From contig LJTN01000013.1 of the NCBI GenBank assembly GCA_001303415.1, forward strand, positions 1-64,000: 64,000 bases of DNA. Reading direction: 5' to 3'. The position numbers were made by a program, and so were the translations under genes. Shown here in pieces: positions 1 through 64,000 of this stretch; the first letter of the stretch is position 1; every line of letters starts with the position of its first letter. This DNA is from Myxococcales bacterium SG8_38. Its GTDB lineage: Bacteria > Myxococcota_A > Polyangia > Polyangiales > Houyiibacteriaceae. The notes under the pieces were generated by a model. The model ran no database searches. It was not told the origin of the DNA and saw nothing but the letters and a program-made list of their open reading frames with translations.

Positions 1-278
1 AGAAAGCGGCCGCCGTTCGAGAGCGCGCCGCCGAGATCCCCGGCTACCGAGGGCGTCGCCGAGAATCCGGAGCCGCCTTCAGCTCGCGCAATCTCGCGGC
101 CGTCCGAGAGCGAGAGCGCAAAGAGCGAGCCTTGGGTCTCGCCGTAGATGACGGTGCCGCGCTCGGTCACGATGGGCGGGGTCGGCGCGCCGCGCTCGGG
201 TGGCCTCTCCCATTGCACCTCGCGAGTTCTCAGATCCAAGAGCGACACGCCGCGAGGCGCCGAGGAAATGACGAGCAT
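1..278 (-). CDS. PQQ-like beta-propeller protein, fragment cut by window edge
   Basis: Reading leftwards from an ATG at 278, the frame stays open to the window edge (about 92 codons). It has propeller-blade texture: a LLDLRTREVQWE strand, then IVTERGTVIYGETQGSLFAL, as in PQQ/BamB-type repeats (LDxxTGxxxW). No signal peptide is present. The blade consensus seems to begin about 8 residues before this ATG (GVCIAGR), but an in-frame TGA lies just upstream, so the N-terminus may be lost and the gene may be a remnant next to the tRNA. The true C-terminus is outside the window. Function unknown; an envelope propeller protein is an inference. Confidence 0.45.
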   Translation of the reverse strand, partial: MLVISSAPRGVSLLDLRTREVQWERPPERGAPTPPIVTERGTVIYGETQGSLFALSLSDGREIARAEGGSGFSATPSVAGDLGGALSNGGRF

Positions 279-362
279 ACGCCCGGCGATACAAACGCCC
301 TTTCAGCTTCGCGCTCTACGCGACATAACATCTAGTAGCGCGACTAGTCGAAACTAAAGAGT

Positions 363-445
363 GCGGAAGAGAGGACTCGAACCTCCACGGGTATTACCCC
401 ACTAGATCCTTAGTCTAGCGCGTCTGCCAGTTCCGCCACTTCCGC
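363..445 (-). tRNA. tRNA-Leu (anticodon AAG)
   Basis: The minus strand folds as a class II tRNA of 83 nt. The acceptor stem is GCGGAAG/CTTCCGC, the D-arm region contains GGCAGA, and the anticodon stem is CTAGA/TCTAG around a 7-nt loop CTAAGGA. A long variable arm has a GGG/CCC stem, and the T arm carries TTCGAGT. The loop places AAG at positions 34-36, which reads Leu CUU (and CUC/CUA if A34 becomes inosine). The 3' CCA is not encoded. The long variable arm and the TGGCGGAA start are typical of tRNA-Leu. Confidence 0.9.
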
Positions 446-685
446 AGGAATCGGAGGGGCGGAAAGTAATCAAGCGGCGGCATGTGTCAAGGCGGCAGTC
501 GACGTCGAAGTGCAAGCTCCTGATGGGCACTTCATCCGGACGCCTTCGGCGGCGGTTCGTCCCGCCCCACCAGCTGCGCAAGCGGCTAGTAGAATCACCA
601 GGGCGAGCCATGGACACCTGTGTACGTCGAGGCCAGTCATCGAAGCCCCGATGGCATGATCGGCGGCGTCGGCACAGCTCCGCCA

Positions 686-1105
686 TCATACGAAGGTGGT
701 CGGAACTTTGCTTGCGCTGACCACGAGCTGCCGTGCGGCTTCGACGAATCGAATGATGGTCGGCAGATGTCCGCGACCGAGCTTGAGCTTGCCTTCCATG
801 AGGCCCTTGATCGGGTCGAGCTTTCCTTCGATGACCTCTTGCCAGCGCGTGTACGAGGCCACGAAAGTGAACTCGGCGGCTTCCGAGGAGTCGACCCCCT
901 CGACGAACCTCGCCGCGCGGCATTCGCCGCCATGGACATCCAGCACGACACCGGCGTCCCGTACAAGACCGATGGCGGGGTCTCCGAGCACGATGATCGC
1001 CACGGACCCAAAGGTCCAGCACTTGCCAGCGTCTCGGTATGCGGGGTTGTTGTTCAGGGCGGTGCGATAGGCGTCAGCCCACTCCGCCGAAGGGAATCGA
1101 TGCAC
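686..1105 (-). CDS. SCP2 sterol-binding-domain protein
   Basis: Protein of 139 residues read from a GTG at 1105. FPSAEWADAYRTALNNNPAYR followed by a beta-rich core and FVASYTRWQEVIEGKLDPIKGLMEGKLKL is the usual pattern of stand-alone SCP2 domains (the EGKxD...MxGKLKxxG tail is diagnostic). The family binds lipids or acyl-CoA in a hydrophobic tunnel; the substrate here is unknown. A GGAG sits 7 nt before the GTG, and the domain begins here. An in-frame ATG at 1174 would add 23 Arg/Gly-rich residues without family character. It is divergent from the laccase-domain gene. Confidence 0.75.
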   Translation of the reverse strand: MHRFPSAEWADAYRTALNNNPAYRDAGKCWTFGSVAIIVLGDPAIGLVRDAGVVLDVHGGECRAARFVEGVDSSEAAEFTFVASYTRWQEVIEGKLDPIKGLMEGKLKLGRGHLPTIIRFVEAARQLVVSASKVPTTFV

Positions 1106-1188
1106 AAGCCAACTCCGTGCCCGGCCCGGGCCCGCGTCCTTAGCGTGGAGCGTCAGCCCGTGCAATGGCGCCATGCTAGAAACCTAGG

Positions 1189-1947
1189 GTGCGTGTGCTT
1201 CATTCGACGCTTCTCGAGCGCCATGGCTTCCGTCATGGCTTCGCGACTCGCATTGGCGGGGTCAGCGCGGCGCCCTTCGACACGCTCAATCTCGGCTTTC
1301 ATTTGGGCGACGATGATGACGCGGTCAGGCGAAACCGCCTGCGCTTTGCCGAGAGCCTCGGGGTTTCGGTCGACCGTCTATTCGAGCAGCGGCAGGTGCA
1401 TGGAAACGAGGTGCGGGAGGTGACGCGCTCGGACCGAGCCGAAGAGCTCGCGAATCGGGAAGGCGACGCGCTCGTCGCGCGCGACGAAGGGATTGCCGTG
1501 GCTGCGCGCACTGCGGACTGCGTTCCGGTCCTGATCGCGCATCCGCCGAGCGGAGACGTTGCCGCAGTGCATGCAGGATGGCGCGGGGCGGTGGCGGGCG
1601 TCGTAGGCCGGGCCGTCATGTCCATGGAGCACCCCCCCGGCGAGCTCGTCGCGGCGATCGGCCCTCACATTCGGGTTGGCGCATTCGAAGTTGGTGAGGA
1701 GGTCGCACGAGAGCTCGAGCGTGCCGCCGGGGGGCATCCGGTCGTCGAGCGCGAGGGCGCCAAGCCCCATGGCGATCTTGCGGCGCTAGTCCGTCTACAG
1801 CTTCACCATGGGGGCGTTCCATCGACCGCCGTCGATGATGTGGGCGGCTGCACACACGACGAAGCGCAGCTATTCTTTTCACACCGGCGTGAGCGGGGAA
1901 GGACGGGCCGGCATCTGTCGGTGATCGTCGCCCGCCGGTCACAGTGA
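1189..1947 (+). CDS. pgeF: Laccase-domain purine nucleoside phosphorylase (YfiH/PgeF family)
   Basis: Protein of 252 residues, normal for the family. The three zinc ligands are visible: H71 in RQVHGNEV, C111 in TADCVPV and H128 in VHAGWRG. The IGP, GGCTHDE and FSHRRE motifs near the C-terminus are also typical. Characterised homologues cleave adenosine and inosine by phosphorolysis, and E. coli YfiH has been linked to peptidoglycan fidelity. The start is a GTG with no strong ribosome binding site; residues from MRVLHSTLLE onward fit the family N-terminus. It precedes accD by about 60 nt on the same strand. Confidence 0.88.
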   Translation: MRVLHSTLLERHGFRHGFATRIGGVSAAPFDTLNLGFHLGDDDDAVRRNRLRFAESLGVSVDRLFEQRQVHGNEVREVTRSDRAEELANREGDALVARDEGIAVAARTADCVPVLIAHPPSGDVAAVHAGWRGAVAGVVGRAVMSMEHPPGELVAAIGPHIRVGAFEVGEEVARELERAAGGHPVVEREGAKPHGDLAALVRLQLHHGGVPSTAVDDVGGCTHDEAQLFFSHRRERGRTGRHLSVIVARRSQ

Positions 1948-2005
1948 GGTTTCGGGGCGGCATCCCAGGGTCGCTCGGGTTGCTGCTTCATGCTATTTCC
2001 ACGGT

Positions 2006-2845
2006 GTGGCGGACTTCGCCAAGACCAAAGCCGGAGTCGATGCCTCCGAAAAGAAAACCCTCGGCCAGGGGCTCTTTCGCAAGTGTGACGAGTGCGGCGA
2101 CGCGGTGAAGAAGCAGGACTTCGAGCGGAACTTCGAGGTCTGTCCGGCTTGCGGATTTCACTTCCATTTGCCGGCGGAGCGCTGGATCGAGATCCTCACC
2201 GACCCTGGGACGTGGACGGCCCTCGACACCGATTTGATTTCGGCCGATCCACTTGGCTTCGTCGATTCGAAGCCCTATCCGGAGCGAATCGAAGCGGCCC
2301 GCAAAGCGACCCGGCTGAACGACGCCATTCTGGCAGGGGAGGCCCGCATCGACGGGCGCCCGATTCAGCTCGGCGTATTCGTGTTCCGCTTCATGGGCGG
2401 CTCGATGGGCTCGGTCGTCGGCGAGGTCGTCACCCGGATGATAGAGCGCGGCGTGGAGCACCGGCAACCCGTGGTCCTGCTCTCCTGCTCGGGCGGGGCG
2501 CGCATGCAGGAGGGGTCCTTGTCGTTGATGCAGATGGCCAAGACCGTCGCGGCTCGGGGCCGCCTCCGCGATGCGGGGGTGCCTTTCATCAGCGTGTTGC
2601 TGAATCCGACGACCGGTGGCGTGGCTGCGAGCTTCGCGCTGCAGGGCGACGTCAACATCGCCGAGCCGGGGGCGCTAATCGGATTCGCCGGGCCACGGGT
2701 CATCGAAGACACGATTCGCGAAAAGCTTCCCGATGGATTTCAGCGAGCCGAGTTCCTGTTGGAGCACGGCATGATCGACCTGATCTCCACACGTCAGGAC
2801 ATGCGCCGCAACGTCGCTCGCATGGTCGAGTATCTGGCAGGGTGA
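2006..2845 (+). CDS. accD: Acetyl-CoA carboxylase, carboxyltransferase subunit beta
   Basis: Transfers the carboxyl group from carboxybiotin to acetyl-CoA to form malonyl-CoA, the first step of fatty acid synthesis, as a partner of AccA. The N-terminal zinc ribbon has C27-x2-C30-x15-C46-x2-C49. The crotonase-like carboxyltransferase core contains SCSGGARMQEG and the PTTGGVAASFA oxyanion region. At 279 residues it is full length. It starts at a GTG. The stop TGA overlaps the GTG of folC, a common accD-folC pairing that suggests translational coupling. The accA gene is not in the window. Confidence 0.96.
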   Translation: MADFAKTKAGVDASEKKTLGQGLFRKCDECGDAVKKQDFERNFEVCPACGFHFHLPAERWIEILTDPGTWTALDTDLISADPLGFVDSKPYPERIEAARKATRLNDAILAGEARIDGRPIQLGVFVFRFMGGSMGSVVGEVVTRMIERGVEHRQPVVLLSCSGGARMQEGSLSLMQMAKTVAARGRLRDAGVPFISVLLNPTTGGVAASFALQGDVNIAEPGALIGFAGPRVIEDTIREKLPDGFQRAEFLLEHGMIDLISTRQDMRRNVARMVEYLAG

Positions 2846-4113
2846 CTCGGTACAAGGAAGCACTTCGCTGGCTCTATGGATTGGAGTCCGGCGGCATCAA
2901 GCTCGGGATCGAGCGTACTGCCGAGGCCGCCGAGCTACGCGGCCATCCTGAACGCGCCCTTCGCCACGTGCACGTTGCGGGCACCAATGGAAAAGGCAGC
3001 GTGGCCGCCATGCTCGAATCGACCTTGCGTGCGGCGGGGTACCGGACAGGATTCTTCTCGTCGCCTCATTTGCAGCGCTACGTCGAGCGTATCCGGATCG
3101 ACGGCCGTCCCATCTCCGAGCGTGAGGCGGCGGCGCGCATCGAGGAGCTGCGTGCTGATACCCGTCTGCCCCCCTTGTCGTTTTTCGAGTTCACGACGTT
3201 ACTCGGCTTCGAGGCGTTTAGGGACGCCCAGTGTGACATCGTCGTGCTCGAGGTCGGGCTCGGGGGCCGCCTCGATTCGACGAACATCGTCTCCCCCGAG
3301 GCTTGTGTCATCACCAGCATCGGCCTCGAGCATCAACGCATTCTCGGCGACACGCTCGCCAAGATCGCACGTGAAAAAGCGGGAGTGATCAAGCCGGGGG
3401 TTCCCTGCGTCGTCGGTGCGCGTGGCAAGAGCGTTCGCCGCGCCATCCGGTCGAGAGCGCGCGCCATGGACGCGCCCGTCCGGTGGATCGACAAAGACTT
3501 CGGGAGCGCCTGGAACGAGGGATCGCTGTCGGTACGGGTAGGGGAGCGACGCTGGGACGATGTGCGCATCGCGCTGCGCGGAAGCTACCAGGCAGACAAC
3601 GCGGCGTGCGCGATTGCGACCTTGCTCGAGCTCGGCCAACGCGGTTTCCCTGTATCCGATGCAAACATTCGCAAGGGGCTCGAGCGTGTGAAGTGGCCCG
3701 GCCGTCTCGAGTGGATCCCCAGCCGGCCCGCTTTCCTGTTCGACGCCGCTCACAACGCCGCAGGTTGCGAGACCCTCGCGTTCTATCTCGAGGAGCTCAC
3801 TTTTCCTGGACCTGTGGTGCTCGTGTTCGGCGCGATGCGAGACAAGGATCACCACCGCATGCTCGCTTCCTTCGACGGGATCGTAGAGCGCCGCTTCTAT
3901 GCTGCGCCTCCGATTCAACGCTCGGAGAGGCCGGAGCGGCTTGCAAAAATCCGCGCAGGAACCACCGCCAGGAGCGTCCGCGACGCTGTGGCTCGCGCAA
4001 GACGAGCGGCTGGCCCCGAAGGCCTCGTGGTCGTAGCAGGATCCATATTTCTGGTATCGGAGGCCCGCGCGATCGTCAAAAACGTCCGCACCGATCCTCC
4101 CATCGCAATGTGA
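2842..4113 (+). CDS. folC: Folylpolyglutamate synthase / dihydrofolate synthase
   Basis: Mur-ligase-family enzyme of 423 residues that adds glutamate to folates (and to dihydropteroate if bifunctional). The ATP loop HVAGTNGKGSVAAM lies near residue 50. FFSSPHLQRYVERI, the VGLGGRLDSTN motif, GLEHQRILGDTLAKIAREKAG and the C-terminal FDAAHNAAG are all family landmarks. The start is GTG at 2842, sharing GTGA with the accD stop. The open frame extends upstream through accD, but that part has no family similarity. It ends 25 nt before hemE on the same strand. Confidence 0.95.
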   Translation: MTRYKEALRWLYGLESGGIKLGIERTAEAAELRGHPERALRHVHVAGTNGKGSVAAMLESTLRAAGYRTGFFSSPHLQRYVERIRIDGRPISEREAAARIEELRADTRLPPLSFFEFTTLLGFEAFRDAQCDIVVLEVGLGGRLDSTNIVSPEACVITSIGLEHQRILGDTLAKIAREKAGVIKPGVPCVVGARGKSVRRAIRSRARAMDAPVRWIDKDFGSAWNEGSLSVRVGERRWDDVRIALRGSYQADNAACAIATLLELGQRGFPVSDANIRKGLERVKWPGRLEWIPSRPAFLFDAAHNAAGCETLAFYLEELTFPGPVVLVFGAMRDKDHHRMLASFDGIVERRFYAAPPIQRSERPERLAKIRAGTTARSVRDAVARARRAAGPEGLVVVAGSIFLVSEARAIVKNVRTDPPIAM

Positions 4114-4138
4114 TGGCTTCTGCGCTACAAGTGCGCCG

Positions 4139-5158
4139 ATGAGTGTGTTCTTGAAGGCCTGTCGGCGGGAGCCGACTCCCTACACGCCGATCTGGATCAT
4201 GCGGCAAGCCGGGCGCTACCAACCGGAATATCGCGCGCTCCGGGAGCGGGTGAGCTTCATCGAGCTTTGCAAGACGCCCGAGCTCGCGTGCGAGGTGACG
4301 GTTCGAGCCGTCGACCAGCTTGGCGTGGACGCCGGGATCATCTTTGCTGACATCCTCTTGATTCTCGAGCCGTTGCAGATCGGCTTCGAGTTCACCGATG
4401 ATCGGGGACCGAGAATCATGAATCCGATTCGCACGGCTGCGCAGGTCGATCGGATTCCCGAGCGCATCGATGCTGCCCGATCTTTGCACTACGTGATGGA
4501 TGCGATTCGTGCGACGACGAAGGAGCTCTCGGTGCCGCTCATCGGCTTTGCCGGCGCCCCCTTCACCTTGGCTTCCTATGCGATCGAAGGCGGCGGTTCC
4601 AAAGACTACTACGAGACCAAGAAGCTCATGTACGGCGACGAAGGTCTGTGGAATGCGTTCATGGCAAGGCTCTCCGCAGCGATTGCCGACTACCTGAGGG
4701 CGCAGATCGACGCGGGCGCACAAGCGGTGCAGCTCTTCGATAGTTGGGTCGGCTGCCTTTCAGTCGCCGACTATCGCCGTTACGTTCTACGGCACACCAA
4801 AGCGATCTTCGATGCGCTCCCCAAAGACACCCCAGCCATTCACTTCGGCACGGGGAATCCGGCTCTCTATCCAGCGATGAAAGAAGCAGGCGGCGACGTG
4901 ATCGGGATCGACTGGCGCATCTCCATCGACGACGCCTGGTCGGTCCTCGGCGACCGCGTCGGTCTTCAAGGCAACATGGACCCGGCAGCGTTGCTCACTT
5001 CACCCGACGTTTTGCGCGCGCGCGCCTCCGAGGTGCTGCAAAGCGCGGCTGGCCGACCGGGGCACATCTTCAATCTCGGGCACGGCATCATGCCGCAAGC
5101 GACCGTCGACCAAGCGCGCGCACTGGTCGATCACGTACATGAAGCCAGCCAGCGCTAG
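4139..5158 (+). CDS. hemE: Uroporphyrinogen decarboxylase
   Basis: Decarboxylates the four acetate side chains of uroporphyrinogen III to give coproporphyrinogen III in cytosolic haem synthesis. The signature IWIMRQAGRYQPEYR is near residues 19-33 and contains the substrate-binding Arg residues. GIIFADILLI carries the catalytic Asp, and the GFAGAPFTLASY and FNLGHGIMP blocks are intact. Length is 339 residues, normal. The stop overlaps by 4 nt the stop of the convergent barrel gene. Confidence 0.96.
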   Translation: MSVFLKACRREPTPYTPIWIMRQAGRYQPEYRALRERVSFIELCKTPELACEVTVRAVDQLGVDAGIIFADILLILEPLQIGFEFTDDRGPRIMNPIRTAAQVDRIPERIDAARSLHYVMDAIRATTKELSVPLIGFAGAPFTLASYAIEGGGSKDYYETKKLMYGDEGLWNAFMARLSAAIADYLRAQIDAGAQAVQLFDSWVGCLSVADYRRYVLRHTKAIFDALPKDTPAIHFGTGNPALYPAMKEAGGDVIGIDWRISIDDAWSVLGDRVGLQGNMDPAALLTSPDVLRARASEVLQSAAGRPGHIFNLGHGIMPQATVDQARALVDHVHEASQR

Positions 5159-5862
5159 TTCCTTCGAACGCCGATGAAGTGGAAGGTCAGCGCAAAGGTG
5201 GCGCCGAACTGCTGGCCGCTGATCCAGGAGCTACCCTCGTCACCACGCAACGACAGGGCGACGAAGGTCCAATCGAAAGTCGTCGCAAACGAGATCCATC
5301 GCACGATCGGAATCCGCACGCCCAGGCCGCCCGTGAACGAAACCCCACCGCTGTCGACGTTGGTCAGACTCGAGCCGTAAGGGTTTCCGTTGAAGGTCTT
5401 TGCATAGCCGATGGAGGCTCGGAAGATCGGATGCACGTACGGAATGAAACGCAGGTTTCCTTGCATGTCGATACCGGTCTTCAAGAGCTTGTAGTCGCCG
5501 TAGTCGGCTTGACGATAGAACCACCCGAGAAAAAACGGCCCGCCGAAGGCGGTGCCGATGGCAAATCCGTATTCGGGCCCCTTGAGCCTTGGCGCGTTTT
5601 GATTCGTACCGGCGAAGTCGAGGCTGCCAAACTGATCGGGATCGAACGACGAAGGGCCAGCGAACCCCTCGAGCCAGAGCCAGCCCTGCACCTTCCTGTA
5701 ATACGGTCCTCGCTTCTTTTCTTCCTTGGACGCTTCAGCCGCCGGAGCCGCTGCCGGCTCTGCCGTCGGTTCCGGCTCGTGGACCGTGCCCACCTCTTCC
5801 TGCGCGGAGGCGGTGCCTCCGAACACGAGCAATCCCGCGACCATCCAAAATGCGTGCCTCAT
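5155..5862 (-). CDS. Outer-membrane beta-barrel protein, small
   Basis: Protein of 235 residues with a clear signal peptide (MRHAFWMVAGLLVFGG, cleavage after ASA). A Pro/Glu/Ala-rich periplasmic linker (about residues 22-50) follows, then about 8-10 short aromatic-ended amphipathic strands alternating with Gly and Asn turns. It ends in a strand typical of outer-membrane barrels. I do not recognise a named family; OmpW/OmpA-barrel-like folds are possible. It is convergent with hemE. The 150 nt upstream contain no other gene, so it is probably monocistronic. Confidence 0.7.
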   Translation of the reverse strand: MRHAFWMVAGLLVFGGTASAQEEVGTVHEPEPTAEPAAAPAAEASKEEKKRGPYYRKVQGWLWLEGFAGPSSFDPDQFGSLDFAGTNQNAPRLKGPEYGFAIGTAFGGPFFLGWFYRQADYGDYKLLKTGIDMQGNLRFIPYVHPIFRASIGYAKTFNGNPYGSSLTNVDSGGVSFTGGLGVRIPIVRWISFATTFDWTFVALSLRGDEGSSWISGQQFGATFALTFHFIGVRRN

Positions 5863-6016
5863 CAGCTACCTCCTCATCTGGAATTGGCGCACGCGGAATG
5901 CTCCTTGCAAATCCCGCGCTCGACAGCCTTCATCGGTACAGACCATAACACAGGAGATGAGGGCATGTGAGGGATGCTAGACGACTTCTTCCATTGCTTT
6001 CACGAGGTGCTCTGAA

Positions 6017-6604
6017 GTGGAACGCGAGCCCCAGCACATCTATCTCGATCCGCTAGACGCCGTCTGGTTGACGGTGGCGAAGCGCATCGGCTTTCGGGTC
6101 GAACGATCGACCGAGGTCTATGCGTCGACCGATGGAGCGGGCCTGATGCTCATCGGTCATCCGAGCACACTCGACCCCGATGACTGTCTGGCCCAGATGA
6201 TTCTGCACGAGCTTTGCCATTCGCTGGTGGAAGGGCCCGAAGGCCTCGAGGCAGTCGACTTCGGCCTCGACAACGAAAGCGAGCGCGACGTGCAACGCGA
6301 GCACGCTTGCCTCCGGCTTCAGGCTTGGCTGACGGGCAGGCACGGCCTCCGCCGGGTGCTCGCGCCCACCACGGACTTCCGCAGCTACTACGACCGGCTT
6401 CCGCCCGATCCGCTGGCCGACGAGACCGACCCTGCCACCGGGCTCGCCCTTGCGGGCGCTGCCCGCTCGGAACGGCCGCCGTGGGCACCGCATCTGCTGC
6501 AAGGCCTCGAGGCCACCGCCAAGATCATCCGAGCTGCGTCCGAGCTCGGCGCCGAAGACCCGTCCGCTCCACACGTACCTATCTGGTCGGAATTCAAGCG
6601 CTAG
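6017..6604 (+). CDS. Hypothetical protein with HExxH zincin-like motif
   Basis: Protein of 195 residues with no signal peptide and no membrane segment. Residues 61-70 read MILHELCHSL, giving H64-E65-x2-H68, the helix of zinc metallopeptidases. A second acidic helix (ERDVQREHACLRLQAWL, about residues 92-108) could give a third ligand. Similar small proteins occur in myxobacteria with no known substrate. The start is GTG at 6017. Gene order (upstream of rpsB but separated by 200 nt) does not suggest a role. Peptidase activity is an inference from one motif. Confidence 0.6.
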   Translation: MEREPQHIYLDPLDAVWLTVAKRIGFRVERSTEVYASTDGAGLMLIGHPSTLDPDDCLAQMILHELCHSLVEGPEGLEAVDFGLDNESERDVQREHACLRLQAWLTGRHGLRRVLAPTTDFRSYYDRLPPDPLADETDPATGLALAGAARSERPPWAPHLLQGLEATAKIIRAASELGAEDPSAPHVPIWSEFKR

Positions 6605-6803
6605 CTCGCCACCGCTTGCCCGACGCCCGTCCCGGCTGGCACCCGCACCTCTGCGTGGTATACGAGGCCCCGCTTCCCGCGGAAGCCGGGTGTCGTTTCG
6701 GCCCCGAAATCACACACATCTCCTGGCTCGATCAGGCGTTCCGGTGCCCTTCGGGGTTGTCCGCCTGGGGAGATGGTAGCGCAACCGAAAGGAGAAACGA
6801 GCA
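6605..6803 (+). promoter_or_regulatory. Leader region of rpsB-tsf-pyrH-frr
   Basis: About 200 nt without a convincing gene. It holds a perfect hairpin GCTTCC-CGC-GGAAGC at about 6674-6688 inside a GGCCCC...GGCCCC stretch, and a strong AAGGAG 9 nt before the rpsB ATG. S2 leaders are autoregulatory targets in some bacteria, but no known leader motif is recognised here. No good sigma70 boxes are seen. Confidence 0.3.
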
Positions 6804-7679
6804 ATGGCTCAAACTACGCACGAGATCCAGGAGGCGCCCGAGTTGGCGGCCCTGGGCGGTCCCGAAGTCGCTTCAGGCGACCTTCCCATCGGCCTCAGGG
6901 CCCTCATCGACGCCGGCGTGCACTTTGGTCACCAGACCAAGCGCTGGAACCCGCGGATGCGACCTTACATCTACGGGGCCCGCAATGGCATCCACATCAT
7001 CGACCTCGATCAGACCGCCGAGCTCTTCAAGCGCGCTTACAACTTCGTCGGGGACGCCGTCGCACGCGGGGGACACGTCCTGTTCGTCGGCACCAAGCGT
7101 CAGGCCGCGGAGGTCGTGCGCGAGGAAGCCACGAGGGCAGGCCAGTTCTTCGTGACCGGCCGCTGGCTGGGCGGGACGCTCACCAACTTCCGCACGATGA
7201 AAGGAGGCATCGAACGCCTCCGAGACATCGAGCAGCAGATCGAGGACGGTACCATCAACGCCCTTCGAAAGAAGGAAGCGCTGTCGCTTCGCCGCGAGGC
7301 GGAGAAGCTCGAGAAGTACCTCGGTGGCATCAAGATGATGAACAGCCTCCCGTCCGTGCTCTACGTGGTCGATCCGCAAAACGAGCACATCGCCGTGAGC
7401 GAGGCGCGCAAGCTCCACATTCCAATCGTGGCGCTCACCGACACCAACTGCGACCCCGACCTGATCGACTTCGTCATTCCCGGCAATGACGATGCCATTC
7501 GCTCGATCAAGCTAATCACCTCTCGAATCGCCGATGCATGCACCGAGGGTGGCCAGCGGCACCGCGAGTTTCTGCAACACGAAGGCGCACAGGCGCCGGC
7601 CGCGGCCAGCGAGGGGGTCCAAGTCGAGTTCGCACGAAAGCGCGGCTCGGCGCCCGCGGCGCCGGAAGGAACCGAATGA
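6804..7679 (+). CDS. rpsB: Small ribosomal subunit protein uS2
   Basis: Component of the 30S body, needed for S1 binding. Core motifs: [19 protein letters not shown] (about residues 33-51), [18 protein letters not shown], and the C-terminal [22 protein letters not shown]. The protein has 291 residues, about 40-50 more than E. coli S2. The excess is a 30-residue acidic N-terminus and a Pro/Ala-rich C-terminal tail ([20 protein letters not shown]). The ribosome binding site AAGGAG is well placed. The stop is overlapped by the first ATG of tsf. Confidence 0.97.
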
Positions 7680-8353
7680 TGGCCGAAATCACTGCGTCGA
7701 TGGTCAAGTCACTTCGCGATCGCACGGGCGCCGGCATGATGGCGTGCCGCGATGCGCTTCGCGAGAGCGACGGAGACGAGGAAAAGGCAATCGAGATCAT
7801 TCAGAAGAAGGGTCTAAGCAAAGTCGCCAAGAAAGCTGGCGCCATCGCAGGCGACGGCCTGGTTCACGCCTACATCCATGGTGCGGGACGGGTGGGTGTC
7901 CTCGTCGAGGTCAACTGCCAGACCGACTTCGTGGCTCGCAACGAGGATTTCCGGCAGTTCGTCGAGGAAACCGCGATGCAGATCGCTGCGGAGGCGCCGC
8001 TCTTCGTGAGCGAGGACGACATCCCGGAGAACGAGCTCCTCGCCCAAACTGCGATCTTTCGGGGTCAGCTCGAAGAGGAAGGCAAGGAGACTGGGAAAGA
8101 GAAGCCGGCTGCGGCCATCGAAAAGATCATCGAAGGCAAGCTTGCCAAGTGGCAAAAGGACGTTTGTCTTCTCGATCAGCAGTCGATCATGGGTGACGAG
8201 AAAACGATCCGGCAGCGCATGGAGGAGCTCAGCGCCAAGATGGGTGAAAAGATCGGCGTGCGACGCTTCACTCGGTACGAGCTCGGCGAGGGGATCGAGA
8301 AAAAGAAATCAGACCTCGCGGCAGAGGTGACCGAAGCGCTAAAGGGCTCTTGA
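7676..8353 (+). CDS. tsf: Elongation factor Ts
   Basis: Guanine nucleotide exchange factor for EF-Tu. The N-terminal UBA-like domain is [20 protein letters not shown], followed by the exchange motif [13 protein letters not shown] (around residue 80, with the TDFVA tetrad that contacts EF-Tu). About 225 residues, so a single-copy short core like those of thermophiles and some deltaproteobacteria rather than the 280 of E. coli. Two adjacent ATGs (7676 and 7679) are possible starts; the first overlaps the rpsB stop as ATGA. GGAAGGA precedes them. The frame is open upstream but without similarity. Confidence 0.96.
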
Positions 8354-8356
8354 GTC

Positions 8357-9085
8357 ATGTCGAACGGGGCGAAGCTCACGCGGGTGCTGCTGAAGCTGTC
8401 TGGAGAGGCGCTTTCGGGCGCCCCCTCCGGCGAGAGCATCGACCCCACGATTCTCAAAGCGGTCAGCGAAGAGCTGGCTGAAGTTCATGCGAGCGGATGT
8501 CAGATCGGCATCGTCATCGGAGGCGGCAACATCTTTCGTGGCCTCAAGGGCAGCGCCAGCGGCATGGATCGCACTGCCGCCGACCACATGGGCATGTTGG
8601 CCACGGTCATCAATGGAATTGCGCTTCAGGATGGGCTGGAGAAGGCCGGGGTGAACACTCGTGTCATGAGCGCCCTGGAGATCAAGGCGGTGTGCGAGCC
8701 GTACATTCGCCGCAGAGCCGTCCGCCATCTCGAGAAGGGCCGGGTCGTGATCTTCGTCGCGGGCACGGGCAACCCGTACTTCTCGACGGACACCGCTGCC
8801 GCCCTCCGGGCGATGGAGATCCGTGCCAACGCCTTGTGCAAGGCCACCAAGGTCGAGGGGATTTACGACAAGGATCCGAGCAAGCATCCCGACGCGAAAA
8901 TGGTGCGGAGGCTAAGCTACGACCAGTTTTTGATGGAAAGGGTGGGCGTCATGGACGCCACGGCCGTGGCGCTCTGCCGCGACAACGACCTGCCCATCCG
9001 TGTATTCAAGCTGGGCCAACCCGGCAACATTAAACGGGTTGTCATGGGCGAAGACGTCGGTAGCCTAGTGACGGCCGAGGGCTGA
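8357..9085 (+). CDS. pyrH: UMP kinase
   Basis: Phosphorylates UMP to UDP with ATP; bacterial amino-acid-kinase-fold hexamer. KLSGEAL at about residues 14-20, [11 protein letters not shown], the [15 protein letters not shown] helix, [20 protein letters not shown] and [13 protein letters not shown] are diagnostic. 242 residues, full length. It sits 3 nt after tsf and 23 nt before frr in the conserved rpsB-tsf-pyrH-frr order, and is probably co-transcribed. Confidence 0.97.
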
Positions 9086-9108
9086 TTTCCCCTCGAACCG
9101 AGGAACCG

Positions 9109-9666
9109 ATGCTCAACGAAACACTGGAAGAGCTGAACGCATCCATCGAGAAGGCGCACGAGTCACTCAAGCGTGACCTCGCCAGGATTCGCACCGGGCG
9201 CGCCAATCCCGCCATCCTGGATGGGGTTCGCGTCGAGTACTACGGCACGCCGACGCCCCTCAAACAGCTCGCTTCGATTTCGGTTCCCGAGGCTCGGTTG
9301 ATCGTGCTCAAGCCGTTCGATCGGAGCCAGATGCAGCCCATCGAAAAAGCGATTATGGAGGCGCAACTGGGTCTCAATCCGTCGAATGACGGCGAGCTAA
9401 TACGAATTCCGATGCCCCCGCTGACCGAGGAACGGCGCAAGGACTTGGTCAAGGTTGCGCGCAAGTCGGGGGAGGAGTGCAAGGTGGCGATCCGGAAGGC
9501 CCGCCACGATGCAAAAGACATGATCGACAGCCTCCAAAAGGAAGGTGAAGTCGGCGAAGACGATGCAGAGCGGGCGCGTAAGGAGCTCGAGGAAATCGTC
9601 AAGAACGGCACGAACAGGGTCGACGAGATCGTCAGCAAGAAGGAAGGCGACATTCTCGAAGTCTGA
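9109..9666 (+). CDS. frr: Ribosome recycling factor
   Basis: Splits post-termination ribosomes together with EF-G. 185 residues, as expected. The domain I helices include KAHESLKRDLARIRTGRANP (about residues 16-35). Domain II holds VEYYGTPTPLKQLASISVPE, and the third helix RKDLVKVARKSGEECKVAIRKARHDA is intact. Last gene of the cluster; it ends 11 nt from the stop of a convergent gene, leaving no room for a long separate terminator. Confidence 0.97.
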   Translation: MLNETLEELNASIEKAHESLKRDLARIRTGRANPAILDGVRVEYYGTPTPLKQLASISVPEARLIVLKPFDRSQMQPIEKAIMEAQLGLNPSNDGELIRIPMPPLTEERRKDLVKVARKSGEECKVAIRKARHDAKDMIDSLQKEGEVGEDDAERARKELEEIVKNGTNRVDEIVSKKEGDILEV

Positions 9667-9677
9667 ACGAACGACGC

Positions 9678-12523
9678 TCAGAACGGCGTTCCGAAGCTGA
9701 CGTAGAACGTGGCCCCGCCACCCTCGTCGAATCCGTATGCGAAGCCCAGTCGCAACGATAGGGGCTCCGAGTAGCCGACGGTGAAGTTCATCAAGAGCTC
9801 CAGACCAGCACCTTTGCGAAAGCTGCTGAAATCGAGCGGGCCGAAATACGCATTTCCATAATCGAAAAAAACGAGCCCATACATCCGATCGAAGAATAGA
9901 GGCACGGTGCCCGGGCCGCGAAGCACCCGAGTCAACGGGAACCTGTATTCGGTCTGAAGGAGCTGAAAGCGGTCGCCGAATATCGAGAATGCCGGGTAGC
10001 CGCGCAGGGCCACGCCGCCCTGTTCCTCGAAGTTGACTAGCTGATCGAGAAACGACGTGTCCGGAAAGCCCCCCAGCGAGAATATTCCGCGCTCGCCGCG
10101 GCTGTCTTCGCCGGCCCCGCCGCCGTATCGAAACGCGAGAACATGATGCTGCGCCCAAGGCATTTCGATGAAGCGCCTGATGAACCACGATGCGCTGATA
10201 CTTTCAAATTGGCTGCCTACCCCGGGATGCGCGAAGAAGATGGAAGCTCCCAGGGTTCGTCCTTCAGATGGCGTGTAGTCGTAGAGATGCTGCCGAACGT
10301 CGCTGTATGACCAGGAAAGACCGATGTCCGCGTTGAGGCCGGTGGCGGGCACGATGGGAGGCGCAAAGTTGGGATCGAGCGTGCCATCGAACGTCGACAA
10401 GGAGCGCGTCCACGTCAGCCCATAGCTGGCGCTGATTCGATTCGCGTGAAAAGAGCGCGGGATGAGGTAACCCACCGCGAACCGGCCTCCGTACGCGTCT
10501 TCTACGTAAGGTTGCCTCTGCCCATTGACGACGAAGCCACCCCGTGGGGTGACCCGACGGAAGAACGAGAGCGAAAGGTCCGGCGGCAGGCGCCGAAGCG
10601 TGTAGCGAAGGTCTGCGTTGACATAACCTTCGGTGAGGCTGATTCCGAGCCGGGCGAAGAAGTTGTGGAGCTGCGCCGCATCTTCGCCTCGCGTGAAGAT
10701 TCCAAGCTGACGCCCGAAGGCGTCTTCCTCCAGGTCCAGACCCCAGAATCGCGGATAGAGCGTTCGCGCTGCAGCATAGCGATCCGACGCGTCCGCGAGC
10801 AGCGTATCGGCATCGCTTGGCGGCGGGCGATCGTCGGCGTAAGGCGCCGCTGGTCCGCCCTGCTCGGATTCGAGCTCGAGCAGATAGACGTCGTAGCCTC
10901 GGCTGGTGTAGCCGATGTAGGCGAGCCGTCTCCCATCGGGTGATGGCGCAGGGGTATACGCACCCGAAACCACGTTGGTGATCTGCGTGATCTCGCCGGA
11001 GCCAGGTTCCCATGCATAGATGTTCGCAATGCCGGTACGGTCGCTCGAAAAGTAGAGGCGGCTTCCATCGGGAGACCACGCGGGACCGGTGTCGAGGGCG
11101 CGGTCATGGGTGACCTTCACGATTTCTCTGGATGCGAGATCGATCACGTGGATGTCGCGGTACCCTCCTTTGCGCCAAGCGCTGTATGCCAGTTTGGTGC
11201 CGTCGGGGGAGAATCGCGGCGTATACACCTGTTCGAATCGGTCGCTCGGAACGAGCAACTCCTGGGTGCCTTCGATGTCGTCTAGGCTCGCAATCCACAG
11301 GCTTTGGGTGCTGGAATCGTTGCGAACGTACGCGATGCGGCGCCCATCGGGAGAGATATCGGGGTAACGCGCCCGGAGGCCCCGAGTGATCCGTTCACGC
11401 TTCCACACACCTCGCGGATCGAAGCGGAACAGGTCGTAGAACGTATAGATGTTGGTTCTATACGCATCGAGGGATTCGAAATAGAGCTCCCCGTCTGGGT
11501 CGACGACCGGGTAGCTCTCGCCGGAGCTCCGCACGATCCGCTCCAGTTCGTTGCCATCGCCGAGGTCGAGCGCTCGAATCTGCGGATCGCTTCGACCGTC
11601 GCTCACGTAGTAGATGAGCCTTTGGTCATCCGTGAACCGCAGTCCGCGCACCGTCTCACCATGGAACGTCAGCCGGCGCCCCGCAGTGATTCCTCGCGCA
11701 CGGACACTCGCTTGCACCGCTTCGTAGTGTCTGTGCATGTCCTCGATCCAGAGATCGTAGAGCTCGGCAAACGTCTTTCCGGTCAGCCGCTTTCCCATCC
11801 GATTGACGCTGAACGGAATTGCACGGCGCCCGTACCACTCGGTGATGTCCGTGATGATCTCCTCACCGTAGCGGTCTACCAGCCACTGTACGAAGCGTGA
11901 GCCGTAGAGGTACCAGATGTCTCCGTGAGGCCAGTAGTCGGTTCGGTTGTTTAGCGTATCGAAGTGCAAAATGTTGTTTTCCAGGAAGGCCATCCGCATG
12001 TACATCTCGAACTGCGTCGAGCGCATGCGGCCTCCGGCCGTTTCACGCGACTCCAGATACGTCGCGATGCCTTCGACGATCCATCGCGGCTGGAGAGCAT
12101 TCGGCGCCCAGATCCTACCGAAGATGTGATTGATGATCCGGGGTAGGCCCCCGATGTTGTCGAGATGAAGGACGTGAGCGTGCTCGTGGGTGACCAGGAT
12201 GGTTAGCCAATCATCGAAGTCGCTGAGCACCGACAGGTCGCTCGGTGCACCGACGAAGAGTCGGATCACGTTGTAGGGAAGGACCGAGGCATTGCCGTTC
12301 GCCGTGTCGACCTCGTCGACGAGGACGATTTGGACTCGTTTCTTCGGCCGGTGTCCGAGGATCGGCGCGAGCCGCTCAGGGCCAGGGGCTCCGGATAGCT
12401 GACCTCGAAGTGCTCGCTGCGGACGGTACGCCAACGCCTGCCGAGGTCCTTGGTCTGAGCCGCCGCTGGAATCGCCCCCAAAAGCGCCAGCAAGCAAGCC
12501 ATCGCAGCCGCTGCGCGGGCCAT
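9678..12523 (-). CDS. Secreted peptidase-MA/TolB-propeller/outer-membrane barrel protein, interrupted by a frameshift
   Basis: The body (9678 to about 12385) encodes a gluzincin-type domain (VTHEHAHVLHLD, with a downstream WIVEGIATYLES carrying the third ligand), then WD40-like PD40 repeats (SPDGRRIAYV, FSPDGTKLAYS, WSPDGSRLYFSSDR, PSPDGRRLAYIGY), then a roughly 350-residue BamA/surface-antigen-like barrel ending in F. The signal peptide (MARAAAAMACLLALLGAIPAAAQ, ATG at 12523) and the first mature residues WRTVRSEHFEVSYPEPLA lie in a different frame. That frame runs out of similarity at about 12380, where the body frame resumes with ERLAPILGH. The two frames differ by 2 mod 3, and about 13 residues of the expected helix seem missing. 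Either a disabling deletion or a sequence error. The barrel domain suggests outer-membrane anchoring. Confidence 0.8.
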
Positions 12524-12569
12524 CCCCGCCCTTCTAGCACGGGCCCCGAGGGCGCCCATAACAGTCCAC

Positions 12570-12608
12570 TCACTCCGGAACTTCGGTCAAAGGCTTGACC
12601 GCATACAT
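12570..12608 (-). other. Possible 12-codon leader mini-ORF
   Basis: On the minus strand a perfect Shine-Dalgarno AGGAGGT lies 4 nt before an ATG (12608) that opens MYAVKPLTEVPE and then a TGA. The stop falls 10 nt before the next ATG (12559), 47 nt before the signal-peptide ATG (12523) of the propeller/barrel gene. The mini-ORF also spans a perfect 7-bp inverted repeat, CGGTCAA-AGGC-TTGACCG (12584-12601). A leader peptide or coupling device is possible; a chance ORF cannot be excluded. Confidence 0.3.
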
Positions 12609-12656
12609 GGCCACCTCCTAGCCTTAACCCTGATTGGGGGCGTCGGTTTCGCTACA

Positions 12657-13604
12657 ATGGGGTCTGAGCGAGGGGAGCTGGTGATCGAGGGTTTGGCGTT
12701 GCCGTTGGCGCTGCGTTTCATCTCGGGGAAGTATCAGGGAGGCGAGTTTCCGCTTCCGGAGGCCGGCGAGATCGTCATCGGACGTTCGAGCGAGCTCGAC
12801 ATGGTCCTCGTCGAGGACATGGTGTCACGGCGGCACGCCAAGATCTCGGTCCACAACGGCGACATCTACTTGGAGGATCTCGGCTCGACCAACGGGAGCT
12901 TCGTCAATGGTGAGAAGATCACGCGAACCAAGCTCGCCGAGGGCGATCGCATTCTGATCGGAACCAGCATCATCAAGGTCGTCGCGTCGGACGGCACCAG
13001 CTCGGTGCAGGACGCCCAAGCCAAGATGGACGCCGCCGCCAGCGCACGCCCGTCCGCGGCGAAAACGATGACGGGCTCAATCGCCGAAGTGGCGCTGCCA
13101 GACCTTCTTCAGCTCTTTTCCGCTTCGAAGAAGACGGGCGTCCTACAGATCACGACCATGACCGACGTCGGATCGATCTACCTCGAAGACGGGCGAGTGC
13201 GGTTTGCCGTCGTCAATGGCGACGAGTCGGTCCCTCCCGAGAAGGCCTTCTACCGGATTCTGGTTTGGGACAAGGGCACCTTCGATCTCTTGCCCAAGGT
13301 AGAACGAGAGTTCCCCAAAGAGATCCACAGCAGCATCGAGGGTCTCCTGATGGAGGGCATGCGCCAGCTCGACGAGATCCGTCGTCTTGGAGATGCACTG
13401 CCCCCTTTGCAGTCGCGGATCATGATTCCAATGCCACTCGACAAGCCGCTACGCGACGCGTCACCCGAAGAGCTCGACGTGATTCAGCTCGCGCTGAACC
13501 ACGAGACACTGGTCGACATGATGAACCACAGCGGTAAACCCGACCCTGATGTGGCCGAGGTAGTCGTCGCGCTTTTGGAAAAAGGATACCTGGTCGCCGA
13601 TTAG
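12657..13604 (+). CDS. FHA-domain plus DUF4388 (PATAN-like) signalling protein
   Basis: 315 residues, cytosolic. The FHA domain (about residues 17-110) has GRSSELDMVL, then SRRHAKIS and LGSTNGSFVNG, the phosphothreonine-binding landmarks. A linker leads to a DUF4388 domain (about 140-235: GSIAEVALPDLLQLFSASKKTGVLQI, then YLEDGRVRFA). The C-terminal region (about 245-315) is helical. The DUF4388 domain is common in myxobacterial and Deinococcus regulators. ATG at 12657 lacks a ribosome binding site; a GTG at 12681 has GAGGGGAG just upstream and may be the true start. A Ser/Thr-kinase partner is likely but not in the window. Confidence 0.85.
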   Translation: MGSERGELVIEGLALPLALRFISGKYQGGEFPLPEAGEIVIGRSSELDMVLVEDMVSRRHAKISVHNGDIYLEDLGSTNGSFVNGEKITRTKLAEGDRILIGTSIIKVVASDGTSSVQDAQAKMDAAASARPSAAKTMTGSIAEVALPDLLQLFSASKKTGVLQITTMTDVGSIYLEDGRVRFAVVNGDESVPPEKAFYRILVWDKGTFDLLPKVEREFPKEIHSSIEGLLMEGMRQLDEIRRLGDALPPLQSRIMIPMPLDKPLRDASPEELDVIQLALNHETLVDMMNHSGKPDPDVAEVVVALLEKGYLVAD

Positions 13605-13674
13605 CGGCGACGACGGTCTCTCGGCTCGCCATTGCTGTCCATCGATGCTCCCCTGACGGCGGCGATGCGGGCTC

Positions 13675-14019
13675 TCACTTGTCGGCTCGGTCGAAGTGCC
13701 GCCGCAGCGCTTGGTACGCGCTCGAGAGCGACTCCGTCAGCTCCTGCGCGGCACGGTAACGCTCGGGGTCCGCTGCATGTCTGTCTGGATGGTATCGCTC
13801 CAGCAAACGTTCATATGCGCGCTCGACGTCCGGCCACGTGGCTCCTGGGCTCAGCTCGAGATTGGCGAGGTACTGCTTCACACGGGGCCAGCCAGGCCGC
13901 TTTTCCTGCGATTGCGGCTCGCCCTGGCGCCGTCTGCGTTCCTCGAGCAGCTCTCGGTCGGTGAGCTCGGAGAGCTTCTTGCCCCGAGGGCCAAACGGTC
14001 CGTCGCTCAGTCGGCTCAT
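13675..14019 (-). CDS. J-domain (DnaJ-like) small protein
   Basis: 114 residues. The C-terminal half is a J domain: YLANLELSPGATWPDVERAYERLLERYHPDRH, with the HPD tripeptide at residues 77-79, then ELTESLSSAYQALRRHF. A basic, charged N-terminal helix precedes it instead of the usual Gly/Phe and zinc domains that follow J domains in DnaJ. It probably stimulates a DnaK-type ATPase for a special client. The start ATG overlaps the PilZ gene stop by 4 nt, so the two are probably translated together. Confidence 0.82.
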   Translation of the reverse strand: MSRLSDGPFGPRGKKLSELTDRELLEERRRRQGEPQSQEKRPGWPRVKQYLANLELSPGATWPDVERAYERLLERYHPDRHAADPERYRAAQELTESLSSAYQALRRHFDRADK

Positions 14020-14345
14020 GAGCGTACGGCACCATGAAGCGTCAGCAATCGAACGAGCAAGTCCTCCGAATACTTCGTCAGCGTCGTGAACGCCACACCC
14101 ATTCCGGGTGGATCTTCTTGCACCCGCACGACTTCGCCAGTGCCCTCGATTACCTCGACCTCGTCCATGATGACCGTGAACTTCAAGTCGACCTTGGTTC
14201 CGACGGGCAATGGGTCTTTGGAGCGAATGAAGACGCCCGATCGCGATACGTTGGTCACGTACTCGTGGACGAATGCATCGAAGGACTCGAATTCTTTATT
14301 GATGGTGACCCGCTTCTCGATGCGTTGGTGGTCGTCGCTGCTCAT
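14016..14345 (-). CDS. Single-domain PilZ protein
   Basis: 109 residues covering one PilZ domain. RIEKRVTINKEFESFDAFVHEYVTNVSRSGVFI, with VSRSGVFI matching the DxSxxG position, and VRVQEDPPGMGVAF near the C-terminus are typical of the short PilZ family widespread in Myxococcota (TIGR02266-like). The RxxxR motif needed for strong cyclic-di-GMP binding is only partly recognisable (RIEKR). It lies 7 nt after rng and overlaps the J-domain gene, forming rng-pilZ-dnaJ-like on the minus strand. Confidence 0.85.
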   Translation of the reverse strand: MSSDDHQRIEKRVTINKEFESFDAFVHEYVTNVSRSGVFIRSKDPLPVGTKVDLKFTVIMDEVEVIEGTGEVVRVQEDPPGMGVAFTTLTKYSEDLLVRLLTLHGAVRS

Positions 14346-14352
14346 CGAAAGA

Positions 14353-15873
14353 TCAGCCTCCAGTCAGATCGAACTGCTCGAGATGATAATCGTTCCTCGG
14401 ATTCAATTCGATCCGACGTTGAAAGCGGCTGGCAGCCTCTTCCAGCGAAGCTTTTTCTTCGCGTTCGAGCATGTCGCAGACCGCCGGATGTGCGCTGATG
14501 ACGATCTTGTAGCCAGGCAAGGAGTCCCGCTCTCGGCGCATTTGCCGGAAAATCTCGTGGCAGATCGTCTCCTTGGACTGGAGCCGTCCAGTACCGTCGC
14601 AAAAGAAGCACGGCTCGTAGAGCGTCCCCCCCAACGATTGCCGAGTGCGTTTTCGCGTCATTTCGACCAGACCCAGGTCGCTTATCCGAATGGCGGTAGT
14701 CTTGGCCTTGTCGTTCTTGAGCGCATCGAGCAAGGCCTTGAACACCTTTTCCCGATGTGCGTGGCGTTCCATGTCGATGAAGTCGAGGACGATCAGGCCC
14801 CCGATGTTTCGGAACAGGAGCTGATACGCGATTTCCCTCACGGCCTCGAGGTTGGTTTGCAAGATGGTCTGCTCTACGTCTCGGCCTTTTCCAGTGAAGC
14901 GTCCCGTATTGACGTCGATGGCCGTCAAAGCTTCGGTCTGGTCGATGACCAGATGCCCACCAGAGGGAAGCTGGACCTTGCGCGACAGCGCGCGGGTGAT
15001 CTCCTCCTCGATGCCGTATTCGTCGAAGAGCGGCTCATAGCCTTCGTAGAGACGCACGTCGTTGGCGCGTTCCGGAAGGAACAACGTGAGGAACTCCTTG
15101 AGCCGTTGGTATTGCTCCCGATCGTCGACGACGATTTCACTGACCTCCTCGGTGAATAGATCGCGCGCAGACTGAATGACGATGTCCGGTTCTTCGTGCA
15201 CGAGCGCGGGAATCTTTTTGACCGCATCGCGGGCAGCCTCGGTTTGCTCCCAGAGCTTCACCAAGTACCCGATGTCGGCTTTGAGCTTCTTCTTCGTCAA
15301 ACCCTGGGCGAGTGTCCGGACCACGACACCGCCCTGCGGCGGCTTGACGGACTCGATCACCTCCTTGAGCCTGCGGCGCTCGCGCTCGTTGCCGATTCGC
15401 TTCGAAACTCCGACGTGGTCTACCGTGGGCATGAAGACCACGTAACGACCGGGGAGGGCAACATGGCTGGTCACACGCGCCCCTTTGGTCCCAATGGGGC
15501 CTTTGGAGACCTGCACCATGAGCTGTTGGCCTTCCTTCAGAAGGTCGCGGATCGGGGTCTTGCGAGAGGCCCGATTGCCCCTTGCCCCTCGCGCATTTCC
15601 GCTCTTTCCGTTGCCTTCACTCTCCTCGTCCGTCGCGCCGGGCTCCGCCAACAGATCTTCGACATGGAGGAAGGCAGCGCGGTCGAGGCCGACGTCGATG
15701 AAAGCGGCTTGCATGCCCGGCAACACCCTCGTGACCCGGCCCAGGTAGATGTTGCCAACCGGTGAGCGATGATGCCGTCGCTCGACGTAGAGCTCACGGA
15801 GCACTCCGTCCGCAATGAGACCAACGCGCGTCTCTCCGATGTCGACGTTGATCAGAAGTGAATTTTTCGCCAT
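14353..15873 (-). CDS. rng: Ribonuclease G
   Basis: 506-residue endoribonuclease for 16S rRNA and mRNA processing. The S1 domain (about residues 37-125) begins NIYLGRVTRVLPGMQAAFIDVG and is interrupted by a Gly/Asn/Arg-rich loop (about 78-104). The catalytic core has TAIDVNTGRF and IVLDFIDM with the two metal-binding Asp residues. The zinc-link CFFCDGTG gives the CxxC used for dimerisation. Its length matches RNase G, not RNase E, as it lacks the long degradosome tail. First gene of a minus-strand group with PilZ and the J-domain gene. Confidence 0.94.
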   Translation of the reverse strand: MAKNSLLINVDIGETRVGLIADGVLRELYVERRHHRSPVGNIYLGRVTRVLPGMQAAFIDVGLDRAAFLHVEDLLAEPGATDEESEGNGKSGNARGARGNRASRKTPIRDLLKEGQQLMVQVSKGPIGTKGARVTSHVALPGRYVVFMPTVDHVGVSKRIGNERERRRLKEVIESVKPPQGGVVVRTLAQGLTKKKLKADIGYLVKLWEQTEAARDAVKKIPALVHEEPDIVIQSARDLFTEEVSEIVVDDREQYQRLKEFLTLFLPERANDVRLYEGYEPLFDEYGIEEEITRALSRKVQLPSGGHLVIDQTEALTAIDVNTGRFTGKGRDVEQTILQTNLEAVREIAYQLLFRNIGGLIVLDFIDMERHAHREKVFKALLDALKNDKAKTTAIRISDLGLVEMTRKRTRQSLGGTLYEPCFFCDGTGRLQSKETICHEIFRQMRRERDSLPGYKIVISAHPAVCDMLEREEKASLEEAASRFQRRIELNPRNDYHLEQFDLTGG

Positions 15874-16019
15874 TCGTATTTCCGTTGTGAGCGTTCGCGG
15901 TGATCGGGCGCGGCCGACCGAGCCCTTGGGCTCCAGGTCGACGGTTCGCGGAGCGGTGAGTCCGTCCCGGCGTGGTGGTGCCGAGCGCGCAGTGCCAACG
16001 TAGAAGCTCCTCGGAAGAG

Positions 16020-16529
16020 TTAGTTCTTCTCGAAGATCTGCTCGATTTCGGCCTGCGTGCTCTCTTCGCTCTTGGAGCGCGCGACGGCGATCTCCTTCAC
16101 AACTAGATTACGCGCGGTTTCCAGCATCTTCTTTTCGCCGAAGGAAAGGGACTTCTCGACCTGAAGCCGATAGAGGTCTCGCATCACCTCGGCGACGTCG
16201 AAGACCGAGCCGGTCTTGATCTTGTCCATGAAACCGCGGTAGCGACGGTTCCAGGTTTGATTGTCGAAAACGACGGGCTGCTCTTCGAGCAGGGCGAAGA
16301 TCTCCTTGATGTCGGTCTCGGAGATGGGGGGACGCAGCCCCACTTTCTTGGCCTGCGCCACGGCCACGCGGATCCTGTCGTTGTTCTTCGCGTCCAGAGG
16401 CTTCAGGACGTAGAACTCCATCGTCGTCGAGCCGATCTTTCGCTGCTCGATCGAGACGACTTCGGTTACGCCTTGTTTTGGATAGATGGCCTTGTCGCCA
16501 ACCTTGAATTCGTATGCTCCCGCTTGCAT
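16020..16529 (-). CDS. carD: CarD-family RNA polymerase-binding regulator
   Basis: 169 residues. The N-terminal Tudor-like RNA-polymerase interaction domain (YEFKVGDKAIYPKQGVTEVVSIEQRKIG...FYVLKP) and the C-terminal all-helical DNA-binding domain (WNRRYRGFMDKIKTGSVFDVAEVMRDLYRL...SFGEKKMLETARNLVVKEIA) follow the CarD/CdnL plan. CdnL-type proteins stabilise open promoter complexes at rRNA and growth genes. An ATG at 16550 is in frame, but the AAGGAG ribosome site lies inside its first codons, 6 nt before the ATG at 16529, so 16529 is chosen. No HMGA-like domain is present, so this is CdnL-like rather than M. xanthus CarD itself. Confidence 0.92.
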   Translation of the reverse strand: MQAGAYEFKVGDKAIYPKQGVTEVVSIEQRKIGSTTMEFYVLKPLDAKNNDRIRVAVAQAKKVGLRPPISETDIKEIFALLEEQPVVFDNQTWNRRYRGFMDKIKTGSVFDVAEVMRDLYRLQVEKSLSFGEKKMLETARNLVVKEIAVARSKSEESTQAEIEQIFEKN

Positions 16530-16559
16530 CGGGACTCCTTGTCTCGCCAAAAATCTCCC

Positions 16560-16985
16560 CGAGCGCCCGTTTTGTTGGGCGCAGGCTGAACGGCCACTGC
16601 GCAGTGTTTATTTCCGACTACAGCGTCGCACTTCGCGCGTCCCCGCCTCTCGGTGAAGCCGGGGAGGGCCCCAGCCGGGGGGAAATGTAGTCTGCGTACA
16701 CCTGCTGGTCAACGCGGTCCGGCTCCAGTTCCGGGGCTCGGGACGATCTGCGATCTGGAGCCGGGATCCGGTCTGAGACGAGGGCGTCCGAACTTTCTTC
16801 AGCTTTTCAACCTGGTCTGATATAGAGATTTTATTGAATCATTTCAGAAGGTTACCTGAAAAGATTGCAAAACTTTTCGCTTAAATAGAGCAAAGTTATG
16901 TATAATTCATGTGCGGTTCCGCTTGACACGTGAAGTGACGTGACAATACGGTACGTGCACCTGCAATCTTGACCCACCTTGGAGG
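16560..16985 (+). promoter_or_regulatory. Long AT-rich intergenic region with candidate promoter
   Basis: No gene is seen here. The left part (about 16620-16690) contains GC-rich inverted runs (CCCCG...CGGGG) in the carD 5' leader. From about 16796 to 16912 the sequence is strikingly AT-rich for this genome. It includes TATAAT at 16901-16906 without a good -35. TTGACA follows at 16923-16928, with a weak AATACG about 16-17 nt later that could drive the histone-like gene. Confidence 0.4.
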
Positions 16986-17156
16986 GCTAAGAAGCGCACA
17001 ACCAAGAAGGCTGCCAAGAAGCGCTCATCGAAGAAGCGCGCAAGCAAGAAGGCAACCAAGAAGCGAGCTTCCAAGAAGCGCGCTCCGAAGAAGGCTGCCA
17101 AAAAGCGGGCTTCGAAGAAGGCTGCGAAGAAGCGTACGACTCGAAAGAAGAAGTAG
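16986..17156 (+). CDS. Histone H1-like Lys/Ala/Arg-rich protein, start codon apparently lost
   Basis: One frame encodes 56 residues made almost entirely of KKRAS, KKAA, KKRTT, KKAT and KKRAP units (12 KK pairs) ending RKKK-stop. This is the composition of bacterial H1-like C-terminal tails (Hc1/AlgP-like), which bind DNA. It should begin M-A-K-K-R, but no ATG, GTG or TTG lies in frame after the upstream in-frame TGA. The codon before GCT (Ala) is AGG, part of TTGGAGG, which looks like a Shine-Dalgarno abutting the second codon. The initiation codon and spacer seem deleted. Downstream lies a strong cluster of hairpins. Confidence 0.6.
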   Translation, partial: AKKRTTKKAAKKRSSKKRASKKATKKRASKKRAPKKAAKKRASKKAAKKRTTRKKK

Positions 17157-17160
17157 GCTT

Positions 17161-17236
17161 CTCGGCGGTAGGCCTTCGGGCCTGCCGAGGGGTCACGAAC
17201 GTGACCCCTGGCCTGAGGCCCCGGTCTTTCGGGGCC
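17161..17236 (+). terminator. Three tandem hairpins
   Basis: Three consecutive stem-loops lie within 76 nt after the histone-like gene. The first (17161-17189) has arms CTCGGC/GCCGAG and AGGCC/GGCCT around a TTCG tetraloop, with a 3-nt bulge. The second (17189-17208) has GGGGTCAC/GTGACCCC. The third (17217-17236) has GGCCCCG/CGGGGCC. No long T run follows. They may terminate the histone-like transcript and the convergent NFACT transcript. Confidence 0.6.
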
Positions 17237-17326
17237 TTCGCGCAGTCTGTCGTGGCGATCCCTCTTTCTTGTGGGGGGGCGTTCGTCGGCTGACGCTCCG
17301 GCCCGCGGGCTGGGGCGTTGGCACTT

Positions 17327-18652
17327 TTAAGCCCGGCCCTTCTCGCTCTGAAGAAGCCGGGCGAGCCGAGCCGACTCGATCCGCACCGCGATGACCTTCT
17401 CGCGCTCGAGCGTGACCGTACCGACAGGGCTTCCCTTGCGCTTGCGTACGAATCGACGCGGCGTGAAAAGCACGTCGACCACCGGCTCCCCGCGAAGGTC
17501 GCTGAAGTGCGCCGCCAGCGTGGCCGCGTCGACCAGGGCTTCAGGCGTGCAGGGTCTCGCCTTGCCGAGCGGTACCACGACATGGGCGCCCGTGACGCCC
17601 CGAGCGTGCAGCCAGAGGTCGTGAGGCTTGGCGATGCGAAGCGTGAGCCGATCGTTGTCCGCCGCTGAGCGTCCCACCAGCACCGCGCTCCCATCCGCCG
17701 CGACGAACTCCCGATAGGGCAACCTGGCGCCGGTGCGCTTTCGTTTTCGCTCCCGCTCCTTCGGCGCAGTGGTTTCAATGCCCAGCGTCTGGAGCTCGGC
17801 GGCAAGCTTCTGGGGCATCTCATGCACGAGCCCTTCGCGTAGGCGCCTCAACTGCGAGAGCTGTGCTTCCACTGCCTCGAGCCGCTTCGGCGCTACTTCG
17901 AGACCTCGCTTCAGGCGTTTGGACTTTGCAAAGAGATCTTGTGCTTGCTCGATCGCACTCTTGCGTGGGTCGAGCTCGATCCGCACCGTGCGCGGCTCGC
18001 CGCTCCATGAGGTCGCCTCGAAATGATCGGCGCCAGGAGAAATCTCCTGGATATGCGCGAGCAGCAGGTTCGCTCGTTCGCGCAGATCCTCGGCCGTCGC
18101 AGCCCGTTCGAGGTCGCTCTTAATGGCATCGAGTTTCCTGGTGAGCCGTTTGATTTGCCTTTGCAGCGCGCGATCGAGCTGTTGGCGATAGGCGGCGCGG
18201 TGCGCATCCAGAGCCGACGCCCCATCGGCGCGCAGCTCGGCGAGGCTCTTGGGCTCTAGGTAATCGTCCTCTCGCGGCGCTTCTTGCGGCGCTCCGGGCG
18301 AATGCACGACGACGGAGCCATCGGGCCCACAGAGCCACCAAGCGCCATGAGGTTTGGCCGCGGCCGCAAGGAGGAAGAGCGACTTGCCAGCACGCGAGAG
18401 AGAAACGCGGATGGCTCGACGGCTCAGATCTACGGCTATGATGGAAGATCCCTCGACGTGACGTCGCAGTTGCGAGACCGCCGGAATGGCTCGCGCACCC
18501 CGAGGGCGTTCATCGATCAATCCGGCTGCGAGCGCCCCTGGAAAGGTGACCAGGACCAGCACCCCCCGAGAGCCCTCGCCGCGAAGTGACAACGTCAAGA
18601 GACCAGGCATAGGCTGGTCGATACGGGCTACTTTGGCGTTCCACTCCCTCAC
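17327..18652 (-). CDS. NFACT-family protein (RqcH/FbpA-like)
   Basis: 441 residues from GTG at 18652. The order is an N-terminal NFACT-N-type domain, a long charged coiled coil (about residues 150-310, RALQRQIKRLTRKLDAIKSDLERA and on), then the NFACT-R domain (LPYREFVAADGSAVLVGRSAADNDRLTLRIAKPHDLWLHARG, then HVVVPL). RqcH-type members add Ala tails to stalled chains on 50S subunits; others were named fibronectin-binding. It is about 100 residues shorter than Bacillus RqcH, mainly at the N-terminus. The GTG overlaps the DUF72 stop (GTGA). The open frame extends upstream without similarity. Confidence 0.8.
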   Translation of the reverse strand: MREWNAKVARIDQPMPGLLTLSLRGEGSRGVLVLVTFPGALAAGLIDERPRGARAIPAVSQLRRHVEGSSIIAVDLSRRAIRVSLSRAGKSLFLLAAAAKPHGAWWLCGPDGSVVVHSPGAPQEAPREDDYLEPKSLAELRADGASALDAHRAAYRQQLDRALQRQIKRLTRKLDAIKSDLERAATAEDLRERANLLLAHIQEISPGADHFEATSWSGEPRTVRIELDPRKSAIEQAQDLFAKSKRLKRGLEVAPKRLEAVEAQLSQLRRLREGLVHEMPQKLAAELQTLGIETTAPKERERKRKRTGARLPYREFVAADGSAVLVGRSAADNDRLTLRIAKPHDLWLHARGVTGAHVVVPLGKARPCTPEALVDAATLAAHFSDLRGEPVVDVLFTPRRFVRKRKGSPVGTVTLEREKVIAVRIESARLARLLQSEKGRA

Positions 18653-19422
18653 ACCGTCCCTTCGGAGAGGGCTTGAAGCAGCCGCGCCTCGCGAAAGGAT
18701 TGAGGCGATTCGATGGTGACGAAGGCTCGCGACGCTTTCGAACGTCGCAGCCTGTCGAGCACGTCGAGCAACTGCGCTTGTGAAAAGGAACGCCGCAGCC
18801 CCTCTGCCACCAGCGTTGCATACACCACATCGGTGCTCGGCACGGGGTCGTCGACTGCGTCGAACCCTCCGAGGATCGACAGCTTGTACGCAATGTGTTG
18901 CAGCGCGTCGGGCTCCCAAAGGCCCGTCGGCCTCCAGACGATGAGACGGCCTTCCATGCGTGGAAGCTTCTCGAAGTATTCGCGCAGACGCTCTCGGTCG
19001 CGAGCGCCGGTCGTGATCGCAGCGCCGGTCGCCACCACCACCATGGCGGCGTCGAGCGCATCGGCCGCTTCAGTCAGCCACTTCATCGCCGCGTCGAGCT
19101 CATCGCTGGGACGGAGTGGTCCTGCGGCCGAGCGCCAACACACCTCGGGAGCCCGCAAGGCGATCTCGAACCCGGCCGGAAGGTCCTGCCGCCATTTGGT
19201 GAGCGTCGAGGGCTTGGGGAGCGGAGCGCGTAGCGCGAGCTCTGCGAAACGTAGCTCGGAGGTGTATTTGGGCCCAGGAGGGCGTTCCAGCAGCGCGCCT
19301 GCGAAGAGTTGCATCGGCGAGAGGGTAGTCGCAGCGCCGACACACGCAAAGCCGCGCCGTCGGCCGGATCGCCGAGGAGTACCGCCGATTGACGAGGGGT
19401 GATTCGATGGCCTACAACTCAC
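18649..19422 (-). CDS. DUF72 family protein
   Basis: Up to 257 residues. Elements of the DUF72 TIM-barrel are visible: RFAELALRAPLPKPSTLTKWRQDLPAGFEIALRAPEVCW matches the family block FVELNSTFYRLPSPETVRRWAERTPPGFRFAVKAPR in arrangement. VGAATTLSPMQLFAGALL corresponds to the usual N-terminal IGTSGW strand. No activity is known for the family. The start is uncertain: ATG at 19422 includes that strand; ATG at 19314 would lose it. It overlaps the NFACT start by 4 nt and is divergent from the FHA gene. Confidence 0.7.
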   Translation of the reverse strand: MSCRPSNHPSSIGGTPRRSGRRRGFACVGAATTLSPMQLFAGALLERPPGPKYTSELRFAELALRAPLPKPSTLTKWRQDLPAGFEIALRAPEVCWRSAAGPLRPSDELDAAMKWLTEAADALDAAMVVVATGAAITTGARDRERLREYFEKLPRMEGRLIVWRPTGLWEPDALQHIAYKLSILGGFDAVDDPVPSTDVVYATLVAEGLRRSFSQAQLLDVLDRLRRSKASRAFVTIESPQSFREARLLQALSEGTV

Positions 19423-19460
19423 CTAGCGTTGCTGCCGCCGGGCGAGGAGGGGACGAGAGC

Positions 19461-20249
19461 ATGGAGCAAGCTCGCAATTACGTTTGTACAGAGTGCGCAA
19501 GCTCCGTTCCGTCGGGACACAAGTTCTGTGGCGCCTGCGGGGCGTCGGTCCCGCTCGAGGCCCAGACGCTGGAGACCAGGTTCTTCGGGGCCCTGCAAGC
19601 TCCAGGCAAGGCCCGCCTGATCGTCATTCGCGGTGACGAGGCGATGGGCGAGGGGCTCAGTTATCTGCTCCAGGCGACCGAGCATGTCGCGGGCCGGGAG
19701 GCCGATCAGATCCCGTTCCCGAGCGACAATTGGCTGAGCCCGATCCATGCAAACTTTCTCTATCGTGGCGAAAAGCTCTTCGTCCGCGACGAGGGAAGCC
19801 TCAACGGCGTGTACATTCGGACTCGACGAGCGTCGCCGCTCCAAATCGGGGATCAGTTCATCTGCGGACAGCAGCTGTTCCGCGTGGATGCAACGCCCAA
19901 AGACAGCTCCGGTCCGGAGGCGGACCAGACGTATTTCTATTCTTCCCCGCGACGGCCGAGCCCATTTCGCATCACGCAGATTCTCGAAGGGGGAATGGAC
20001 GGGATCGTTTGCTGCGCGCATGAGCAAGCGGTGCAGATCGGGCGAGAGGATTGCGATTTGAACTTCCCCGACGACGTCCACATGTCTCCAAGGCATGCCC
20101 GCGTCGAAATGTCCGGAGAATCCCTCACGCTGATCGACGAGAATTCGCAAAACGGCACTTATGTGCGCATTCGAGGCGAGCGAGAGCTAGGCCACGGAGA
20201 CTACCTGTTTCTGGGCCGGAACCTGCTCCGAGTGGAGGTGACGGCGTGA
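19461..20249 (+). CDS. Zinc-ribbon plus tandem FHA-domain protein A
   Basis: 262 residues. The N-terminal zinc ribbon is CTECASSVPSGHKFCGACG (CxxC-x12-CxxC). The first FHA-like domain (about residues 50-145) shows HVAGREADQIPFP, SPIHANF and EGSLNGVYIR. The second (about 165-262) shows QIGREDCDLNFPDD, SPRHARV and SQNGTYVRI. This is the pT-binding layout, although the first domain has weakened Arg/Ser positions. AGGAGG lies 10 nt before ATG 19461; ATG 19407 is an in-frame alternative. The stop is overlapped by the GTG of a paralogue, so the two are probably co-translated. Likely a phospho-signal reader; partners unknown. Confidence 0.8.
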   Translation: MEQARNYVCTECASSVPSGHKFCGACGASVPLEAQTLETRFFGALQAPGKARLIVIRGDEAMGEGLSYLLQATEHVAGREADQIPFPSDNWLSPIHANFLYRGEKLFVRDEGSLNGVYIRTRRASPLQIGDQFICGQQLFRVDATPKDSSGPEADQTYFYSSPRRPSPFRITQILEGGMDGIVCCAHEQAVQIGREDCDLNFPDDVHMSPRHARVEMSGESLTLIDENSQNGTYVRIRGERELGHGDYLFLGRNLLRVEVTA

Positions 20250-21346
20250 TCGTCTGTTCCCGATGCAGCAAAGAAAATCAAGACCACTACAGGTTCTGTC
20301 TTGGGTGCGGCGCGGAGCTTCCCCGGCACAGCGCGAAACCCAGGTCGTTCGCGGTGCCTGAGACGCAGGGCGCAGAGCCCTCGTCCCCGAAGCGCGATAC
20401 GAACGCGCCGAGAGCAAGAGGAGCGCACGCCGGAGCGCTGGCTTCGGCCCCTTCGGTGGAGATGGATCCCACGCCGGCGCGTGCCGTGCGCGCAGAGCCG
20501 CTTTCAGTCGACGATCCTCTACCCCGAGAGTTGGCGCCTCTGGGAGATGAAACGTCGCCATGCTCCCACTGCGGTGCGCAGGTGCCGGTCAATTTTCGCT
20601 TCTGCCACGTTTGCGGAAACGATCTTCACGCGGTCAGCAGCACAGAGGCCTCATCATCAGGCGCGCCCGCCGAGCGTGTTTCGGCCCCCGCAGTGGCGGA
20701 GCCCCGACCGGAAACGAAGCGCGCCCGTCTCGTGTTGATCCAGCCGGACGGCTCGGAGGGCGAGGCGTTTCCTTTGTCCGGGGGTCGAACTCTGATCGGG
20801 CGCAGCACCGGAGGCGTCTTTTCCAACGACGCCTACCTTTCGCCGGAGCACGCCGAGTTTCGCTTCGAGGAGGATCAGCTCGTCGTCAAGGACATGGAAA
20901 GCCTGAACGGCATCTACATTCGGATCGAGCCCGATGTGCCAATCGAGCTTTTCGACGGGACCATCTTCCGCATCGGCCAGGAAATTCTGCGATTCGAAGG
21001 CCCGCTCGCGCCCGATCCGGCTCCGGATGGCACGCAGTACATGGGAAGCCCCCACCGCGGCTTCTTGGGACGTGTTTCGCTCGTCATCGGACGACACGCT
21101 ACCGGCAATAGTTACCCGGTGCCGCCGCAGGGCATCTACCTCGGCCGTGAGCGTGGTGACGTCTTGTTTCCCGAAGACGGGTACGTGTCGGGGCTTCACT
21201 GCCGCATCCATTCCGAAGTGGGCCACGTGTTCCTCACCGACCTAGGCAGCTCGAACGGCACGTTCGTCCGCGTGTCGAATGAATCATTCGTTCCAAAGGG
21301 CACCTTCGTGCTGATGGGTCAGCAGCTGTTTCGAGCCGACTACTGA
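20246..21346 (+). CDS. Double zinc-ribbon plus tandem FHA-domain protein B
   Basis: 366 residues from GTG 20246 (GTGA overlap with its paralogue). Two zinc ribbons: CSRCSKENQDHYRFCLGCG at residues 4-22 and CSHCGAQVPVNFRFCHVCG at about 111-129, joined by a Pro/Ala-rich linker. Then FHA 1 (GRTLIGRSTGG, SPEHAEF, ESLNGIYIRI) and FHA 2 (GIYLGRERGD, SGLHCRIH, GSSNGTFVRV). Domain arrangement matches protein A with an added ribbon, indicating tandem duplication. Convergent with the hydrolase gene; the two overlap by 7 nt. Confidence 0.82.
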   Translation: MIVCSRCSKENQDHYRFCLGCGAELPRHSAKPRSFAVPETQGAEPSSPKRDTNAPRARGAHAGALASAPSVEMDPTPARAVRAEPLSVDDPLPRELAPLGDETSPCSHCGAQVPVNFRFCHVCGNDLHAVSSTEASSSGAPAERVSAPAVAEPRPETKRARLVLIQPDGSEGEAFPLSGGRTLIGRSTGGVFSNDAYLSPEHAEFRFEEDQLVVKDMESLNGIYIRIEPDVPIELFDGTIFRIGQEILRFEGPLAPDPAPDGTQYMGSPHRGFLGRVSLVIGRHATGNSYPVPPQGIYLGRERGDVLFPEDGYVSGLHCRIHSEVGHVFLTDLGSSNGTFVRVSNESFVPKGTFVLMGQQLFRADY

Positions 21347-22230
21347 CCCGGGTTCCGGGTGACTCCGAGTCGCGACGACAGGAAGTCTTCGATCCGCTCC
21401 GCGATGCGATCCGGCTGCTCGACGGGGGCCGCGTGGCTCGCGCCCTCGATCACCTCGAGCTCGGCATCCGGAATCGCGCTTGCCATCTCCAGCGCGAGAT
21501 CCATCGGGGTGAATGTGTCGTGCTCCGCAGCCACGACCAGTGCCGGAACGTCGATGTCGGAAAGAAACTCTCGCGCATCGTGTATTCCCGCATGTTGAAG
21601 CATTCGAAGGAATACGTCCGGATCCATCAGTGAGGCGTGCTCCCAATAGCGTTCGAAATCCTCTTCCTGAATGCGTTCCGCATCGAGCTCTCGTCCGGCG
21701 CATGCGATGCGGAATGCGATCGCTGCGGGAACCCGTCCCCAGACGGCTCGCGCCACTGCCGGAAACATCCTCGCCCCCCGGACGAGGCTCGGAAGAACCT
21801 GGTCCAGGAGGTCGGTGCCGTGGAACGTCGTCGTGATGCGACCGAAGGTGCCGCACATGAGAACCAAGGCAGCGACGCGGTTGGGGTTCTGCCGCCAGTA
21901 CTCGAGACCAACCTGCACGCCCATCGAATGTGCGATGATCATCGGACGCTCGACCTGCAAGTGGTCGCAGACCTCCCTGAGGTCTCGGGCCATCGCCTCG
22001 ATGGAGAGCTCGGCTCGATCGCGGGGAGGTCCGCTTCGGCCATGTCCGCGAAAGTGCCAGTGCACGACCCGATGCCGTTCGGCGAGCCGCGGGGCCAGGT
22101 ACCGCCAGGCAAAGCCATCGCAGCCAATTCCATCGGTCAAGAGGATCGGAGGCTCCCCCTCACCGAGGACCTCGAAGAACAGGCGGGTGCCGTCCCTTGC
22201 TTCGACAAAGCCCTCGCGGTCGTATTGCAC
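21340..22230 (-). CDS. Alpha/beta hydrolase
   Basis: 296 residues, cytosolic. Nucleophile elbow AHSMGVQ with S102; acid D238 in VVAAEHDTF; base H266 in EGASHAAPVE, giving a complete Ser-Asp-His triad. The HWHFRGHGRSGPP loop (about 58-70) is typical of esterase/haloperoxidase/BioH-like enzymes. The nucleophile is Ser, so it is not a haloalkane dehalogenase. Substrate cannot be told. The small RHH gene lies 11 nt upstream and may share its transcript. Confidence 0.85.
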   Translation of the reverse strand: MQYDREGFVEARDGTRLFFEVLGEGEPPILLTDGIGCDGFAWRYLAPRLAERHRVVHWHFRGHGRSGPPRDRAELSIEAMARDLREVCDHLQVERPMIIAHSMGVQVGLEYWRQNPNRVAALVLMCGTFGRITTTFHGTDLLDQVLPSLVRGARMFPAVARAVWGRVPAAIAFRIACAGRELDAERIQEEDFERYWEHASLMDPDVFLRMLQHAGIHDAREFLSDIDVPALVVAAEHDTFTPMDLALEMASAIPDAELEVIEGASHAAPVEQPDRIAERIEDFLSSRLGVTRNPGQ

Positions 22231-22241
22231 GCTTCGGAAGC

Positions 22242-22442
22242 TTACTTCTTATCGTCGTCTTCGGGGCTATCCGGGATATCGTTCACGGAGGGCAGCTTGC
22301 GAATTTCTGGAAGAGCAATTTTGACACAGCGCTGGACGATCCACGAGAGCGAGCGATCCAACCTTGCCGATTCGTGCTTGATGTCGTGTAGCATCGACTC
22401 CGGGAAGTAGAGACTTTGCTTTCGCTTATCGGTCGTGGACAT
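22242..22442 (-). CDS. Small ribbon-helix-helix-like protein (TIGR04563-like)
   Basis: 66 residues. KRKQSLYFPESMLHDIKHESARLDRSLSWIVQRCVKIAL reads as a ribbon-helix-helix DNA-binding unit: a beta strand, then two helices. The SLYFPExML...RLDRSLSWxVQ pattern resembles a short family (TIGR04563) abundant in myxobacteria, with a disordered acidic tail. Role unknown; probably a DNA-binding regulator, possibly of the hydrolase that follows. It diverges from the CtpA-type gene about 110 nt away. Confidence 0.7.
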   Translation of the reverse strand: MSTTDKRKQSLYFPESMLHDIKHESARLDRSLSWIVQRCVKIALPEIRKLPSVNDIPDSPEDDDKK

Positions 22443-22555
22443 CGTCGAGAATCCTCCATGCGGACGCGGGACCCGCGATTGGTTGCGTCCTGCGCGTGTA
22501 CGTGCTGGTCCTACTCAGGGATAGATGCAGTGTCAATGCCAAAGGTCTGATCTTC

Positions 22556-23878
22556 GTGTTCCATCACAAAACCCAACGAAAAATTCTCCGCTTACTCGCC
22601 GTTCCGGTGTTGGCTTCGGTGCTCGTCGCGGTGATGACATCCGAAGCGCCTGCACGACGAAGTCCATTCGAACCGCTCGCGGTCTTCGCGCGTGCGCTGT
22701 CATACATTGAGCTGGCCTATGTGGAGCCAGTCGATCAGGACAAGGTCGTCGAGGGAGCGATTCGCGGTCTCGCGAATTCGCTCGATCCTCACAGCGCCTT
22801 CCTCGACCGACGAGAATACGAGATTCTGAGAAGTGACGCGGAGGGCCGCTTCGCGGGAATCGGAGTCGAGGTCTCGATTCGCGATGGATGGCTGACCATC
22901 CTGTCGGTGTTCGAAGGCGGGCCCGCCGCCGAAGCCGGGTTGCTTCCTGGCGACCGTTTTTTGAGCATCGACGGGGAAGAGGCCAGGGACATCCGAATAC
23001 ACGACGCAGTCCAAAGAATTCGGGGGGAACCCGGAACGAGCGTGACGGTAACGATCCGTCGTGAGGGAAAGGAAGAAGCGCTCGAGCGCGCGCTCACGCG
23101 GGCGTTCATCGACATCGATCCAGTCGAGATCGACCTGCTCGAGGGTGGAATGGTGTACTTGCGGGTGAAGGCCTTCCAAGACGGGACCGCTCGTCTCCTG
23201 AGCGATGCGCTAGACGACGCCGTCGACCAACTCGAGGAGCGCGGAGGAGTGAGGGGCGTGCTAATCGATCTGCGGGACAATGGCGGAGGGCTCCTTCACG
23301 AGGCAGTCTGGGTCAGCGACGAGTTCTTGAGCTCCGGTGTCATCGTGAGCACCCGCGGCCGTGACGGGAAGGTGATCAGCGAGTACGGGGCGCGGCGTGC
23401 AGGAACACGGCCGAGTTGGCCGATCGTGGCGCTGATCAACGAAAACACGGCGAGCGCATCCGAGATCGTCGCGGGAGCGTTGCAGGACCACGGAAGAGCC
23501 GTGTTGGTCGGCGTTCGCTCCTTCGGAAAGGGCAGTGTGCAAAACGTCTTCGAGCTACCGGGCGGCAGCGCGCTCAAGCTCACGACATCTCGCTACTACA
23601 CACCCTCGGGGCGCTCGATTCAGGCGGAAGGGATAACCCCGGATCTCCTGGCCGAGCAGCCTCCAACCGACGCGGATGCGGCAGAGCCTCTTCGTGAGGA
23701 AGCGCTCGAGGGGCATCTGACGGCCCAGTCCAATGGGCCTGCCGCCAAGCGACCGTCGAGCAGGGAGGCGCCCCCGCCAGTCAGTCCATCTCCGAAGATT
23801 TTCGAGGCTGATTTGCAGGCGCAGCGCGCGTACGCCGTGCTGAAGGCGCGATTGAGCGGGCGCGGGCAGAGGCGGTGA
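22556..23878 (+). CDS. S41 family carboxy-terminal processing peptidase
   Basis: 440 residues from GTG 22556 (an upstream in-frame GTG at 22496 would add 20 residues and has no ribosome site). A signal anchor, LLAVPVLASVLVAVM, is at about residues 12-26. The PDZ domain (about 95-180) carries GIGVEVSIRDGWLTILSVFEGGPA. The catalytic domain has NENTASASEIVAGAL with the Ser, and VGVRSFGKGSVQ with the Lys of the Ser-Lys dyad. A Pro-rich tail follows. Such periplasmic proteases trim envelope proteins. Its stop overlaps the start of a small membrane protein gene. Confidence 0.92.
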   Translation: MFHHKTQRKILRLLAVPVLASVLVAVMTSEAPARRSPFEPLAVFARALSYIELAYVEPVDQDKVVEGAIRGLANSLDPHSAFLDRREYEILRSDAEGRFAGIGVEVSIRDGWLTILSVFEGGPAAEAGLLPGDRFLSIDGEEARDIRIHDAVQRIRGEPGTSVTVTIRREGKEEALERALTRAFIDIDPVEIDLLEGGMVYLRVKAFQDGTARLLSDALDDAVDQLEERGGVRGVLIDLRDNGGGLLHEAVWVSDEFLSSGVIVSTRGRDGKVISEYGARRAGTRPSWPIVALINENTASASEIVAGALQDHGRAVLVGVRSFGKGSVQNVFELPGGSALKLTTSRYYTPSGRSIQAEGITPDLLAEQPPTDADAAEPLREEALEGHLTAQSNGPAAKRPSSREAPPPVSPSPKIFEADLQAQRAYAVLKARLSGRGQRR

Positions 23879-23988
23879 GGGGGCGTCGTGCGGTTCTTTT
23901 CGTCGTGCTCATCGTGGCTGCGCTGGGCCTCGGCTATGGCGCGGCAATCAACACGCGAGCGGGGCAGGACTTCGTGATCGTGCGCTGA
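23875..23988 (+). CDS. Small single-span membrane protein
   Basis: GTG at 23875 overlaps the protease stop (GTGA) and opens 37 codons: a basic start VRGRR, a hydrophobic helix AVLFVVLIVAALGLGYGAA, and a short tail ending GQDFVIVR. The topology suggests an inner-membrane anchor or an uncleaved signal. The overlap and same-strand position argue for translation, but the peptide is short and unrecognised. It ends 16 nt before the convergent folA stop. Confidence 0.4.
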   Translation: MRGRRAVLFVVLIVAALGLGYGAAINTRAGQDFVIVR

Positions 23989-24003
23989 CGGCCGACGCTC
24001 ACA

Positions 24004-24507
24004 TCAAGGGCTCTGACGCCGCCTCAATCGTCGGAAAACGACGCCGGGGGTTTGCCCTGGACGGGTTTCTATTTCTTCGAAATCGCCCAGGTCACCGCGG
24101 AAATATGTATCGCCTTCGATCTCCTCGTCGATCATCGTCAGGTAGATCTCGGTCGCCAGCGGAAGGGCGCGTTCGTACAGGCTCGCGCCACCGATGACGA
24201 ACGGGCAGGGGTCGGTCTCCCTTGCCAGATCGATGGCTTCCTCGAGAGTGGTCGCCGACTCGCAACCCGGAAACTCCGAGCGGGGTTTCCCGGACACGAC
24301 GATGTTGCGGCGCTTCGGCAATGGGCGTCCGATGGAATCATGGGTTTTGCGGCCCATGATCACGGCATGTCCTTCCGTCGCCTTCTTGAAGTGCTTCAGA
24401 TCTTCGGGGACGTGCCAAGGCAACGCGCCGCCCTTGCCGATCACCCCATTGCGCGCCACCGCGATGATCAGCGCCAGCGGGGCGCGCTCGCTCGGAGGGC
24501 TGCTCAC
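24004..24507 (-). CDS. folA: Dihydrofolate reductase
   Basis: 167 residues. Reduces dihydrofolate to tetrahydrofolate with [34 protein letters not shown] has the Met20-loop and the active-site acid region (PEDL). [12 protein letters not shown] and NIVVSG bind NADPH, and [13 protein letters not shown] is the second cofactor loop. It overlaps thyA by 4 nt (ATGA), so thymidylate synthesis, which produces dihydrofolate, is coupled to its recycling. Confidence 0.95.
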
Positions 24508-25346
24508 ACCGCCACCGGAGCTTTGATGGCCGGATGCGGGTGATAGTCCTTGAGTTGGAAATGCTCGAAGCGAAAATCGAACAGATTGTCCACGGTAGGG
24601 TCGATCAACATCGTAGGCAGCGGGCGAGGCCGACGTGACAACTGCAGGCGCGCCTGGTCAACGTGATTGCGGTAGAGATGAACGTCTCCGAACGTATGAA
24701 TGAACTCGCCTGGCTCGAGGGCCGTTACCGAGGCGATCATCATCGTCAGCAGGGCATAGCTGGCGATGTTGAAGGGAACGCCGAGAAAAACGTCCGCGCT
24801 GCGCTGATACAGCTGGCAGCTCAGTCGCCCTTGGCTGACATAGAACTGAACCAGGGTGTGGCAAGGGGGTAGGGCGACCTTCTCGGCTTCGGCAGGGTTC
24901 CAGCCCGAGATGATCAACCGCCGGCTTTGCGGATTGGTGTGTATCTGCTCGACCACGTGAGAGAGCTGATCGAAACCGTCTTTGCGATACGATCCATCTT
25001 CCCGCTGCGTGGCTCCGAAGTTGCGCCACTGGTGCCCATAAACTGGCCCGAGGTCACCTTCTTTTCGTCCGAACCGTGCGGTTTGTTCGGCCGTCGCCCA
25101 CTCGTCCCAAATCGTGACGCCCACCTCTTGAAGGTGGCTCACGTGCGTCTGGCCCCGAATGAACCACAACAGCTCGTGAATGATCGATTTCAGGTGGACT
25201 TTCTTGGTCGTCAGCAGCGGAAAGCCTTCCCGAAGGTTCACCCGCATCTGGTAGCCAAACAGGCTTCGGGTGCCTGTTCCGGTTCGGTCGTCCCGTTCGA
25301 CCCCGTCGTTCAGCACCTTACGCAAGAGATCCAGATACGCGCGCAT
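24504..25346 (-). CDS. thyA: Thymidylate synthase (ThyA type)
   Basis: 280 residues, methylating dUMP to dTMP using methylene-tetrahydrofolate. [18 protein letters not shown] (about residues 21-38), [11 protein letters not shown], and [12 protein letters not shown] with the nucleophilic Cys are intact. Then [35 protein letters not shown] and the C-terminal [11 protein letters not shown] follow. It is slightly longer than the 264-residue E. coli enzyme. It starts 3 nt after the mlaD-like gene, apparently in one minus-strand operon. Confidence 0.97.
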
Positions 25347-25349
25347 CGT

Positions 25350-26474
25350 CTATTCACTCACTTCGACGGGCTCGCGCGCATCGTCTCGGCGAATCGAGTA
25401 GCGCACCAGTGCCCGCAGGATGTCGTTGCGTTGAAGATCGCCGATGAGGCGCTTGATGTCTTCGTAGACCGAGGGATCTCTCAAAAGAGCGCCGATGGTG
25501 CCCTTGCCCTCACGCATCTCCTTAGTGAGGAACGCGATGTCTTCGCTGGCGTTCTGCAGGTTGGTCATGAACGAATCCCCGAGCTCTCCGTAGATGAGCT
25601 CGTTCACGGCCCCATCACCCTCCCGGACCTCCGTCAAGATGCTGTTGAGCTGGGCAAACGTATCGCGAATGTTGCGAATGGCGTCCGTACCTTCGGTGCC
25701 ATAGAGCAAAGCGTGCGCGGTGCCTTCGTTGGTTTGGATGTCTTCCGTAATCTTGTTGAGATTCTTTCCCAGCGCGGCGACCTGCTTGCCTGCGGCTCGG
25801 AGCTCTTTGACGGCCGCTTTGACGTCCCGACCGAGCTCTTCGTCATGTACCAGCCGGCCGATCGTGCCGTCCCCGCTGGCAATGAGGCCGCTGGTCTTGG
25901 CGAGGTTGCGGGCGGTCTCTTTCAGGTCGTTCGAGAACTCCTGATCAGCAAACGGGTCAGTGGCGAGTCGCAGGTTGTGCGCCGTGCCCTCGACCTCCTC
26001 CAGCGTACGCTCGGCCATGTCCATGATGCCGCCACCCACCGAGACGGGAATGGGCTCGTCGGGATCCCATTCGGGATACTCATCCGCGCCCACCGAGATT
26101 TCTACCAAGCGATCGCCGAGCAGGCCCTTGCTCCCAATCGAAGCCACGCTCCCTTGGGGCTCTTCGCTGCCGACGGCGACACCCGGCTCGCCACGGATCA
26201 GGTGCGTCGCGTCGTCGATGATGCGAAAGTAAACTTCGATCTTTCCGGACTCGGCGATGATGACGTCGGTCACGGACCCGACGTTCACGCCGGCCACCCG
26301 GACGGTATTGCCCTTCTGGAGGCCGCCCACGTTCTCGAAGATGGCGTGATAGGTCGTCTTCGGCGCGAAGACGTTCTCCTGCGCGCCAATTGCAAAAGCG
26401 ACGCTCGCCCCGATCACCAATGCGACCAAGACGAAGATGCCAACACGAAGGCGAGTACCGGCGGTGGTCCTCAT
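25350..26474 (-). CDS. MCE/MlaD-family substrate-binding lipid transport protein
   Basis: 374 residues. An N-terminal membrane anchor (RVGIFVLVALVIGASVAFAIG, about residues 9-29) leads into one MCE domain (about 38-128) with YHAIFENVGGLQKGNTVRVAGVNVGSV. A long helical and coiled region (about 150-350) is rich in DG and EL repeats, such as GDGTIGRLVHDEELGRDVKAA and REGKGTIGALLRDPSVYEDI. This matches the MlaD-like proteins with extended C-terminal helices in Gram-negatives. It would hold phospholipid between the membranes. It follows the ATPase gene by 20 nt. Confidence 0.9.
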   Translation of the reverse strand: MRTTAGTRLRVGIFVLVALVIGASVAFAIGAQENVFAPKTTYHAIFENVGGLQKGNTVRVAGVNVGSVTDVIIAESGKIEVYFRIIDDATHLIRGEPGVAVGSEEPQGSVASIGSKGLLGDRLVEISVGADEYPEWDPDEPIPVSVGGGIMDMAERTLEEVEGTAHNLRLATDPFADQEFSNDLKETARNLAKTSGLIASGDGTIGRLVHDEELGRDVKAAVKELRAAGKQVAALGKNLNKITEDIQTNEGTAHALLYGTEGTDAIRNIRDTFAQLNSILTEVREGDGAVNELIYGELGDSFMTNLQNASEDIAFLTKEMREGKGTIGALLRDPSVYEDIKRLIGDLQRNDILRALVRYSIRRDDAREPVEVSE

Positions 26475-26494
26475 TTGCTGCCCAACCCAGCCCC

Positions 26495-27268
26495 TTACCC
26501 CGCACTCCTTAGCAGAGTTTCGGTGTCCTCGTCGACTGGAGCGTTGCCTTCGATGAAGTCCCGAACTCGCGGGTCTTCCGAGGCCCGCAACTCATCGGGA
26601 GTGCCCGAGAAAATCACGTAGCCATCGTGGATCATGGCGATCCGGTCGCTGATCGCCAGTGCGGTATCCATGTCGTGGGTCACGACGACCGAGGTCACGT
26701 CCAGCTTGTCGTTTAGATGTTGGATCAGATCGGCGATCCGGGTGACGTTCACGGGATCGAGCCCAGTGGTGGGCTCGTCGTACAGCAACACCTCCGGCCG
26801 CATCGCCAGCGCCCGCGCTAACGCTACCCGCTTCTTCATGCCGCCAGAGAGATCGTTCGGCCACGTCTCCTCGGTGCCGGGCAGTCCGACGTACTCGAGC
26901 GACTCCCGGACCCGCTCGGAGATTTCGCGCTCCGTCATGTCCATCTGCTCGCGTAAACCATAGGCGACGTTCTCTTTGGTGTTAAGGGAGTCGAAGAGCG
27001 CCCCCGCCTGAAAGAGCATCGCCATGCGGCGTCGCACCGGCGCATACTCCTGTTCGGTCATTCCGGAGATCTTCTGCCCGTCGAAACTGATGGTTCCTGC
27101 GTCCACGTCGAGAAGCCCGATCAACATCTTGAGCATGACGCTCTTGCCTTGACCCGAGCCACCGATGATGGTGATGACTTCTCGCTCGTGAATGTCGAGA
27201 TTCAAATCTCGATAGACGACCTTCGATCCGAAGGCCTTCTGGACCCCGTGAAACTCGATGAGCGCCAT
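26495..27268 (-). CDS. MlaF-type ABC transporter ATP-binding protein
   Basis: 257 residues. Walker A GGSGQGKSVML, Q-loop MLFQAG, signature LSGGMKKRVALARAL and Walker B VLLYDEPTTGLD, followed by the H-loop VVVTHDMD. The LSGGMKKR variant is characteristic of the MlaF/Ttg2A lipid-transport family. A matching MlaE permease would be expected next to it, but the upstream neighbour is divergent and the downstream gene is the MCE protein, so the permease must be elsewhere. First gene of mlaF-mlaD-thyA-folA. Confidence 0.92.
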   Translation of the reverse strand: MALIEFHGVQKAFGSKVVYRDLNLDIHEREVITIIGGSGQGKSVMLKMLIGLLDVDAGTISFDGQKISGMTEQEYAPVRRRMAMLFQAGALFDSLNTKENVAYGLREQMDMTEREISERVRESLEYVGLPGTEETWPNDLSGGMKKRVALARALAMRPEVLLYDEPTTGLDPVNVTRIADLIQHLNDKLDVTSVVVTHDMDTALAISDRIAMIHDGYVIFSGTPDELRASEDPRVRDFIEGNAPVDEDTETLLRSAG

Positions 27269-27318
27269 CGGCTCAACTTTAGTTGGGCTCGCCCGCCCCG
27301 TCGACTACTGTAGGGGAC

Positions 27319-27927
27319 ATGCGCCAGGGCGTAGGGTGGCTTCTTCTGAGCCTTTGCATCGTGAGCTGCACCGGCAAGGCGGAGGCCGTTCGCGCTGCAC
27401 AGCCTCACGTGGAGCACTTCGACGAGCTGCGCTCGAGGGCTCTGAGCCTGCTCGAGCTCCGCGCCGACGTCGAGCGTAAGCGCCTGCTCGTACAGGCCCG
27501 CGAAGGCGACGAGGAGTCACTTCCGGACAATCTGCGGCCGGTGTTCGAGCGCATGCAGGCCGAGCGAATGGAGATCACCGAGGCACAGCTACGACATGGG
27601 GAGGCGCTGTTTTGGCGAATGCTCGACTACTCGTTCTCGGAGAATCCAAACGTGCTCCAGGCCGAGATCGTGTTCCTCGAAAAGGATGGCTCCATTTCTA
27701 CCTTTCGCCATCCTCACGAGCGGGAGCTACCCGCCGGGGTCCAATGGCACGGCTTGCGTCAACACCGAACCTATACCGGCCTTGCGACCTGTGTGACGGA
27801 CCAAGGGTCGGAGCCTTGCGTGCTGCTGCAGCTACGGCCCAGAGACTATCCTGGAAGCGCAGGTCTGACGGTCGCGTTTCGCACGCCGCCAGTCGAGACT
27901 AAGGCTGGCGAACCGTCAGATCGATGA
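27319..27927 (+). CDS. Putative lipoprotein, hypothetical
   Basis: 202 residues from ATG 27319. The signal peptide has a lipobox: MRQGVGWLLLSLCIVSC, with Cys17 preceded by IVS. The rest is soluble: a helical stretch (FDELRSRALSLLELRADVERKRLLV), then a mixed region with two further Cys residues (ATCVTD and EPCVLL) that could form a disulfide. No known family recognised. A start at 27283 would hide the signal peptide. It overlaps the convergent downstream gene by 29 nt. Confidence 0.6.
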   Translation: MRQGVGWLLLSLCIVSCTGKAEAVRAAQPHVEHFDELRSRALSLLELRADVERKRLLVQAREGDEESLPDNLRPVFERMQAERMEITEAQLRHGEALFWRMLDYSFSENPNVLQAEIVFLEKDGSISTFRHPHERELPAGVQWHGLRQHRTYTGLATCVTDQGSEPCVLLQLRPRDYPGSAGLTVAFRTPPVETKAGEPSDR

Positions 27928-28417
27928 TCTGATATGGGATCGTTCCGGTCTCGGCGCTCGGATCGAAGCATCCGACCGCGCTGACGTCATCGGTGGAGTG
28001 CTCGAAGCATAGAGCGGGATCCATCCCAAAGCGCGCGGCCATTTCAGCGCGATCGGTGTCGTGGAGGATCGACGTGGAGGACTGCTCCGGCGTTCCGAGG
28101 CGTCGCAGCGCTGCCTCGTCGAGCGCGCATACGCGATCGCGCGACTCCGCAGGCATGTCCGGATGGAACCACGGCAGCGCGTCGTCGCCGATCGCGCCAT
28201 CTTTGCAGCTCTTCGCGGAGCTCCCCAGCGCACCGACGAGGATTGTCCTCGACGCCCACATCTTGGTTTCATCCCCTTGTGTGAGGATGACCCGCCATCC
28301 ATAGGCTTGAGCCCAATAGGTGAACAGACAGCAGGACAGGACCAGGGTTCCGAGGCACCCGAGACCGACCCACAGGCCGACGTTTCGAGAGCGTGGCGCT
28401 GGCGCGTCTTCCATCAT
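27899..28417 (-). CDS. Hypothetical single-span membrane protein
   Basis: 172 residues. A short Arg-containing N-terminus is followed by one transmembrane helix (about residues 14-33, VGLWVGLGCLGTLVLSCCLF), then a soluble C-terminal domain with five Cys residues, including VCALDEAALRRLG, ALCFEHS and VGCFDPS. Probably anchored in the inner membrane with an exported, perhaps disulfide-bonded domain. No family recognised. Its last 29 nt overlap the end of the convergent lipoprotein gene. Confidence 0.55.
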   Translation of the reverse strand: MMEDAPAPRSRNVGLWVGLGCLGTLVLSCCLFTYWAQAYGWRVILTQGDETKMWASRTILVGALGSSAKSCKDGAIGDDALPWFHPDMPAESRDRVCALDEAALRRLGTPEQSSTSILHDTDRAEMAARFGMDPALCFEHSTDDVSAVGCFDPSAETGTIPYQIIDLTVRQP

Positions 28418-28492
28418 CTGGCCCCGGGATTATCACCGTTTCGCCGAGCTTGACAGGTGGCTCCCCCGGGCCTAGCGTCCCCGCGCCCCGCC

Positions 28493-29128
28493 ATGGCATT
28501 TGCGCTAACGCCGGACCGTGAAAAACAGGTCGACGAGATTTTGACCCGATATCCGGAGCGCCGGGCGGCGCTGTTGCCGATGTTGTGGCTGTGTCAGCGG
28601 CAACACGGCTGGATCAGCCCCGAGGTCATCGAGTACGTGGCCGAACGCCTCGGATTGTCCACCGCAGCGGTCAAGGGCGTCGTCACCTTCTACACGATGT
28701 TCTTCGACGAGCCCGTCGGAGAGAACATCATCTGGGTGTGCCGGACCCTCTCGTGCGATCTGCGGGGTGGCAAAGTCATTCAAGAGCACCTCGAGCAAAA
28801 GCTCGGCTGCTCGGCGGGGCAAACAAGCTCCGATGGCAAGTTCACGTTGCTCAAGGCTGAATGCCTTGCAGCATGCGGGCAGGCTCCGATGGTGCAGATC
28901 AACGACCGCTACTACGAGAACCTCGATGTCGAGCTTTTGGACCGCATCATCGAGGCGCACCTCACCAAAGGTGCCGAAGCGGCCGCAGAGGAGTTTGCGA
29001 CGCACGCGACGTTCCGCGGCCCGCGCAAGGGCGCTAGCTCGGCGCCTCCGCCGCCGAGCAAAGAGGCTGTCCGAGTCGCGTCGCAGCCGCCTCCTTCTGC
29101 GCGGTCTTCGAAGGGTGATGAATCATGA
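28493..29128 (+). CDS. nuoE: NADH-quinone oxidoreductase subunit E
   Basis: 211 residues. Thioredoxin-like subunit holding the N1a [2Fe-2S] cluster: C83 and C88 (CRTLSC), C124 and C128 (CLAAC). The helical N-terminus LPMLWLCQRQHGWISPEVIEYVAERL is typical. A Ser/Pro-rich tail of about 45 residues goes beyond the usual end. ATG 28493 is preferred over an in-frame start at 28457, which adds only Pro-rich residues. A possible promoter TTGACA-N17-TAGCGT sits at 28450-28478. The stop overlaps nuoF by 4 nt. Confidence 0.95.
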   Translation: MAFALTPDREKQVDEILTRYPERRAALLPMLWLCQRQHGWISPEVIEYVAERLGLSTAAVKGVVTFYTMFFDEPVGENIIWVCRTLSCDLRGGKVIQEHLEQKLGCSAGQTSSDGKFTLLKAECLAACGQAPMVQINDRYYENLDVELLDRIIEAHLTKGAEAAAEEFATHATFRGPRKGASSAPPPPSKEAVRVASQPPPSARSSKGDES

Positions 29129-30501
29129 CCCGGTTTTTCGAGCCGCTGTTGACCTCTAGATACGGCATCCACGAGAGCTGGAAGCTGGCCAATGCCGAGA
29201 AGGCAGGCGCCTATCGTGTCGCCAGGGAGGCGCTCACGGCCCGCAAGCCCGCCGAGCTCAAAGAAGAGGTCAAAAAGGCCAACCTTCGCGGTCGCGGCGG
29301 AGCGGGCTTCCCCGCGGGGGTGAAGTGGGGCTTCCTCAATCCGCAGGAGGGCGATCAGGTCTACCTGGTCATCAATGCCGACGAGAGCGAGCCCGGCACC
29401 TTCAAAGACCGAAGCATCATGGATCTGGATCCCCACCGGCTGCTCGAGGGAGCCATCATCTCGTGTTTCGCCATCGACGCGCACGTCGCGTACATCTACG
29501 TCCGCGGGGAGCTGGCCTTTTCCGCCGCGCGGTTGGAGGCGGCGATCGCCGAGGCAAAGCAGGCGGGGTATCTAGGGCAGCGGCCCTTCGGCATCGAGCA
29601 TCCGATCGACATTCATGTTCACCTGGGCGCCGGGGCGTACATTTGCGGCGAGGAGACGGCGTTGCTGAACTCCCTCGAAGGACGCCGCGGAGAGCCCCGG
29701 CTCAAGCCCCCGTTTCCGGCGGTCAAAGGCGTCTTTGGGATGCCGACGATCGTCAACAACGTGGAGAGCATTGCCTCGGTTCCCGACATCATCGAAATGG
29801 GGGGAGATGCATGGGCTTCGCTCAGCCGACTTCCGGGCGACGGGGGCGTCCGCATCTACGGCGTGAGCGGACACGTGAAGAACCCCGGGCTCTACGAAGC
29901 GCCGGTCGGAATCACCATGCGCGAGCTCATCGAGGACTACGCTGGCGGCATGCTCCGCGATCGACCGCTCAAGGCGGTAATCCCGGGAGGCTCCTCGACT
30001 CCCTTGCTCGACCCGCGCCGCAAGGTCCACGCTCCGAATCCCGATCATCCGCTTCACCAGTGGGACGGCATGAGCGAAATCGACGTGCCCATGGGCGTCG
30101 ACACCTACCGCGCCCTCGGCACCATGCTCGGTACTTGCTGCGCCATCGTCATGGACGACACCGTGAGCATGGTGGAGGCGTGTCGAAACCTCATGCGCTT
30201 CTACAAGCACGAATCGTGCGGGCAGTGCACCCCGTGCCGTGAGGGCTGCGGTTGGCTCGTCGACGTGCTCGACAATCTCTGCGCAGGTCGGGGAAAGCAC
30301 GAGGACGTCGATCTGTTGGTCAACATCGCAAACAACATGATGGGCAATACGATTTGCGCGTTTGCCGATGGCACGGCCATGCCCATGCTCGGCATGGTGC
30401 AGAAGTTCCGCGAGGAGTTCATGGACGCCGCGCTAAACGGTATCCCCGATAGTGTCCGGCATGACGAGAGCGTGCGAAGCCTGGTCGAGGTGCAAGCGTG
30501 A
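29125..30501 (+). CDS. nuoF: NADH-quinone oxidoreductase subunit F
   Basis: 458 residues; the NADH- and FMN-binding subunit that receives electrons first. GRGGAGFPAGVKWGF (NADH), NADESEPGTFKDR (FMN), GAGAYICGEETALLNSLEGRRGEPRLKPP, and ESCGQCTPCREGCGW provide three Cys of the N3 [4Fe-4S] cluster, with a fourth in NTICAFADG. Overlaps nuoE and nuoJ by 4 nt each. With NuoE it forms the dehydrogenase tip; NuoG, the usual third partner, is not in this cluster. Confidence 0.97.
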   Translation: MTRFFEPLLTSRYGIHESWKLANAEKAGAYRVAREALTARKPAELKEEVKKANLRGRGGAGFPAGVKWGFLNPQEGDQVYLVINADESEPGTFKDRSIMDLDPHRLLEGAIISCFAIDAHVAYIYVRGELAFSAARLEAAIAEAKQAGYLGQRPFGIEHPIDIHVHLGAGAYICGEETALLNSLEGRRGEPRLKPPFPAVKGVFGMPTIVNNVESIASVPDIIEMGGDAWASLSRLPGDGGVRIYGVSGHVKNPGLYEAPVGITMRELIEDYAGGMLRDRPLKAVIPGGSSTPLLDPRRKVHAPNPDHPLHQWDGMSEIDVPMGVDTYRALGTMLGTCCAIVMDDTVSMVEACRNLMRFYKHESCGQCTPCREGCGWLVDVLDNLCAGRGKHEDVDLLVNIANNMMGNTICAFADGTAMPMLGMVQKFREEFMDAALNGIPDSVRHDESVRSLVEVQA

Positions 30502-31001
30502 GCATTCCTGGCGCAACCCTCTTCGTGGTGACGGCAATCTTGGCGATGGCCGGCGGTCTGATGACCATTTCGGCCCGTCGCCCACTTCGCGCGGCAATCG
30601 GTCTATTGGCGCACATCGTTTCGCTGGCAGGCATGTTCCTGACCCTGAACGCACAGCTTCTCGCGGCCCTGCAGCTCCTGGTTTACGCGGGCGCGATCGT
30701 CGTGCTGTTTGTCTTCGTCATCATGCTGATCGGTCCAGCTGCGGAAGTCGGTCCGGTTCAAGGCCGCATCACCTCACGGACCCTGGGCATCGCGCTGACC
30801 ATCGTCATCGTTCTCGCGGTGTCGACCTCGGTGGCGTACTTCGACGCCCCCTGGGTCGAGGTCCCGCCGGGTTTCGGGACCGTCGAAGGCCTCGGCATGG
30901 CCGTCTACAAGGAAGCCCTGGTGCCGTTCGAGGTGGTGTCGATCACCTTGCTGGTCGCCATCATCGGCGCGATTGCAGTAGCCCGAAGCCGCATGGAGTG
31001 A
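30498..31001 (+). CDS. nuoJ: NADH-quinone oxidoreductase subunit J
   Basis: 167 residues, with five hydrophobic segments. The conserved third helix is LQLLVYAGAIVVLFVFVIMLIG (about residues 53-74), where the pi-bulge lies. MTISARRPLRAAIGLLAHIVSLAGMFL is the usual N-terminal part. It starts at GTG 30498, overlapping the nuoF stop (GTGA), and is followed by nuoK after 6 nt. It is a proton-translocation-linked subunit of the membrane arm. Confidence 0.95.
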   Translation: MSIPGATLFVVTAILAMAGGLMTISARRPLRAAIGLLAHIVSLAGMFLTLNAQLLAALQLLVYAGAIVVLFVFVIMLIGPAAEVGPVQGRITSRTLGIALTIVIVLAVSTSVAYFDAPWVEVPPGFGTVEGLGMAVYKEALVPFEVVSITLLVAIIGAIAVARSRME

Positions 31002-31007
31002 AACCAG

Positions 31008-31313
31008 ATGTTGGGCATCGGCACTTATTTGGCATTGGCCTCGGTTCTATTCGGCATCGGCGCCGTTGGCTTCTTGAGCCGCCGCAACATGCTCGTTCAG
31101 CTCATGTCGATCGAGCTCATGCTCAACTCGGTCAACGTTCTCCTGCTGGCCTTCAACCGAGCCTATCCCGGGAACCACGACGGTCAGGTCTTCGCGTTCT
31201 TCGTCATTGCAGTCGCGGCGGCCGAGGCGGCCGTCGGCCTCGCGATCCTCATCGCTTATTACCGCATCAAGAGGACGGTCGATACCGACGATGCGACGCT
31301 GCTGAAGTATTGA
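31008..31313 (+). CDS. nuoK: NADH-quinone oxidoreductase subunit K
   Basis: 101 residues, three transmembrane helices, MrpC-like. RNMLVQLMSIELMLNSVNVLLLAFNR carries the membrane Glu of the proton path (SIELM), and FFVIAVAAAEAAVGLAILIAYYR carries the second (AAAEAAVGLA). Normal length. It lies between nuoJ and nuoL with 4-6 nt gaps. Confidence 0.96.
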   Translation: MLGIGTYLALASVLFGIGAVGFLSRRNMLVQLMSIELMLNSVNVLLLAFNRAYPGNHDGQVFAFFVIAVAAAEAAVGLAILIAYYRIKRTVDTDDATLLKY

Positions 31314-31317
31314 GTCC

Positions 31318-33918
31318 ATGCAGATAGAAGCCACTCAGCAGATCATGCTCCTTTTGCTCGTCCTGTTTCCGCTGGGCGGCGCGGTCACAAACGGCCTGCT
31401 CGGCCGCTATCTCGCCAAGGGGTTGGTCACGTTGGTCGGCGTCGGGTCCGTGGCGGTTTCCTTCGGGCTGGCCGTGGCCTCGTTCGTCCAGCTCTACGGA
31501 CTTCACCACGAGGCCCATCATGCAACCCTCGTCTACCACTTCTACGAATGGTTCTCGCTGAAGCTTCCTGGCGGGCAGGTGGTGCCGGTCAACGTCCGCT
31601 TCGCGATGGATTCTCTGAGCGGCATCATGACGCTCGTGGTGACCGGCGTCGGCGGCCTCATCCATCTCTACAGCGTCGGCTACATGGGCGAGGACGAGGG
31701 CTACCCAAGGTTCATGAGCTTCCTGAACCTGTTCATGGCCTCGATGTTGATTCTCGTCCTTGGCAGCAGCATGCCCCTCATGTTCGTGGGCTGGGAGGGT
31801 GTGGGCCTGTGCTCGTACCTGCTGATCGGCTTCTGGTATCAGAATCGCGACTACGCAGCGGCCGGACGAAAGGCGTTCGTCGTCAACAGGATCGGCGACT
31901 TCGGAGTCCTGATCGGGATGCTCATCCTGGTGGTCGTTGCGGGGTCCTTCGAGTTCTCCGAAATCAATGCCGCCGCGGTCGACGGCCGGTTTCAGGCGGA
32001 CTTTCCGGTCTTGATCTTCGGAGTTGCGCCTAGCCTCGCCACCATCGCTTGCTTGTTTCTGTTCCTCGGGTGCACCGGCAAGAGCGCCCAGATTCCGCTC
32101 TACGTTTGGCTTCCCGACGCCATGGCTGGGCCCACGCCGGTCTCGGCGCTCATTCATGCCGCGACCATGGTCACTGCGGGCGTCTACCTGTGTTGTCGCC
32201 TCTCCCCTTTGTTCATCACCTCGGACGTTGCGATGTCCGTCATCGCCGTGATCGGCACGCTCACCGCGTTGCTGGCCGCATCCATCGCAGTGGCCCAGCG
32301 GGAGATGAAGAAAATCCTGGCTTACTCCACGGTGAGTCAGCTGGGATTCATGTTCGCTGCGGTTGGGGTGGGGTTCTTTGCAGCGGGCTTCTTTCACGTA
32401 TTCACTCATGCCTTCTTCAAGGCCTGCCTGTTCCTCGGCGCTGGCTCTGTGATGCACGCGGTACACGCGCACGGAGACGCCGACATCTTCAAGCTGGGCG
32501 GGTTGAAGAAAGATCTCCCGACCACGCGTTGGACGTTCCTCGCCAGCTGTCTTGCGATTGCAGGGTTCCCCTTGACCAGCGGGTTCTTCTCCAAGGACGA
32601 GATCCTGCTCGGCGCGGCTGCCCAGATTCATCGTCCCGACGATGCGCTGATGCAGGCGGTGGGGTGGTTCACCCTGATCGGCCTCACGCTCGCGGCGGTG
32701 ATGACGGCTTTCTACATGTTCCGTCTGTATTTCTTGACGTTCACCGGCGAGTACCGAAGCGCGGATCAGTCCGGCGACCATCCGTACGACGCGCACCCGC
32801 ACGAATCTCCGCCGAGCATGGCAATTCCGCTCGTCGTGCTAGGCATCGGTGCGCTCGTGGTGGGCTTCCTGGGATTGCCGCACGTCATGCCGGTTACGGG
32901 AACGCATCTGCCCAGTTGGTGGGGCCACTGGATGGAGTCCTCGGTGGCGGGCCGACCGGTTCCCGAGGAGCTCAGCGTCGTCAACTTGGCTTCCGGTCTC
33001 GCTTTTGCGGCGATGGCCGTCGGCATCGGCGCGGCCTGGATGCTCTACCGCAACGAGAACGAGGACGCGCTCGCGAAGGCAGCACCGGCCCGGCTCTATC
33101 AGCTCGCGTTCGAGAAGTGGCGTGTGGACGAGCTGTACGCGGCAATCATCGTCAATCCAATCAGGAAGCTCGCCGCCGCGGTCGGCCACTCCGACATGAC
33201 GTTCGTCGATGCGCTCATGACTCGTCTGCCGAGCTTCAACGTCCGCGCGGCCGGTCGGCTCTTCGCCCATCTGCAGAATGGCGTGGTCCAGATGTACGGA
33301 GCGGTGATGGTGGTCGGCTTCGTTGCGGTGATGGCGTGGTTTTGGGCGCCTCATGCCGCCATCGAGGCGGACTTCGAGGGGACGGAAGTGGCGCTCGAAG
33401 CGCCGAAGGGGCTCGGCTACGAGTATCGCTGGGACGCGAACTCCGATGGTGAGTTCGAGACGGCGTGGACCACCGCTGCATCCACTTCGTTCGAGTACCA
33501 GCAAGACGACATGCGCGGGGTGGCAGTGTTCTTGCGGAGCATCGAGACCGGCAGCGAACGCCGGATTCGCGTCACCGAGAAATGGACGTCCCTTCCCATC
33601 GAGTCCGTGGTTCCCGCCGAGCGCATGACGCCCAGCGAGCGTGGATTCGAGGTTCGCGTCGATGGCGCCGACCTGGTGTTCCGCAAGCCCTTTGTGCCCA
33701 CGGGCAGCCAGGAGATGCGCTTGCCGATGGGACGTGTGGGTCGGCTTGGTCAGGCGCGCGTATTCGCACGGCCGCTCGTCGAGGCGACGGTGGAGGTCCG
33801 GAATGCTTTCGGAAACACCCGTCGAGCTTCGCGGGAGCTCGCGTTGCCGTTCGCGTTCGAGGACGCGGCGCCCCGGGCGTCACTGATGCCGCCATCGTCT
33901 CGTGAGGTGCTCCGATGA
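31318..33918 (+). CDS. nuoL: NADH-quinone oxidoreductase subunit L with long C-terminal extension
   Basis: 866 residues, against about 610-700 usual. Residues 1 to about 675 are a normal antiporter-like subunit: FVGWEGVGLCSYLLIGFWY with the key Glu, CTGKSAQIPLYVWLPDAMAGPTPVSALIHAATMVTAG with the Lys and His, and the long lateral helix region. After the last hydrophobic segment (GAVMVVGFVAVMAWFWAP) about 190 soluble residues follow. They are beta-rich and include YEYRWDANSDGEFETAW, like a PKD/EF-loop calcium site. The extension is not part of classical complex I. It overlaps nuoM by 4 nt. Confidence 0.95.
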   Translation: MQIEATQQIMLLLLVLFPLGGAVTNGLLGRYLAKGLVTLVGVGSVAVSFGLAVASFVQLYGLHHEAHHATLVYHFYEWFSLKLPGGQVVPVNVRFAMDSLSGIMTLVVTGVGGLIHLYSVGYMGEDEGYPRFMSFLNLFMASMLILVLGSSMPLMFVGWEGVGLCSYLLIGFWYQNRDYAAAGRKAFVVNRIGDFGVLIGMLILVVVAGSFEFSEINAAAVDGRFQADFPVLIFGVAPSLATIACLFLFLGCTGKSAQIPLYVWLPDAMAGPTPVSALIHAATMVTAGVYLCCRLSPLFITSDVAMSVIAVIGTLTALLAASIAVAQREMKKILAYSTVSQLGFMFAAVGVGFFAAGFFHVFTHAFFKACLFLGAGSVMHAVHAHGDADIFKLGGLKKDLPTTRWTFLASCLAIAGFPLTSGFFSKDEILLGAAAQIHRPDDALMQAVGWFTLIGLTLAAVMTAFYMFRLYFLTFTGEYRSADQSGDHPYDAHPHESPPSMAIPLVVLGIGALVVGFLGLPHVMPVTGTHLPSWWGHWMESSVAGRPVPEELSVVNLASGLAFAAMAVGIGAAWMLYRNENEDALAKAAPARLYQLAFEKWRVDELYAAIIVNPIRKLAAAVGHSDMTFVDALMTRLPSFNVRAAGRLFAHLQNGVVQMYGAVMVVGFVAVMAWFWAPHAAIEADFEGTEVALEAPKGLGYEYRWDANSDGEFETAWTTAASTSFEYQQDDMRGVAVFLRSIETGSERRIRVTEKWTSLPIESVVPAERMTPSERGFEVRVDGADLVFRKPFVPTGSQEMRLPMGRVGRLGQARVFARPLVEATVEVRNAFGNTRRASRELALPFAFEDAAPRASLMPPSSREVLR

Positions 33919-35543
33919 ACTCTCACATCGTGTCGTGGCTCCTTGCGATTCCCGCGCTCAGCGCGTTGGTGGTCCTGCTCCTCCCGCGTCCCTGGGAGCG
34001 TACGGTGCGTCGCTTTTCGATCGGCGCGATGCTGCTCGAGCTGCTCGTGAGCTTGCGGCTGGTTTTCGCCGACTACTCGACCGCCGGATACCGATTCGTC
34101 GAGCAGGTGCAATGGGTAGAGTCCTTCGGGATCTCCTACAAGGTCGGCATCGATGGCTTCTCCCTTTGGCTGGTCATTCTGACGACGGCGCTATCTCCCG
34201 TCGCTCTCTATGCTTCGTGGGGCAGCATCACGACGCGTATCAAGGAGTACGCGCTCTCGTTCTTGCTTCTCGAGCTCGGCATGCTCGGTGCGTTCGTGGC
34301 GCTCGATCTGTTCCTCTTCTACGTGTTCTGGGAGCTCATGCTGGTGCCGATGTATTTGATCATCGGCATTTGGGGCGGAAAAGACCGCGTATACGCTGCG
34401 CTCAAGTTCTTCTTGTACACCATGGTGGGCAGCCTGCTGATGCTGGTCGCCATCCTGTACGTCGTATCGAGCTATCGGGAGCTGGCCGGGCACTACACGT
34501 TCGATCTTCAGGAGCTGTCGAGCCTCGTCCTGCCGGCATTACCGCAATACCTGTGCTTCGCTGCGTTCGCGCTGGCGTTTGCGATCAAGGTTCCCATGTT
34601 CCCGTTTCACACCTGGTTGCCCGACGCGCACGTCCAGGCGCCGACGGGGGGCTCGGTCATTCTGGCCGCCGTCCTGCTGAAGCTCGGAATCTACGGCTTC
34701 GTCCGGTTCGCCATGCCGCTCTTCCCGGTCGCCAGCCAGGCCATGGGTCCCGTTCTCGCCGGGCTCGGTGTGGTCGGGATCATCTACGGTGCGTACGCAG
34801 CATGGGTTCAGCGCGACCTCAAGAAGCTGGTGGCATACAGTTCCGTTAGTCACATGGGGTTCATCTTGCTCGGTCTTTTCGCGATGAACCGAAACGGCAT
34901 CTCCGGCGCCATGCTTCAGATGATCAACCACGGCGTCTCGACGGGGGCGCTCTTTCTCTTGGTTGGTGTGATCTACGACCGCCGGCACACCCGCATGCTC
35001 GATGACTTCGGCGGGCTCGCGAAGGTCATGCCTTGGTACGCGTTGTTCTTCGTCATCATCACGATGAGCTCGATCGGGCTTCCCGGCACGAACGGCTTCA
35101 TCGGTGAATTCATGGTCTTGGCCGGCGCCTTCTTTTCGCGGACGCCCATCGGCTTCGGGACCGCTTGGTTCGTGATGACTCTGCTCGCGGCCACTGGCGT
35201 GATCTTCGCAGCCGTGTACATGCTCCACGCGGTCTTGCGGATGTTCTGGGGCAAGGTCGTGCACGAGGAAAACTCGACCCTCTCCGACCTGAATCTCAGG
35301 GAGGTTCTGTCGCTGCTTCCGCTCGTCGGGGTGGTGTTCTGGATCGGCCTCTATCCGAGCTTCTTCCTCGACAAGATGAACCCGGCTGCCGACGAGTTTG
35401 TCACCGACTTCACCGTCCGCTACGACGAGGGGCGCCGTACCTCGGAGCCGCGTTTGGTGGACTTCGAGCTGCTCAAGCGCGAGCTGGCAGCCGCGGGCGA
35501 GCTTGCCGTGACGGAAGGCGCAGACCAGGAGGGCCGGCCATGA
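33915..35543 (+). CDS. nuoM: NADH-quinone oxidoreductase subunit M
   Basis: 542 residues, about 14 transmembrane helices. FYVFWELMLVPMYLIIGIWGG contains the channel Glu. KVPMFPFHTWLPDAHVQAPTGGSVILAAVLLKLG contains the Lys and the H/P-rich loop, and KKLVAYSSVSHMGF is the discontinuous helix. The C-terminus has about 50 charged residues without a membrane segment (ending ELAVTEGADQEGRP), slightly longer than usual. It overlaps nuoL and nuoN by 4 nt each. Confidence 0.97.
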   Translation: MNSHIVSWLLAIPALSALVVLLLPRPWERTVRRFSIGAMLLELLVSLRLVFADYSTAGYRFVEQVQWVESFGISYKVGIDGFSLWLVILTTALSPVALYASWGSITTRIKEYALSFLLLELGMLGAFVALDLFLFYVFWELMLVPMYLIIGIWGGKDRVYAALKFFLYTMVGSLLMLVAILYVVSSYRELAGHYTFDLQELSSLVLPALPQYLCFAAFALAFAIKVPMFPFHTWLPDAHVQAPTGGSVILAAVLLKLGIYGFVRFAMPLFPVASQAMGPVLAGLGVVGIIYGAYAAWVQRDLKKLVAYSSVSHMGFILLGLFAMNRNGISGAMLQMINHGVSTGALFLLVGVIYDRRHTRMLDDFGGLAKVMPWYALFFVIITMSSIGLPGTNGFIGEFMVLAGAFFSRTPIGFGTAWFVMTLLAATGVIFAAVYMLHAVLRMFWGKVVHEENSTLSDLNLREVLSLLPLVGVVFWIGLYPSFFLDKMNPAADEFVTDFTVRYDEGRRTSEPRLVDFELLKRELAAAGELAVTEGADQEGRP

Positions 35544-37015
35544 GCTCCTTGATGGGCGTGTCGCCTCTTCTTCTGCTGGTCGTGGCAGGGCTGAGCATCA
35601 TGATCATCGATGCGTTCACCAGCGACCGAAAGGAGCTTGCGGTCGTGACCGCAGTGTCGCTCTTCATGGCCGCCGCCCTCGCCGGAGCCATGCTCGTGGG
35701 TCCCGAGCTGGCACCGGCGCCCGAGCTGGTGACCCGCTACCTCGCCGTCGACCGTCTGGGCCTCTTTTTCGACGTCGTCATTTGCGTAGGGGCTGGTCTC
35801 TCGGCGCTCCTGGCAGGAGGATACCTGCGCGAGCACGGCTTCGAGCGGGGTGAGTTCTACGTGCTCGTCGTGTTCACGGCGTTTGGCGCAATGGTGCTCG
35901 CGCGCGCCGTGGACCTGCTGAGCATCTTCCTGGGCCTCGAAACCATGTCCTTGGGGGTCTACGCGCTCGTTGCCTATCGCCGCACCAGCGCACGAGCCGT
36001 CGAAGGCGCAGTGAAGTATTTCCTGCTCGGCTCCTTTGCCGCCGCCATCCTCCTCTTCGGAAGCGCCCTGCTCTACGGAGCGACCGGGCAGACCGATCTT
36101 GCCGGCATTCGCGAGGTCATTGCCGCCGGCCGGGCGGATTCGATTCTCACCATCCTCGCGCTGGTCATGTTGATCGTCGGGCTGACGTTCAAGGTGGGCG
36201 CGGTGCCATTTCACATGTGGGTTCCCGATGCCTACGAGGGCGCCGCGACGCCCGTGACCACCTTCATGTCCGTGGGGGTCAAGGCAGCCGCGGTCGCCGT
36301 GCTCGTTCGGGTTCTGGTTGGCGCATTCGGCGACCCGTCGACCATGAGCCTCTACACCGGCTGGACCCCGGTGATCATCCTGCTGTCGGTCGTGAGCATG
36401 GTGTTCGGCAACGTCGCCGCGCTGGCGCAGAGCAGCGTCAAGCGGATGCTCGCCTACTCGTCCGTTGCGCACGCGGGCTACATCTTGGTGGGTCTTGCTG
36501 CGGCACACGAAGCCGGCTCGGCCGCCGTAAGCTCCGTGCTCTACTACATGGGCGCGTACACCGTTTCGAACGTGCTCGCCTTCGGCTCTCTGATCCTGAT
36601 GGGCTCGAAAGGCAAAGAGGCGGTCAGCTACGAGGATCTCGCGGGCGCCGGTCGGCGGCATCCGCTGGCGGCGCTGCCTTTCGTCATCGGAGTGCTCTCG
36701 CTGCTCGGGATGCCTCCAACTGCCGGGTTCTTCGGCAAGTACTACGTCTTCAGCGCCGCCGTGCAGTCGGGGCTCGTATGGCTGGCCGTCGTCGGCGTCC
36801 TCGCAAGCGCCATCGGCGCCTACTACTACCTCAAGGTCATCGTCTATTTGTTCATGCGTGAGCCCGAAGAGGGCAGCCCTATCGCCGTACCGATGCAATC
36901 CACGTACGTGATCGCGGCCCTGGTCCTGGCAGGGTACTACGTGGTCCGGATGGGCATCACACCCGGGCGCTACCTCGACTGGGCGGTTTCGGCCGCGGCC
37001 AACTTCGTGAGCTAG
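35540..37015 (+). CDS. nuoN: NADH-quinone oxidoreductase subunit N
   Basis: 491 residues from ATG 35540, which shares ATGA with the nuoM stop. LSIFLGLETMSLGVYALVAYRRTS carries the channel Glu. KVGAVPFHMWVPDAYEGAATPVTTFMSVGVKAAA and KRMLAYSSVAHAGYILVG are NuoN-specific. The open frame upstream lies inside nuoM and is a shadow. Last gene of the operon; its stop codon sits inside a perfect 13-bp inverted repeat. Confidence 0.96.
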   Translation: MSSLMGVSPLLLLVVAGLSIMIIDAFTSDRKELAVVTAVSLFMAAALAGAMLVGPELAPAPELVTRYLAVDRLGLFFDVVICVGAGLSALLAGGYLREHGFERGEFYVLVVFTAFGAMVLARAVDLLSIFLGLETMSLGVYALVAYRRTSARAVEGAVKYFLLGSFAAAILLFGSALLYGATGQTDLAGIREVIAAGRADSILTILALVMLIVGLTFKVGAVPFHMWVPDAYEGAATPVTTFMSVGVKAAAVAVLVRVLVGAFGDPSTMSLYTGWTPVIILLSVVSMVFGNVAALAQSSVKRMLAYSSVAHAGYILVGLAAAHEAGSAAVSSVLYYMGAYTVSNVLAFGSLILMGSKGKEAVSYEDLAGAGRRHPLAALPFVIGVLSLLGMPPTAGFFGKYYVFSAAVQSGLVWLAVVGVLASAIGAYYYLKVIVYLFMREPEEGSPIAVPMQSTYVIAALVLAGYYVVRMGITPGRYLDWAVSAAANFVS

Positions 37016-37038
37016 ACCGAGTGGACTCGGTCTAGCTC
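37009..37038. terminator. Bidirectional terminator-like inverted repeat over both stop codons
   Basis: Perfect 13-bp arms GAGCTAGACCGAG and CTCGGTCTAGCTC around the loop TGGA. The nuoN stop TAG (37013-37015) is in the left arm and the stop of the convergent radical SAM gene (37032-37034) is in the right arm. Neither side has a long T run. The same core recurs at 44483-44543. Confidence 0.7.
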
Positions 37039-38528
37039 GCGCGGCCGAGACGGTCCCCCGGTCTCACCAAGGACCGACGTCGGCGGTCTGGCGGGAGCGC
37101 TTCGAATGCGCCCTTCCAGTCGGAAAAACGCCCGCCCGCTCGCACGGCGTCGAGCACCGCCAACCCCTCGGCGCGGCCTCCTTGCGCGAGCACGTACTCG
37201 ACCCACGCCCAGCGGGCGCTCGTCGCGCGCACGTCGACGCGCCCCCGCACGCCCCTTCGAAGCCGGCGCAGCCGGGACTCCACCAAGGGGATGCCGGCGA
37301 ACGGATAGCCGTCTAGCGGCGTGTTCCGCTTCGCGACGAACGGAGCCACGCCGAGGGAAAGCGGGATGGTCGACGAGAGCTCCTTTCCGAGCTCGACGAG
37401 CTCGTCGATGTCATCGTCGGTTTCGCCGGGGAGCCCCACCATCACGTAGAGCTTGAGGCGCTTCATGCCATGACGGCGTGCGAGCATGGCTGCCTGCCTG
37501 AGCTGCGCTTCGCTGGTCCGGCGCTGTATCGCATCCCGCATCCGCTGGCTCGAGCCGTCGCTGGCGGTGGTCAAGATCCGATGGCCGCCCCGGGCAAGCG
37601 CGGAGACCAAGTCGTCCGTCAGACGGTCCGCGCGCAAGGACGACAGCCCGACCTCGCGACCGGACTCCGCCAGCGCGTGCACGATGTCGACGATCTGAGG
37701 ATGATCGGTCGTGGCGGCGCCTACCAGGCCCACCCGCTTGGCGTGGTCCGGAATCAACGACAAGACGCGCTCCTGCTTCACGATGCGCATCCCGTCGTTC
37801 GTGGAGCGTCGCATCACACAATAGGTGCATCCGCGATGGCAGCCCCGTTCCGGCTCGATCAGGAACATGTTGCGGAGCTCCGTGTGCGGGGTGATGACCT
37901 GCGAAAATGCGGGAAGCGTCGCGTCCTCCGCCTTGTCGATGGGCGGCAGGACGTCCCCATGCAGGCTCGGGACGAAGACGTGGGGATGATCCGCGAGCAC
38001 GCGAAGCGCATCGGCCTTCGAGGCCGAGCCGAAGACCACCCCCAACACGTCATGGATCGACTGATCGGCCTCGCCCATCAACACGCCGTCGGCGAAAGGA
38101 GCCAGCGGCAGAGGATTGCTGAACGTGAGCGGGCCGCCGACGAGGACGAACGGATCCTGCGGGCTGCGGTGCTGAGCCAGCGGCGCCAGCCCCGACAGCT
38201 CGAGGGTCTCGATCATGCCCGCCAACTCCGCCTCGTACGCGACGGAAAACGCAATGACCGGGTAGTCGGAAACCGGTCGAAGCTTTTCGTAGGTCAGCAG
38301 AGGCACTCGTGACTGCCGCCATGCGCCGACGTCGTCGGGCAAGAACGCGCGGTGGGCCGCGCGTCCGTTCGAGTCGTTGATCGAGCGATAAATGGTCTGA
38401 TATCCGAGTGAGGACATGCCGACGCGATACGGGCTCGGGTACACGAGGGCGACCGATTCGGGAGCCTCCTTGTCGACGGCTCCAATCTCATCGCGCATCC
38501 GCGCCACGATTTCGCGCTCCAAACCCAC
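37032..38528 (-). CDS. B12-binding-type radical SAM protein
   Basis: 498 residues. The N-terminal half (YPSPYRVGMSSLGYQTIYRSIND, then FLPDDVGAWRQS, PVIAFSVAYEAELAGMIETL) has the layout of a B12-binding-like domain, although the DxHxxG cobalamin motif is not seen. The radical SAM core (about residue 220 on) has EPERGCHRGCTYCVMRR, the CxxxCxxC [4Fe-4S] motif. GMKRLKLYVMVGLPGETDDDI follows. Similar proteins are annotated as TIGR03960-like radical SAM proteins of unknown reaction; no function can be assigned. Convergent with nuoN and upstream of nothing obvious on its strand. Confidence 0.82.
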   Translation of the reverse strand: MGLEREIVARMRDEIGAVDKEAPESVALVYPSPYRVGMSSLGYQTIYRSINDSNGRAAHRAFLPDDVGAWRQSRVPLLTYEKLRPVSDYPVIAFSVAYEAELAGMIETLELSGLAPLAQHRSPQDPFVLVGGPLTFSNPLPLAPFADGVLMGEADQSIHDVLGVVFGSASKADALRVLADHPHVFVPSLHGDVLPPIDKAEDATLPAFSQVITPHTELRNMFLIEPERGCHRGCTYCVMRRSTNDGMRIVKQERVLSLIPDHAKRVGLVGAATTDHPQIVDIVHALAESGREVGLSSLRADRLTDDLVSALARGGHRILTTASDGSSQRMRDAIQRRTSEAQLRQAAMLARRHGMKRLKLYVMVGLPGETDDDIDELVELGKELSSTIPLSLGVAPFVAKRNTPLDGYPFAGIPLVESRLRRLRRGVRGRVDVRATSARWAWVEYVLAQGGRAEGLAVLDAVRAGGRFSDWKGAFEALPPDRRRRSLVRPGDRLGRAS

Positions 38529-38556
38529 TGGCCAACCAATCGCTAGAAAGAGCTGA

Positions 38557-39291
38557 TTAGTTTACGGCGGTTCCGATGCGGGACCAGCGGATGCGTTGCA
38601 ACAACGAGTCGTGCGTATTTTTCCAAGACATGTAGATGAACAGAGCCTTGCCCTTGATTCGCGAGTTGGGTACGGCGCCGATCAGGGGGTTTCGGCTGTC
38701 ATTGGAGCTATCGCGATGATCGCCGAGCACGTAGACGTGGTCTTCGGGAACCTCCAGAGGCAGACGGTCGAGCGGGAAATCGTGCTTCGAGTGGCTGATT
38801 CGGTGTGAGGTTCCGTCCAGCTTTTCGAGATAGATCCTGCACGTGGGGTCGATGTTTCTCTGCTCCTCGTTCGCGCAAGGGCCGAGCTCGACCGTTTCCA
38901 GGACCTCGCCGTTGCGAACGATCTTCCCGTCACGGATGACGATTTCGTCGCCCCCGACTCCGATCACCCGCTTGACGATGTCTTCGTTGTCCGCAGGGCT
39001 GTGCAGGATGATCACGTCCCCGGGGTCGGGCCCGCCCCAGTTCACGACGGCCTCGTTTGTGAAGGGAAGGAATAGTCCATACGGGTACTTGGCCACGACG
39101 ACCCGGTCACCATCCTGCAAGGTGGGCTCCATCGACGGCCCATCGATGGCGAAAGCCTCGAACAGAGTCACCCGGATGAACAACGCCAGCAACAGCGCCC
39201 CGCCGATGGTCAGCAGATTCGATTTCCAGCTTTCAGTCTTCTTCGGCTGGCGCGCCGCTCTCGAAGCAGCTCTGTCTCGTCGATTGCTCAT
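38557..39291 (-). CDS. lepB: Signal peptidase I
   Basis: 244 residues from ATG 39291; an upstream in-frame ATG at 39363 adds only 24 Ala/Pro-rich residues. A basic N-terminus and one membrane anchor (LLTIGGALLLALFIRVTLFEAF, about residues 26-47) precede the periplasmic catalytic domain. The catalytic Ser53 is in IDGPSMEPTL, and the general-base Lys107 is in NEDIVKRVIGVGGD. VLGDHRDSSNDSRNPLIG is box E. It cleaves signal peptides at the outer face of the inner membrane. Divergent from tsaB; only about 90 nt lie between the starts. Confidence 0.94.
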   Translation of the reverse strand: MSNRRDRAASRAARQPKKTESWKSNLLTIGGALLLALFIRVTLFEAFAIDGPSMEPTLQDGDRVVVAKYPYGLFLPFTNEAVVNWGGPDPGDVIILHSPADNEDIVKRVIGVGGDEIVIRDGKIVRNGEVLETVELGPCANEEQRNIDPTCRIYLEKLDGTSHRISHSKHDFPLDRLPLEVPEDHVYVLGDHRDSSNDSRNPLIGAVPNSRIKGKALFIYMSWKNTHDSLLQRIRWSRIGTAVN

Positions 39292-39378
39292 TCGTGCGGG
39301 ATCACCGGCAGGCAGCGCGGGCGAGCACTTCGCTGGCGCGGACGCTAGTCTGCGCGTAGGCATGCGTCAAGCGACCCC

Positions 39379-40041
39379 ATGAAGCTTCTATGCATCGACA
39401 CCGCGACTGAGCACGGGACGGTGGCCGTCACGCGCGATGACGGGTCCTGTGCTTCCGTTTGCTGGCGTTCGTCCGGCCGGAACGCCGAGAATCTCTTTGG
39501 TTACATCGAATCGGCGCTTTCGGAAGCAGACGTCTCTCGGGAAGAGCTCGTCGGCATCGGCGTCGTCACCGGCCCCGGCGGATTCACCAGCCTACGCGTG
39601 GGGTTGGCGACTGCGAAGGGCTTGGCGCTCGGCTTGGACCTTCCCATCGTGGGGGTCAGCTCGCTTCGAGTGATCGCTCGATCCATCGAGGTTTCCGACC
39701 CGGATACGGTACGCGTGCCCATCATGAAGGCATATCGGGGCGACGTGCTTGCGGCGGCCTATACCGTGCCCGAAGGCGGGCTCGACGAGCTCGTACCCCC
39801 CATCTTGGGTTCCCCAGCCGACGTCCTCGAGCAGATTCGCCGCGCGGTTGGGGATCGGCCGATCTCTCGTTCGGGCGAAGGATACGTCATCGTGCCCGAG
39901 GCGTTGGTAGCGGAGGTGCTCCTCGTCATGCGGACCGAAGGGCCAGCGGACCTCGCGTCCTTGGAGCCTCACTACCTTCGCCCGAGCGATGCGACGCTGC
40001 CGGAACGCCCCTTGAGCACGAAGCACGTCGATCGGGGTTAG
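39379..40041 (+). CDS. tsaB: tRNA threonylcarbamoyladenosine biosynthesis protein TsaB
   Basis: 220 residues, of the ASKHA fold. LCIDTATEHGTVAV, then GPGGFTSLRVGLATAKGLALGLDLPIVGVSSL, the dimerisation helix with TsaD, then MKAYRGDVLAAAY. TsaB is the inactive scaffold of the TsaBDE complex that makes t6A37 in ANN-decoding tRNAs. The partners are not in the window. Its stop overlaps by 4 nt the stop of the convergent glycosyltransferase gene. Confidence 0.92.
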   Translation: MKLLCIDTATEHGTVAVTRDDGSCASVCWRSSGRNAENLFGYIESALSEADVSREELVGIGVVTGPGGFTSLRVGLATAKGLALGLDLPIVGVSSLRVIARSIEVSDPDTVRVPIMKAYRGDVLAAAYTVPEGGLDELVPPILGSPADVLEQIRRAVGDRPISRSGEGYVIVPEALVAEVLLVMRTEGPADLASLEPHYLRPSDATLPERPLSTKHVDRG

Positions 40042-41441
40042 TCCGCGCGCTCACTGATCGCATCGCGATAGGTCCGCTCGTAGAGACGAATCGTACGCTC
40101 CCAGGAGTGGTCGATTCGCATCACACGGCTCTGCAGCTCTCGAAACGCCTTGGCATTGGCAAACGCGGCCGCGGCCCGTTGGAGAGCCGAAAGCAAAGAC
40201 CTTTCCGTGGGGGTGTCGTAGAGGAACCCGGAACCCGTCTTCAACGACGCCTCGCAATCCACCACGTCGTCAGCCAGACCGCCTTCCCGATGAACAATCG
40301 GCAATGCGCCGTAGCGCTGCGCCCGCATCTGGATGTTGTCCGTCGGAGCTTCGCGGCCCGGAACCACGACGAAATCGCTGGCCGCGATGAGCGTGTGCCT
40401 GAACGCCTCGTCGTTGCCAGTCCTGATCTGAATGCGATCGGGCCATTGGTCCCAGAGCTCCTCGTAGATCGCGACCAGCTCTCCGCCGCCTTCCAGCTGA
40501 ACGACCAATTGCACGTCGTTCCGCAGGAAGTCGGACCCGACCTTGGCCAAGAGGTCCATTCCGTCACCTTCGACCCGCCCGAGCGCGGCAAACAAGGGCA
40601 CGTCACTGCGGACCGGGAGCATCACGTCACGCTGAAGGGCCGCCTTGCACTCCCCTTTTCCCTCCATGTCGAACGGATCGAAGCGGGACGACAGATGACC
40701 GTCCGTCGCGGGGTTCCAGCGAGCAGGGTCTATTCCGTGCCTCACACCGATGAGGCGAGGGCCGACCTCTCGAAACACGGGGGCCAAGGGGTTGCTGCTC
40801 TCGGGGCGCTGAAGACGGTGCGCATAGTTGGGCGACAAGGTCGTGACTCGATCCGCGCTCAGCAAGCCCGCCCTCAGCACGTTGATACGCTCACCTTCGC
40901 GGGCTTCCTCGCCCAGGCCCAACCATTCCGCGTCCCGTTCGTCGAACCTTCCTTGATGCTCGGCATCGTACACGGTGAGAACGGCAGGCAGCTCGGGGAC
41001 CACGGACCGTAAGCGCGCCACCGCGGCGGCGCCAGCCCAGCCATGCGCATGAACGACGTCGTGGCCTTTGGCGTTCTGCCGGACATGCTCGGCCGCGGCC
41101 GCGGCGAACACACCGACACGCGTCGCGTCGAGCTGCTCACCTTCGCCGGTGAGCGACCCCGCAGACAAGAGTACCTCCTCGTTTCCGATGAAGGTGAGGT
41201 CGACGCCATCTGGATTGCGTCCCGTATAGAGCTCGCAGGACCATGTCCTGCCACCGAGCTCGACCTCGAGCTTGGTGAGCCGCCGCGCCAGCGCGAGCTT
41301 CGTCACGTTGATGTGACCGTAGAGTGGAGAGACGAGCTCGACGCTGTGATCAGCGCGGCGCAAGACCTTGGCCAAGGTCAGCACGTCGCGCGCCTCCTGG
41401 CTCGAGGTGAATGCTTGAGGGGCGATGAACAGGACTCGCAA
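40038..41441 (-). CDS. Divergent GT5 (glycogen synthase-like) glycosyltransferase
   Basis: 467 residues, two Rossmann-like domains. GT5 features: HDVVHAHGWAGAAAVARL, the VRHGIDPARWNPATDGHLSSRFDPFDMEGKGECKAALQ block, and AALGRVEGDGMDLLAKV. Two nucleotide-sugar motifs of true glycogen synthases are absent: the N-terminal KxGGL is FTSSQEARDVL, and the C-terminal EPCGLTQ region reads REAPTDNIQMRAQRYG. So it is GT5-like but probably has altered donor specificity or no activity. A role in storage or surface glycan is possible; neighbours give no help. Confidence 0.75.
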   Translation of the reverse strand: MRVLFIAPQAFTSSQEARDVLTLAKVLRRADHSVELVSPLYGHINVTKLALARRLTKLEVELGGRTWSCELYTGRNPDGVDLTFIGNEEVLLSAGSLTGEGEQLDATRVGVFAAAAAEHVRQNAKGHDVVHAHGWAGAAAVARLRSVVPELPAVLTVYDAEHQGRFDERDAEWLGLGEEAREGERINVLRAGLLSADRVTTLSPNYAHRLQRPESSNPLAPVFREVGPRLIGVRHGIDPARWNPATDGHLSSRFDPFDMEGKGECKAALQRDVMLPVRSDVPLFAALGRVEGDGMDLLAKVGSDFLRNDVQLVVQLEGGGELVAIYEELWDQWPDRIQIRTGNDEAFRHTLIAASDFVVVPGREAPTDNIQMRAQRYGALPIVHREGGLADDVVDCEASLKTGSGFLYDTPTERSLLSALQRAAAAFANAKAFRELQSRVMRIDHSWERTIRLYERTYRDAISERAD

Positions 41442-41530
41442 GGTGCTGGACCATAGCGATTGTTCGTGGCGCCGGCCACGTGGAAAAAACCTGGTTGCGC
41501 CCGACGCCTACTGCGCCAGGATGGGTGTGG

Positions 41531-42436
41531 ATGACTGTACGCGGGAAAATCGCCGTGACCGGGGCTTCCGGGCTCGTCGGTGAAGCTCTGGTGCCCGCGC
41601 TTCAGGCCCATGGCTTCGAGGTTCTGCGCCTAGTGCGGCGCGTGGCCTCGGCGGACGACGAGGTACGGTGGGATCCGAGCGCCGGCACGATCGACTCGGA
41701 AGCGCTTCGGGGCGTGATGGGGGCGGTCCATCTTGCGGGCGAGAACATCGGGTCCGGACGCTGGACCGAGAGCAAGAAGAAGAAAATTCGCGACAGCCGA
41801 GTCCAGGGCACACAGCTGCTTGCGGGCGCTCTCGCAAGGCTTTCGCCGAGGCCGAATGTGCTGGTCTCCGCTTCCGGAGTCAACTACTACGGGACGCGCG
41901 GCTCCGAGACGCTGGATGAGCGCAGCGCCTCGGGGAGCGGCTTTCTCGCCTCCGTGTGCCGCGAATGGGAGGCTGCGACGTCTCCGGCTAGTGAAGCTGG
42001 GATTCGGGTAGTGCTCGCGCGCTTCGGCATGGTGCTTTCCTCCGAAGGGGGCGCGCTCGAGAAGATGAAGATGCCATTCGTCTTGGGAGTTGGCGGTCGC
42101 ATCGGAGATGGGACCCAATACATGAGCTGGATCGCCTTGGAGGATCTGATCTCAGCCATCATCTTCGCGCTCGATCGCGACGACCTGCGAGGACCCGCGA
42201 ATTTCGTCTCGCCTACGCCTGTGACCAACGCGGATTTCACGTCCACCCTGGGTCGCGTTCTCAAGCGTCCCACGGTGCTGCCTGTACCCGAGTTTGCTTT
42301 GCGGCTGGCACTCGGTTCGGAGATGGCAAACGAGCTGCTGATCGGTGGTGTCCGCGTGATCCCGGCCGAGCTTCACGCTCACGGGTTCGAGTGGCAATAC
42401 CCCACGCTCGAGCCCGCGCTCCGTTCGATCCTCTGA
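41531..42436 (+). CDS. TIGR01777-family NAD-dependent epimerase/dehydratase (YfcH-like)
   Basis: 301 residues from ATG 41531 (an in-frame ATG at 41480 adds a poorly conserved stretch). GKIAVTGASGLVGEALVPALQAHG is the Rossmann glycine motif. VHLAGENIGSGRWTESKKKKIRDSRVQGT is the family hallmark. SGVNYYGTRGSETLDE contains the active-site YG region of this SDR subfamily, and the C-terminus holds the DUF1731 domain (VPEFALRLALGSEMANELLIGGVRVIPAEL). The substrate is unknown. Confidence 0.88.
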   Translation: MTVRGKIAVTGASGLVGEALVPALQAHGFEVLRLVRRVASADDEVRWDPSAGTIDSEALRGVMGAVHLAGENIGSGRWTESKKKKIRDSRVQGTQLLAGALARLSPRPNVLVSASGVNYYGTRGSETLDERSASGSGFLASVCREWEAATSPASEAGIRVVLARFGMVLSSEGGALEKMKMPFVLGVGGRIGDGTQYMSWIALEDLISAIIFALDRDDLRGPANFVSPTPVTNADFTSTLGRVLKRPTVLPVPEFALRLALGSEMANELLIGGVRVIPAELHAHGFEWQYPTLEPALRSIL

Positions 42437-42449
42437 CGCTGCGTCTTGT

Positions 42450-44486
42450 TTGACCGGCCGTCGCGCTTCGGCTGACACTCCATGCGTGCCACGGGGGCTG
42501 CCGTCATGGAGCGCTTGGGCGTCCGCCCTGGCGTTCTTCCTCAGCGGACTGTTTCCGCTCTTCAACGCAGATGCCTATGGGCACCTGGCCCAGGGGCGGC
42601 AGATCGCGGCGCTCGGCAGGGTCCCGAAAGTCGATCTCTTCTCATTTTGGAAGCCCGCCCCGCAGCCCTGGAATAACTACGAGTGGGCATACGATTGGGT
42701 CACCTGGATGGTCTACGACCATTTGGGAGCCAGCACCTTGGTCTTGCTCAAGTGTGCTGCGTTGGGTTTGCTCGGCTATCTCCTCGTGGTCCTGGCCAGC
42801 CGGTTGGCTCTAGGAGCCGAGCTCGCCGGGCCACTTGCGCTCGCCGGGCTCTTAATCGTGCTTCCGATCGTCCGGTTTCGGTTCACCACGCGGCCCCAGG
42901 TCGTAGGCCTCCTGTTTCTAGCTATCTTGCTTCTCGGTATCCGCGCATTCTTTTCCGATCGAGAATCGGCTCAGAGGAAAGGCTGGATTCTCGCGGGGCT
43001 CACGCTGCTGCAGCTCGTGTGGGTGAACGCACACGGCTCACACCTCCTCGGAGTGACGATCAGCGCAATCTTCGCCGTCTTGTCGATTCGCACGAACGCG
43101 TTTCGGTGGATGCTGGGCTTGTTGGCGCTACAGGGCGTAGCCACGGCATGTACCCCATTTGGCTTGGCCATCGCGACGGATGCGATCGCGCACGTGCTCG
43201 ATCCCCAGTATCGCGAGCTCGTGGTCGAGTGGGGCCCATGGTCGCCCCGAGACCCACTACGGCTGTTGATCGCCCCAATTGCCGCTGCGCTGCTCGTCCT
43301 CCTGGCGATGCGGCCGGTGACGCGATCCTCGCGGTTCGGGCTCGCCTACGCCGTCTTTTGTGTGTTGTTGAGCCTGATGGCCTTTCGGTCACTGCGCTTC
43401 GTAGGTCACCAGCTCCTGTTTTGCGCACCCTTCATCGCGGCCGGCATTTCTCTGGTGCCATCGCTCGCGACGCTGCGCCGCACCGCGCCTGCGGCCGTGG
43501 CTTGCGCCGCGGTGGTATCCGCGGTCTGGATGACGCGGTTGGTCCCTGCGCTCGGCTTTGGGCTCGGTGAGGCGAAGGACGCGTATCCGTGGGCTTCAGG
43601 AGAGGTCATCGAGCGGTTCGTCGGGCATCCGAGAATCCTCGCCAGCATCGAGGATAGCTGGTTTCTCATGTTCGCCGCTCCGAGCGCGAAGCTGCTGATC
43701 GATGGGCGCGTACCATTCTACGGTCCGGACATGATCCGGCGGGTCGGCCAAAGCTTTGCCGACGTTCATCTTCTCGCGCAAGAGCTGCGGGAGCTGGACG
43801 TCAATGTCGTGGTGATCGATCACACGCGCTCGGATCACATCCCGGCAACGGAGCACCTTAGCCGCCGTGCGGAGTGGGCTCTTGGCTTCGTCGAAGACGG
43901 ACACTCCCTCTTCATTCGCCGGGACGTGGCGCCAGCGCTCGATCCATTCGAGATCGTCGGGCCTGGCTATCGTCCGGGCCGTCTGCTCGATTCGCGAGTG
44001 TCCGACGCAGACGTGACGAGAGAGGGGGAGCGACTCGGCTCGCAGTTGAATACTTCCGTGATTCACGCTTGGCATGAGGGTTTGGAGCTGTTGCGCCCCC
44101 TCGCGCGTGATGGTGACCGTGCGGGCATTCGCATGCACCGCAGCGATACGGAAAAGGCTCGCGCCCGGGCTGCCTACGAGCGAATTTCGGTTGCTGCCAA
44201 TCGATTTCCAGGTTTCACCACCATCGAGCTCTTCAGGTCCATGGCGGCTTTGTCCGCCTGCGACGTAGTCGAGGCGCGAGAAGCGCTCGGCCGGGCGATG
44301 TACAGCGGCCAGACTCGGGCCTCGACTCTCGTATCGCTCGAGCTCTCGCTCCGGGCTGGCAGCAAACCAGACCGTAGCGCCGCATTGGCGCAGCTCAGAC
44401 GGCTCCGAATGCATCCGGAGAGCGGTGACGATCCCTGGGTCGCGGCGATCGAGCGCGAAGTCGGAATCCGATGCCCGGGGCTCTAG
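42450..44486 (+). CDS. GT-C-like multi-spanning membrane protein
   Basis: 678 residues. The N-terminal half has about 9-10 hydrophobic helices, beginning with LFPLFNADAYGHLAQGRQIAALGRVPKVDLFSF. This is the acidic first-loop arrangement of GT-C glycosyltransferases of the PMT/ArnT sort. The C-terminal half (about 370-678) is soluble and helical, possibly TPR-like near the end (FRSMAALSACDVVEAREALGRAMYS). Specific function unknown. The start is uncertain: TTG 42450 is the longest, GTG 42486 is also possible. Its stop lies in an inverted repeat shared with the convergent gene. Confidence 0.65.
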   Translation: MTGRRASADTPCVPRGLPSWSAWASALAFFLSGLFPLFNADAYGHLAQGRQIAALGRVPKVDLFSFWKPAPQPWNNYEWAYDWVTWMVYDHLGASTLVLLKCAALGLLGYLLVVLASRLALGAELAGPLALAGLLIVLPIVRFRFTTRPQVVGLLFLAILLLGIRAFFSDRESAQRKGWILAGLTLLQLVWVNAHGSHLLGVTISAIFAVLSIRTNAFRWMLGLLALQGVATACTPFGLAIATDAIAHVLDPQYRELVVEWGPWSPRDPLRLLIAPIAAALLVLLAMRPVTRSSRFGLAYAVFCVLLSLMAFRSLRFVGHQLLFCAPFIAAGISLVPSLATLRRTAPAAVACAAVVSAVWMTRLVPALGFGLGEAKDAYPWASGEVIERFVGHPRILASIEDSWFLMFAAPSAKLLIDGRVPFYGPDMIRRVGQSFADVHLLAQELRELDVNVVVIDHTRSDHIPATEHLSRRAEWALGFVEDGHSLFIRRDVAPALDPFEIVGPGYRPGRLLDSRVSDADVTREGERLGSQLNTSVIHAWHEGLELLRPLARDGDRAGIRMHRSDTEKARARAAYERISVAANRFPGFTTIELFRSMAALSACDVVEAREALGRAMYSGQTRASTLVSLELSLRAGSKPDRSAALAQLRRLRMHPESGDDPWVAAIEREVGIRCPGL

Positions 44487-44543
44487 ACCGAGTGGCGACC
44501 TGAGGCTTCGAGGGCGGATCAGTTCAGGGTGTGCTCGGTCTAG
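44483..44543. terminator. Inverted repeat over two convergent stop codons, second copy
   Basis: Arms CTAGACCGAG (44483-44492) and CTCGGTCTAG (44534-44543) are perfect 10-bp complements with a 41-nt loop. The left arm carries the stop TAG of the GT-C-like gene and the right arm the stop of the phosphoesterase. CTAGACCGAGTGG is identical to 13 nt of the repeat after nuoN. Confidence 0.55.
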
Positions 44544-45712
44544 GCGGCGGCGTCCCGGTCGAGCTCGATCAGCGTGATTTCTGCGGGCGCAGCGATGCGC
44601 ATGGGAGGCCCCCAATACCCCGTACCAGAGCTCACGTAGATCTGCGAGTCACCGCGCCTGTGCAGGCCCGAGAGGAACGGTTGCACCAGACGGGTCAAGA
44701 AGCCAAACGGAAAGATCTGCCCGCCATGCGTATGGCCCGAGATCTGGAGGTCCACGCCGTGCTCGCGTGCTTCGTCGAACTGGACCGGTTGGTGCGCCAA
44801 TAGAACCACGGGCTTGCTGGCGTCCCGCCCGCCCATGGCCCGCGCCATATCGGCGCCGTGTCCGTGGCCGAACTGGTGAGCCGTCCAATCGTCGACCCCG
44901 GCGAGGTGGATCGATTCCCCGTTCTTGCGAACCTCCACGTGCTCGTTTCGAAGCGCCCGGATGCCGAGGCCCTTCAGGAACTCCAGCCATGCGTCGGCCC
45001 CCGAGTAGTATTCGTGATTTCCAGTCACGAAGTACGTCCCCAACGCCGCGCGGATCTCGCCGAGCGGGGCCACGGCAGCGCCCAAATCTTCGACGGTGCC
45101 ATCTATCAGATCGCCGGTGATCGCAACGATATCGGGCTCGAGGGCATTGACCTTGCGGACGATGTCTTCCACGAAGCTCCGTCCGATGGTGAGCCCGACG
45201 TGCATGTCGGTGAGCTGAACGAGCCGCAGTCCGCTGAGCGACGCGGGAAGCTTCTTCAAACGCACCGGCACGCGCTTGACCTCGACGGGACCTATCGCAG
45301 ACCAAATGCCGTAGCCCGAAAGTGCGAATCCGACAACGCCAGCGCTTCCGGCTAGCAGTTGCGCGAGAAACTGACGCCTACCTCCGTCGATCGAGACGAG
45401 GGTCGCATACTTGACCCAACCATAGCGGGCGAGCTCGCCGCCCCAAAGAAGGATGAGCAGCAGGAACATCGAGCCCATCCACACGTACCCGACCCACGAG
45501 ACTGGAATGGCGACGTGCCGCGGCAATGTGCGCCACGCCATCATCGATGCTGGGATCGAAAGCGCCAGCACGACGAGCGATACGGTGGCGACCTGGCGCC
45601 AGGGCGACGGCCACATCGGATCGCGGATCAGCCGCGCCCACAAGTAGTAGTGGGTTGCCACGGTCAGACCGAAGATGACGCCGAAAAAGATGAGGATGCG
45701 GCCGAGCGACAT
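44540..45712 (-). CDS. Membrane-anchored metallophosphoesterase
   Basis: 390 residues. Four N-terminal hydrophobic helices (about residues 4-25, 43-60, 70-92, 118-138) precede a calcineurin-like phosphoesterase domain. It has all metal-binding blocks: LTDMHVG, TGDLIDG, VTGNHEYY, LLAHQPV and SGHTHGGQ. Two-metal centre intact. Such YkuE-like proteins act on lipid-linked phosphates in some species, but the substrate here is not known. The catalytic domain location relative to the membrane depends on an even or odd helix count and is not clear. Confidence 0.88.
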   Translation of the reverse strand: MSLGRILIFFGVIFGLTVATHYYLWARLIRDPMWPSPWRQVATVSLVVLALSIPASMMAWRTLPRHVAIPVSWVGYVWMGSMFLLLILLWGGELARYGWVKYATLVSIDGGRRQFLAQLLAGSAGVVGFALSGYGIWSAIGPVEVKRVPVRLKKLPASLSGLRLVQLTDMHVGLTIGRSFVEDIVRKVNALEPDIVAITGDLIDGTVEDLGAAVAPLGEIRAALGTYFVTGNHEYYSGADAWLEFLKGLGIRALRNEHVEVRKNGESIHLAGVDDWTAHQFGHGHGADMARAMGGRDASKPVVLLAHQPVQFDEAREHGVDLQISGHTHGGQIFPFGFLTRLVQPFLSGLHRRGDSQIYVSSGTGYWGPPMRIAAPAEITLIELDRDAAA

Positions 45713-45754
45713 GGGACGCCGTTTTGAAGCGTCTAGGGATCTGTCACCGGGGCG

Positions 45755-46279
45755 TCAAGTCGCGGCCTGGCCGGGCACCGAAGGATCGGGAGAGTCATAG
45801 CGCTTCTTGCCCTCTTCGAGTTGTTCGATGAGTCGCTCTCGGACCTCGGGGTGGGTTAGCGCCACGATTCGCGCCGCCAAGAAAGCGGCATTCTTTGCGC
45901 CGTCGATGCCCACGGTCGCCACTGGCACACCGGGAGGCATCTGCACCGTGGACAGCAACGCATCGACACCTTGCAGCGCTCCCGATGCGATGGGCACACC
46001 GATGACGGGACGGGTCGTGTGCGCGGCGACGACTCCGGCAAGATGTGCCGCCATGCCGGCGCAGGCGATGAACACCTCGACGCCTCGGGCCTCTGCCGCT
46101 TCGATGTACGCAGCGGTCTCGTGCGGGGTGCGATGCGCCGATAGGACGCGCACGTCGCTCGGAATGTCGAGGCTGTCGAGTACGTCGCGTCCCTTGAGGA
46201 CTACGGAGAGATCACTCGGGCTGCCCGTCAGCATGGCGACGACGGGCTTATCGTTCTTGGTCAGTTTGCTGCTCGTCAC
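45755..46279 (-). CDS. PurE-like N5-CAIR mutase/AIR carboxylase paralogue
   Basis: 174 residues from GTG 46279, which has GGAGGT 4 nt upstream. TGSPSDLSVV (P-loop-like GSxSD), VLSAHRTPHETAAYIEAAEARG, and IACAGMAAHLAGVVAAHTTRPVIGVP are PurE landmarks. The active-site His lies in SAHRTP. A second PurE, next to purK, lies at 53727-54233 and is the more likely purine enzyme. This copy has CAGMAAHLAG in place of the [10 protein letters not shown] of the other. It may act alone on CO2-derived substrate or in another pathway. An upstream in-frame ATG (46324) is not favoured. Confidence 0.8.
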   Translation of the reverse strand: MTSSKLTKNDKPVVAMLTGSPSDLSVVLKGRDVLDSLDIPSDVRVLSAHRTPHETAAYIEAAEARGVEVFIACAGMAAHLAGVVAAHTTRPVIGVPIASGALQGVDALLSTVQMPPGVPVATVGIDGAKNAAFLAARIVALTHPEVRERLIEQLEEGKKRYDSPDPSVPGQAAT

Positions 46280-46396
46280 GGCACCTCCCTCGGGTTCCCG
46301 CTTGTAGCGCAAAGCAGCCGGCACGTCATCCGAGATGGACGCGAGATCCGCGACTCTTTACCCGTCGGGGCAGCCCGCGTATAAGCGCGCGGTCCC

Positions 46397-47698
46397 ATGA
46401 ATGGCGATTCGAGGAACCCAAATCGAGGCGCGCTTCGAGCCGGATTGGCGGCCGTGGCCCTGCTCACAACCATGGCTCTCGATGCCGGTGCGCAAGAGCC
46501 ACCCCCCGAGCCCGCTCCCGAGGATGCGCCCTCCGAACCATCCGGAAAGGAAATCATCGAGGAATTGGTGACGGTGCCTGGTGGCGTTCCTACGGAGTCC
46601 ATCGACCCCGAGCTCGCTGCGGAGTTGCTCAAGTCCAGTACGGCGAAGCTCGAAGAGCAACTGATGACCGACCTCGCCGGGGGAACCTATGTCATCGAGT
46701 TTGACGAAAGCTTCGAATGGGTGCGGCTCGTGTCGGGCGAATGGGTCAAAGGTGAGATCGAGCGCATGCGAGACGATGTGCTCGAGTTCGACAGCGACAA
46801 GCTCGACATGCTCAGCATCGATTTCACCGATGTGACTCATCTGTATTCGCCGCGTGTGGAGACCTACCTGTTTGATGATCGAGTCAGCGCCACTGGGAAG
46901 GGGATCATCATCAAAGACCAGGTCATCATCGAGACCGAAGAAGGCATAAAAGTATTCCCGCGCGATGAGCTGGAGTCGATCATCCCGGGAGGAGAGCGCG
47001 AGAGAGACTGGTGGTCGATGAAGTTTCGGTTCGGCGCCACTTTCAATAGGGGCAATACTGACCAGTTCACCTACGACATCAATTTCAACACGCGCCGGGA
47101 AGACCAGCTCACGCTTCTCGATTTGAACTACAATGCATCCTTCGGCCGGACCGGCGGCGATCAAAACGTCAATCGGCATCTTGGCGAGCTCAACTTCAAG
47201 GTCTTCGTCTCCCCCCGTTGGTTCGTTACGCCCGCATTCGGTCAGCTTTTCAACGACCGCTTTCAGAACATTCGGTTCCGAGCCACGCCCGCGACCGGCG
47301 CCGGCGTTCACCTCATCGACGAGCCCAAGGTCAATTGGGATTTTCAGACCGGCCTCGGCTATCAGTTTCTGAGATTCAGAGACGACAGCACCGCGAACGG
47401 AGACAATCCGCAGAGCGATATGTTCATTCCGCTCTACACCTATGCGGACTTCGAGATCACCGGCGACATCGATCTCAGGCTGAGCTGGAGGACGAACCTG
47501 GTGCTCACGACCATCGGCAACACCAACCACACCGGCAAGGCCGATCTGTCCATCGAGGTCACGAGCATTCTCGACTTCGACATCGCATTTCTCTATCTCC
47601 GGACCGAGGAGCCGGGCCCGCCACCGGATCCAGACGACCCGCCCCTCGAGCAAAACGACTACCAACTCGTCGTCGGCATCAGCGTCGAGCTCGGGTAG
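46397..47698 (+). CDS. DUF481 outer-membrane barrel protein
   Basis: 433 residues. Signal peptide (AGLAAVALLTTMALDAGA, cleavage near residue 32), then a Pro/Glu linker and an SH3-like segment (FEWVRLVSGEWVKGEIERMRDDVLEFDSDKLDMLSIDFTDV). Then comes a barrel of paired aromatic strands (FRFGATFNRGNTDQFTYDINFNTRR, NYNASFGRTGGDQNVNR, RWFVTPAFGQLFNDRFQN) ending in a strand. This is the DUF481/YdiY-like plan; members may be salt-induced. Function unknown. It overlaps by 20 nt the end of the convergent regulator gene. Confidence 0.85.
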   Translation: MNGDSRNPNRGALRAGLAAVALLTTMALDAGAQEPPPEPAPEDAPSEPSGKEIIEELVTVPGGVPTESIDPELAAELLKSSTAKLEEQLMTDLAGGTYVIEFDESFEWVRLVSGEWVKGEIERMRDDVLEFDSDKLDMLSIDFTDVTHLYSPRVETYLFDDRVSATGKGIIIKDQVIIETEEGIKVFPRDELESIIPGGERERDWWSMKFRFGATFNRGNTDQFTYDINFNTRREDQLTLLDLNYNASFGRTGGDQNVNRHLGELNFKVFVSPRWFVTPAFGQLFNDRFQNIRFRATPATGAGVHLIDEPKVNWDFQTGLGYQFLRFRDDSTANGDNPQSDMFIPLYTYADFEITGDIDLRLSWRTNLVLTTIGNTNHTGKADLSIEVTSILDFDIAFLYLRTEEPGPPPDPDDPPLEQNDYQLVVGISVELG

Positions 47699-48005
47699 CG
47701 CCGACGCCTACGCTCGAGCCGGCCAAGCGCAGCAGCTCCCCGACCGAGTGGTGGGCCTCGATGGGATGCCGAAGGGGGAAGCGCTTGTCGATCTGGTAGT
47801 GTGTGCGACGGCCCTGGCGCCTCCGCGAGATGGCGCCCGCTTCCTCGAGCTCTCCCAAGATCCGCTGCACAGCCCGTTCCGTAATTCCGACGGCTTGTGC
47901 AATCTCGCGGACGCGGATGTCGGGATCCCGGGCGATGCAGAGCAGTATGTGCCCGTGATTGCTTAGGAAAGTCCATGCTGGTGCGGTCTGATTTGCAGTA
48001 GCCAT
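47679..48005 (-). CDS. Winged helix-turn-helix regulator, copy 1
   Basis: 108 residues from ATG 48005. WTFLSNHGHILLCIARDPDIRVREIAQAVGITERAVQRILGELEEAGAISRRRQGRRTHYQ is an ArsR/MarR-like wHTH, with the recognition helix at ITERAVQRI. The C-terminus RFPLRHPIEAHHSVGELLRLAG is shared with copy 2 at 54414. Divergent from the exporter operon (first codon at 48083), so a local repressor is plausible. A promoter TTGTCA-N17-TATGTA on the minus strand (48052-48024) would start transcription downstream of an alternative ATG at 48035, which favours 48005. Confidence 0.82.
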   Translation of the reverse strand: MATANQTAPAWTFLSNHGHILLCIARDPDIRVREIAQAVGITERAVQRILGELEEAGAISRRRQGRRTHYQIDKRFPLRHPIEAHHSVGELLRLAGSSVGVGATRARR

Positions 48006-48023
48006 CCTATTGCCGTCTCCATT

Positions 48024-48052
48024 TACATAAAACATAAATCATGTATTGACAA
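48024..48052 (-). promoter_or_regulatory. Promoter of the winged-helix regulator, overlapping a plus-strand -35
   Basis: On the minus strand, TTGTCA (48052-48047) and TATGTA (48029-48024) are separated by 17 nt. The plus strand has TTGACA at 48046-48051, a possible -35 for the exporter genes. The region 48020-48082 is AT-rich and contains direct repeats ATATCATG at about 48064 and 48078, candidate operator sites. Confidence 0.45.
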
Positions 48053-48082
48053 GCACGAAAAAAATATCATGCTTCAAATATC

Positions 48083-49768
48083 ATGAATCCGGCCATCCCG
48101 AGCGCTGGGTCTTCCCGCCCGTCGCCCCTCAGGCGAACGCTACAACTTCTGGCGTTCGATAGAGAAGACATCACCGTCATCATCATCTATGGCTTCGCGT
48201 TGGGCCTGCTCTCGCTTGCGGTCCCCATCGCGGTTCAGTCGCTCGTGAACACCGTGGCCTTCGGCTCTCTGATTCAGCCTCTGGTCGTGCTGACGGTGCT
48301 TCTTGGCGCGGCTTTGATCGGCGCAGCGGTGCTTCGGGCCCTCCAAGTGCGAATCGCGGAGATGCTGCAGAGGCGCTTGTTCGTCCGAATCGTGATTGAG
48401 ATCGGTGGTCGCCTACCTCGCGTGAGCGCCCGGGCGCTTCGGGAGGCCAATGGGCCCGAGCTCTTGAATCGATTCTTCGACGTATTCACCACGCAGAAGA
48501 GCTTGGCGTCTCTGCTACTCGGTGGAATCGACGCGCTGTTGATCGCCCTGGTCGGGATGACGGTGCTTGCATTCTATCATCCCATTCTCCTGGCGTTCGA
48601 CATCGTCTTGATTCTGGGCGCGTTGATCGTGCTCTTTCCCCTGGGGCGCGGCGGAACCCGGACCAGCGTAGCGGAGTCGAAATCAAAATACGCCGTCGCA
48701 GGATGGCTCGAAGAGATGGCACGGCATCCGCTGTCCTTGAAGCAGGCGGGAGGCGAGAAGTTCGCGCAGGAGCGCGTCGAAACGCTTGCTCACTCGTATC
48801 TCGTCAAGCGGGATCGACATTTCAAGGTCGTCTTCCGTCAGCTCATCGGCGCCCTGACTTTCGAGGTGATTGCAAGCGTGGCGCTGCTGGCCCTCGGAGG
48901 ACTGCTGGTGATCGAGCGTCAGCTCTCGCTCGGTCAGCTCGTTGCTGCCGAGCTCATCGTGACGGCCGTGGTGGCTTCGATTGCCAAGCTCAGCGGGAAA
49001 GTCGAGATCTTCTACGACTTGGTTGCTGCCGTCGACAAGCTCGGAGAGATTCTCGATCTTCCGCTCGAGCGTGAGGATGGAGACAGCCCACCCCCCAGCG
49101 CGGAGCCTCGTGGGCATCTGCACATTCGAGATTTGGAGGTCGACCCGTTGCTGTATGACGAAATGCCGCCAATTTCGCTCGATCTTCGACCTGGGCAGTG
49201 GCTTGCCATCACCGGTGCGTCCGAGCGCGCCACCTCGCACGTCGTGGATGCGATCTTCGGCCTGGATCCGGCCCGCGCCGGACTGGTGGAGATCGACGGA
49301 CATGATACGCGTGATCTTTCGCTTCGCAGCCTTCGATCTCGAATTGCGCTCGTCCGCAATATCGAGGTCCTGCCTGGCACCATCCTCGACAACCTCCGTT
49401 CGGCGAATGCAGAGCTCAGTGCAGACGACGCATGGGCCGTTCTTCACGACGTAGGTCTAGAAGAAACCATAAAGGCGTTGCCGGATGGTTTAAACACCGA
49501 GCTACTCGTCGACGGCGAGCCGTTGACACGTTCGCAGATGATTGGGTTGACCATTGCGAGAGCTCTCGCAGGCAGCCCATCGATTCTCGTTCTCGATCGG
49601 ACGCTCGACTGGCTCGGTCCGAAGGAGCGCCGGGTCACGCTCGACGCCATGCTTTCTCGAAGCGAGGTCTCGGTCTTGCTCATCACCGACGAACCGGAGC
49701 TCGTTGCCCGCGCCGATGCGCAGTTGGACCTATCCGAGCTGTTCAAACCGCATGGAGAAGCAGCATGA
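48083..49768 (+). CDS. Type I-secretion-like ABC transporter with inactivated ATPase domain
   Basis: 561 residues. The N-terminal half is a six-helix ABC exporter membrane domain (about residues 28-330, starting TVIIIYGFALGLLSLAVPIAVQSLVNTVAFGSL, the RaxB/LapB-like type without a peptidase domain). The C-terminal half is laid out as an ABC ATPase (LDLRPGQWLAITGASERATSH ... LPGTILDNLR ... LTRSQMIGLTIARALAGSPSILVLDRTL ... LLITDEPEL), but every catalytic motif is changed. The Walker A Lys is Thr384, the signature reads LTRSQ (481-485), the residue after Walker B Asp505 is Arg506 instead of Glu, and the H-loop His is Asp536. It cannot hydrolyse ATP by the usual chemistry. The stop overlaps the HlyD-like gene. 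Confidence 0.85.
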   Translation: MNPAIPSAGSSRPSPLRRTLQLLAFDREDITVIIIYGFALGLLSLAVPIAVQSLVNTVAFGSLIQPLVVLTVLLGAALIGAAVLRALQVRIAEMLQRRLFVRIVIEIGGRLPRVSARALREANGPELLNRFFDVFTTQKSLASLLLGGIDALLIALVGMTVLAFYHPILLAFDIVLILGALIVLFPLGRGGTRTSVAESKSKYAVAGWLEEMARHPLSLKQAGGEKFAQERVETLAHSYLVKRDRHFKVVFRQLIGALTFEVIASVALLALGGLLVIERQLSLGQLVAAELIVTAVVASIAKLSGKVEIFYDLVAAVDKLGEILDLPLEREDGDSPPPSAEPRGHLHIRDLEVDPLLYDEMPPISLDLRPGQWLAITGASERATSHVVDAIFGLDPARAGLVEIDGHDTRDLSLRSLRSRIALVRNIEVLPGTILDNLRSANAELSADDAWAVLHDVGLEETIKALPDGLNTELLVDGEPLTRSQMIGLTIARALAGSPSILVLDRTLDWLGPKERRVTLDAMLSRSEVSVLLITDEPELVARADAQLDLSELFKPHGEAA

Positions 49769-51102
49769 AGCATTCCTCGATAGAGACCAGACCCTGGACC
49801 GGTTTCGAGCGTAATCATCTTCCCTCCGGGCTCGAGGTCGCCCCGCCTCAGCGGGCAGCCACCGTGGCGAAGCTGCTCGTGGCCGCGTTACTCATGTTTT
49901 CGATGATGGCGCTTCTGGCCCCGTGGACCCAAAACATCCGCGGGCGCGGCCGCGTGGTCGCGTACTCTCCCGATCAACGGGTGCAAACGATCGAAGCGAC
50001 GATTTCGGGCACCATCGAAAAATGGTTCGTGCAGGAAGGCTCCACGGTAAAGAAGGGCGATCCAATCGTGAAGCTGGCAGACAACGATGCCAGCATTCTC
50101 GATCGGTTGGGTGAACAGCGTTCGGCCATCGAGCTTCAACGCATTGCGCTGGCCCAACGCGTCGAAACGTTGGCCTCTCGGGTCGAGTCGCTACGCCGCT
50201 CCCAACGGGCCGAGATCAACGCTGCGGAGGCAAACGTGGCCATCTCCCAACAGGACGTGGCCTCGGCCCAGCAGGACCTCACCGCGGCTCGCGCCGAGCT
50301 CGAGACGAACGAGCTCAACTTGCGGCGGCAAGCCGACCTCCGGAAGGACGGCTTGGCGTCGCAGCGCGAGCTCGAGCTCGCAGAGCTCGCGGAGCGGCAG
50401 AGCAGGGCGAAGGTGGCGTCAGCCGAAGCGAAGCTTCAGGCGGCTCAAAACAAGCTTTCTCAGAGTCGCGCGGCTCTTCGTCGCGTCATCGCATTTGCCG
50501 AGGCGGAGATCGAAAACGCCGAGGCAGCCCTGAACAGCGCCGAAACCGACGCTGCATCCGCTAACGGCGGCCTCGCTCGCTTGGAGGTCGACATCGCCCG
50601 ACAAGAAGCGCAGATCATCACCGCACCGATCGACGGAACGATCCAGAAAGTGGTCGGCAGGCTCGGTGGTGAGCAGGTGTCACGCGGTGAGGTGCTGGCG
50701 GTGCTGGTGCCTCAGACCAAGGATCGAGCGGTCGAGCTCTACGTCGACGGAAACGATGCGGCTCTGATCAAGCCCGGAACCGAGGTTCGCCTTCAGTTCG
50801 AGGGGTGGCCTGCGGTGCAATTTGCGGGCTGGCCCTCCGTCGCGGTGGGTACGTTCGGCGGCCGCGTAGCGTTCGTCGATCCCACCGACGATGGGAAAGG
50901 CAACTTCCGCGTCTTCATCGTGCCTGATCGGGAAGACGATCCTTGGCCGGCCGCGAGCTATCTTCGCCAGGGCGTCCTCGCCAAGGGCTGGGTTCTCTTG
51001 AATCAGGTGCGCCTCGGGTTCGAGATCTGGCGACAATTCAACGGCTTTCCGCCGACGACGGATCCGCCGCCCATGGCTTCGCCGGGCGAGGGAGTCCAAT
51101 GA
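49765..51102 (+). CDS. HlyD-family periplasmic adaptor
   Basis: 445 residues from ATG 49765 (ATGA overlap). One N-terminal membrane anchor (KLLVAALLMFSMMALLAPW, about residues 33-51). Half-lipoyl motifs TIEATISGTIEKWFVQEGSTVKKGDPIVKL and IITAPIDGTIQKVVGRLGGEQVSRGEVL bracket a coiled-coil hairpin of about 190 residues (about 110-300, Ala/Glu/Gln-rich). The coiled coil is long enough to reach a TolC channel across the periplasm. The C-terminal beta domain holds WPAVQFAGWPSVAVGTFGG. Membrane fusion protein of the same operon as the exporter. Confidence 0.9.
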   Translation: MKHSSIETRPWTGFERNHLPSGLEVAPPQRAATVAKLLVAALLMFSMMALLAPWTQNIRGRGRVVAYSPDQRVQTIEATISGTIEKWFVQEGSTVKKGDPIVKLADNDASILDRLGEQRSAIELQRIALAQRVETLASRVESLRRSQRAEINAAEANVAISQQDVASAQQDLTAARAELETNELNLRRQADLRKDGLASQRELELAELAERQSRAKVASAEAKLQAAQNKLSQSRAALRRVIAFAEAEIENAEAALNSAETDAASANGGLARLEVDIARQEAQIITAPIDGTIQKVVGRLGGEQVSRGEVLAVLVPQTKDRAVELYVDGNDAALIKPGTEVRLQFEGWPAVQFAGWPSVAVGTFGGRVAFVDPTDDGKGNFRVFIVPDREDDPWPAASYLRQGVLAKGWVLLNQVRLGFEIWRQFNGFPPTTDPPPMASPGEGVQ

Positions 51103-52535
51103 TCCGAAAAGCGCTGTGTCTCGGCTTCATGGCGTGGGGCGTTCTTCCGTCGGTCGCGCTCGCAAGCGAAGAGCGCGCTGCGCCCCTACGGTTCGACGAA
51201 GTGCTGCAGTCCGTCACGGCCCATGATCCTCGTGTTCGCAAAGCCGTGGAGGGCCTGCGGCGCGCTGAAAGCAGCACGATGCAAGCGCGCGGCGCGTTCG
51301 ATCCGCGGATCGAAGGAGACATGGCGCTGCGGACTGGCGCTTATTACGACTTGAGGCGCGCCGACGTCGAGCTTCGCCAACCGACGACGCTTTGGGGGTC
51401 GGAGATCTACGCCGGCTATCGAGTGGGCTTGGCTCTGAACGATCGCTGGCCGACCTACTTGGAAGATCAAACGCTTTCGGGCGGCGAAGTGCGTGCAGGC
51501 ATCGAGCTACCGATCTGGCGTGGGGGCCTCATCGATGAGCCGCGCGCGAAACGTGCGCGCGCCATGGCTCTCGAAGAGGCTGCACGTCACGACCTCTCGG
51601 GCACTGAGCTCAATCTCGAGCTGGCCGCCGCCGGCGCCTACTGGAAGTGGGTCAGCACGGGTCAGAAATTGGAGGTGACGCGAGCCCTGCTGCGCCTCGC
51701 CGAAGAGCGCGACGGCCAGCTTCGACGGCGATTGGCTGCCGGATCCATCGCGGAGTTCGACGTGACGGACAACGAGCGCATCTTGTTCGAGCGCCGGGCA
51801 TTGCTCGTTGCTGCCGAACGCGCCTTCGAGCAGGCAGCGTTCGAGCTGTCGTTGTTTCTACGGGACTCCCAAGGCCAATCCGTGGTTCCGGGATCGAATC
51901 GGCTGCCCACCGATCAGGAGCTTCCGTCAGGCCAGGAGCCCGTCGAGGCACTGGTCATGGAGCGGGTCCTCATGTGTCATCCCGATCTCCGACAGGTCCG
52001 CGCTGAGCTCGATGCCGCAGAGGTCGACGTGGCACTGACCAAGAATCAGCTCGCGCCCGAGCTCAAGGCTCTTTTCCAGTATTCCCGCGACCTGGGTGAG
52101 CCCACGGGCACCGATCTGGACTTCACGCTCCCAGGAAACGTGTTCAAGGTAGGTGTCCAGCTCTCGATGCCGCTTCCGTTTCGAAGCGAGCGCGGCCGGG
52201 CAGGCGTCGCCCGCGCAGAGGTGGCACAAACCCAAGCAGAGGCTCGATTCATCGAAGATCAGCTGACGGCCCGGGTTCGCGACGCCGCCTCTGCGGTGCG
52301 AGCGGCTCAAGAACGGGTCGAGCTCACCCAGGAGATCGTCGGAACCGCCGTCGAGCTCGCCGAGGGCGAGCGACGTCGATTCGACGTAGGGGCCAGCAAC
52401 CTCATCTTCGTCAACCTTCGAGAGCAGCAAGCCGCCATGGCCAAGATGCAGCTCATCGAAGCCATCGCGGTCGTCCAGATCGAGCGCACCCGATGGGATA
52501 CGACGACTCGCGTCGAGTGCGGCCGCGGTGGGTAG
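51099..52535 (+). CDS. TolC-family outer-membrane efflux protein
   Basis: 478 residues from ATG 51099, overlapping the HlyD-like stop. Signal peptide (MIRKALCLGFMAWGVLPSVALA). Two outer-membrane factor repeats are visible as long helices with internal similarity: QSVTAHDPRVRKAVEGLRRAESSTMQARGAFDPRIEGD near the start, and MERVLMCHPDLRQVRAELDAAEVDVALTKNQLAPELKALFQYSRD in the second half. Each is followed by strands. It should trimerise into an exit duct. Third gene of the ABC-HlyD-TolC operon; its stop is 14 nt from the convergent purK stop. Confidence 0.9.
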   Translation: MIRKALCLGFMAWGVLPSVALASEERAAPLRFDEVLQSVTAHDPRVRKAVEGLRRAESSTMQARGAFDPRIEGDMALRTGAYYDLRRADVELRQPTTLWGSEIYAGYRVGLALNDRWPTYLEDQTLSGGEVRAGIELPIWRGGLIDEPRAKRARAMALEEAARHDLSGTELNLELAAAGAYWKWVSTGQKLEVTRALLRLAEERDGQLRRRLAAGSIAEFDVTDNERILFERRALLVAAERAFEQAAFELSLFLRDSQGQSVVPGSNRLPTDQELPSGQEPVEALVMERVLMCHPDLRQVRAELDAAEVDVALTKNQLAPELKALFQYSRDLGEPTGTDLDFTLPGNVFKVGVQLSMPLPFRSERGRAGVARAEVAQTQAEARFIEDQLTARVRDAASAVRAAQERVELTQEIVGTAVELAEGERRRFDVGASNLIFVNLREQQAAMAKMQLIEAIAVVQIERTRWDTTTRVECGRGG

Positions 52536-52548
52536 GAGCTGCTAGCGC

Positions 52549-53730
52549 TCAGCCGTGGCAGGAAATTTGCTCGCCACCAACCGAACGTCGAGCGCCGCTC
52601 GCTTCGAGACGCGCGATCAGCTCCTCGCTTGCGTCCAGTGCGAGCAAGGGATCCTCGTCGAGAACCAAGACGTGACCCATTTTTCGGCCGGGACGAGGAT
52701 GAGCCTTGCCGTAGAGATGGAGACGCGCCTCGGCTCGAGCCAACACCTGCGTCCAGTCGGGCTCACCGTTGTGCCACAGATCTCCGAGCAGGTTGACCAT
52801 CGCGGCCGGGCGGGGAAGTGAAGGATCGCCGAGAGGAAGATCGAACACCGCGCGAATGTGTTGCTCGAACTGGGAGGTGACACACGCCCCGAACGTGTAG
52901 TGGCCGCTGTTGTGCGGACGGGGCGCGATCTCGTTGACGAGCACGGTCGATCCACCCACCAGAAACATCTCCACGGCCATCATTCCCACGTGGTCGAGGG
53001 CGTTGGCGATTCGGGCCGCGATCTCGAATGCCTCCGCCTCGACGGCATTCGAAATCGGGGCGGGCGCGACCGTCGTGTGCAGCACGTGGTTGCGATGAAC
53101 GTTCCGAGCCACCGGGTAGAAGCGCATCTCGCCTCTCGGATTTCGCGCGAGAAGCACGGAGATTTCCGCGTCGAACTCGACGAATTCCTCCAGCATGGCA
53201 GGTCTCGCCCCAATCGCCGCCCACGAAGCTTCGAGCTGGTGTGCGGCGGCGATGACCGCCTGGCCCTTGCCATCGTATCCGGAGCGCCGGCTTTTCAGCA
53301 CGCAAGGAAAACCGAGGCTAGCCGCGGCTTCGCGGAGCTCGGCCAACGTGTCCACCGGTAGGCAACGCGGCTGTGGAGCGTTGATGATATCGAGGAAACG
53401 CCGCTGCGCTCGACGATCCTGGATCGTCCGAAGGACGGAAGAAGAGGGGCGAACGGGCCGAATGCGCTCGAGCTCGGCGAGCATCGATGCGGGAACGTGC
53501 TCGGTGTCGAGCGTGATGACATCGACTTCACGAGCCAGCTGGTTGCCCGCTTCCAGCTCGTCGATCCTTCCGGGGATCCAGCGATCGGCCAGCGCGACCG
53601 CGGGCGCGTGTCGATCAGGGGTCAACACGCAGACCCGATAGCCCATGCGGCGGGCCTCGAAGATCATCATGCGTGCGAGCTGCCCTCCACCGATGATGCC
53701 GAGCGTGGCGCCTGGAAGCAGTGAGCTCAT
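52549..53730 (-). CDS. purK: N5-carboxyaminoimidazole ribonucleotide synthase
   Basis: 393 residues, ATP-grasp fold. Converts AIR, ATP and bicarbonate to N5-CAIR in purine synthesis. [27 protein letters not shown] (about residues 10-36), [36 protein letters not shown], and [37 protein letters not shown] are signature blocks. It overlaps purE by 4 nt at its start, so purE-purK are translationally coupled on the minus strand. Confidence 0.96.
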
Positions 53731-54233
53731 AGCGTCGTCTCCAAGACTTTCGCCGTCTGTGCGGATCGGTATGCATGGAGCCGACGGCGTAGCTCTACGT
53801 CGTGTCTAGCCAGGATGGCGGCGGCCAGCAGCGCCGCGTTCGCGGCACCTGAATCTCCAATCGCCAACGTGCCTACCGGGATCCCCTTGGGCATCTGCAC
53901 GATGGACAAGAGCGAATCCATCCCGCTGAGAGCGCTGGTGCGGACGGGTACGCCGAGGACGGGAAGCAAGGTCTTGGCGGCCGCCATGCCGGGTAGGTGG
54001 GCCGCGCCGCCGGCACCCGCGATGATCACCTCGATGCCCCGGGCCTCTGCCTGCTCACAAAAGCTGAAGAGCAGGTCGGGCGTTCGATGGGCGGAGACGA
54101 CCCTCGCCTCGTACGGAATCTCGAGCTCGCTCAACACCCGGGCGGCGTGCTCCATCGTGGACCAATCGCTTTGGCTGCCCATGATGAGCGCGACGCGGGG
54201 CGGGTGGGGGTCAGGGCTTGGTGGGGATCCCAT
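53727..54233 (-). CDS. purE: N5-carboxyaminoimidazole ribonucleotide mutase
   Basis: 168 residues from ATG 54233, the best start because upstream residues are not PurE-like. [45 protein letters not shown] is the typical N-terminus, with GSxSD and the AHRTP catalytic loop. [26 protein letters not shown] and [19 protein letters not shown] follow. It makes 4-carboxy-AIR from N5-CAIR supplied by PurK. The 180 nt upstream are AT-rich and contain a palindrome and promoter-like boxes. Confidence 0.95.
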
Positions 54234-54249
54234 GCGACAATATACTCGC

Positions 54250-54261
54250 GAAATTAATTTC
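54250..54261. promoter_or_regulatory. 12-bp palindrome, candidate operator upstream of purE
   Basis: GAAATTAATTTC is a perfect palindrome 17 nt before the purE start. It is set in an AT-rich stretch with flanking CG/CG pairs and nearby ATATAC/GTATAT half-sites. A TACAAT sequence on the minus strand could be a -10 whose start site would fall in the palindrome. It does not resemble the known PurR box. Confidence 0.35.
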
Positions 54262-54339
54262 ACGTATTGTATATCGCCAGAACTCATCGGGCGCAAGCGG
54301 TTCCGCCCAAAAAACTCCCAATTGCCCATAGTTAGCGAT

Positions 54340-54369
54340 TTGACTCATGAAATCTCCGTCATGTAATGT
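54340..54369 (+). promoter_or_regulatory. Sigma70-like promoter of winged-helix regulator copy 2
   Basis: TTGACT (54340-54345) and TAATGT (54364-54369) are 18 nt apart on the plus strand and lie 45-75 nt before the regulator ATG. The spacer includes TCATGAAATCTCCGTCATG with two CATG centres, like ATCATG elements upstream of copy 1, which suggests related operators. Confidence 0.4.
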
Positions 54370-54413
54370 CGGGTCGCGTCGGATGTGGCTCGCGAGCGAG
54401 GGGATGACGAACG

Positions 54414-54740
54414 ATGGCAAAGGCAAGCGGGAAGGCTGCGGAACAGGATACCTCGTGGACTTTCCTCACCAATCATTCTCACGTGCTCTTGTGCCTGGCG
54501 CAGGACCCCGAAGCGCGAATGCGTGATGTCGCCGAGCGGGTGGGGATTACCGAGCGCGCGGTTCAGCGCATCGTGTCCGAGCTCGAGGCCGCAGGCTATC
54601 TCGTACGGAGCAGGGAAGGGCGGCGAAATCGATACGAGGTCAAGGGGGATCTGCCATTGAGGCACCCCGTGGAGGGTCACCGCAACCTCGATGCCCTCAT
54701 CAAGCTCATACTGGGCTCGAAGGCCAAGCCGTCACACTGA
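54414..54740 (+). CDS. Winged helix-turn-helix regulator, copy 2
   Basis: 108 residues. TSWTFLTNHSHVLLCLAQDPEARMRDVAERVGITERAVQRIVSELEAAGYLVRSREGRRNRYEVKGDLPLRHPVEGHRNLDALIKLI is collinear with copy 1 (47679-48005), sharing GITERAVQRI and PLRHPxE. They are clear paralogues. It diverges from purE-purK, so it may control those genes or itself; this is not shown by the sequence. Transcription would read towards the convergent MscS gene. Confidence 0.85.
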   Translation: MAKASGKAAEQDTSWTFLTNHSHVLLCLAQDPEARMRDVAERVGITERAVQRIVSELEAAGYLVRSREGRRNRYEVKGDLPLRHPVEGHRNLDALIKLILGSKAKPSH

Positions 54741-54753
54741 CGGCTCGCGCTCA

Positions 54754-55830
54754 CTACTGCTCCGATTCGGATGCGCCCTTCTTTTCCCGACGACGTGTGA
54801 GCTCCGCCTCTAGCTCGTTCTTGAGCCCTTCGAGCCGCTCGATGCGGGTGTCGGCTGCCTCCTCGTCGATCGCCTCCGCCTCGTTCTTCTTCAGCTTTGC
54901 GATCTCTTCCAGAACGCTCTCGAGCTGTTGCTCCAACTTCGCCTCGTTTTCGGCAAGCTCGGCCTTGTCGAACATGCGCTCTTCGGGCCGACGCTCCTCC
55001 GCTCGGGTCTCCTTGGGCACACGCTGGACCTCGGGAATGAAAACCCGGCCTTCCGGGAGCTGCCGTTGATTCATGAAAGTGGGAGACACGATTTCGATGC
55101 CTGCTTCGTGGAGGCAGTCCAGCACGTTCTTGCGAAGCTCTGATTCGGCGCTGAGGAGGTACTTCACCTCTTCGAGGAACCCCGCGGCCTGATAGGTGAT
55201 CGAGAAATCTCCCAGCTCGAGCACGAAGACGAAGGGATCCTCCAGATCCGCACGGCGGGCAGCTTCGAGCAAGAATTGCTCCACTTTGTCGCGTGGCACG
55301 TCGTATCCGAGCGAGACGGTCGCGGATATGAACGTGCCCGAGGAGCGGACCACGGTGACCGGGTTGGAAACGAGGTATAGGTTCGGCAGCGTCGTCAAAT
55401 CTCGCCGCTCGTTTTGGATCTCCGTTCGCAGCAACCCGAGCTCGGACACGCGTCCGCGGTGCCCTTCGACGACGATGAAATCGCCGGGCTTGAAGTTACG
55501 AATCGAGCGCAGCATCAGGCCCGCCATCGCGTTGCCGAGCAACGTGGTCGATGACAGCGCGACTGCGGCGGTAAAGAGAATCCCCAAGAGGCTCAAGAGC
55601 TGTCCGCGGGCCGCGTCCGCGACGGGAAGCTCTAGGATCACGAGAATCACGACGACACCCGCCAATGCCCCAATGAGAAGCTGCTGCGAGATACGACTGC
55701 CCGACGTCGGGGGCTTCCGCTTCATCAGAAGCTGATACGCAGCAGTCACGGCCAAGATCCCGATCAGCAGCGTGACCAGCACAGGAAGCCACTCGCGAAT
55801 CGCGGCTGGAATCGATTTCAGATAGTCCAT
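54754..55830 (-). CDS. MscS-family mechanosensitive channel
   Basis: 358 residues. Three hydrophobic segments (about residues 13-34, 47-67, 74-100) precede the MscS beta domain (LRSIRNFKPGDFIVVEGHRGRVSELGLLRTEIQNERRDLTTLPNLYLVSNPVTV). A mixed domain, then a highly charged coiled coil of about 75 residues follow (KAELAENEAKLEQQLESVLEEIAKL). The pore-lining helix has NAMAGLML. It follows the antiporter gene by 1 nt, so the two probably share a transcript and an osmotic or ionic role. Confidence 0.88.
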   Translation of the reverse strand: MDYLKSIPAAIREWLPVLVTLLIGILAVTAAYQLLMKRKPPTSGSRISQQLLIGALAGVVVILVILELPVADAARGQLLSLLGILFTAAVALSSTTLLGNAMAGLMLRSIRNFKPGDFIVVEGHRGRVSELGLLRTEIQNERRDLTTLPNLYLVSNPVTVVRSSGTFISATVSLGYDVPRDKVEQFLLEAARRADLEDPFVFVLELGDFSITYQAAGFLEEVKYLLSAESELRKNVLDCLHEAGIEIVSPTFMNQRQLPEGRVFIPEVQRVPKETRAEERRPEERMFDKAELAENEAKLEQQLESVLEEIAKLKKNEAEAIDEEAADTRIERLEGLKNELEAELTRRREKKGASESEQ

Positions 55831-55831
55831 T

Positions 55832-56803
55832 TCAACTCTTCGAAAGCACCAAGAGAACCACGTAACCGAGGAAGCCCGCTAAGAGCACGAATCCCTCGGC
55901 ACGGGTAACCCTCATGCCCGTCCTCATCAAGGGAAACAGCAAGAGCGTGGCGCCCAGCATCCACCAGATGTCCCTGAGCAGGATTTCTTCCGGCACGGCG
56001 AGGGGATGAACGAGACTCGTCGCACCCGCGATGCCCAACACGTTGAATATGTTGGACCCCACCACATTGCCGACGGCGACGTCATCTTGACCCCTACGAG
56101 CTGCAACGAGTGACGTAGCGAGCTCTGGTGTGCTCGTGCCGGCAGAGACGATGGTGAGTCCGATGACCGTATCCGAGACACCGAGCGCGCTCGCCACACC
56201 GATCGCGCCGGTAACCAGCGCAGTGGAGCCTGCGGCGAGAAGCGCCACGCCGGTCCCGACGGCTGCGACATTCAAGCCCACGGCGGCCTTTCCCGTTCGT
56301 CCGAAGGAGGCCGTCGCAAGCTGCTCGAACTCCTGTTGCTCGAGAGGCGTCACGCTCTTTCGGCCGAGCCAAACCGCATACGCCGTGAACGCGATCATCG
56401 CCGTGAGCAAGAAGCCACCCTCGATGTGGTCCAGCAAGGAATCACGCGTCAGAAGATAGAGCTGAAACGCTGCCAGCATCATCACCGGCCACTCGAGACG
56501 AACGGTGTTGCCCAAGATGCGAAGCGGGTGAACGAAGGCGGCGAGCCCGAGAATGGCGCCGATGTTGAAGATGTTCGACCCGACCACATTGGCAACCGCG
56601 ATCCCGGGGCTGCCCTCGAAAGCCGCTTGCAACGAGACGACGAGCTCGGGCATCGAGGTGCCGGCGGCCACGATGGTGAGCCCAATGACTGGCGGGGAAA
56701 TCCGAGCGAGCAGCGCAATACCGCTCGCGCCCCGTACCAGCGCTTCGCCGCCGCCAAAAAGAAGAACGAGACCACCGAGGATCAGCGCCCACTGCAAAAT
56801 CAT
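55832..56803 (-). CDS. Calcium/sodium antiporter family protein (YrbG-like)
   Basis: 323 residues with ten hydrophobic helices in two inverted halves. Alpha repeats: [37 protein letters not shown] (first) and [37 protein letters not shown] (second). Both carry the ion-binding PEL and GSNIFN signatures of the CaCA family. Both halves are complete, so the transporter should be functional; the ion (Ca2+ or other) is an inference. First gene of an operon with the MscS channel; divergent from gnd. Confidence 0.93.
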
Positions 56804-56990
56804 GGCTCAGTTACTTTGACTCGAGGCTTCCAGATACCGCCTGCCGCCCACAATAGCAGTAGTCAGGCCATGTGCGCGCTCAAACACGCACTCAGGGTGA
56901 GCGGCCGTATTGACCCGCGCGCCGCGCGGCTCCAGACGAGGGATGTGCGGCGGACGCTTCGAGCACGGAGGCCGCGGGAGGAGGCGCAAC

Positions 56991-58013
56991 ATGGATTTGG
57001 GAATGATCGGCCTTGGACGCATGGGCGCGAATCTGATCCGCCGTCTGCTCCGTGGAGGACACCGGGCTGTCGTCTACGACGTCGATCCGGATTCGGTGGC
57101 TGCCATGGTTTCCGAGGGAGCGGAGGGAGCCGAGACCCTCGCCGAGCTTGCGCACAAGCTGCAAAGCCCGCGGGCCGTTTGGGTCATGGTGCCTGCAGGC
57201 ATCACCGGACAGGTCGTCGATGAGGTCGCCGCTCACCTGGAGCCCGGTGACATCATCATCGACGGAGGCAACTCTTTCTATCAGGACGACTTGGAACGGT
57301 CTGCCCGCTTGTTGCAGCGTGGCATCCACTTGCTCGACGTGGGCACGAGCGGCGGCGTGTTCGGGCTCGATCGCGGCTTTTGTTTGATGATCGGCGGGGA
57401 CGTGAGCAGCGTACGATACCTCGACCCCATCTTCAGGACCCTCGCGCCAGGTCTCGGCGCAGCTCCGCGGACTCTTGGTCGCCAGGGCGATGCTGTTTCA
57501 TCGGAGCTCGGGTATCTGCACTGCGGGCCGAGTGGCGCCGGTCATTTCGTCAAGATGATCCACAACGGGATCGAGTACGGCATCATGGCTGCCTATGCTG
57601 AGGGCCTGAACATCCTAGCGCACGCAGGCGTGGGTCTCCGAGAGCGCACCACCGATGCCGAAACGACTCCGCTTCGCCGCCCCGAGCACTATCGCTACGA
57701 GCTCGACATCCCCGAGATCGCCGAAGTGTGGCGACGAGGGAGCGTCATTTCTTCTTGGTTGCTCGATCTCACGGCCTCTGCCCTGCGCAAGAGCCCCACT
57801 CTCGAGGGCTTTTCCGGGAGGGTCTCTGATTCGGGAGAGGGACGGTGGACGATCCTCAGCGCCGTGGAGGAAGGTGTGCCTGCGCCGGTTCTCTCCGCTG
57901 CGCTCTACAACCGGTTCGCCTCGCGCGGCAACGACGAGCTCGCGAACCGCTTGCTTTCCGCGATGCGGCAGGCGTTCGGCGGGCACGATGAGAAGGCGAA
58001 AGTCGAGCCATGA
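56991..58013 (+). CDS. gnd: 6-phosphogluconate dehydrogenase, decarboxylating (short form)
   Basis: 340 residues. [21 protein letters not shown] is the dinucleotide motif, [38 protein letters not shown] is the substrate loop, and [27 protein letters not shown] carries the catalytic Lys and the HNGIEY motif. The short form resembles GntZ/YqeC-type enzymes rather than the 468-residue E. coli protein, and may prefer NAD. GGAGG is 8 nt before ATG 56991; an upstream in-frame start (56910) is Arg-rich. It overlaps zwf by 4 nt. Confidence 0.95.
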
Positions 58014-59386
58014 CGAGCCGGTACGCCGACGCGCTCATCCTGTTTGGCATCAGCGGTGACCTCGCACGCAAGAAGCTATTCTCTGCGCTTTACGCGCTCA
58101 CCGCTGCTGATCATCTGGACGTACCGGTGGTCGGCGTGGCGTCCCGAGACTGGAACGAAGATACGTTGCGTCAGCAAGCGCGTCAGGCGCTCGCGGCGGG
58201 CGGCATGTCGATCGACGAGGCGATCTTCGCACGATTGGCAGGCAACCTTCGATACGTGTCGGGAGACTATCGGGATCCCGCGACCTACGAACGGATCATT
58301 CAGCGACTCGGCAGAGCGAAGTGTTGCACGGTTTCTTATCTGGCCATTCCGCCCGACCTGTTCAGCGCGGTCGTCGAAGGCTTGGCGAGCGTGGGATTGC
58401 ATGAGCGAGGACGATTGGTTCTCGAAAAGCCGTTCGGGCGAGACATGAAGTCCGCCGCGGAGCTCAATGACATCGTCCACGGTCATTTCCCCGAAGAGCG
58501 CGTCTACCGGATCGATCACTTCCTCGGGAAGGAAGCGGTGCAGAACCTCATGATCTTTCGGTTCGCCAACACCGTGCTCGAGCCCATCTGGAATCGCCAT
58601 TACGTCCGCGGCGTGCAAATCACCATGGCGGAGGACTTTGGTATCGAGGGGCGAGGCGCCTTCTACGACCGAGTCGGAACGGTTCGAGACGTGTTGCAGA
58701 ACCACTTGCTGCAGATGCTGGCGCTGCTCGCCATGGAGCCTCCGGTATCCGACGATCCGGACGCCTTGCGCGACGAGCGATTCAAAGCGCTCAGAGCCGT
58801 CAGAACGCTGAGCCCGGACGATGTCGTCCGTGGACAGTACGTCGGTTATCGCGAGGAGCCGGGCGTGGCGACCGACTCCGACACTGAGACATTTGCGGCC
58901 GTGCGACTCGAGGTGGACTCCTGGCGCTGGGCCGGCGTGCCGTGGGTCATCCGGGCTGGCAAGGGATTGGCGTCCACGGTGACCGAAGCCGTCATCGAGT
59001 TCGCGAGGCCGCCGCGGCCTCTGTTTGCCGACGCCACGTGCCGGCCTGCCCCCAACCGGCTGACTTTTCGCACCAAACCAGACGACGGGATCAGCCTGTC
59101 GATGCAGACGAAAAAGCCGGGGCCGGCCATGGTGAGCCGCCCGGTCGAGCTGCATCTTCAGCACGGCCGGCCGCGCGGCCGCGACCCTTACGATCGTCTG
59201 ATCGGTGATGCGCTTCGCGGTGATCCGGCCTTGTTTGCGCGTGAGGACGGCGTGATGGAAGCGTGGCGGATCTTCGAGCCCGCGTTGGCCGAGCGCGCGC
59301 CGGTCGTGCCGTACGAACGCGGCACTTGGGGGCCGCCCGAAGCTGACCGCTTGCTCGGTGCGGACTGGGCTTGGATCACCCGATGA
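58010..59386 (+). CDS. zwf: Glucose-6-phosphate dehydrogenase
   Basis: 458 residues. Oxidises glucose-6-phosphate to 6-phosphogluconolactone. [22 protein letters not shown] is the GxxGDLA dinucleotide motif, [11 protein letters not shown] is typical, and [13 protein letters not shown] (about residues 165-177) holds the active-site HFLGK. The C-terminal half is intact. Slightly shorter than the usual 480-510 residues. ATG overlaps the gnd stop (ATGA) and the stop overlaps the pgl start. Confidence 0.97.
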
Positions 59387-60039
59387 TGGACATCGTGCGA
59401 GCCCGGGGCGACTTGGCCAAGGTTGCGGCAGGCGTGCTCACCGACGCGCTCGACAGATGCCTGGCGCGAAAGCCGCGAGTCGCGATGGCGCTTTCTGGCG
59501 GGCGAACGCCCTGGGCCGTGTTTCGACTGCTCGCAAAGACCAAGCTCGACTGGCATCGCGTCGACATCTACCAGGTCGACGAACGGATTGCAGCTTCAGG
59601 AGACGCCGCGCGGAACTTCAAGGGGCTTCGCGAATCGCTTCTCGACCACGTGCCCGCAAGGGTGTTTCCTATGCCGGTGGAAGAGCCGGATCTCGATGCG
59701 GCTGCCAGGCGTTACGGCGAATCGCTACCTCGCGTGCTCGACATCGTCCACCTCGGCCTAGGAGATGACGGGCACACTGCATCCCTCGTGCCGGGCGATC
59801 CTGTTCTCGAGGTGTCGGACCGTCTAGTGGCCGTCACCAAGCCCTACCGCGGCCACCGCCGAATGACCTTGACCTTCCCCGCGTTCGAACGCGCAGCCAA
59901 GATCGTGTGGATCATTGCGGGCTCGGACAAATCGGCCATCGTGCAACGCCTCTTTCGGGCCGACCTGACAATCCCCGCCGGCCGGATCCCACAGGCGCGT
60001 GCCGTCGTCGTGACCGACGCCGCTTCACCAGAAGGCTGA
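59383..60039 (+). CDS. pgl: 6-phosphogluconolactonase
   Basis: 218 residues. Hydrolyses 6-phosphogluconolactone. [45 protein letters not shown] and [16 protein letters not shown] are the SugA/DevB-family blocks, and [30 protein letters not shown] the C-terminal one. Two adjacent ATGs (59383, 59386); the first overlaps the zwf stop. Completes the gnd-zwf-pgl oxidative pentose phosphate operon. After the stop is a palindrome AGCCGACCGGTCGGCT (60039-60054) without a T run. Confidence 0.96.
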
Positions 60040-60124
60040 GCCGACCGGTCGGCTGAAGAAAAACGCGTGTCCCGAGTGTGGGACGGCATGTGCGCAGTTC
60101 CTAGCTCCCCGCCTCCGTGGGCGC

Positions 60125-60901
60125 TCAGCTCTTGAGCTGGATCACCGAAAAGAAGCCGCCTTGCGGGTCTTCCAGCACAGCAAATCGTCCTGGTGGGATG
60201 TCGCGAGGCTCCATACCCACGGAGCCGCCGAGCGTCTTCGCCCGATCGATCGTGTCCTCGCAGCTCGCGACCGCGAAGTACACGCCCCAGGTGGGCGGCA
60301 TCGGACCCCATTCCGGTTGAATCTCCATCATCGTCGCCGCGGGGCGCTCGCCGTTGTAAAGCTCGACGAGCTTGGCTCCGTCGCTCGACGTCGCGTGCTT
60401 GCTCTTCCAACCGAAGAGCGCGGTGTAGAAGCCTTCTGCAGCGGCGAGGTCGTTGGTGTAGAGCTCGTTCCAACAGAAGGTGTTGGGCTCGTTCACGAGG
60501 ACCGCACCGACGTGCATGCTCGGCTGCCAAAGGCAAAACACCGCGCCCGTGGGGTCGGCGACGACCGCCATGCGACCCGCTTGCATCACATCGAACGGCG
60601 GCACGTGGACCTGGCCGCCGAGCTCGCCGACTCGTGCTGCGGCCGCATCGACATCCTTCACGGTGACGTACGAGTTCCAGTGTGGTGGCGCGCCCATTCG
60701 AGTTTCGTTCTCCGACATGGGCGTGAGCGCGGCCACGTCTTTGCCCCGGAGCTGTGCCATCACGTAGCGCCCGTTCGGGGCCGGCTCCTCGAGCAGCTTC
60801 CAGTCGAAGAGCTTCCCGTAGAACGCTTTGGCGCCTTCCAAATCTTTCGCCGAATAGTCCACCCAGCTGAACGTGCCGGGCTGATACGCCGTGACTTCCA
60901 T
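60125..60901 (-). CDS. Two-domain VOC (glyoxalase-like) protein
   Basis: 258 residues from ATG 60901, preceded by GGGAGG 5 nt upstream; an in-frame ATG at 60934 is not favoured. Two vicinal-oxygen-chelate modules: TFSWVDYSAKDLEGAKAFYGKLFDWK...FDVMQAGRMAVVADPTGAVFCLWQP and NTFCWNELYTNDLAAAEGFYTALFGWK...RFAVLEDPQGGFFSVIQLK. The duplicated AKDLExAKxFYxxLFxWK pattern is like hydroxylase/CFP30B-type proteins in actinobacteria. Metal ligands are uncertain; substrate unknown. Confidence 0.85.
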   Translation of the reverse strand: MEVTAYQPGTFSWVDYSAKDLEGAKAFYGKLFDWKLLEEPAPNGRYVMAQLRGKDVAALTPMSENETRMGAPPHWNSYVTVKDVDAAAARVGELGGQVHVPPFDVMQAGRMAVVADPTGAVFCLWQPSMHVGAVLVNEPNTFCWNELYTNDLAAAEGFYTALFGWKSKHATSSDGAKLVELYNGERPAATMMEIQPEWGPMPPTWGVYFAVASCEDTIDRAKTLGGSVGMEPRDIPPGRFAVLEDPQGGFFSVIQLKS

Positions 60902-60992
60902 CGCTGCCTCCCTCGCAAGGTGGAAGCAGACCATATCAAGAAGTAGCGGGATTTACGCGACAACAAATCCGCATCATGGGTGATGGGAGTCA

Positions 60993-61460
60993 CTACTCGA
61001 GCAAGCTTCGAAGCATCCACGCAGTTTTCTCGTGGAGCTGAAGACGCTGGGTGCCGAGGTCCGCGGTGGCTTGGTCGCCCGCCTCTTCGGCCGCCTTGAC
61101 CACTTTGCGCGCGGTACGGATGACCGTTTCATGCGCCTCGACCAGTAGCTTGACCATCTCGAGCGCCTTCGGCACCGCATCGGTGTCCGACACACTGGAG
61201 AGCCTTCCGAAGGCCGCGTAGCTGCCCGGTGCCGGGAACCCAAGCGCCCGAATGCGCTCTGCGATGAGGTCGACGGCCATGGCGAGCTCGGTGTAGTGCT
61301 CCTCGAACATGAGATGGAGCGTTTGGAACATCGGTCCAGTTACGTTCCAGTGGAAGTTGTGGGTTTTCAGATACAGCGTGTAGCTATCGGCCAAAAGCCT
61401 CGAAAGCTCGTCGGCAAGCTCTTTTCTGTCCTTGACAGCAATGCCTGTGTTGAGGTCCAT
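60993..61460 (-). CDS. dps: Dps-family ferroxidase / DNA protection protein
   Basis: 155 residues. Four-helix bundle. LYLKTHNFHWNVTGPMFQTLHLMFEEHYTELAMAVDLIAERIRALG contains the ferroxidase ligands (H34/H37 region, FEEHY, D in AVDLIAERI). Dps 12-mers oxidise and store iron and protect DNA. The N-terminus is short and has few Lys residues, so strong DNA binding is not assured. GGAG/AAAGGAG-type ribosome site lies before the ATG. The upstream 160 nt hold a three-copy inverted 8-mer. Confidence 0.93.
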   Translation of the reverse strand: MDLNTGIAVKDRKELADELSRLLADSYTLYLKTHNFHWNVTGPMFQTLHLMFEEHYTELAMAVDLIAERIRALGFPAPGSYAAFGRLSSVSDTDAVPKALEMVKLLVEAHETVIRTARKVVKAAEEAGDQATADLGTQRLQLHEKTAWMLRSLLE

Positions 61461-61491
61461 CGGATCTCCTTTCTCAGTTACCTACCTGTGG

Positions 61492-61524
61492 CAGGCTTGC
61501 GGCTCCGACAAGCCTGCAGGCTTG
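61492..61524. repeat. Three copies of an 8-mer in opposite orientations, between dps and the AhpD-like gene
   Basis: CAGGCTTG (61492-61499), its complement CAAGCCTG (61509-61516) and CAGGCTTG again (61517-61524). The last two form an 18-nt perfect palindrome ACAAGCCTGCAGGCTTGT at 61508-61525. The region lies in the shared upstream region of two divergent genes with likely oxidative-stress roles, so it may be an operator, or alternating hairpins. Confidence 0.55.
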
Positions 61525-61621
61525 TTGCGGCACCGGAAACACGGCTGATTGCACCCTCCAGCTCGGTCGCTCGGCTGGTCTGCTAGGATTTCCATCTTCC
61601 GAGGAATCACGAGAGGTTCGG

Positions 61622-62104
61622 ATGCCAAACACAATCGAGCAAAAGCGTCGCTACACCCGTCCCCGCCAGGTCGCTCGGGACGCATGGCACATCGCCCGTC
61701 GATTCTGGTTGATCCCCGATGCGCTCCTTGGCGGAACCGTGTCTCATGCGTTTCGCGAGCGTTTGATGATGGTCATCACCACTGTCAATCGATGCGCCGC
61801 GTGCTCCTACGTACACTCCCGGGCGGCCTTGCTTTCTGGCGTGACGAGAGAAGAGCTGGACGTCATCCTATCCGGCTCGGTCGAGGGCTTCGACGAGTAC
61901 GAGACTCAGGCATTGCTTTTCGCTCAGTACTGGGCAGACAACGACGGACGAGCCGGCAGGGAAATGCGCCGCAAGCTCGTGGAGCATTACGGTGAGCGGA
62001 CTGCAGATTGTATCGAGCTCGTCGCGCATACCATCAGGATGGGAAACCTCGCCGGTAACCTCATCGAGCACTGGCGTCTCAGACTGCTCCCCACCCATGC
62101 CTAG
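61622..62104 (+). CDS. Carboxymuconolactone decarboxylase/AhpD-like protein
   Basis: 160 residues, helical. The CxxC redox motif is in RCAACSYVHSRAALLSG (Cys-x2-Cys-x3-His), the peroxidase-associated arrangement of AhpD. The C-terminal part has ELVAHTIRMGNLAGNLIEHW. Probably disulfide exchange or peroxide defence; the redox partner is not in the window. The start ATG at 61622 fits the family, although the ribosome site GAGAGG is moderate. Confidence 0.85.
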   Translation: MPNTIEQKRRYTRPRQVARDAWHIARRFWLIPDALLGGTVSHAFRERLMMVITTVNRCAACSYVHSRAALLSGVTREELDVILSGSVEGFDEYETQALLFAQYWADNDGRAGREMRRKLVEHYGERTADCIELVAHTIRMGNLAGNLIEHWRLRLLPTHA

Positions 62105-62157
62105 AACGAACCGATGGGGCGAGCTGACCACACCAAAGAAAAGAGAGAGGCGATTGG

Positions 62158-63456
62158 ATGAGCGATGACGCCATCCATGAAGTCGGTATCGCTCGGAATT
62201 CCGACGTTGCGAGCGTCCTTGGAGCCGAGTCGTCCGTGCAAGCGCGCAGGAAGAGGCGTCGGCATGTTTTGGGCGCTCTTGCGATAGTCGTCGCAGGATG
62301 CTTCGGCATCTGGGCCGTGACAGCTCGCAAGGAGCAAGCAGGCTTCAGGACGCAGCAGGCACACCGGGGAAACCTGATCGTCACGGTGAGCGCGACCGGG
62401 AATCTTCAGCCGACCAACCAGGTGGAGGTGGGAGTCGAGGTGTCCGGGACGGTCGAAACGGTCGAGGTCGACTACAACGACCAGGTAGAGCGTGACCAGG
62501 TTCTGGCACGGCTCGACCCGACGAAGTTCAAAGCGCAGGTGGTCCGCTCACGTGCTGCGCTCCAATCAGCCAGGGCAAGGGTCTTGCAGGCTCAAGCCAC
62601 GGTGGAGGAAAGCCGCGCTCAGCTCGGGCGACTCACGCGGCTTCGGGAAGTCAGCAAGGGAACCGATCCGTCCCAACACGACATCGACGCGGCGCGCGCC
62701 GCACTGAAGCGTGCCCTGGCCGATCGTGCCAGCGCGAAAGCGGACGTTGCCCAAGCCGAGGCTGCTTTGGAATCCGCCGAGATCGATCTCGCCAAGAGCG
62801 TCATTCACTCGCCCGTCGACGGAGTGGTGTTGGAACGCTCCGTGGAGCCGGGACAGACTGTCGCCGCCTCGCTGCAAACCCCGGTCTTGTTCGTCTTGGC
62901 CGAGGATCTGACCAACATGGAGTTGCACGTGAGCGTGGACGAGGCGGACGTAGGTCGAGTGCGCACCGGCCAGAAGGCCACGTTCAACGTGGATGCCCAT
63001 CCGGATCGGACGTTCTCTGCCGAAATCGCCGAGATTCACTATGGGGCCCGAGAAGTGGACGGTGTCATCACCTATGAGGCCGTGCTGAACGTTGACAACG
63101 CGGACTTGTCGCTGCGACCAGGCATGACCGCGACCGCTACCATCGTCGTAGAGGAGGTCGCAGATGCACTGCTAGTTCCGAATGCAGCGCTGCGTTTTAG
63201 CCCGCCCGTCCAGGCGAAAGCGGAACCGCGGACGAGCTTGGTGAGTCGCCTGCTTCCACGCCCCCCTCGCCCCGACTCGAAGGACCGCCAAGCTCGTGGC
63301 AACGAGAGGAAGGATCAGCGCGTCTGGATCTTGCAGGGCGGTCAGCCGGTGGCGGTGCCGGTTACCGTGGGGGCCACCGACGGATTCATGACCGAGGTGG
63401 TACAAGGGAATGTAGAGCCAGGGACGCCGCTGATTGTCGAAGTCGTTCGAGAGTGA
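62158..63456 (+). CDS. MacA-like periplasmic adaptor
   Basis: 432 residues. N-terminal membrane anchor [20 protein letters not shown] (about residues 39-58). [53 protein letters not shown] is the first half-lipoyl domain. A coiled coil of about 100 residues follows, then [38 protein letters not shown] and the beta-barrel ([21 protein letters not shown]). The C-terminus has an Arg/Pro-rich insert (about 360-380). Pairs with the MacB-type ATPase that follows 7 nt later. Confidence 0.9.
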
Positions 63457-63463
63457 GCTGAAC

Positions 63464-64000
63464 GTGCGCGGTGATCAGCATACGAAACCAGCGCTCGTCG
63501 AGCTCGCGGGCGTGACCAAGGTCTACGGAACCGGCGGAGCGGCCACGCATGCGTTGCGCGGCATCGACCTGCGCATCGAAGAGGGCGATTTCGTGGCCGT
63601 AATGGGCGCGAGCGGCTCTGGAAAATCGACGTGTCTCAACATTCTCGGCTGTCTCGACACGCCGACGTCTGGCTCATATCTGTTTCGCGGAGTGGAGGTG
63701 GGCAGGCTGACACGCAACCAGCGTGCGCTTCTGCGGCGTCACTATTTCGGGTTCGTGTTTCAAGGCTACAACCTCTTGAGCCGCACCTCGGCGCTCGAGA
63801 ACGTCGAGCTTCCACTGGTTTACCGTGGCATCCCGGCCATGGAACGCCGTCGGCTGGCGAGGAGGGCCCTGGCCGCAGTGGGCCTCGAACAGCACGAAAA
63901 ACACAGTCCAGCCGAGCTCTCCGGCGGAGAGCAGCAGCGTGTCGCGATCGCGCGGGCGCTCGTCACCGAGCCTCAGGTGCTGCTTGCAGATGAGCCCACG
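63464..64000 (+). CDS. MacB-type ABC transporter ATP-binding protein, cut by window edge
   Basis: 179 codons visible, starting at GTG 63464; no stop before the edge. Walker [10 protein letters not shown], then the [16 protein letters not shown] region, Q-loop [17 protein letters not shown] signature and Walker B VLLADEPT at the very end. All motifs are intact, in contrast to the 48083 gene. The [26 protein letters not shown] spacing matches LolD/MacB-type ATPases. Upstream adaptor and this gene suggest a tripartite exporter; the permease (or fused domain) lies outside the window. Confidence 0.85.

Follow-up and report, generated by a model that had tools for sequence, protein, structure and literature searches.

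The DNA analysed here (the window, a 64,000-nucleotide stretch from Myxococcales bacterium SG8_38) contains a gene which is divided between two reading frames, raising the question of whether the gene has been disabled or whether the division is a fault of the assembly. This was the choice left by the original prediction, and it is supported by the 40-nt gap, the single gene copy, and the unsplit relatives described below. Six-frame reading of the stretch indicated that two minus-strand frames at window positions 9678 to 12559 hold one gene, the parts of which are as follows:

12376 to 12559, minus strand: N-terminal fragment in its own frame from the ATG at 12559, comprising the signal peptide and the first mature residues, to SYPEPLAL
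12375 to 12377, minus strand: junction of the 40-nt deletion, as judged against all readable relatives
12266 to 12375, minus strand: out-of-register tail of the N-terminal frame from the six-frame reading, with its stop codon at 12266
9678 to 12383, minus strand: body, in the other frame, comprising a zincin-like domain with HEHAH, a TolB-like PD40 propeller, and a C-terminal strand-rich (Omp85-type barrel-like) domain

The N-terminal frame, which harbors another in-frame ATG at 12523, ceases to show homology at approximately position 12377, close to the end near 12380 that had been predicted for the signal peptide and early mature part. The body, which had been expected to resume with ERLAPILGH in a frame offset by 2, was found to start with GPERLAPILGH in a frame (codon at 12383) that is +2/-1 relative to the N-terminal frame; it spans 901 codons (12383 to 9681), is stop-free inside, and terminates at the stop codon at 9678. 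The junction was placed at approximately 12377 to 12375, its exact base being ambiguous because the adjacent codons are variable.

A search over 37 genomes returned matches in all 37, with a stop-free main match in each. The genus comprises 19 genomes including that of the window, and among the 18 others, 17 were readable at the site, of which 12 carry the full gene, 4 carry a gene ended later by the contig end, and 1 (G002) carries a remnant; G010, in which the C-terminal part alone is present, was left out of the site count. The signal peptide and body form a single frame in all 17 readable same-genus genomes, thus providing the contiguous frame that the alignment with close relatives suggested by the original prediction was meant to reveal. 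A single continuous frame is also present in 16 of the 18 genomes outside the genus, the remaining two being G033, which was not extracted, and G032, which yielded a weak propeller match only. Relative to same-genus relatives (10 aligned, 17 segments compared), the window is short by exactly 40 nt, in agreement with the predicted loss of about 13 residues (about 40 nt), and these missing nucleotides account for the frame change between the N-terminal part and the body. The lost residues, which had been assigned to a helix, were located, in the structure predicted for an intact relative, to helix 48-69, which follows the second strand; this region is of moderate confidence, and the model as a whole is weak (mean pLDDT 54.5, pTM 0.41). 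Contig breaks within this gene were observed in 5 of the 18 same-genus relatives (G007, G010, G011, G012, and G017), and the two pieces of the gene in G007 and G017 overlap by approximately 35 to 45 residues; such breaks possibly represent strain variation or ordinary fragmentation.

With regard to the encoded product, PD40 propeller repeats were detected in the body (PF07676, E value of 8.6e-28), and the family profile matches TolB structures across positions 401 to 581 (1.1e-37). Assignment as a TolB equivalog was rejected, since the match of the window protein to TIGR02800 (E value of 2e-39) scored 135.7 bits, far under the cut-off of 343.15. The Peptidase MA superfamily comprises zincins, which bear an HExxH motif and a downstream Glu; both are present in the window protein, and H126, E127, H130, and the downstream E164 are invariant in all 14 aligned sequences. 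The Peptidase MA family was matched weakly (PF13485 in L043, 16.5 bits against a cut-off of 32.4), reaching an E value of 0.01 or lower in 5 of 14 members (best, 0.0011), while Pfam Omp85 reached this level in 3 of 14 (best, 1.5e-5). The C terminus is predicted, in a low-confidence model, to consist of strands from approximately residue 606. The earlier label of a peptidase/propeller/barrel protein is a fair one, and the gene product is predicted to be exported and anchored in the outer membrane. No paper was found which describes any two of the PD40, Omp85, and peptidase MA domains together, although this says little.

The gene is single-copy in its own assembly (G000), in which a DNA search returned one match and a protein search returned, as the sole other match, a propeller at 24% identity; no intact second copy was thus found in this assembly, which is 92% complete. 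Against 12 full-length same-genus relatives, the body exhibits a dN/dS of approximately 0.08 to 0.13, at dS values near saturation (1.4 to 1.9), resembling that of the intact relatives among themselves and indicating the same purifying selection. The window sequence carries 10 private changes at columns which are invariant in the other 12, the range for the others being 1 to 21. Relaxed selection on the remaining gene is expected of an old pseudogene and not of a young one, and no relaxation was seen on the body in either dN/dS or private changes relative to the 12 relatives. The body is therefore constrained, without long neutral decay, and the lesion is either young or absent from the cells.

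We propose that a recent 40-nt deletion has probably inactivated this gene, which is present in one copy and encodes an exported outer-membrane protein. The 40 nt would have been lost just behind the signal peptide, with a shift of the frame and the removal of approximately 13 residues from the mature protein's first helix. Initiation at the normal start would then yield a short secreted stub ending at 12266, whereas any product re-initiated in the body frame would have no signal peptide and could not reach the outer membrane. Most likely, then, the sequenced population has no active copy of this gene and makes no functional protein from it, and the deletion is probably present in the cells rather than in the assembly alone. 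It is considered young because the 901-codon body harbors no other lesion.

Relevant in this context is G002 (95% complete), another species of the genus, in which the gene has been lost. Here, a 162-aa remnant (L031:5278-5766, contig 75) sits between frames corresponding to the flanking genes of the window. The remnant is heavily decayed, being truncated at its end and missing a large internal portion: the 40 nt are retained along with the rest of the N-terminal part, after which the sequence leaps from approximately residue 93 to approximately residue 741 of L043 and then ends. An ancestral lesion common to the window and G002 was thus rejected, as the 40 nt are kept in G002 and a different part is gone. 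The presence of the remnant at the same place indicates that the gene is dispensable, or at least losable, in the genus by different lesions.

The principal competing explanation, which we regard as less likely, is a fault of assembly or consensus: the gene would be intact in the cells, and a GC-rich, hairpin-prone stretch would have lost 40 nt during amplification, assembly, or strain merging. An open body under normal constraint is what would be expected of an intact gene, and the genome is represented by a 105-contig assembly of incomplete content. According to one study of bacterial assemblies, many "pseudogenes" in bacteria are artefacts of assembly, and these spurious cases are frequent where coverage is low (PMC11017572). 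The site is, furthermore, hairpin-prone in many relatives: the equivalent 40-nt stretch, taken with 10 nt on either side, often forms strong DNA folds, falling in the lowest 6% of the gene's 60-nt windows in 10 of 17 relatives and at the 18th percentile or above in 4 of 17, a property which is at most a hint at the origin of a deletion or of a sequencing dropout. An 8-nt inverted repeat surrounds the segment missing from the window at L043:3955-4003, and hairpin potential was observed at the equivalent segment in several other relatives. The same GC-rich, hairpin-prone character might speculatively have caused a genuine deletion, possibly by slippage. A genuine deletion is favored over an assembly fault because the junction lacks repeats through which 40 nt could be skipped in assembly (neither the 131-nt L043 stretch nor the 101-nt window stretch contains direct repeats of at least 8 nt), because the other window genes with homologues read through without clear splits, and because the gene has been clearly and independently lost in G002. 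Across the window, the frames of relatives were compared with 56 homologous intervals that do not overlap one another, a number that includes antisense shadows; three were flagged as split, among which only the peptidase gene is an unambiguous case of a split coding gene. Poor sequence quality throughout the window was not supported by this comparison. The other two, at 40056-41874 and 53920-54713, show apparent splits relative to G002 frames and are, partly by judgement, probably shadow frames, as the genes they overlap match better on the opposite strand.

Readings in which the divided gene still functions appear far less plausible. Programmed frameshifting, or phase variation through gain or loss of the 40 nt, would generate an altered or switchable protein and would agree with a long open body that was constrained until recently, yet we consider it very unlikely: such a split is absent from every readable relative, a conserved helix would be incomplete in the product, visual inspection of the overlap codons revealed no slippery heptamer, and no tandem-repeat array was found at the site. 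The original prediction would have yielded to relatives with the same split and evidence of programmed frameshifting, neither of which was encountered. It is more improbable still that the gene is intact and uses a downstream start, its protein working inside the cell without a signal peptide; TTG 12497 or an internal ATG could open the body frame, but the body and signal peptide are joined in one frame in every readable relative, and similarity to envelope proteins (TolB and Omp85) is seen in the propeller and in the strand-rich C-terminal part. Equally remote is a DNA-level switch of peptidase export, in which some of the cells would lack the hairpin-prone 40-nt segment, or the segment would be deleted and later restored. 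A plasmid search with the 5′ region returned no match, and an upstream promoter scan, which was uninformative, returned nothing.

Recent inactivation by deletion therefore remains the preferred explanation, and the event has the look of a commonplace, recent loss of a gene, or else of an error in assembly, rather than of a new mechanism. Its value lies mainly in annotation, in that the genome can be annotated as probably not producing this protein. Taken together, the window lesion and the G002 remnant also show that an envelope protein which is widely conserved in the order can be lost.

The closest known counterparts of the window gene are its orthologues within the genus and order (e.g., that of CP070713.1, designated L043), which encode the same domains; those of the genus share 73 to 80% protein identity with it over the full body, and in G013 the flanking genes also match. 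These orthologues form one continuous frame, whereas the window gene lacks 40 nt. PD40 propeller repeats are common to the window protein and TolB, the propeller protein of the Tol-Pal system, from which the former differs in possessing additional peptidase and C-terminal domains. Finally, like recent bacterial pseudogenes that arose by small frameshifting deletions, the window gene shows one young deletion that breaks a frame which is otherwise open and constrained, a deletion observed here at the level of the assembly.

Follow-up and report, generated by a model that had tools for sequence, protein, structure and literature searches.

The nuoL gene and its membrane part

The window, which is the whole 64,000-nucleotide stretch of DNA analysed here, carries at 31318..33918 an open reading frame of 866 aa (+ strand, as for all features below; coordinates with the stop included). 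The frame is NuoL, subunit L of complex I, as established from the list of open reading frames and from two curated NCBIfam models matched above their cut-offs: TIGR01974 over residues 10-675 (E 7e-194, 646 bits against a cut-off of 407.5) and PRK06590 over residues 10-677 (E 2.3e-197, 658 bits against 556). The gene order, read from translations, places nuoE, nuoF, nuoJ and nuoK upstream and nuoM and nuoN downstream, the last bases of nuoL overlapping the ATG start of nuoM at 33915. A small lipoprotein-like ORF of 214 aa (27283-27927), which gave no Pfam match, lies upstream of nuoE. The complex I genes of this genome are split over contigs; nuoH, together with what read as nuoG and nuoI, is found on another contig (G000:C38, L130), apart from the nuoEFJKLMN genes of the window, and the NuoH ORF there is long, at 471 aa.

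The whole membrane part known from NuoL/ND5 of complex I (TIGR01974) is present, including the lateral helix and TM16. The lateral helix region (33115..33282, about residues 600-655, boundaries approximate) is assigned to the cytoplasmic side from its place in the NuoL family match and from the published structure (PMC3046159). TM16, the last membrane helix, follows at 33283..33345 (about residues 656-676), where a hydropathy segment is centred at 663-673. Past residue 690, every 19-residue hydropathy window is at or below 0.48, and about 188 residues without a membrane helix follow the end of the NuoL model match, in agreement with the sequence-only reading, which had described an extra-membrane C-terminal domain of about 190 residues after a helix at about 675. 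By comparison, the NuoL proteins of E. coli (613 aa) and Thermus (606 aa) end at or near TM16, whereas the window NuoL has 188 more residues, periplasmic by the topology discussed below. PDB entries for NuoL/ND5 of complex I are 3rko and 4he8.

Make-up of the tail

An AlphaFold prediction of the tail from eleven sequences is mostly beta, with a mean pLDDT of 84.4 (a single-sequence prediction of the whole NuoL reached a pLDDT of 37 and was useless as a model). The beta-rich soluble domain with the stretch DANSDGEFE that had been proposed from the letters alone is thus borne out by the model. Judged from the sequences of its relatives' shorter tails, this domain is a PKD-type beta-sandwich. The window tail alone matched no Pfam family and, unlike known PKD domains, lies below Pfam PKD detection by itself. 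The tail of L083, from another order of the class, reached the cut-offs of both PKD_4 (PF18911, 28.6 bits against 27) and PKD (PF00801, 23.6 against 23.5); the short tails of L071 and L126 came near the Pfam PKD cut-off, and the longer tail of L016 scored 20.8 bits with PF00801, below the cut-off of 23.5. A profile built from twelve short tails matched collagenase PKD domains in the PDB (E 1.5e-7 to 2e-5). The profile of the long tails, to which the window tail belongs, found no match among PDB sequences; its match to the profile of the short tails reached 98.9% and covered the first 69 columns.

When the model was compared with solved structures, some 80 residues, distributed between model positions 1 and 170, aligned to Ig-like sandwiches. 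The PKD1 domains of PrtV (4l9d) and Epp (6aem) align over 76 residues at 2.2-2.3 A with Z 8.2 and 20% identity; cytokine-receptor and FnIII domains align equally well, with Z up to 8.9, so that the fold alone says Ig-like and the PKD identity comes from sequence. The first part of the sandwich occupies 33346..33513 (residues 677-732; model strands 7-50, within PKD matches spanning model positions 1..170), and the closing strands, with the conserved VEVRNAFGN stretch, lie at 33766..33855 (about residues 817-846; model strands 137-152 and 158-166), where N829, F831 and G832 are invariant. The C-terminal 17 residues (33865..33915) are predicted to be disordered, as pLDDT falls under 50 for model residues 174-190. 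A search with the tail profile outside the order gave no NuoL; its matches there are confined to short parts of other long open frames and are presumably PKD or similar calcium-loop repeats.

The DANSDGEFE loop (33433..33459, residues 706-714) has the form Dx[DN]xDGxx[DE] and is a likely candidate for a Ca2+ ligand site. Dx[DN]xDG is a linear calcium motif found in many structural contexts, including strand-loop-strand, in a paper that does not mention PKD (PMC3123361); the window loop shares with it D706-x-N708-x-D710-G711, with an acid at 714, and lies between strands. An EF-hand is ruled out, as strands flank the loop in the model and loop position 12 is Trp717 rather than Glu or Asp. Thus, from the earlier proposal of an EF-loop or PKD-like calcium site, the PKD-like part held, by profiles, by Pfam via relatives and by structure, and the EF-hand part did not. 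When the loop was looked for in homologues, as had been suggested, it was, in the form Dx[DN]x[DN]Gxx[DE], intact in 33/33 non-identical long tails and in about 12/29 PKD-only tails, being lost in over half of the latter. This loss means that calcium is not the universal purpose of the tail.

Between the two parts of the sandwich lies an insert of about 85 residues (33514..33765, about residues 733-816, boundaries approximate). The best Foldseek matches of the tail model in the PDB are FHA domains (3po8, 3poa, 3oun and 2lc1; probability 1.00, E 2.5e-3 to 1.4e-2, target TM about 0.5). The Foldseek output comes without ranges, and these matches are assigned to the middle of the tail, since its two ends are already taken up by the PKD strands. 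A profile of 20 inserts matched 17 FHA domains of the same genome at 68.5% over 42 columns, covering the second half only and in register over NG and L-x-x-GD-x-x-x-x-G, against 2.8% and 0.2% in two control comparisons. Pfam FHA (PF00498) matched 0/20 inserts, and the insert profile matched no PDB sequence. A family-wide scan with this profile gave four weak matches elsewhere, of which one, in a non-NuoL protein, is a true FHA domain with 24.1 bits against 20.7; the other three belong to no family and were taken as noise. Considering these results, we regard the insert as probably FHA-like, nested between strands of the PKD-type sandwich. FHA domains bind phosphopeptides through Gly-Arg and Ser-x-x-His residues, and none of these phosphothreonine residues (GR, SxxH) is present in the aligned inserts; an insert that reads phosphothreonine is therefore ruled out. 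Elsewhere in the window, several FHA domains occur at 19689-21280 and 12771-12962, and the genome has 21 FHA matches in total. The composite make-up of the tail, and the loss of the loop in many PKD-only relatives, had escaped the sequence-only reading.

Conservation and growth of the tail

No intact NuoL of the genus lacks the tail, which also continues into other genera and families of the order; the loss from close relatives that would have pointed to a frameshift or a gene fusion was looked for, and close relatives keep the tail. Within the genus, identity is 79-82% in most cases and 69-71% in two, and the named records with the same tail type are Myxococcota MAGs, one labelled Polyangiaceae. 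Among the residues invariant over 25 NuoL of the order are G698, G700, Y701, Y703, D706, D710, G711 and Y727, besides the three in the closing strands. In eight pairs, the tail has a dN/dS of 0.14-0.27 and the core one of 0.05-0.10, the tail being about 1.4 to 5 times higher; the ratios are rough for some distant pairs, where synonymous divergence is high (dS about 1). Together, the invariant residues and these dN/dS values argue that the tail is more than chance, and the sequence comparison indicates that it is constrained by purifying selection, yet evolving faster than the core. One assembly (L039, the MAG CP070650.1, same as L015) has nuoL in two overlapping frames of 630 and 380 aa, with the tail present; the split is probably a sequencing frameshift in that assembly.

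Tail length, counted as residues beyond position 678, increases stepwise towards the window's relatives. Most NuoL sampled from other classes of the phylum have a tail of about 0 residues, and two have 16-30. Three genomes from other families of the class, outside the order, have PKD-type tails of 86-101 residues. Inside the order, families f5, f7 and f12 have tails of 89-163 residues, the window's genus and several other families have 185-220, and tails with further inserts reach 256-304. The NuoL tail of family f16 (L080, L082 and L084), at 60-85 residues, does not resemble PKD and may be an extension that arose independently or has decayed.

We placed these types on a quick tree of 75 NuoL cores, in which the long branches of L092 and L100 are unsafe. 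All NuoL of the long type (PKD plus insert) group together with support 100; support is likewise 100 for the order-level group that joins PKD and long types, and 98 for a group of five family f1 members that carry an additional insert. The three genomes that have PKD-type tails but lie outside the order are placed elsewhere in the tree, which gives three changes in all; their tails may be of older origin, with losses since, or may have been gained independently. From these sequences, the tree supports stepwise accretion: NuoL sampled outside the class have no tail of this kind, the PKD-type domain stands at the base of the order, there was a single gain of the FHA-like insert, and one clade added a further insert.

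The insert of family f1 (L019-L024, five genomes of one clade) consists of about 90 extra residues of alpha/beta appearance between the DxDxDG loop and the next Tyr, and it gave no Pfam match. L025 has a different insert, of about 100 residues, inside the FHA-like part, for which a PPIC-type rotamase appeared only below threshold (E 0.07). Second NuoL copies in the same order match to residue 670-677, in open frames of only 607-634 aa, and are unextended; thus, the tail goes with one complex I lineage.

Place on complex I and possible roles

In E. coli, the three antiporter-like subunits share 14 helices, and NuoL has two more, which are joined by a lateral segment on the cytoplasmic side and the last of which is close to subunit N (PMC3046159). 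This means that the final helix runs from the cytoplasm to the periplasm, and the published topology thus places the tail in the periplasm on the outer face of the membrane arm. In the mitochondrial enzyme, TMH16 adjoins ND2 and ND4L, which correspond to NuoN and NuoK, and NDUFA11 sits over the lateral helix beside TMH16. There, NDUFA11 gives stability to the two halves of the membrane arm and, in the mammalian supercomplex, provides the only contact within the membrane between complexes I and III (PMC8762328). Several related tails contain cysteines (e.g. L106 and L108), which would suit a periplasmic domain and prove nothing.

We tentatively propose that the tail acts in cis as a brace of the lateral-helix anchor on the outer face, with Ca2+ as a structural ligand. 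TM16 anchors the lateral helix by NuoN and NuoK, and a module attached to it would be positioned at that point on the outer face of the membrane arm. There, it may pack against the periplasmic loops of neighbouring subunits, and this packing would hold the lateral-helix anchor in place, so that the tail would do in cis the job of the separate mitochondrial accessory subunits; Ca2+ would serve as the structural ligand of the Dx[DN]xDGxx[DE] loop. Three observations count against such a brace: the dN/dS of the tail is above that of the core, and a surface packed on conserved core loops might be slower; the loop is gone from over half of the PKD-only tails; and in family f16 of the class the short tail is not of the PKD type.

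As the main alternative, the module may be a docking platform that binds, instead of complex I itself, a separate partner, such as another respiratory complex in a supercomplex, a periplasmic electron carrier or cell-wall material, a reading that we consider possible and somewhat doubtful. PKD and FHA folds are often protein- or glycan-binding. That the tail evolves faster than the core, and that some clades carry extra inserts, would suit a partner surface that varies, and a contact with complex III beside TM16 has a precedent in NDUFA11 (PMC8762328); considering that NDUFA11 both stabilises the membrane arm and makes this contact at the same spot, it supports either a brace or docking. It is unlikely that the tail is an ornament, a domain fused once and kept as a harmless fold in which inserts gathered by drift: fast evolution, the variable further inserts and the fact that other lineages manage without a tail would fit, and a dN/dS well below 1 and the residues invariant over the whole order argue against it. 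Still less probable is a calcium sensor, in which reversible Ca2+ binding at the loop would tune the activity or assembly of complex I; all the long tails do have an intact loop, but its loss in over half of the PKD-only tails speaks against sensing, and single calcium loops of the Dx[DN]xDG kind often only stabilise the fold. Finally, a frameshift, a mis-assembly or a read-through fusion with a neighbouring gene is refuted, since the same tail stands at the same place in all intact members of the genus, in independent assemblies, the named MAG records among them, and in other families, and is under purifying selection.

Complex I of bacteria is usually regarded as a minimal enzyme, and a review describes the prokaryotic form as having 14 core subunits and few accessory subunits, the latter only in alphaproteobacteria (PMC8762328). 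It is conceivable, and at present a speculative proposal, that a bacterial complex I grew an outer-face accessory module in cis by stepwise nested insertion (PKD, FHA-like, further insert), and that this module serves as a brace or coupling of the lateral-helix anchor or, in a calcium-dependent manner, as a link to a partner. The parts are of known kinds, and their combination on a core subunit of complex I, together with the nested growth, appears to be undescribed: literature searches, in which subscription papers were mostly not covered, found none on NuoL with a PKD domain and none on Myxococcota NuoL. A lineage with a stepwise-enlarged outer-face domain on NuoL offers a natural way to test how additions to its outer face affect complex I. 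The tail is located at the lateral-helix anchor point, where mitochondria place NDUFA11.

The tail can be set beside three known systems. First, with NDUFA11 and the intermembrane-space accessory subunits of mitochondrial complex I it shares the position at the lateral helix and TM16 and a proposed stabilising role; these are, however, separate subunits with folds unrelated to the tail, NDUFA11 being a four-helix membrane protein. Second, with PKD domains (PF00801, PF18911; collagenase ColH/ColG, PrtV) it shares the sandwich strands, a motif of the Y-x-W-D-x-D-G-D-G type and the closing V-x-V-x-N-x-F-G strand, but the domains of collagenase and PrtV are on a secreted enzyme, whereas the PKD-type domain of the window is on a proton pump subunit and is split by the insert. 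Third, the insert probably resembles the FHA domain (PF00498) in its predicted fold, shares with it the NG and L-x-x-G-x-x-x-x-x-G stretch of the second half, and differs from it in being periplasmic by topology and nested in another domain; an FHA-like domain inside a PKD-type domain would be an unusual nested architecture.
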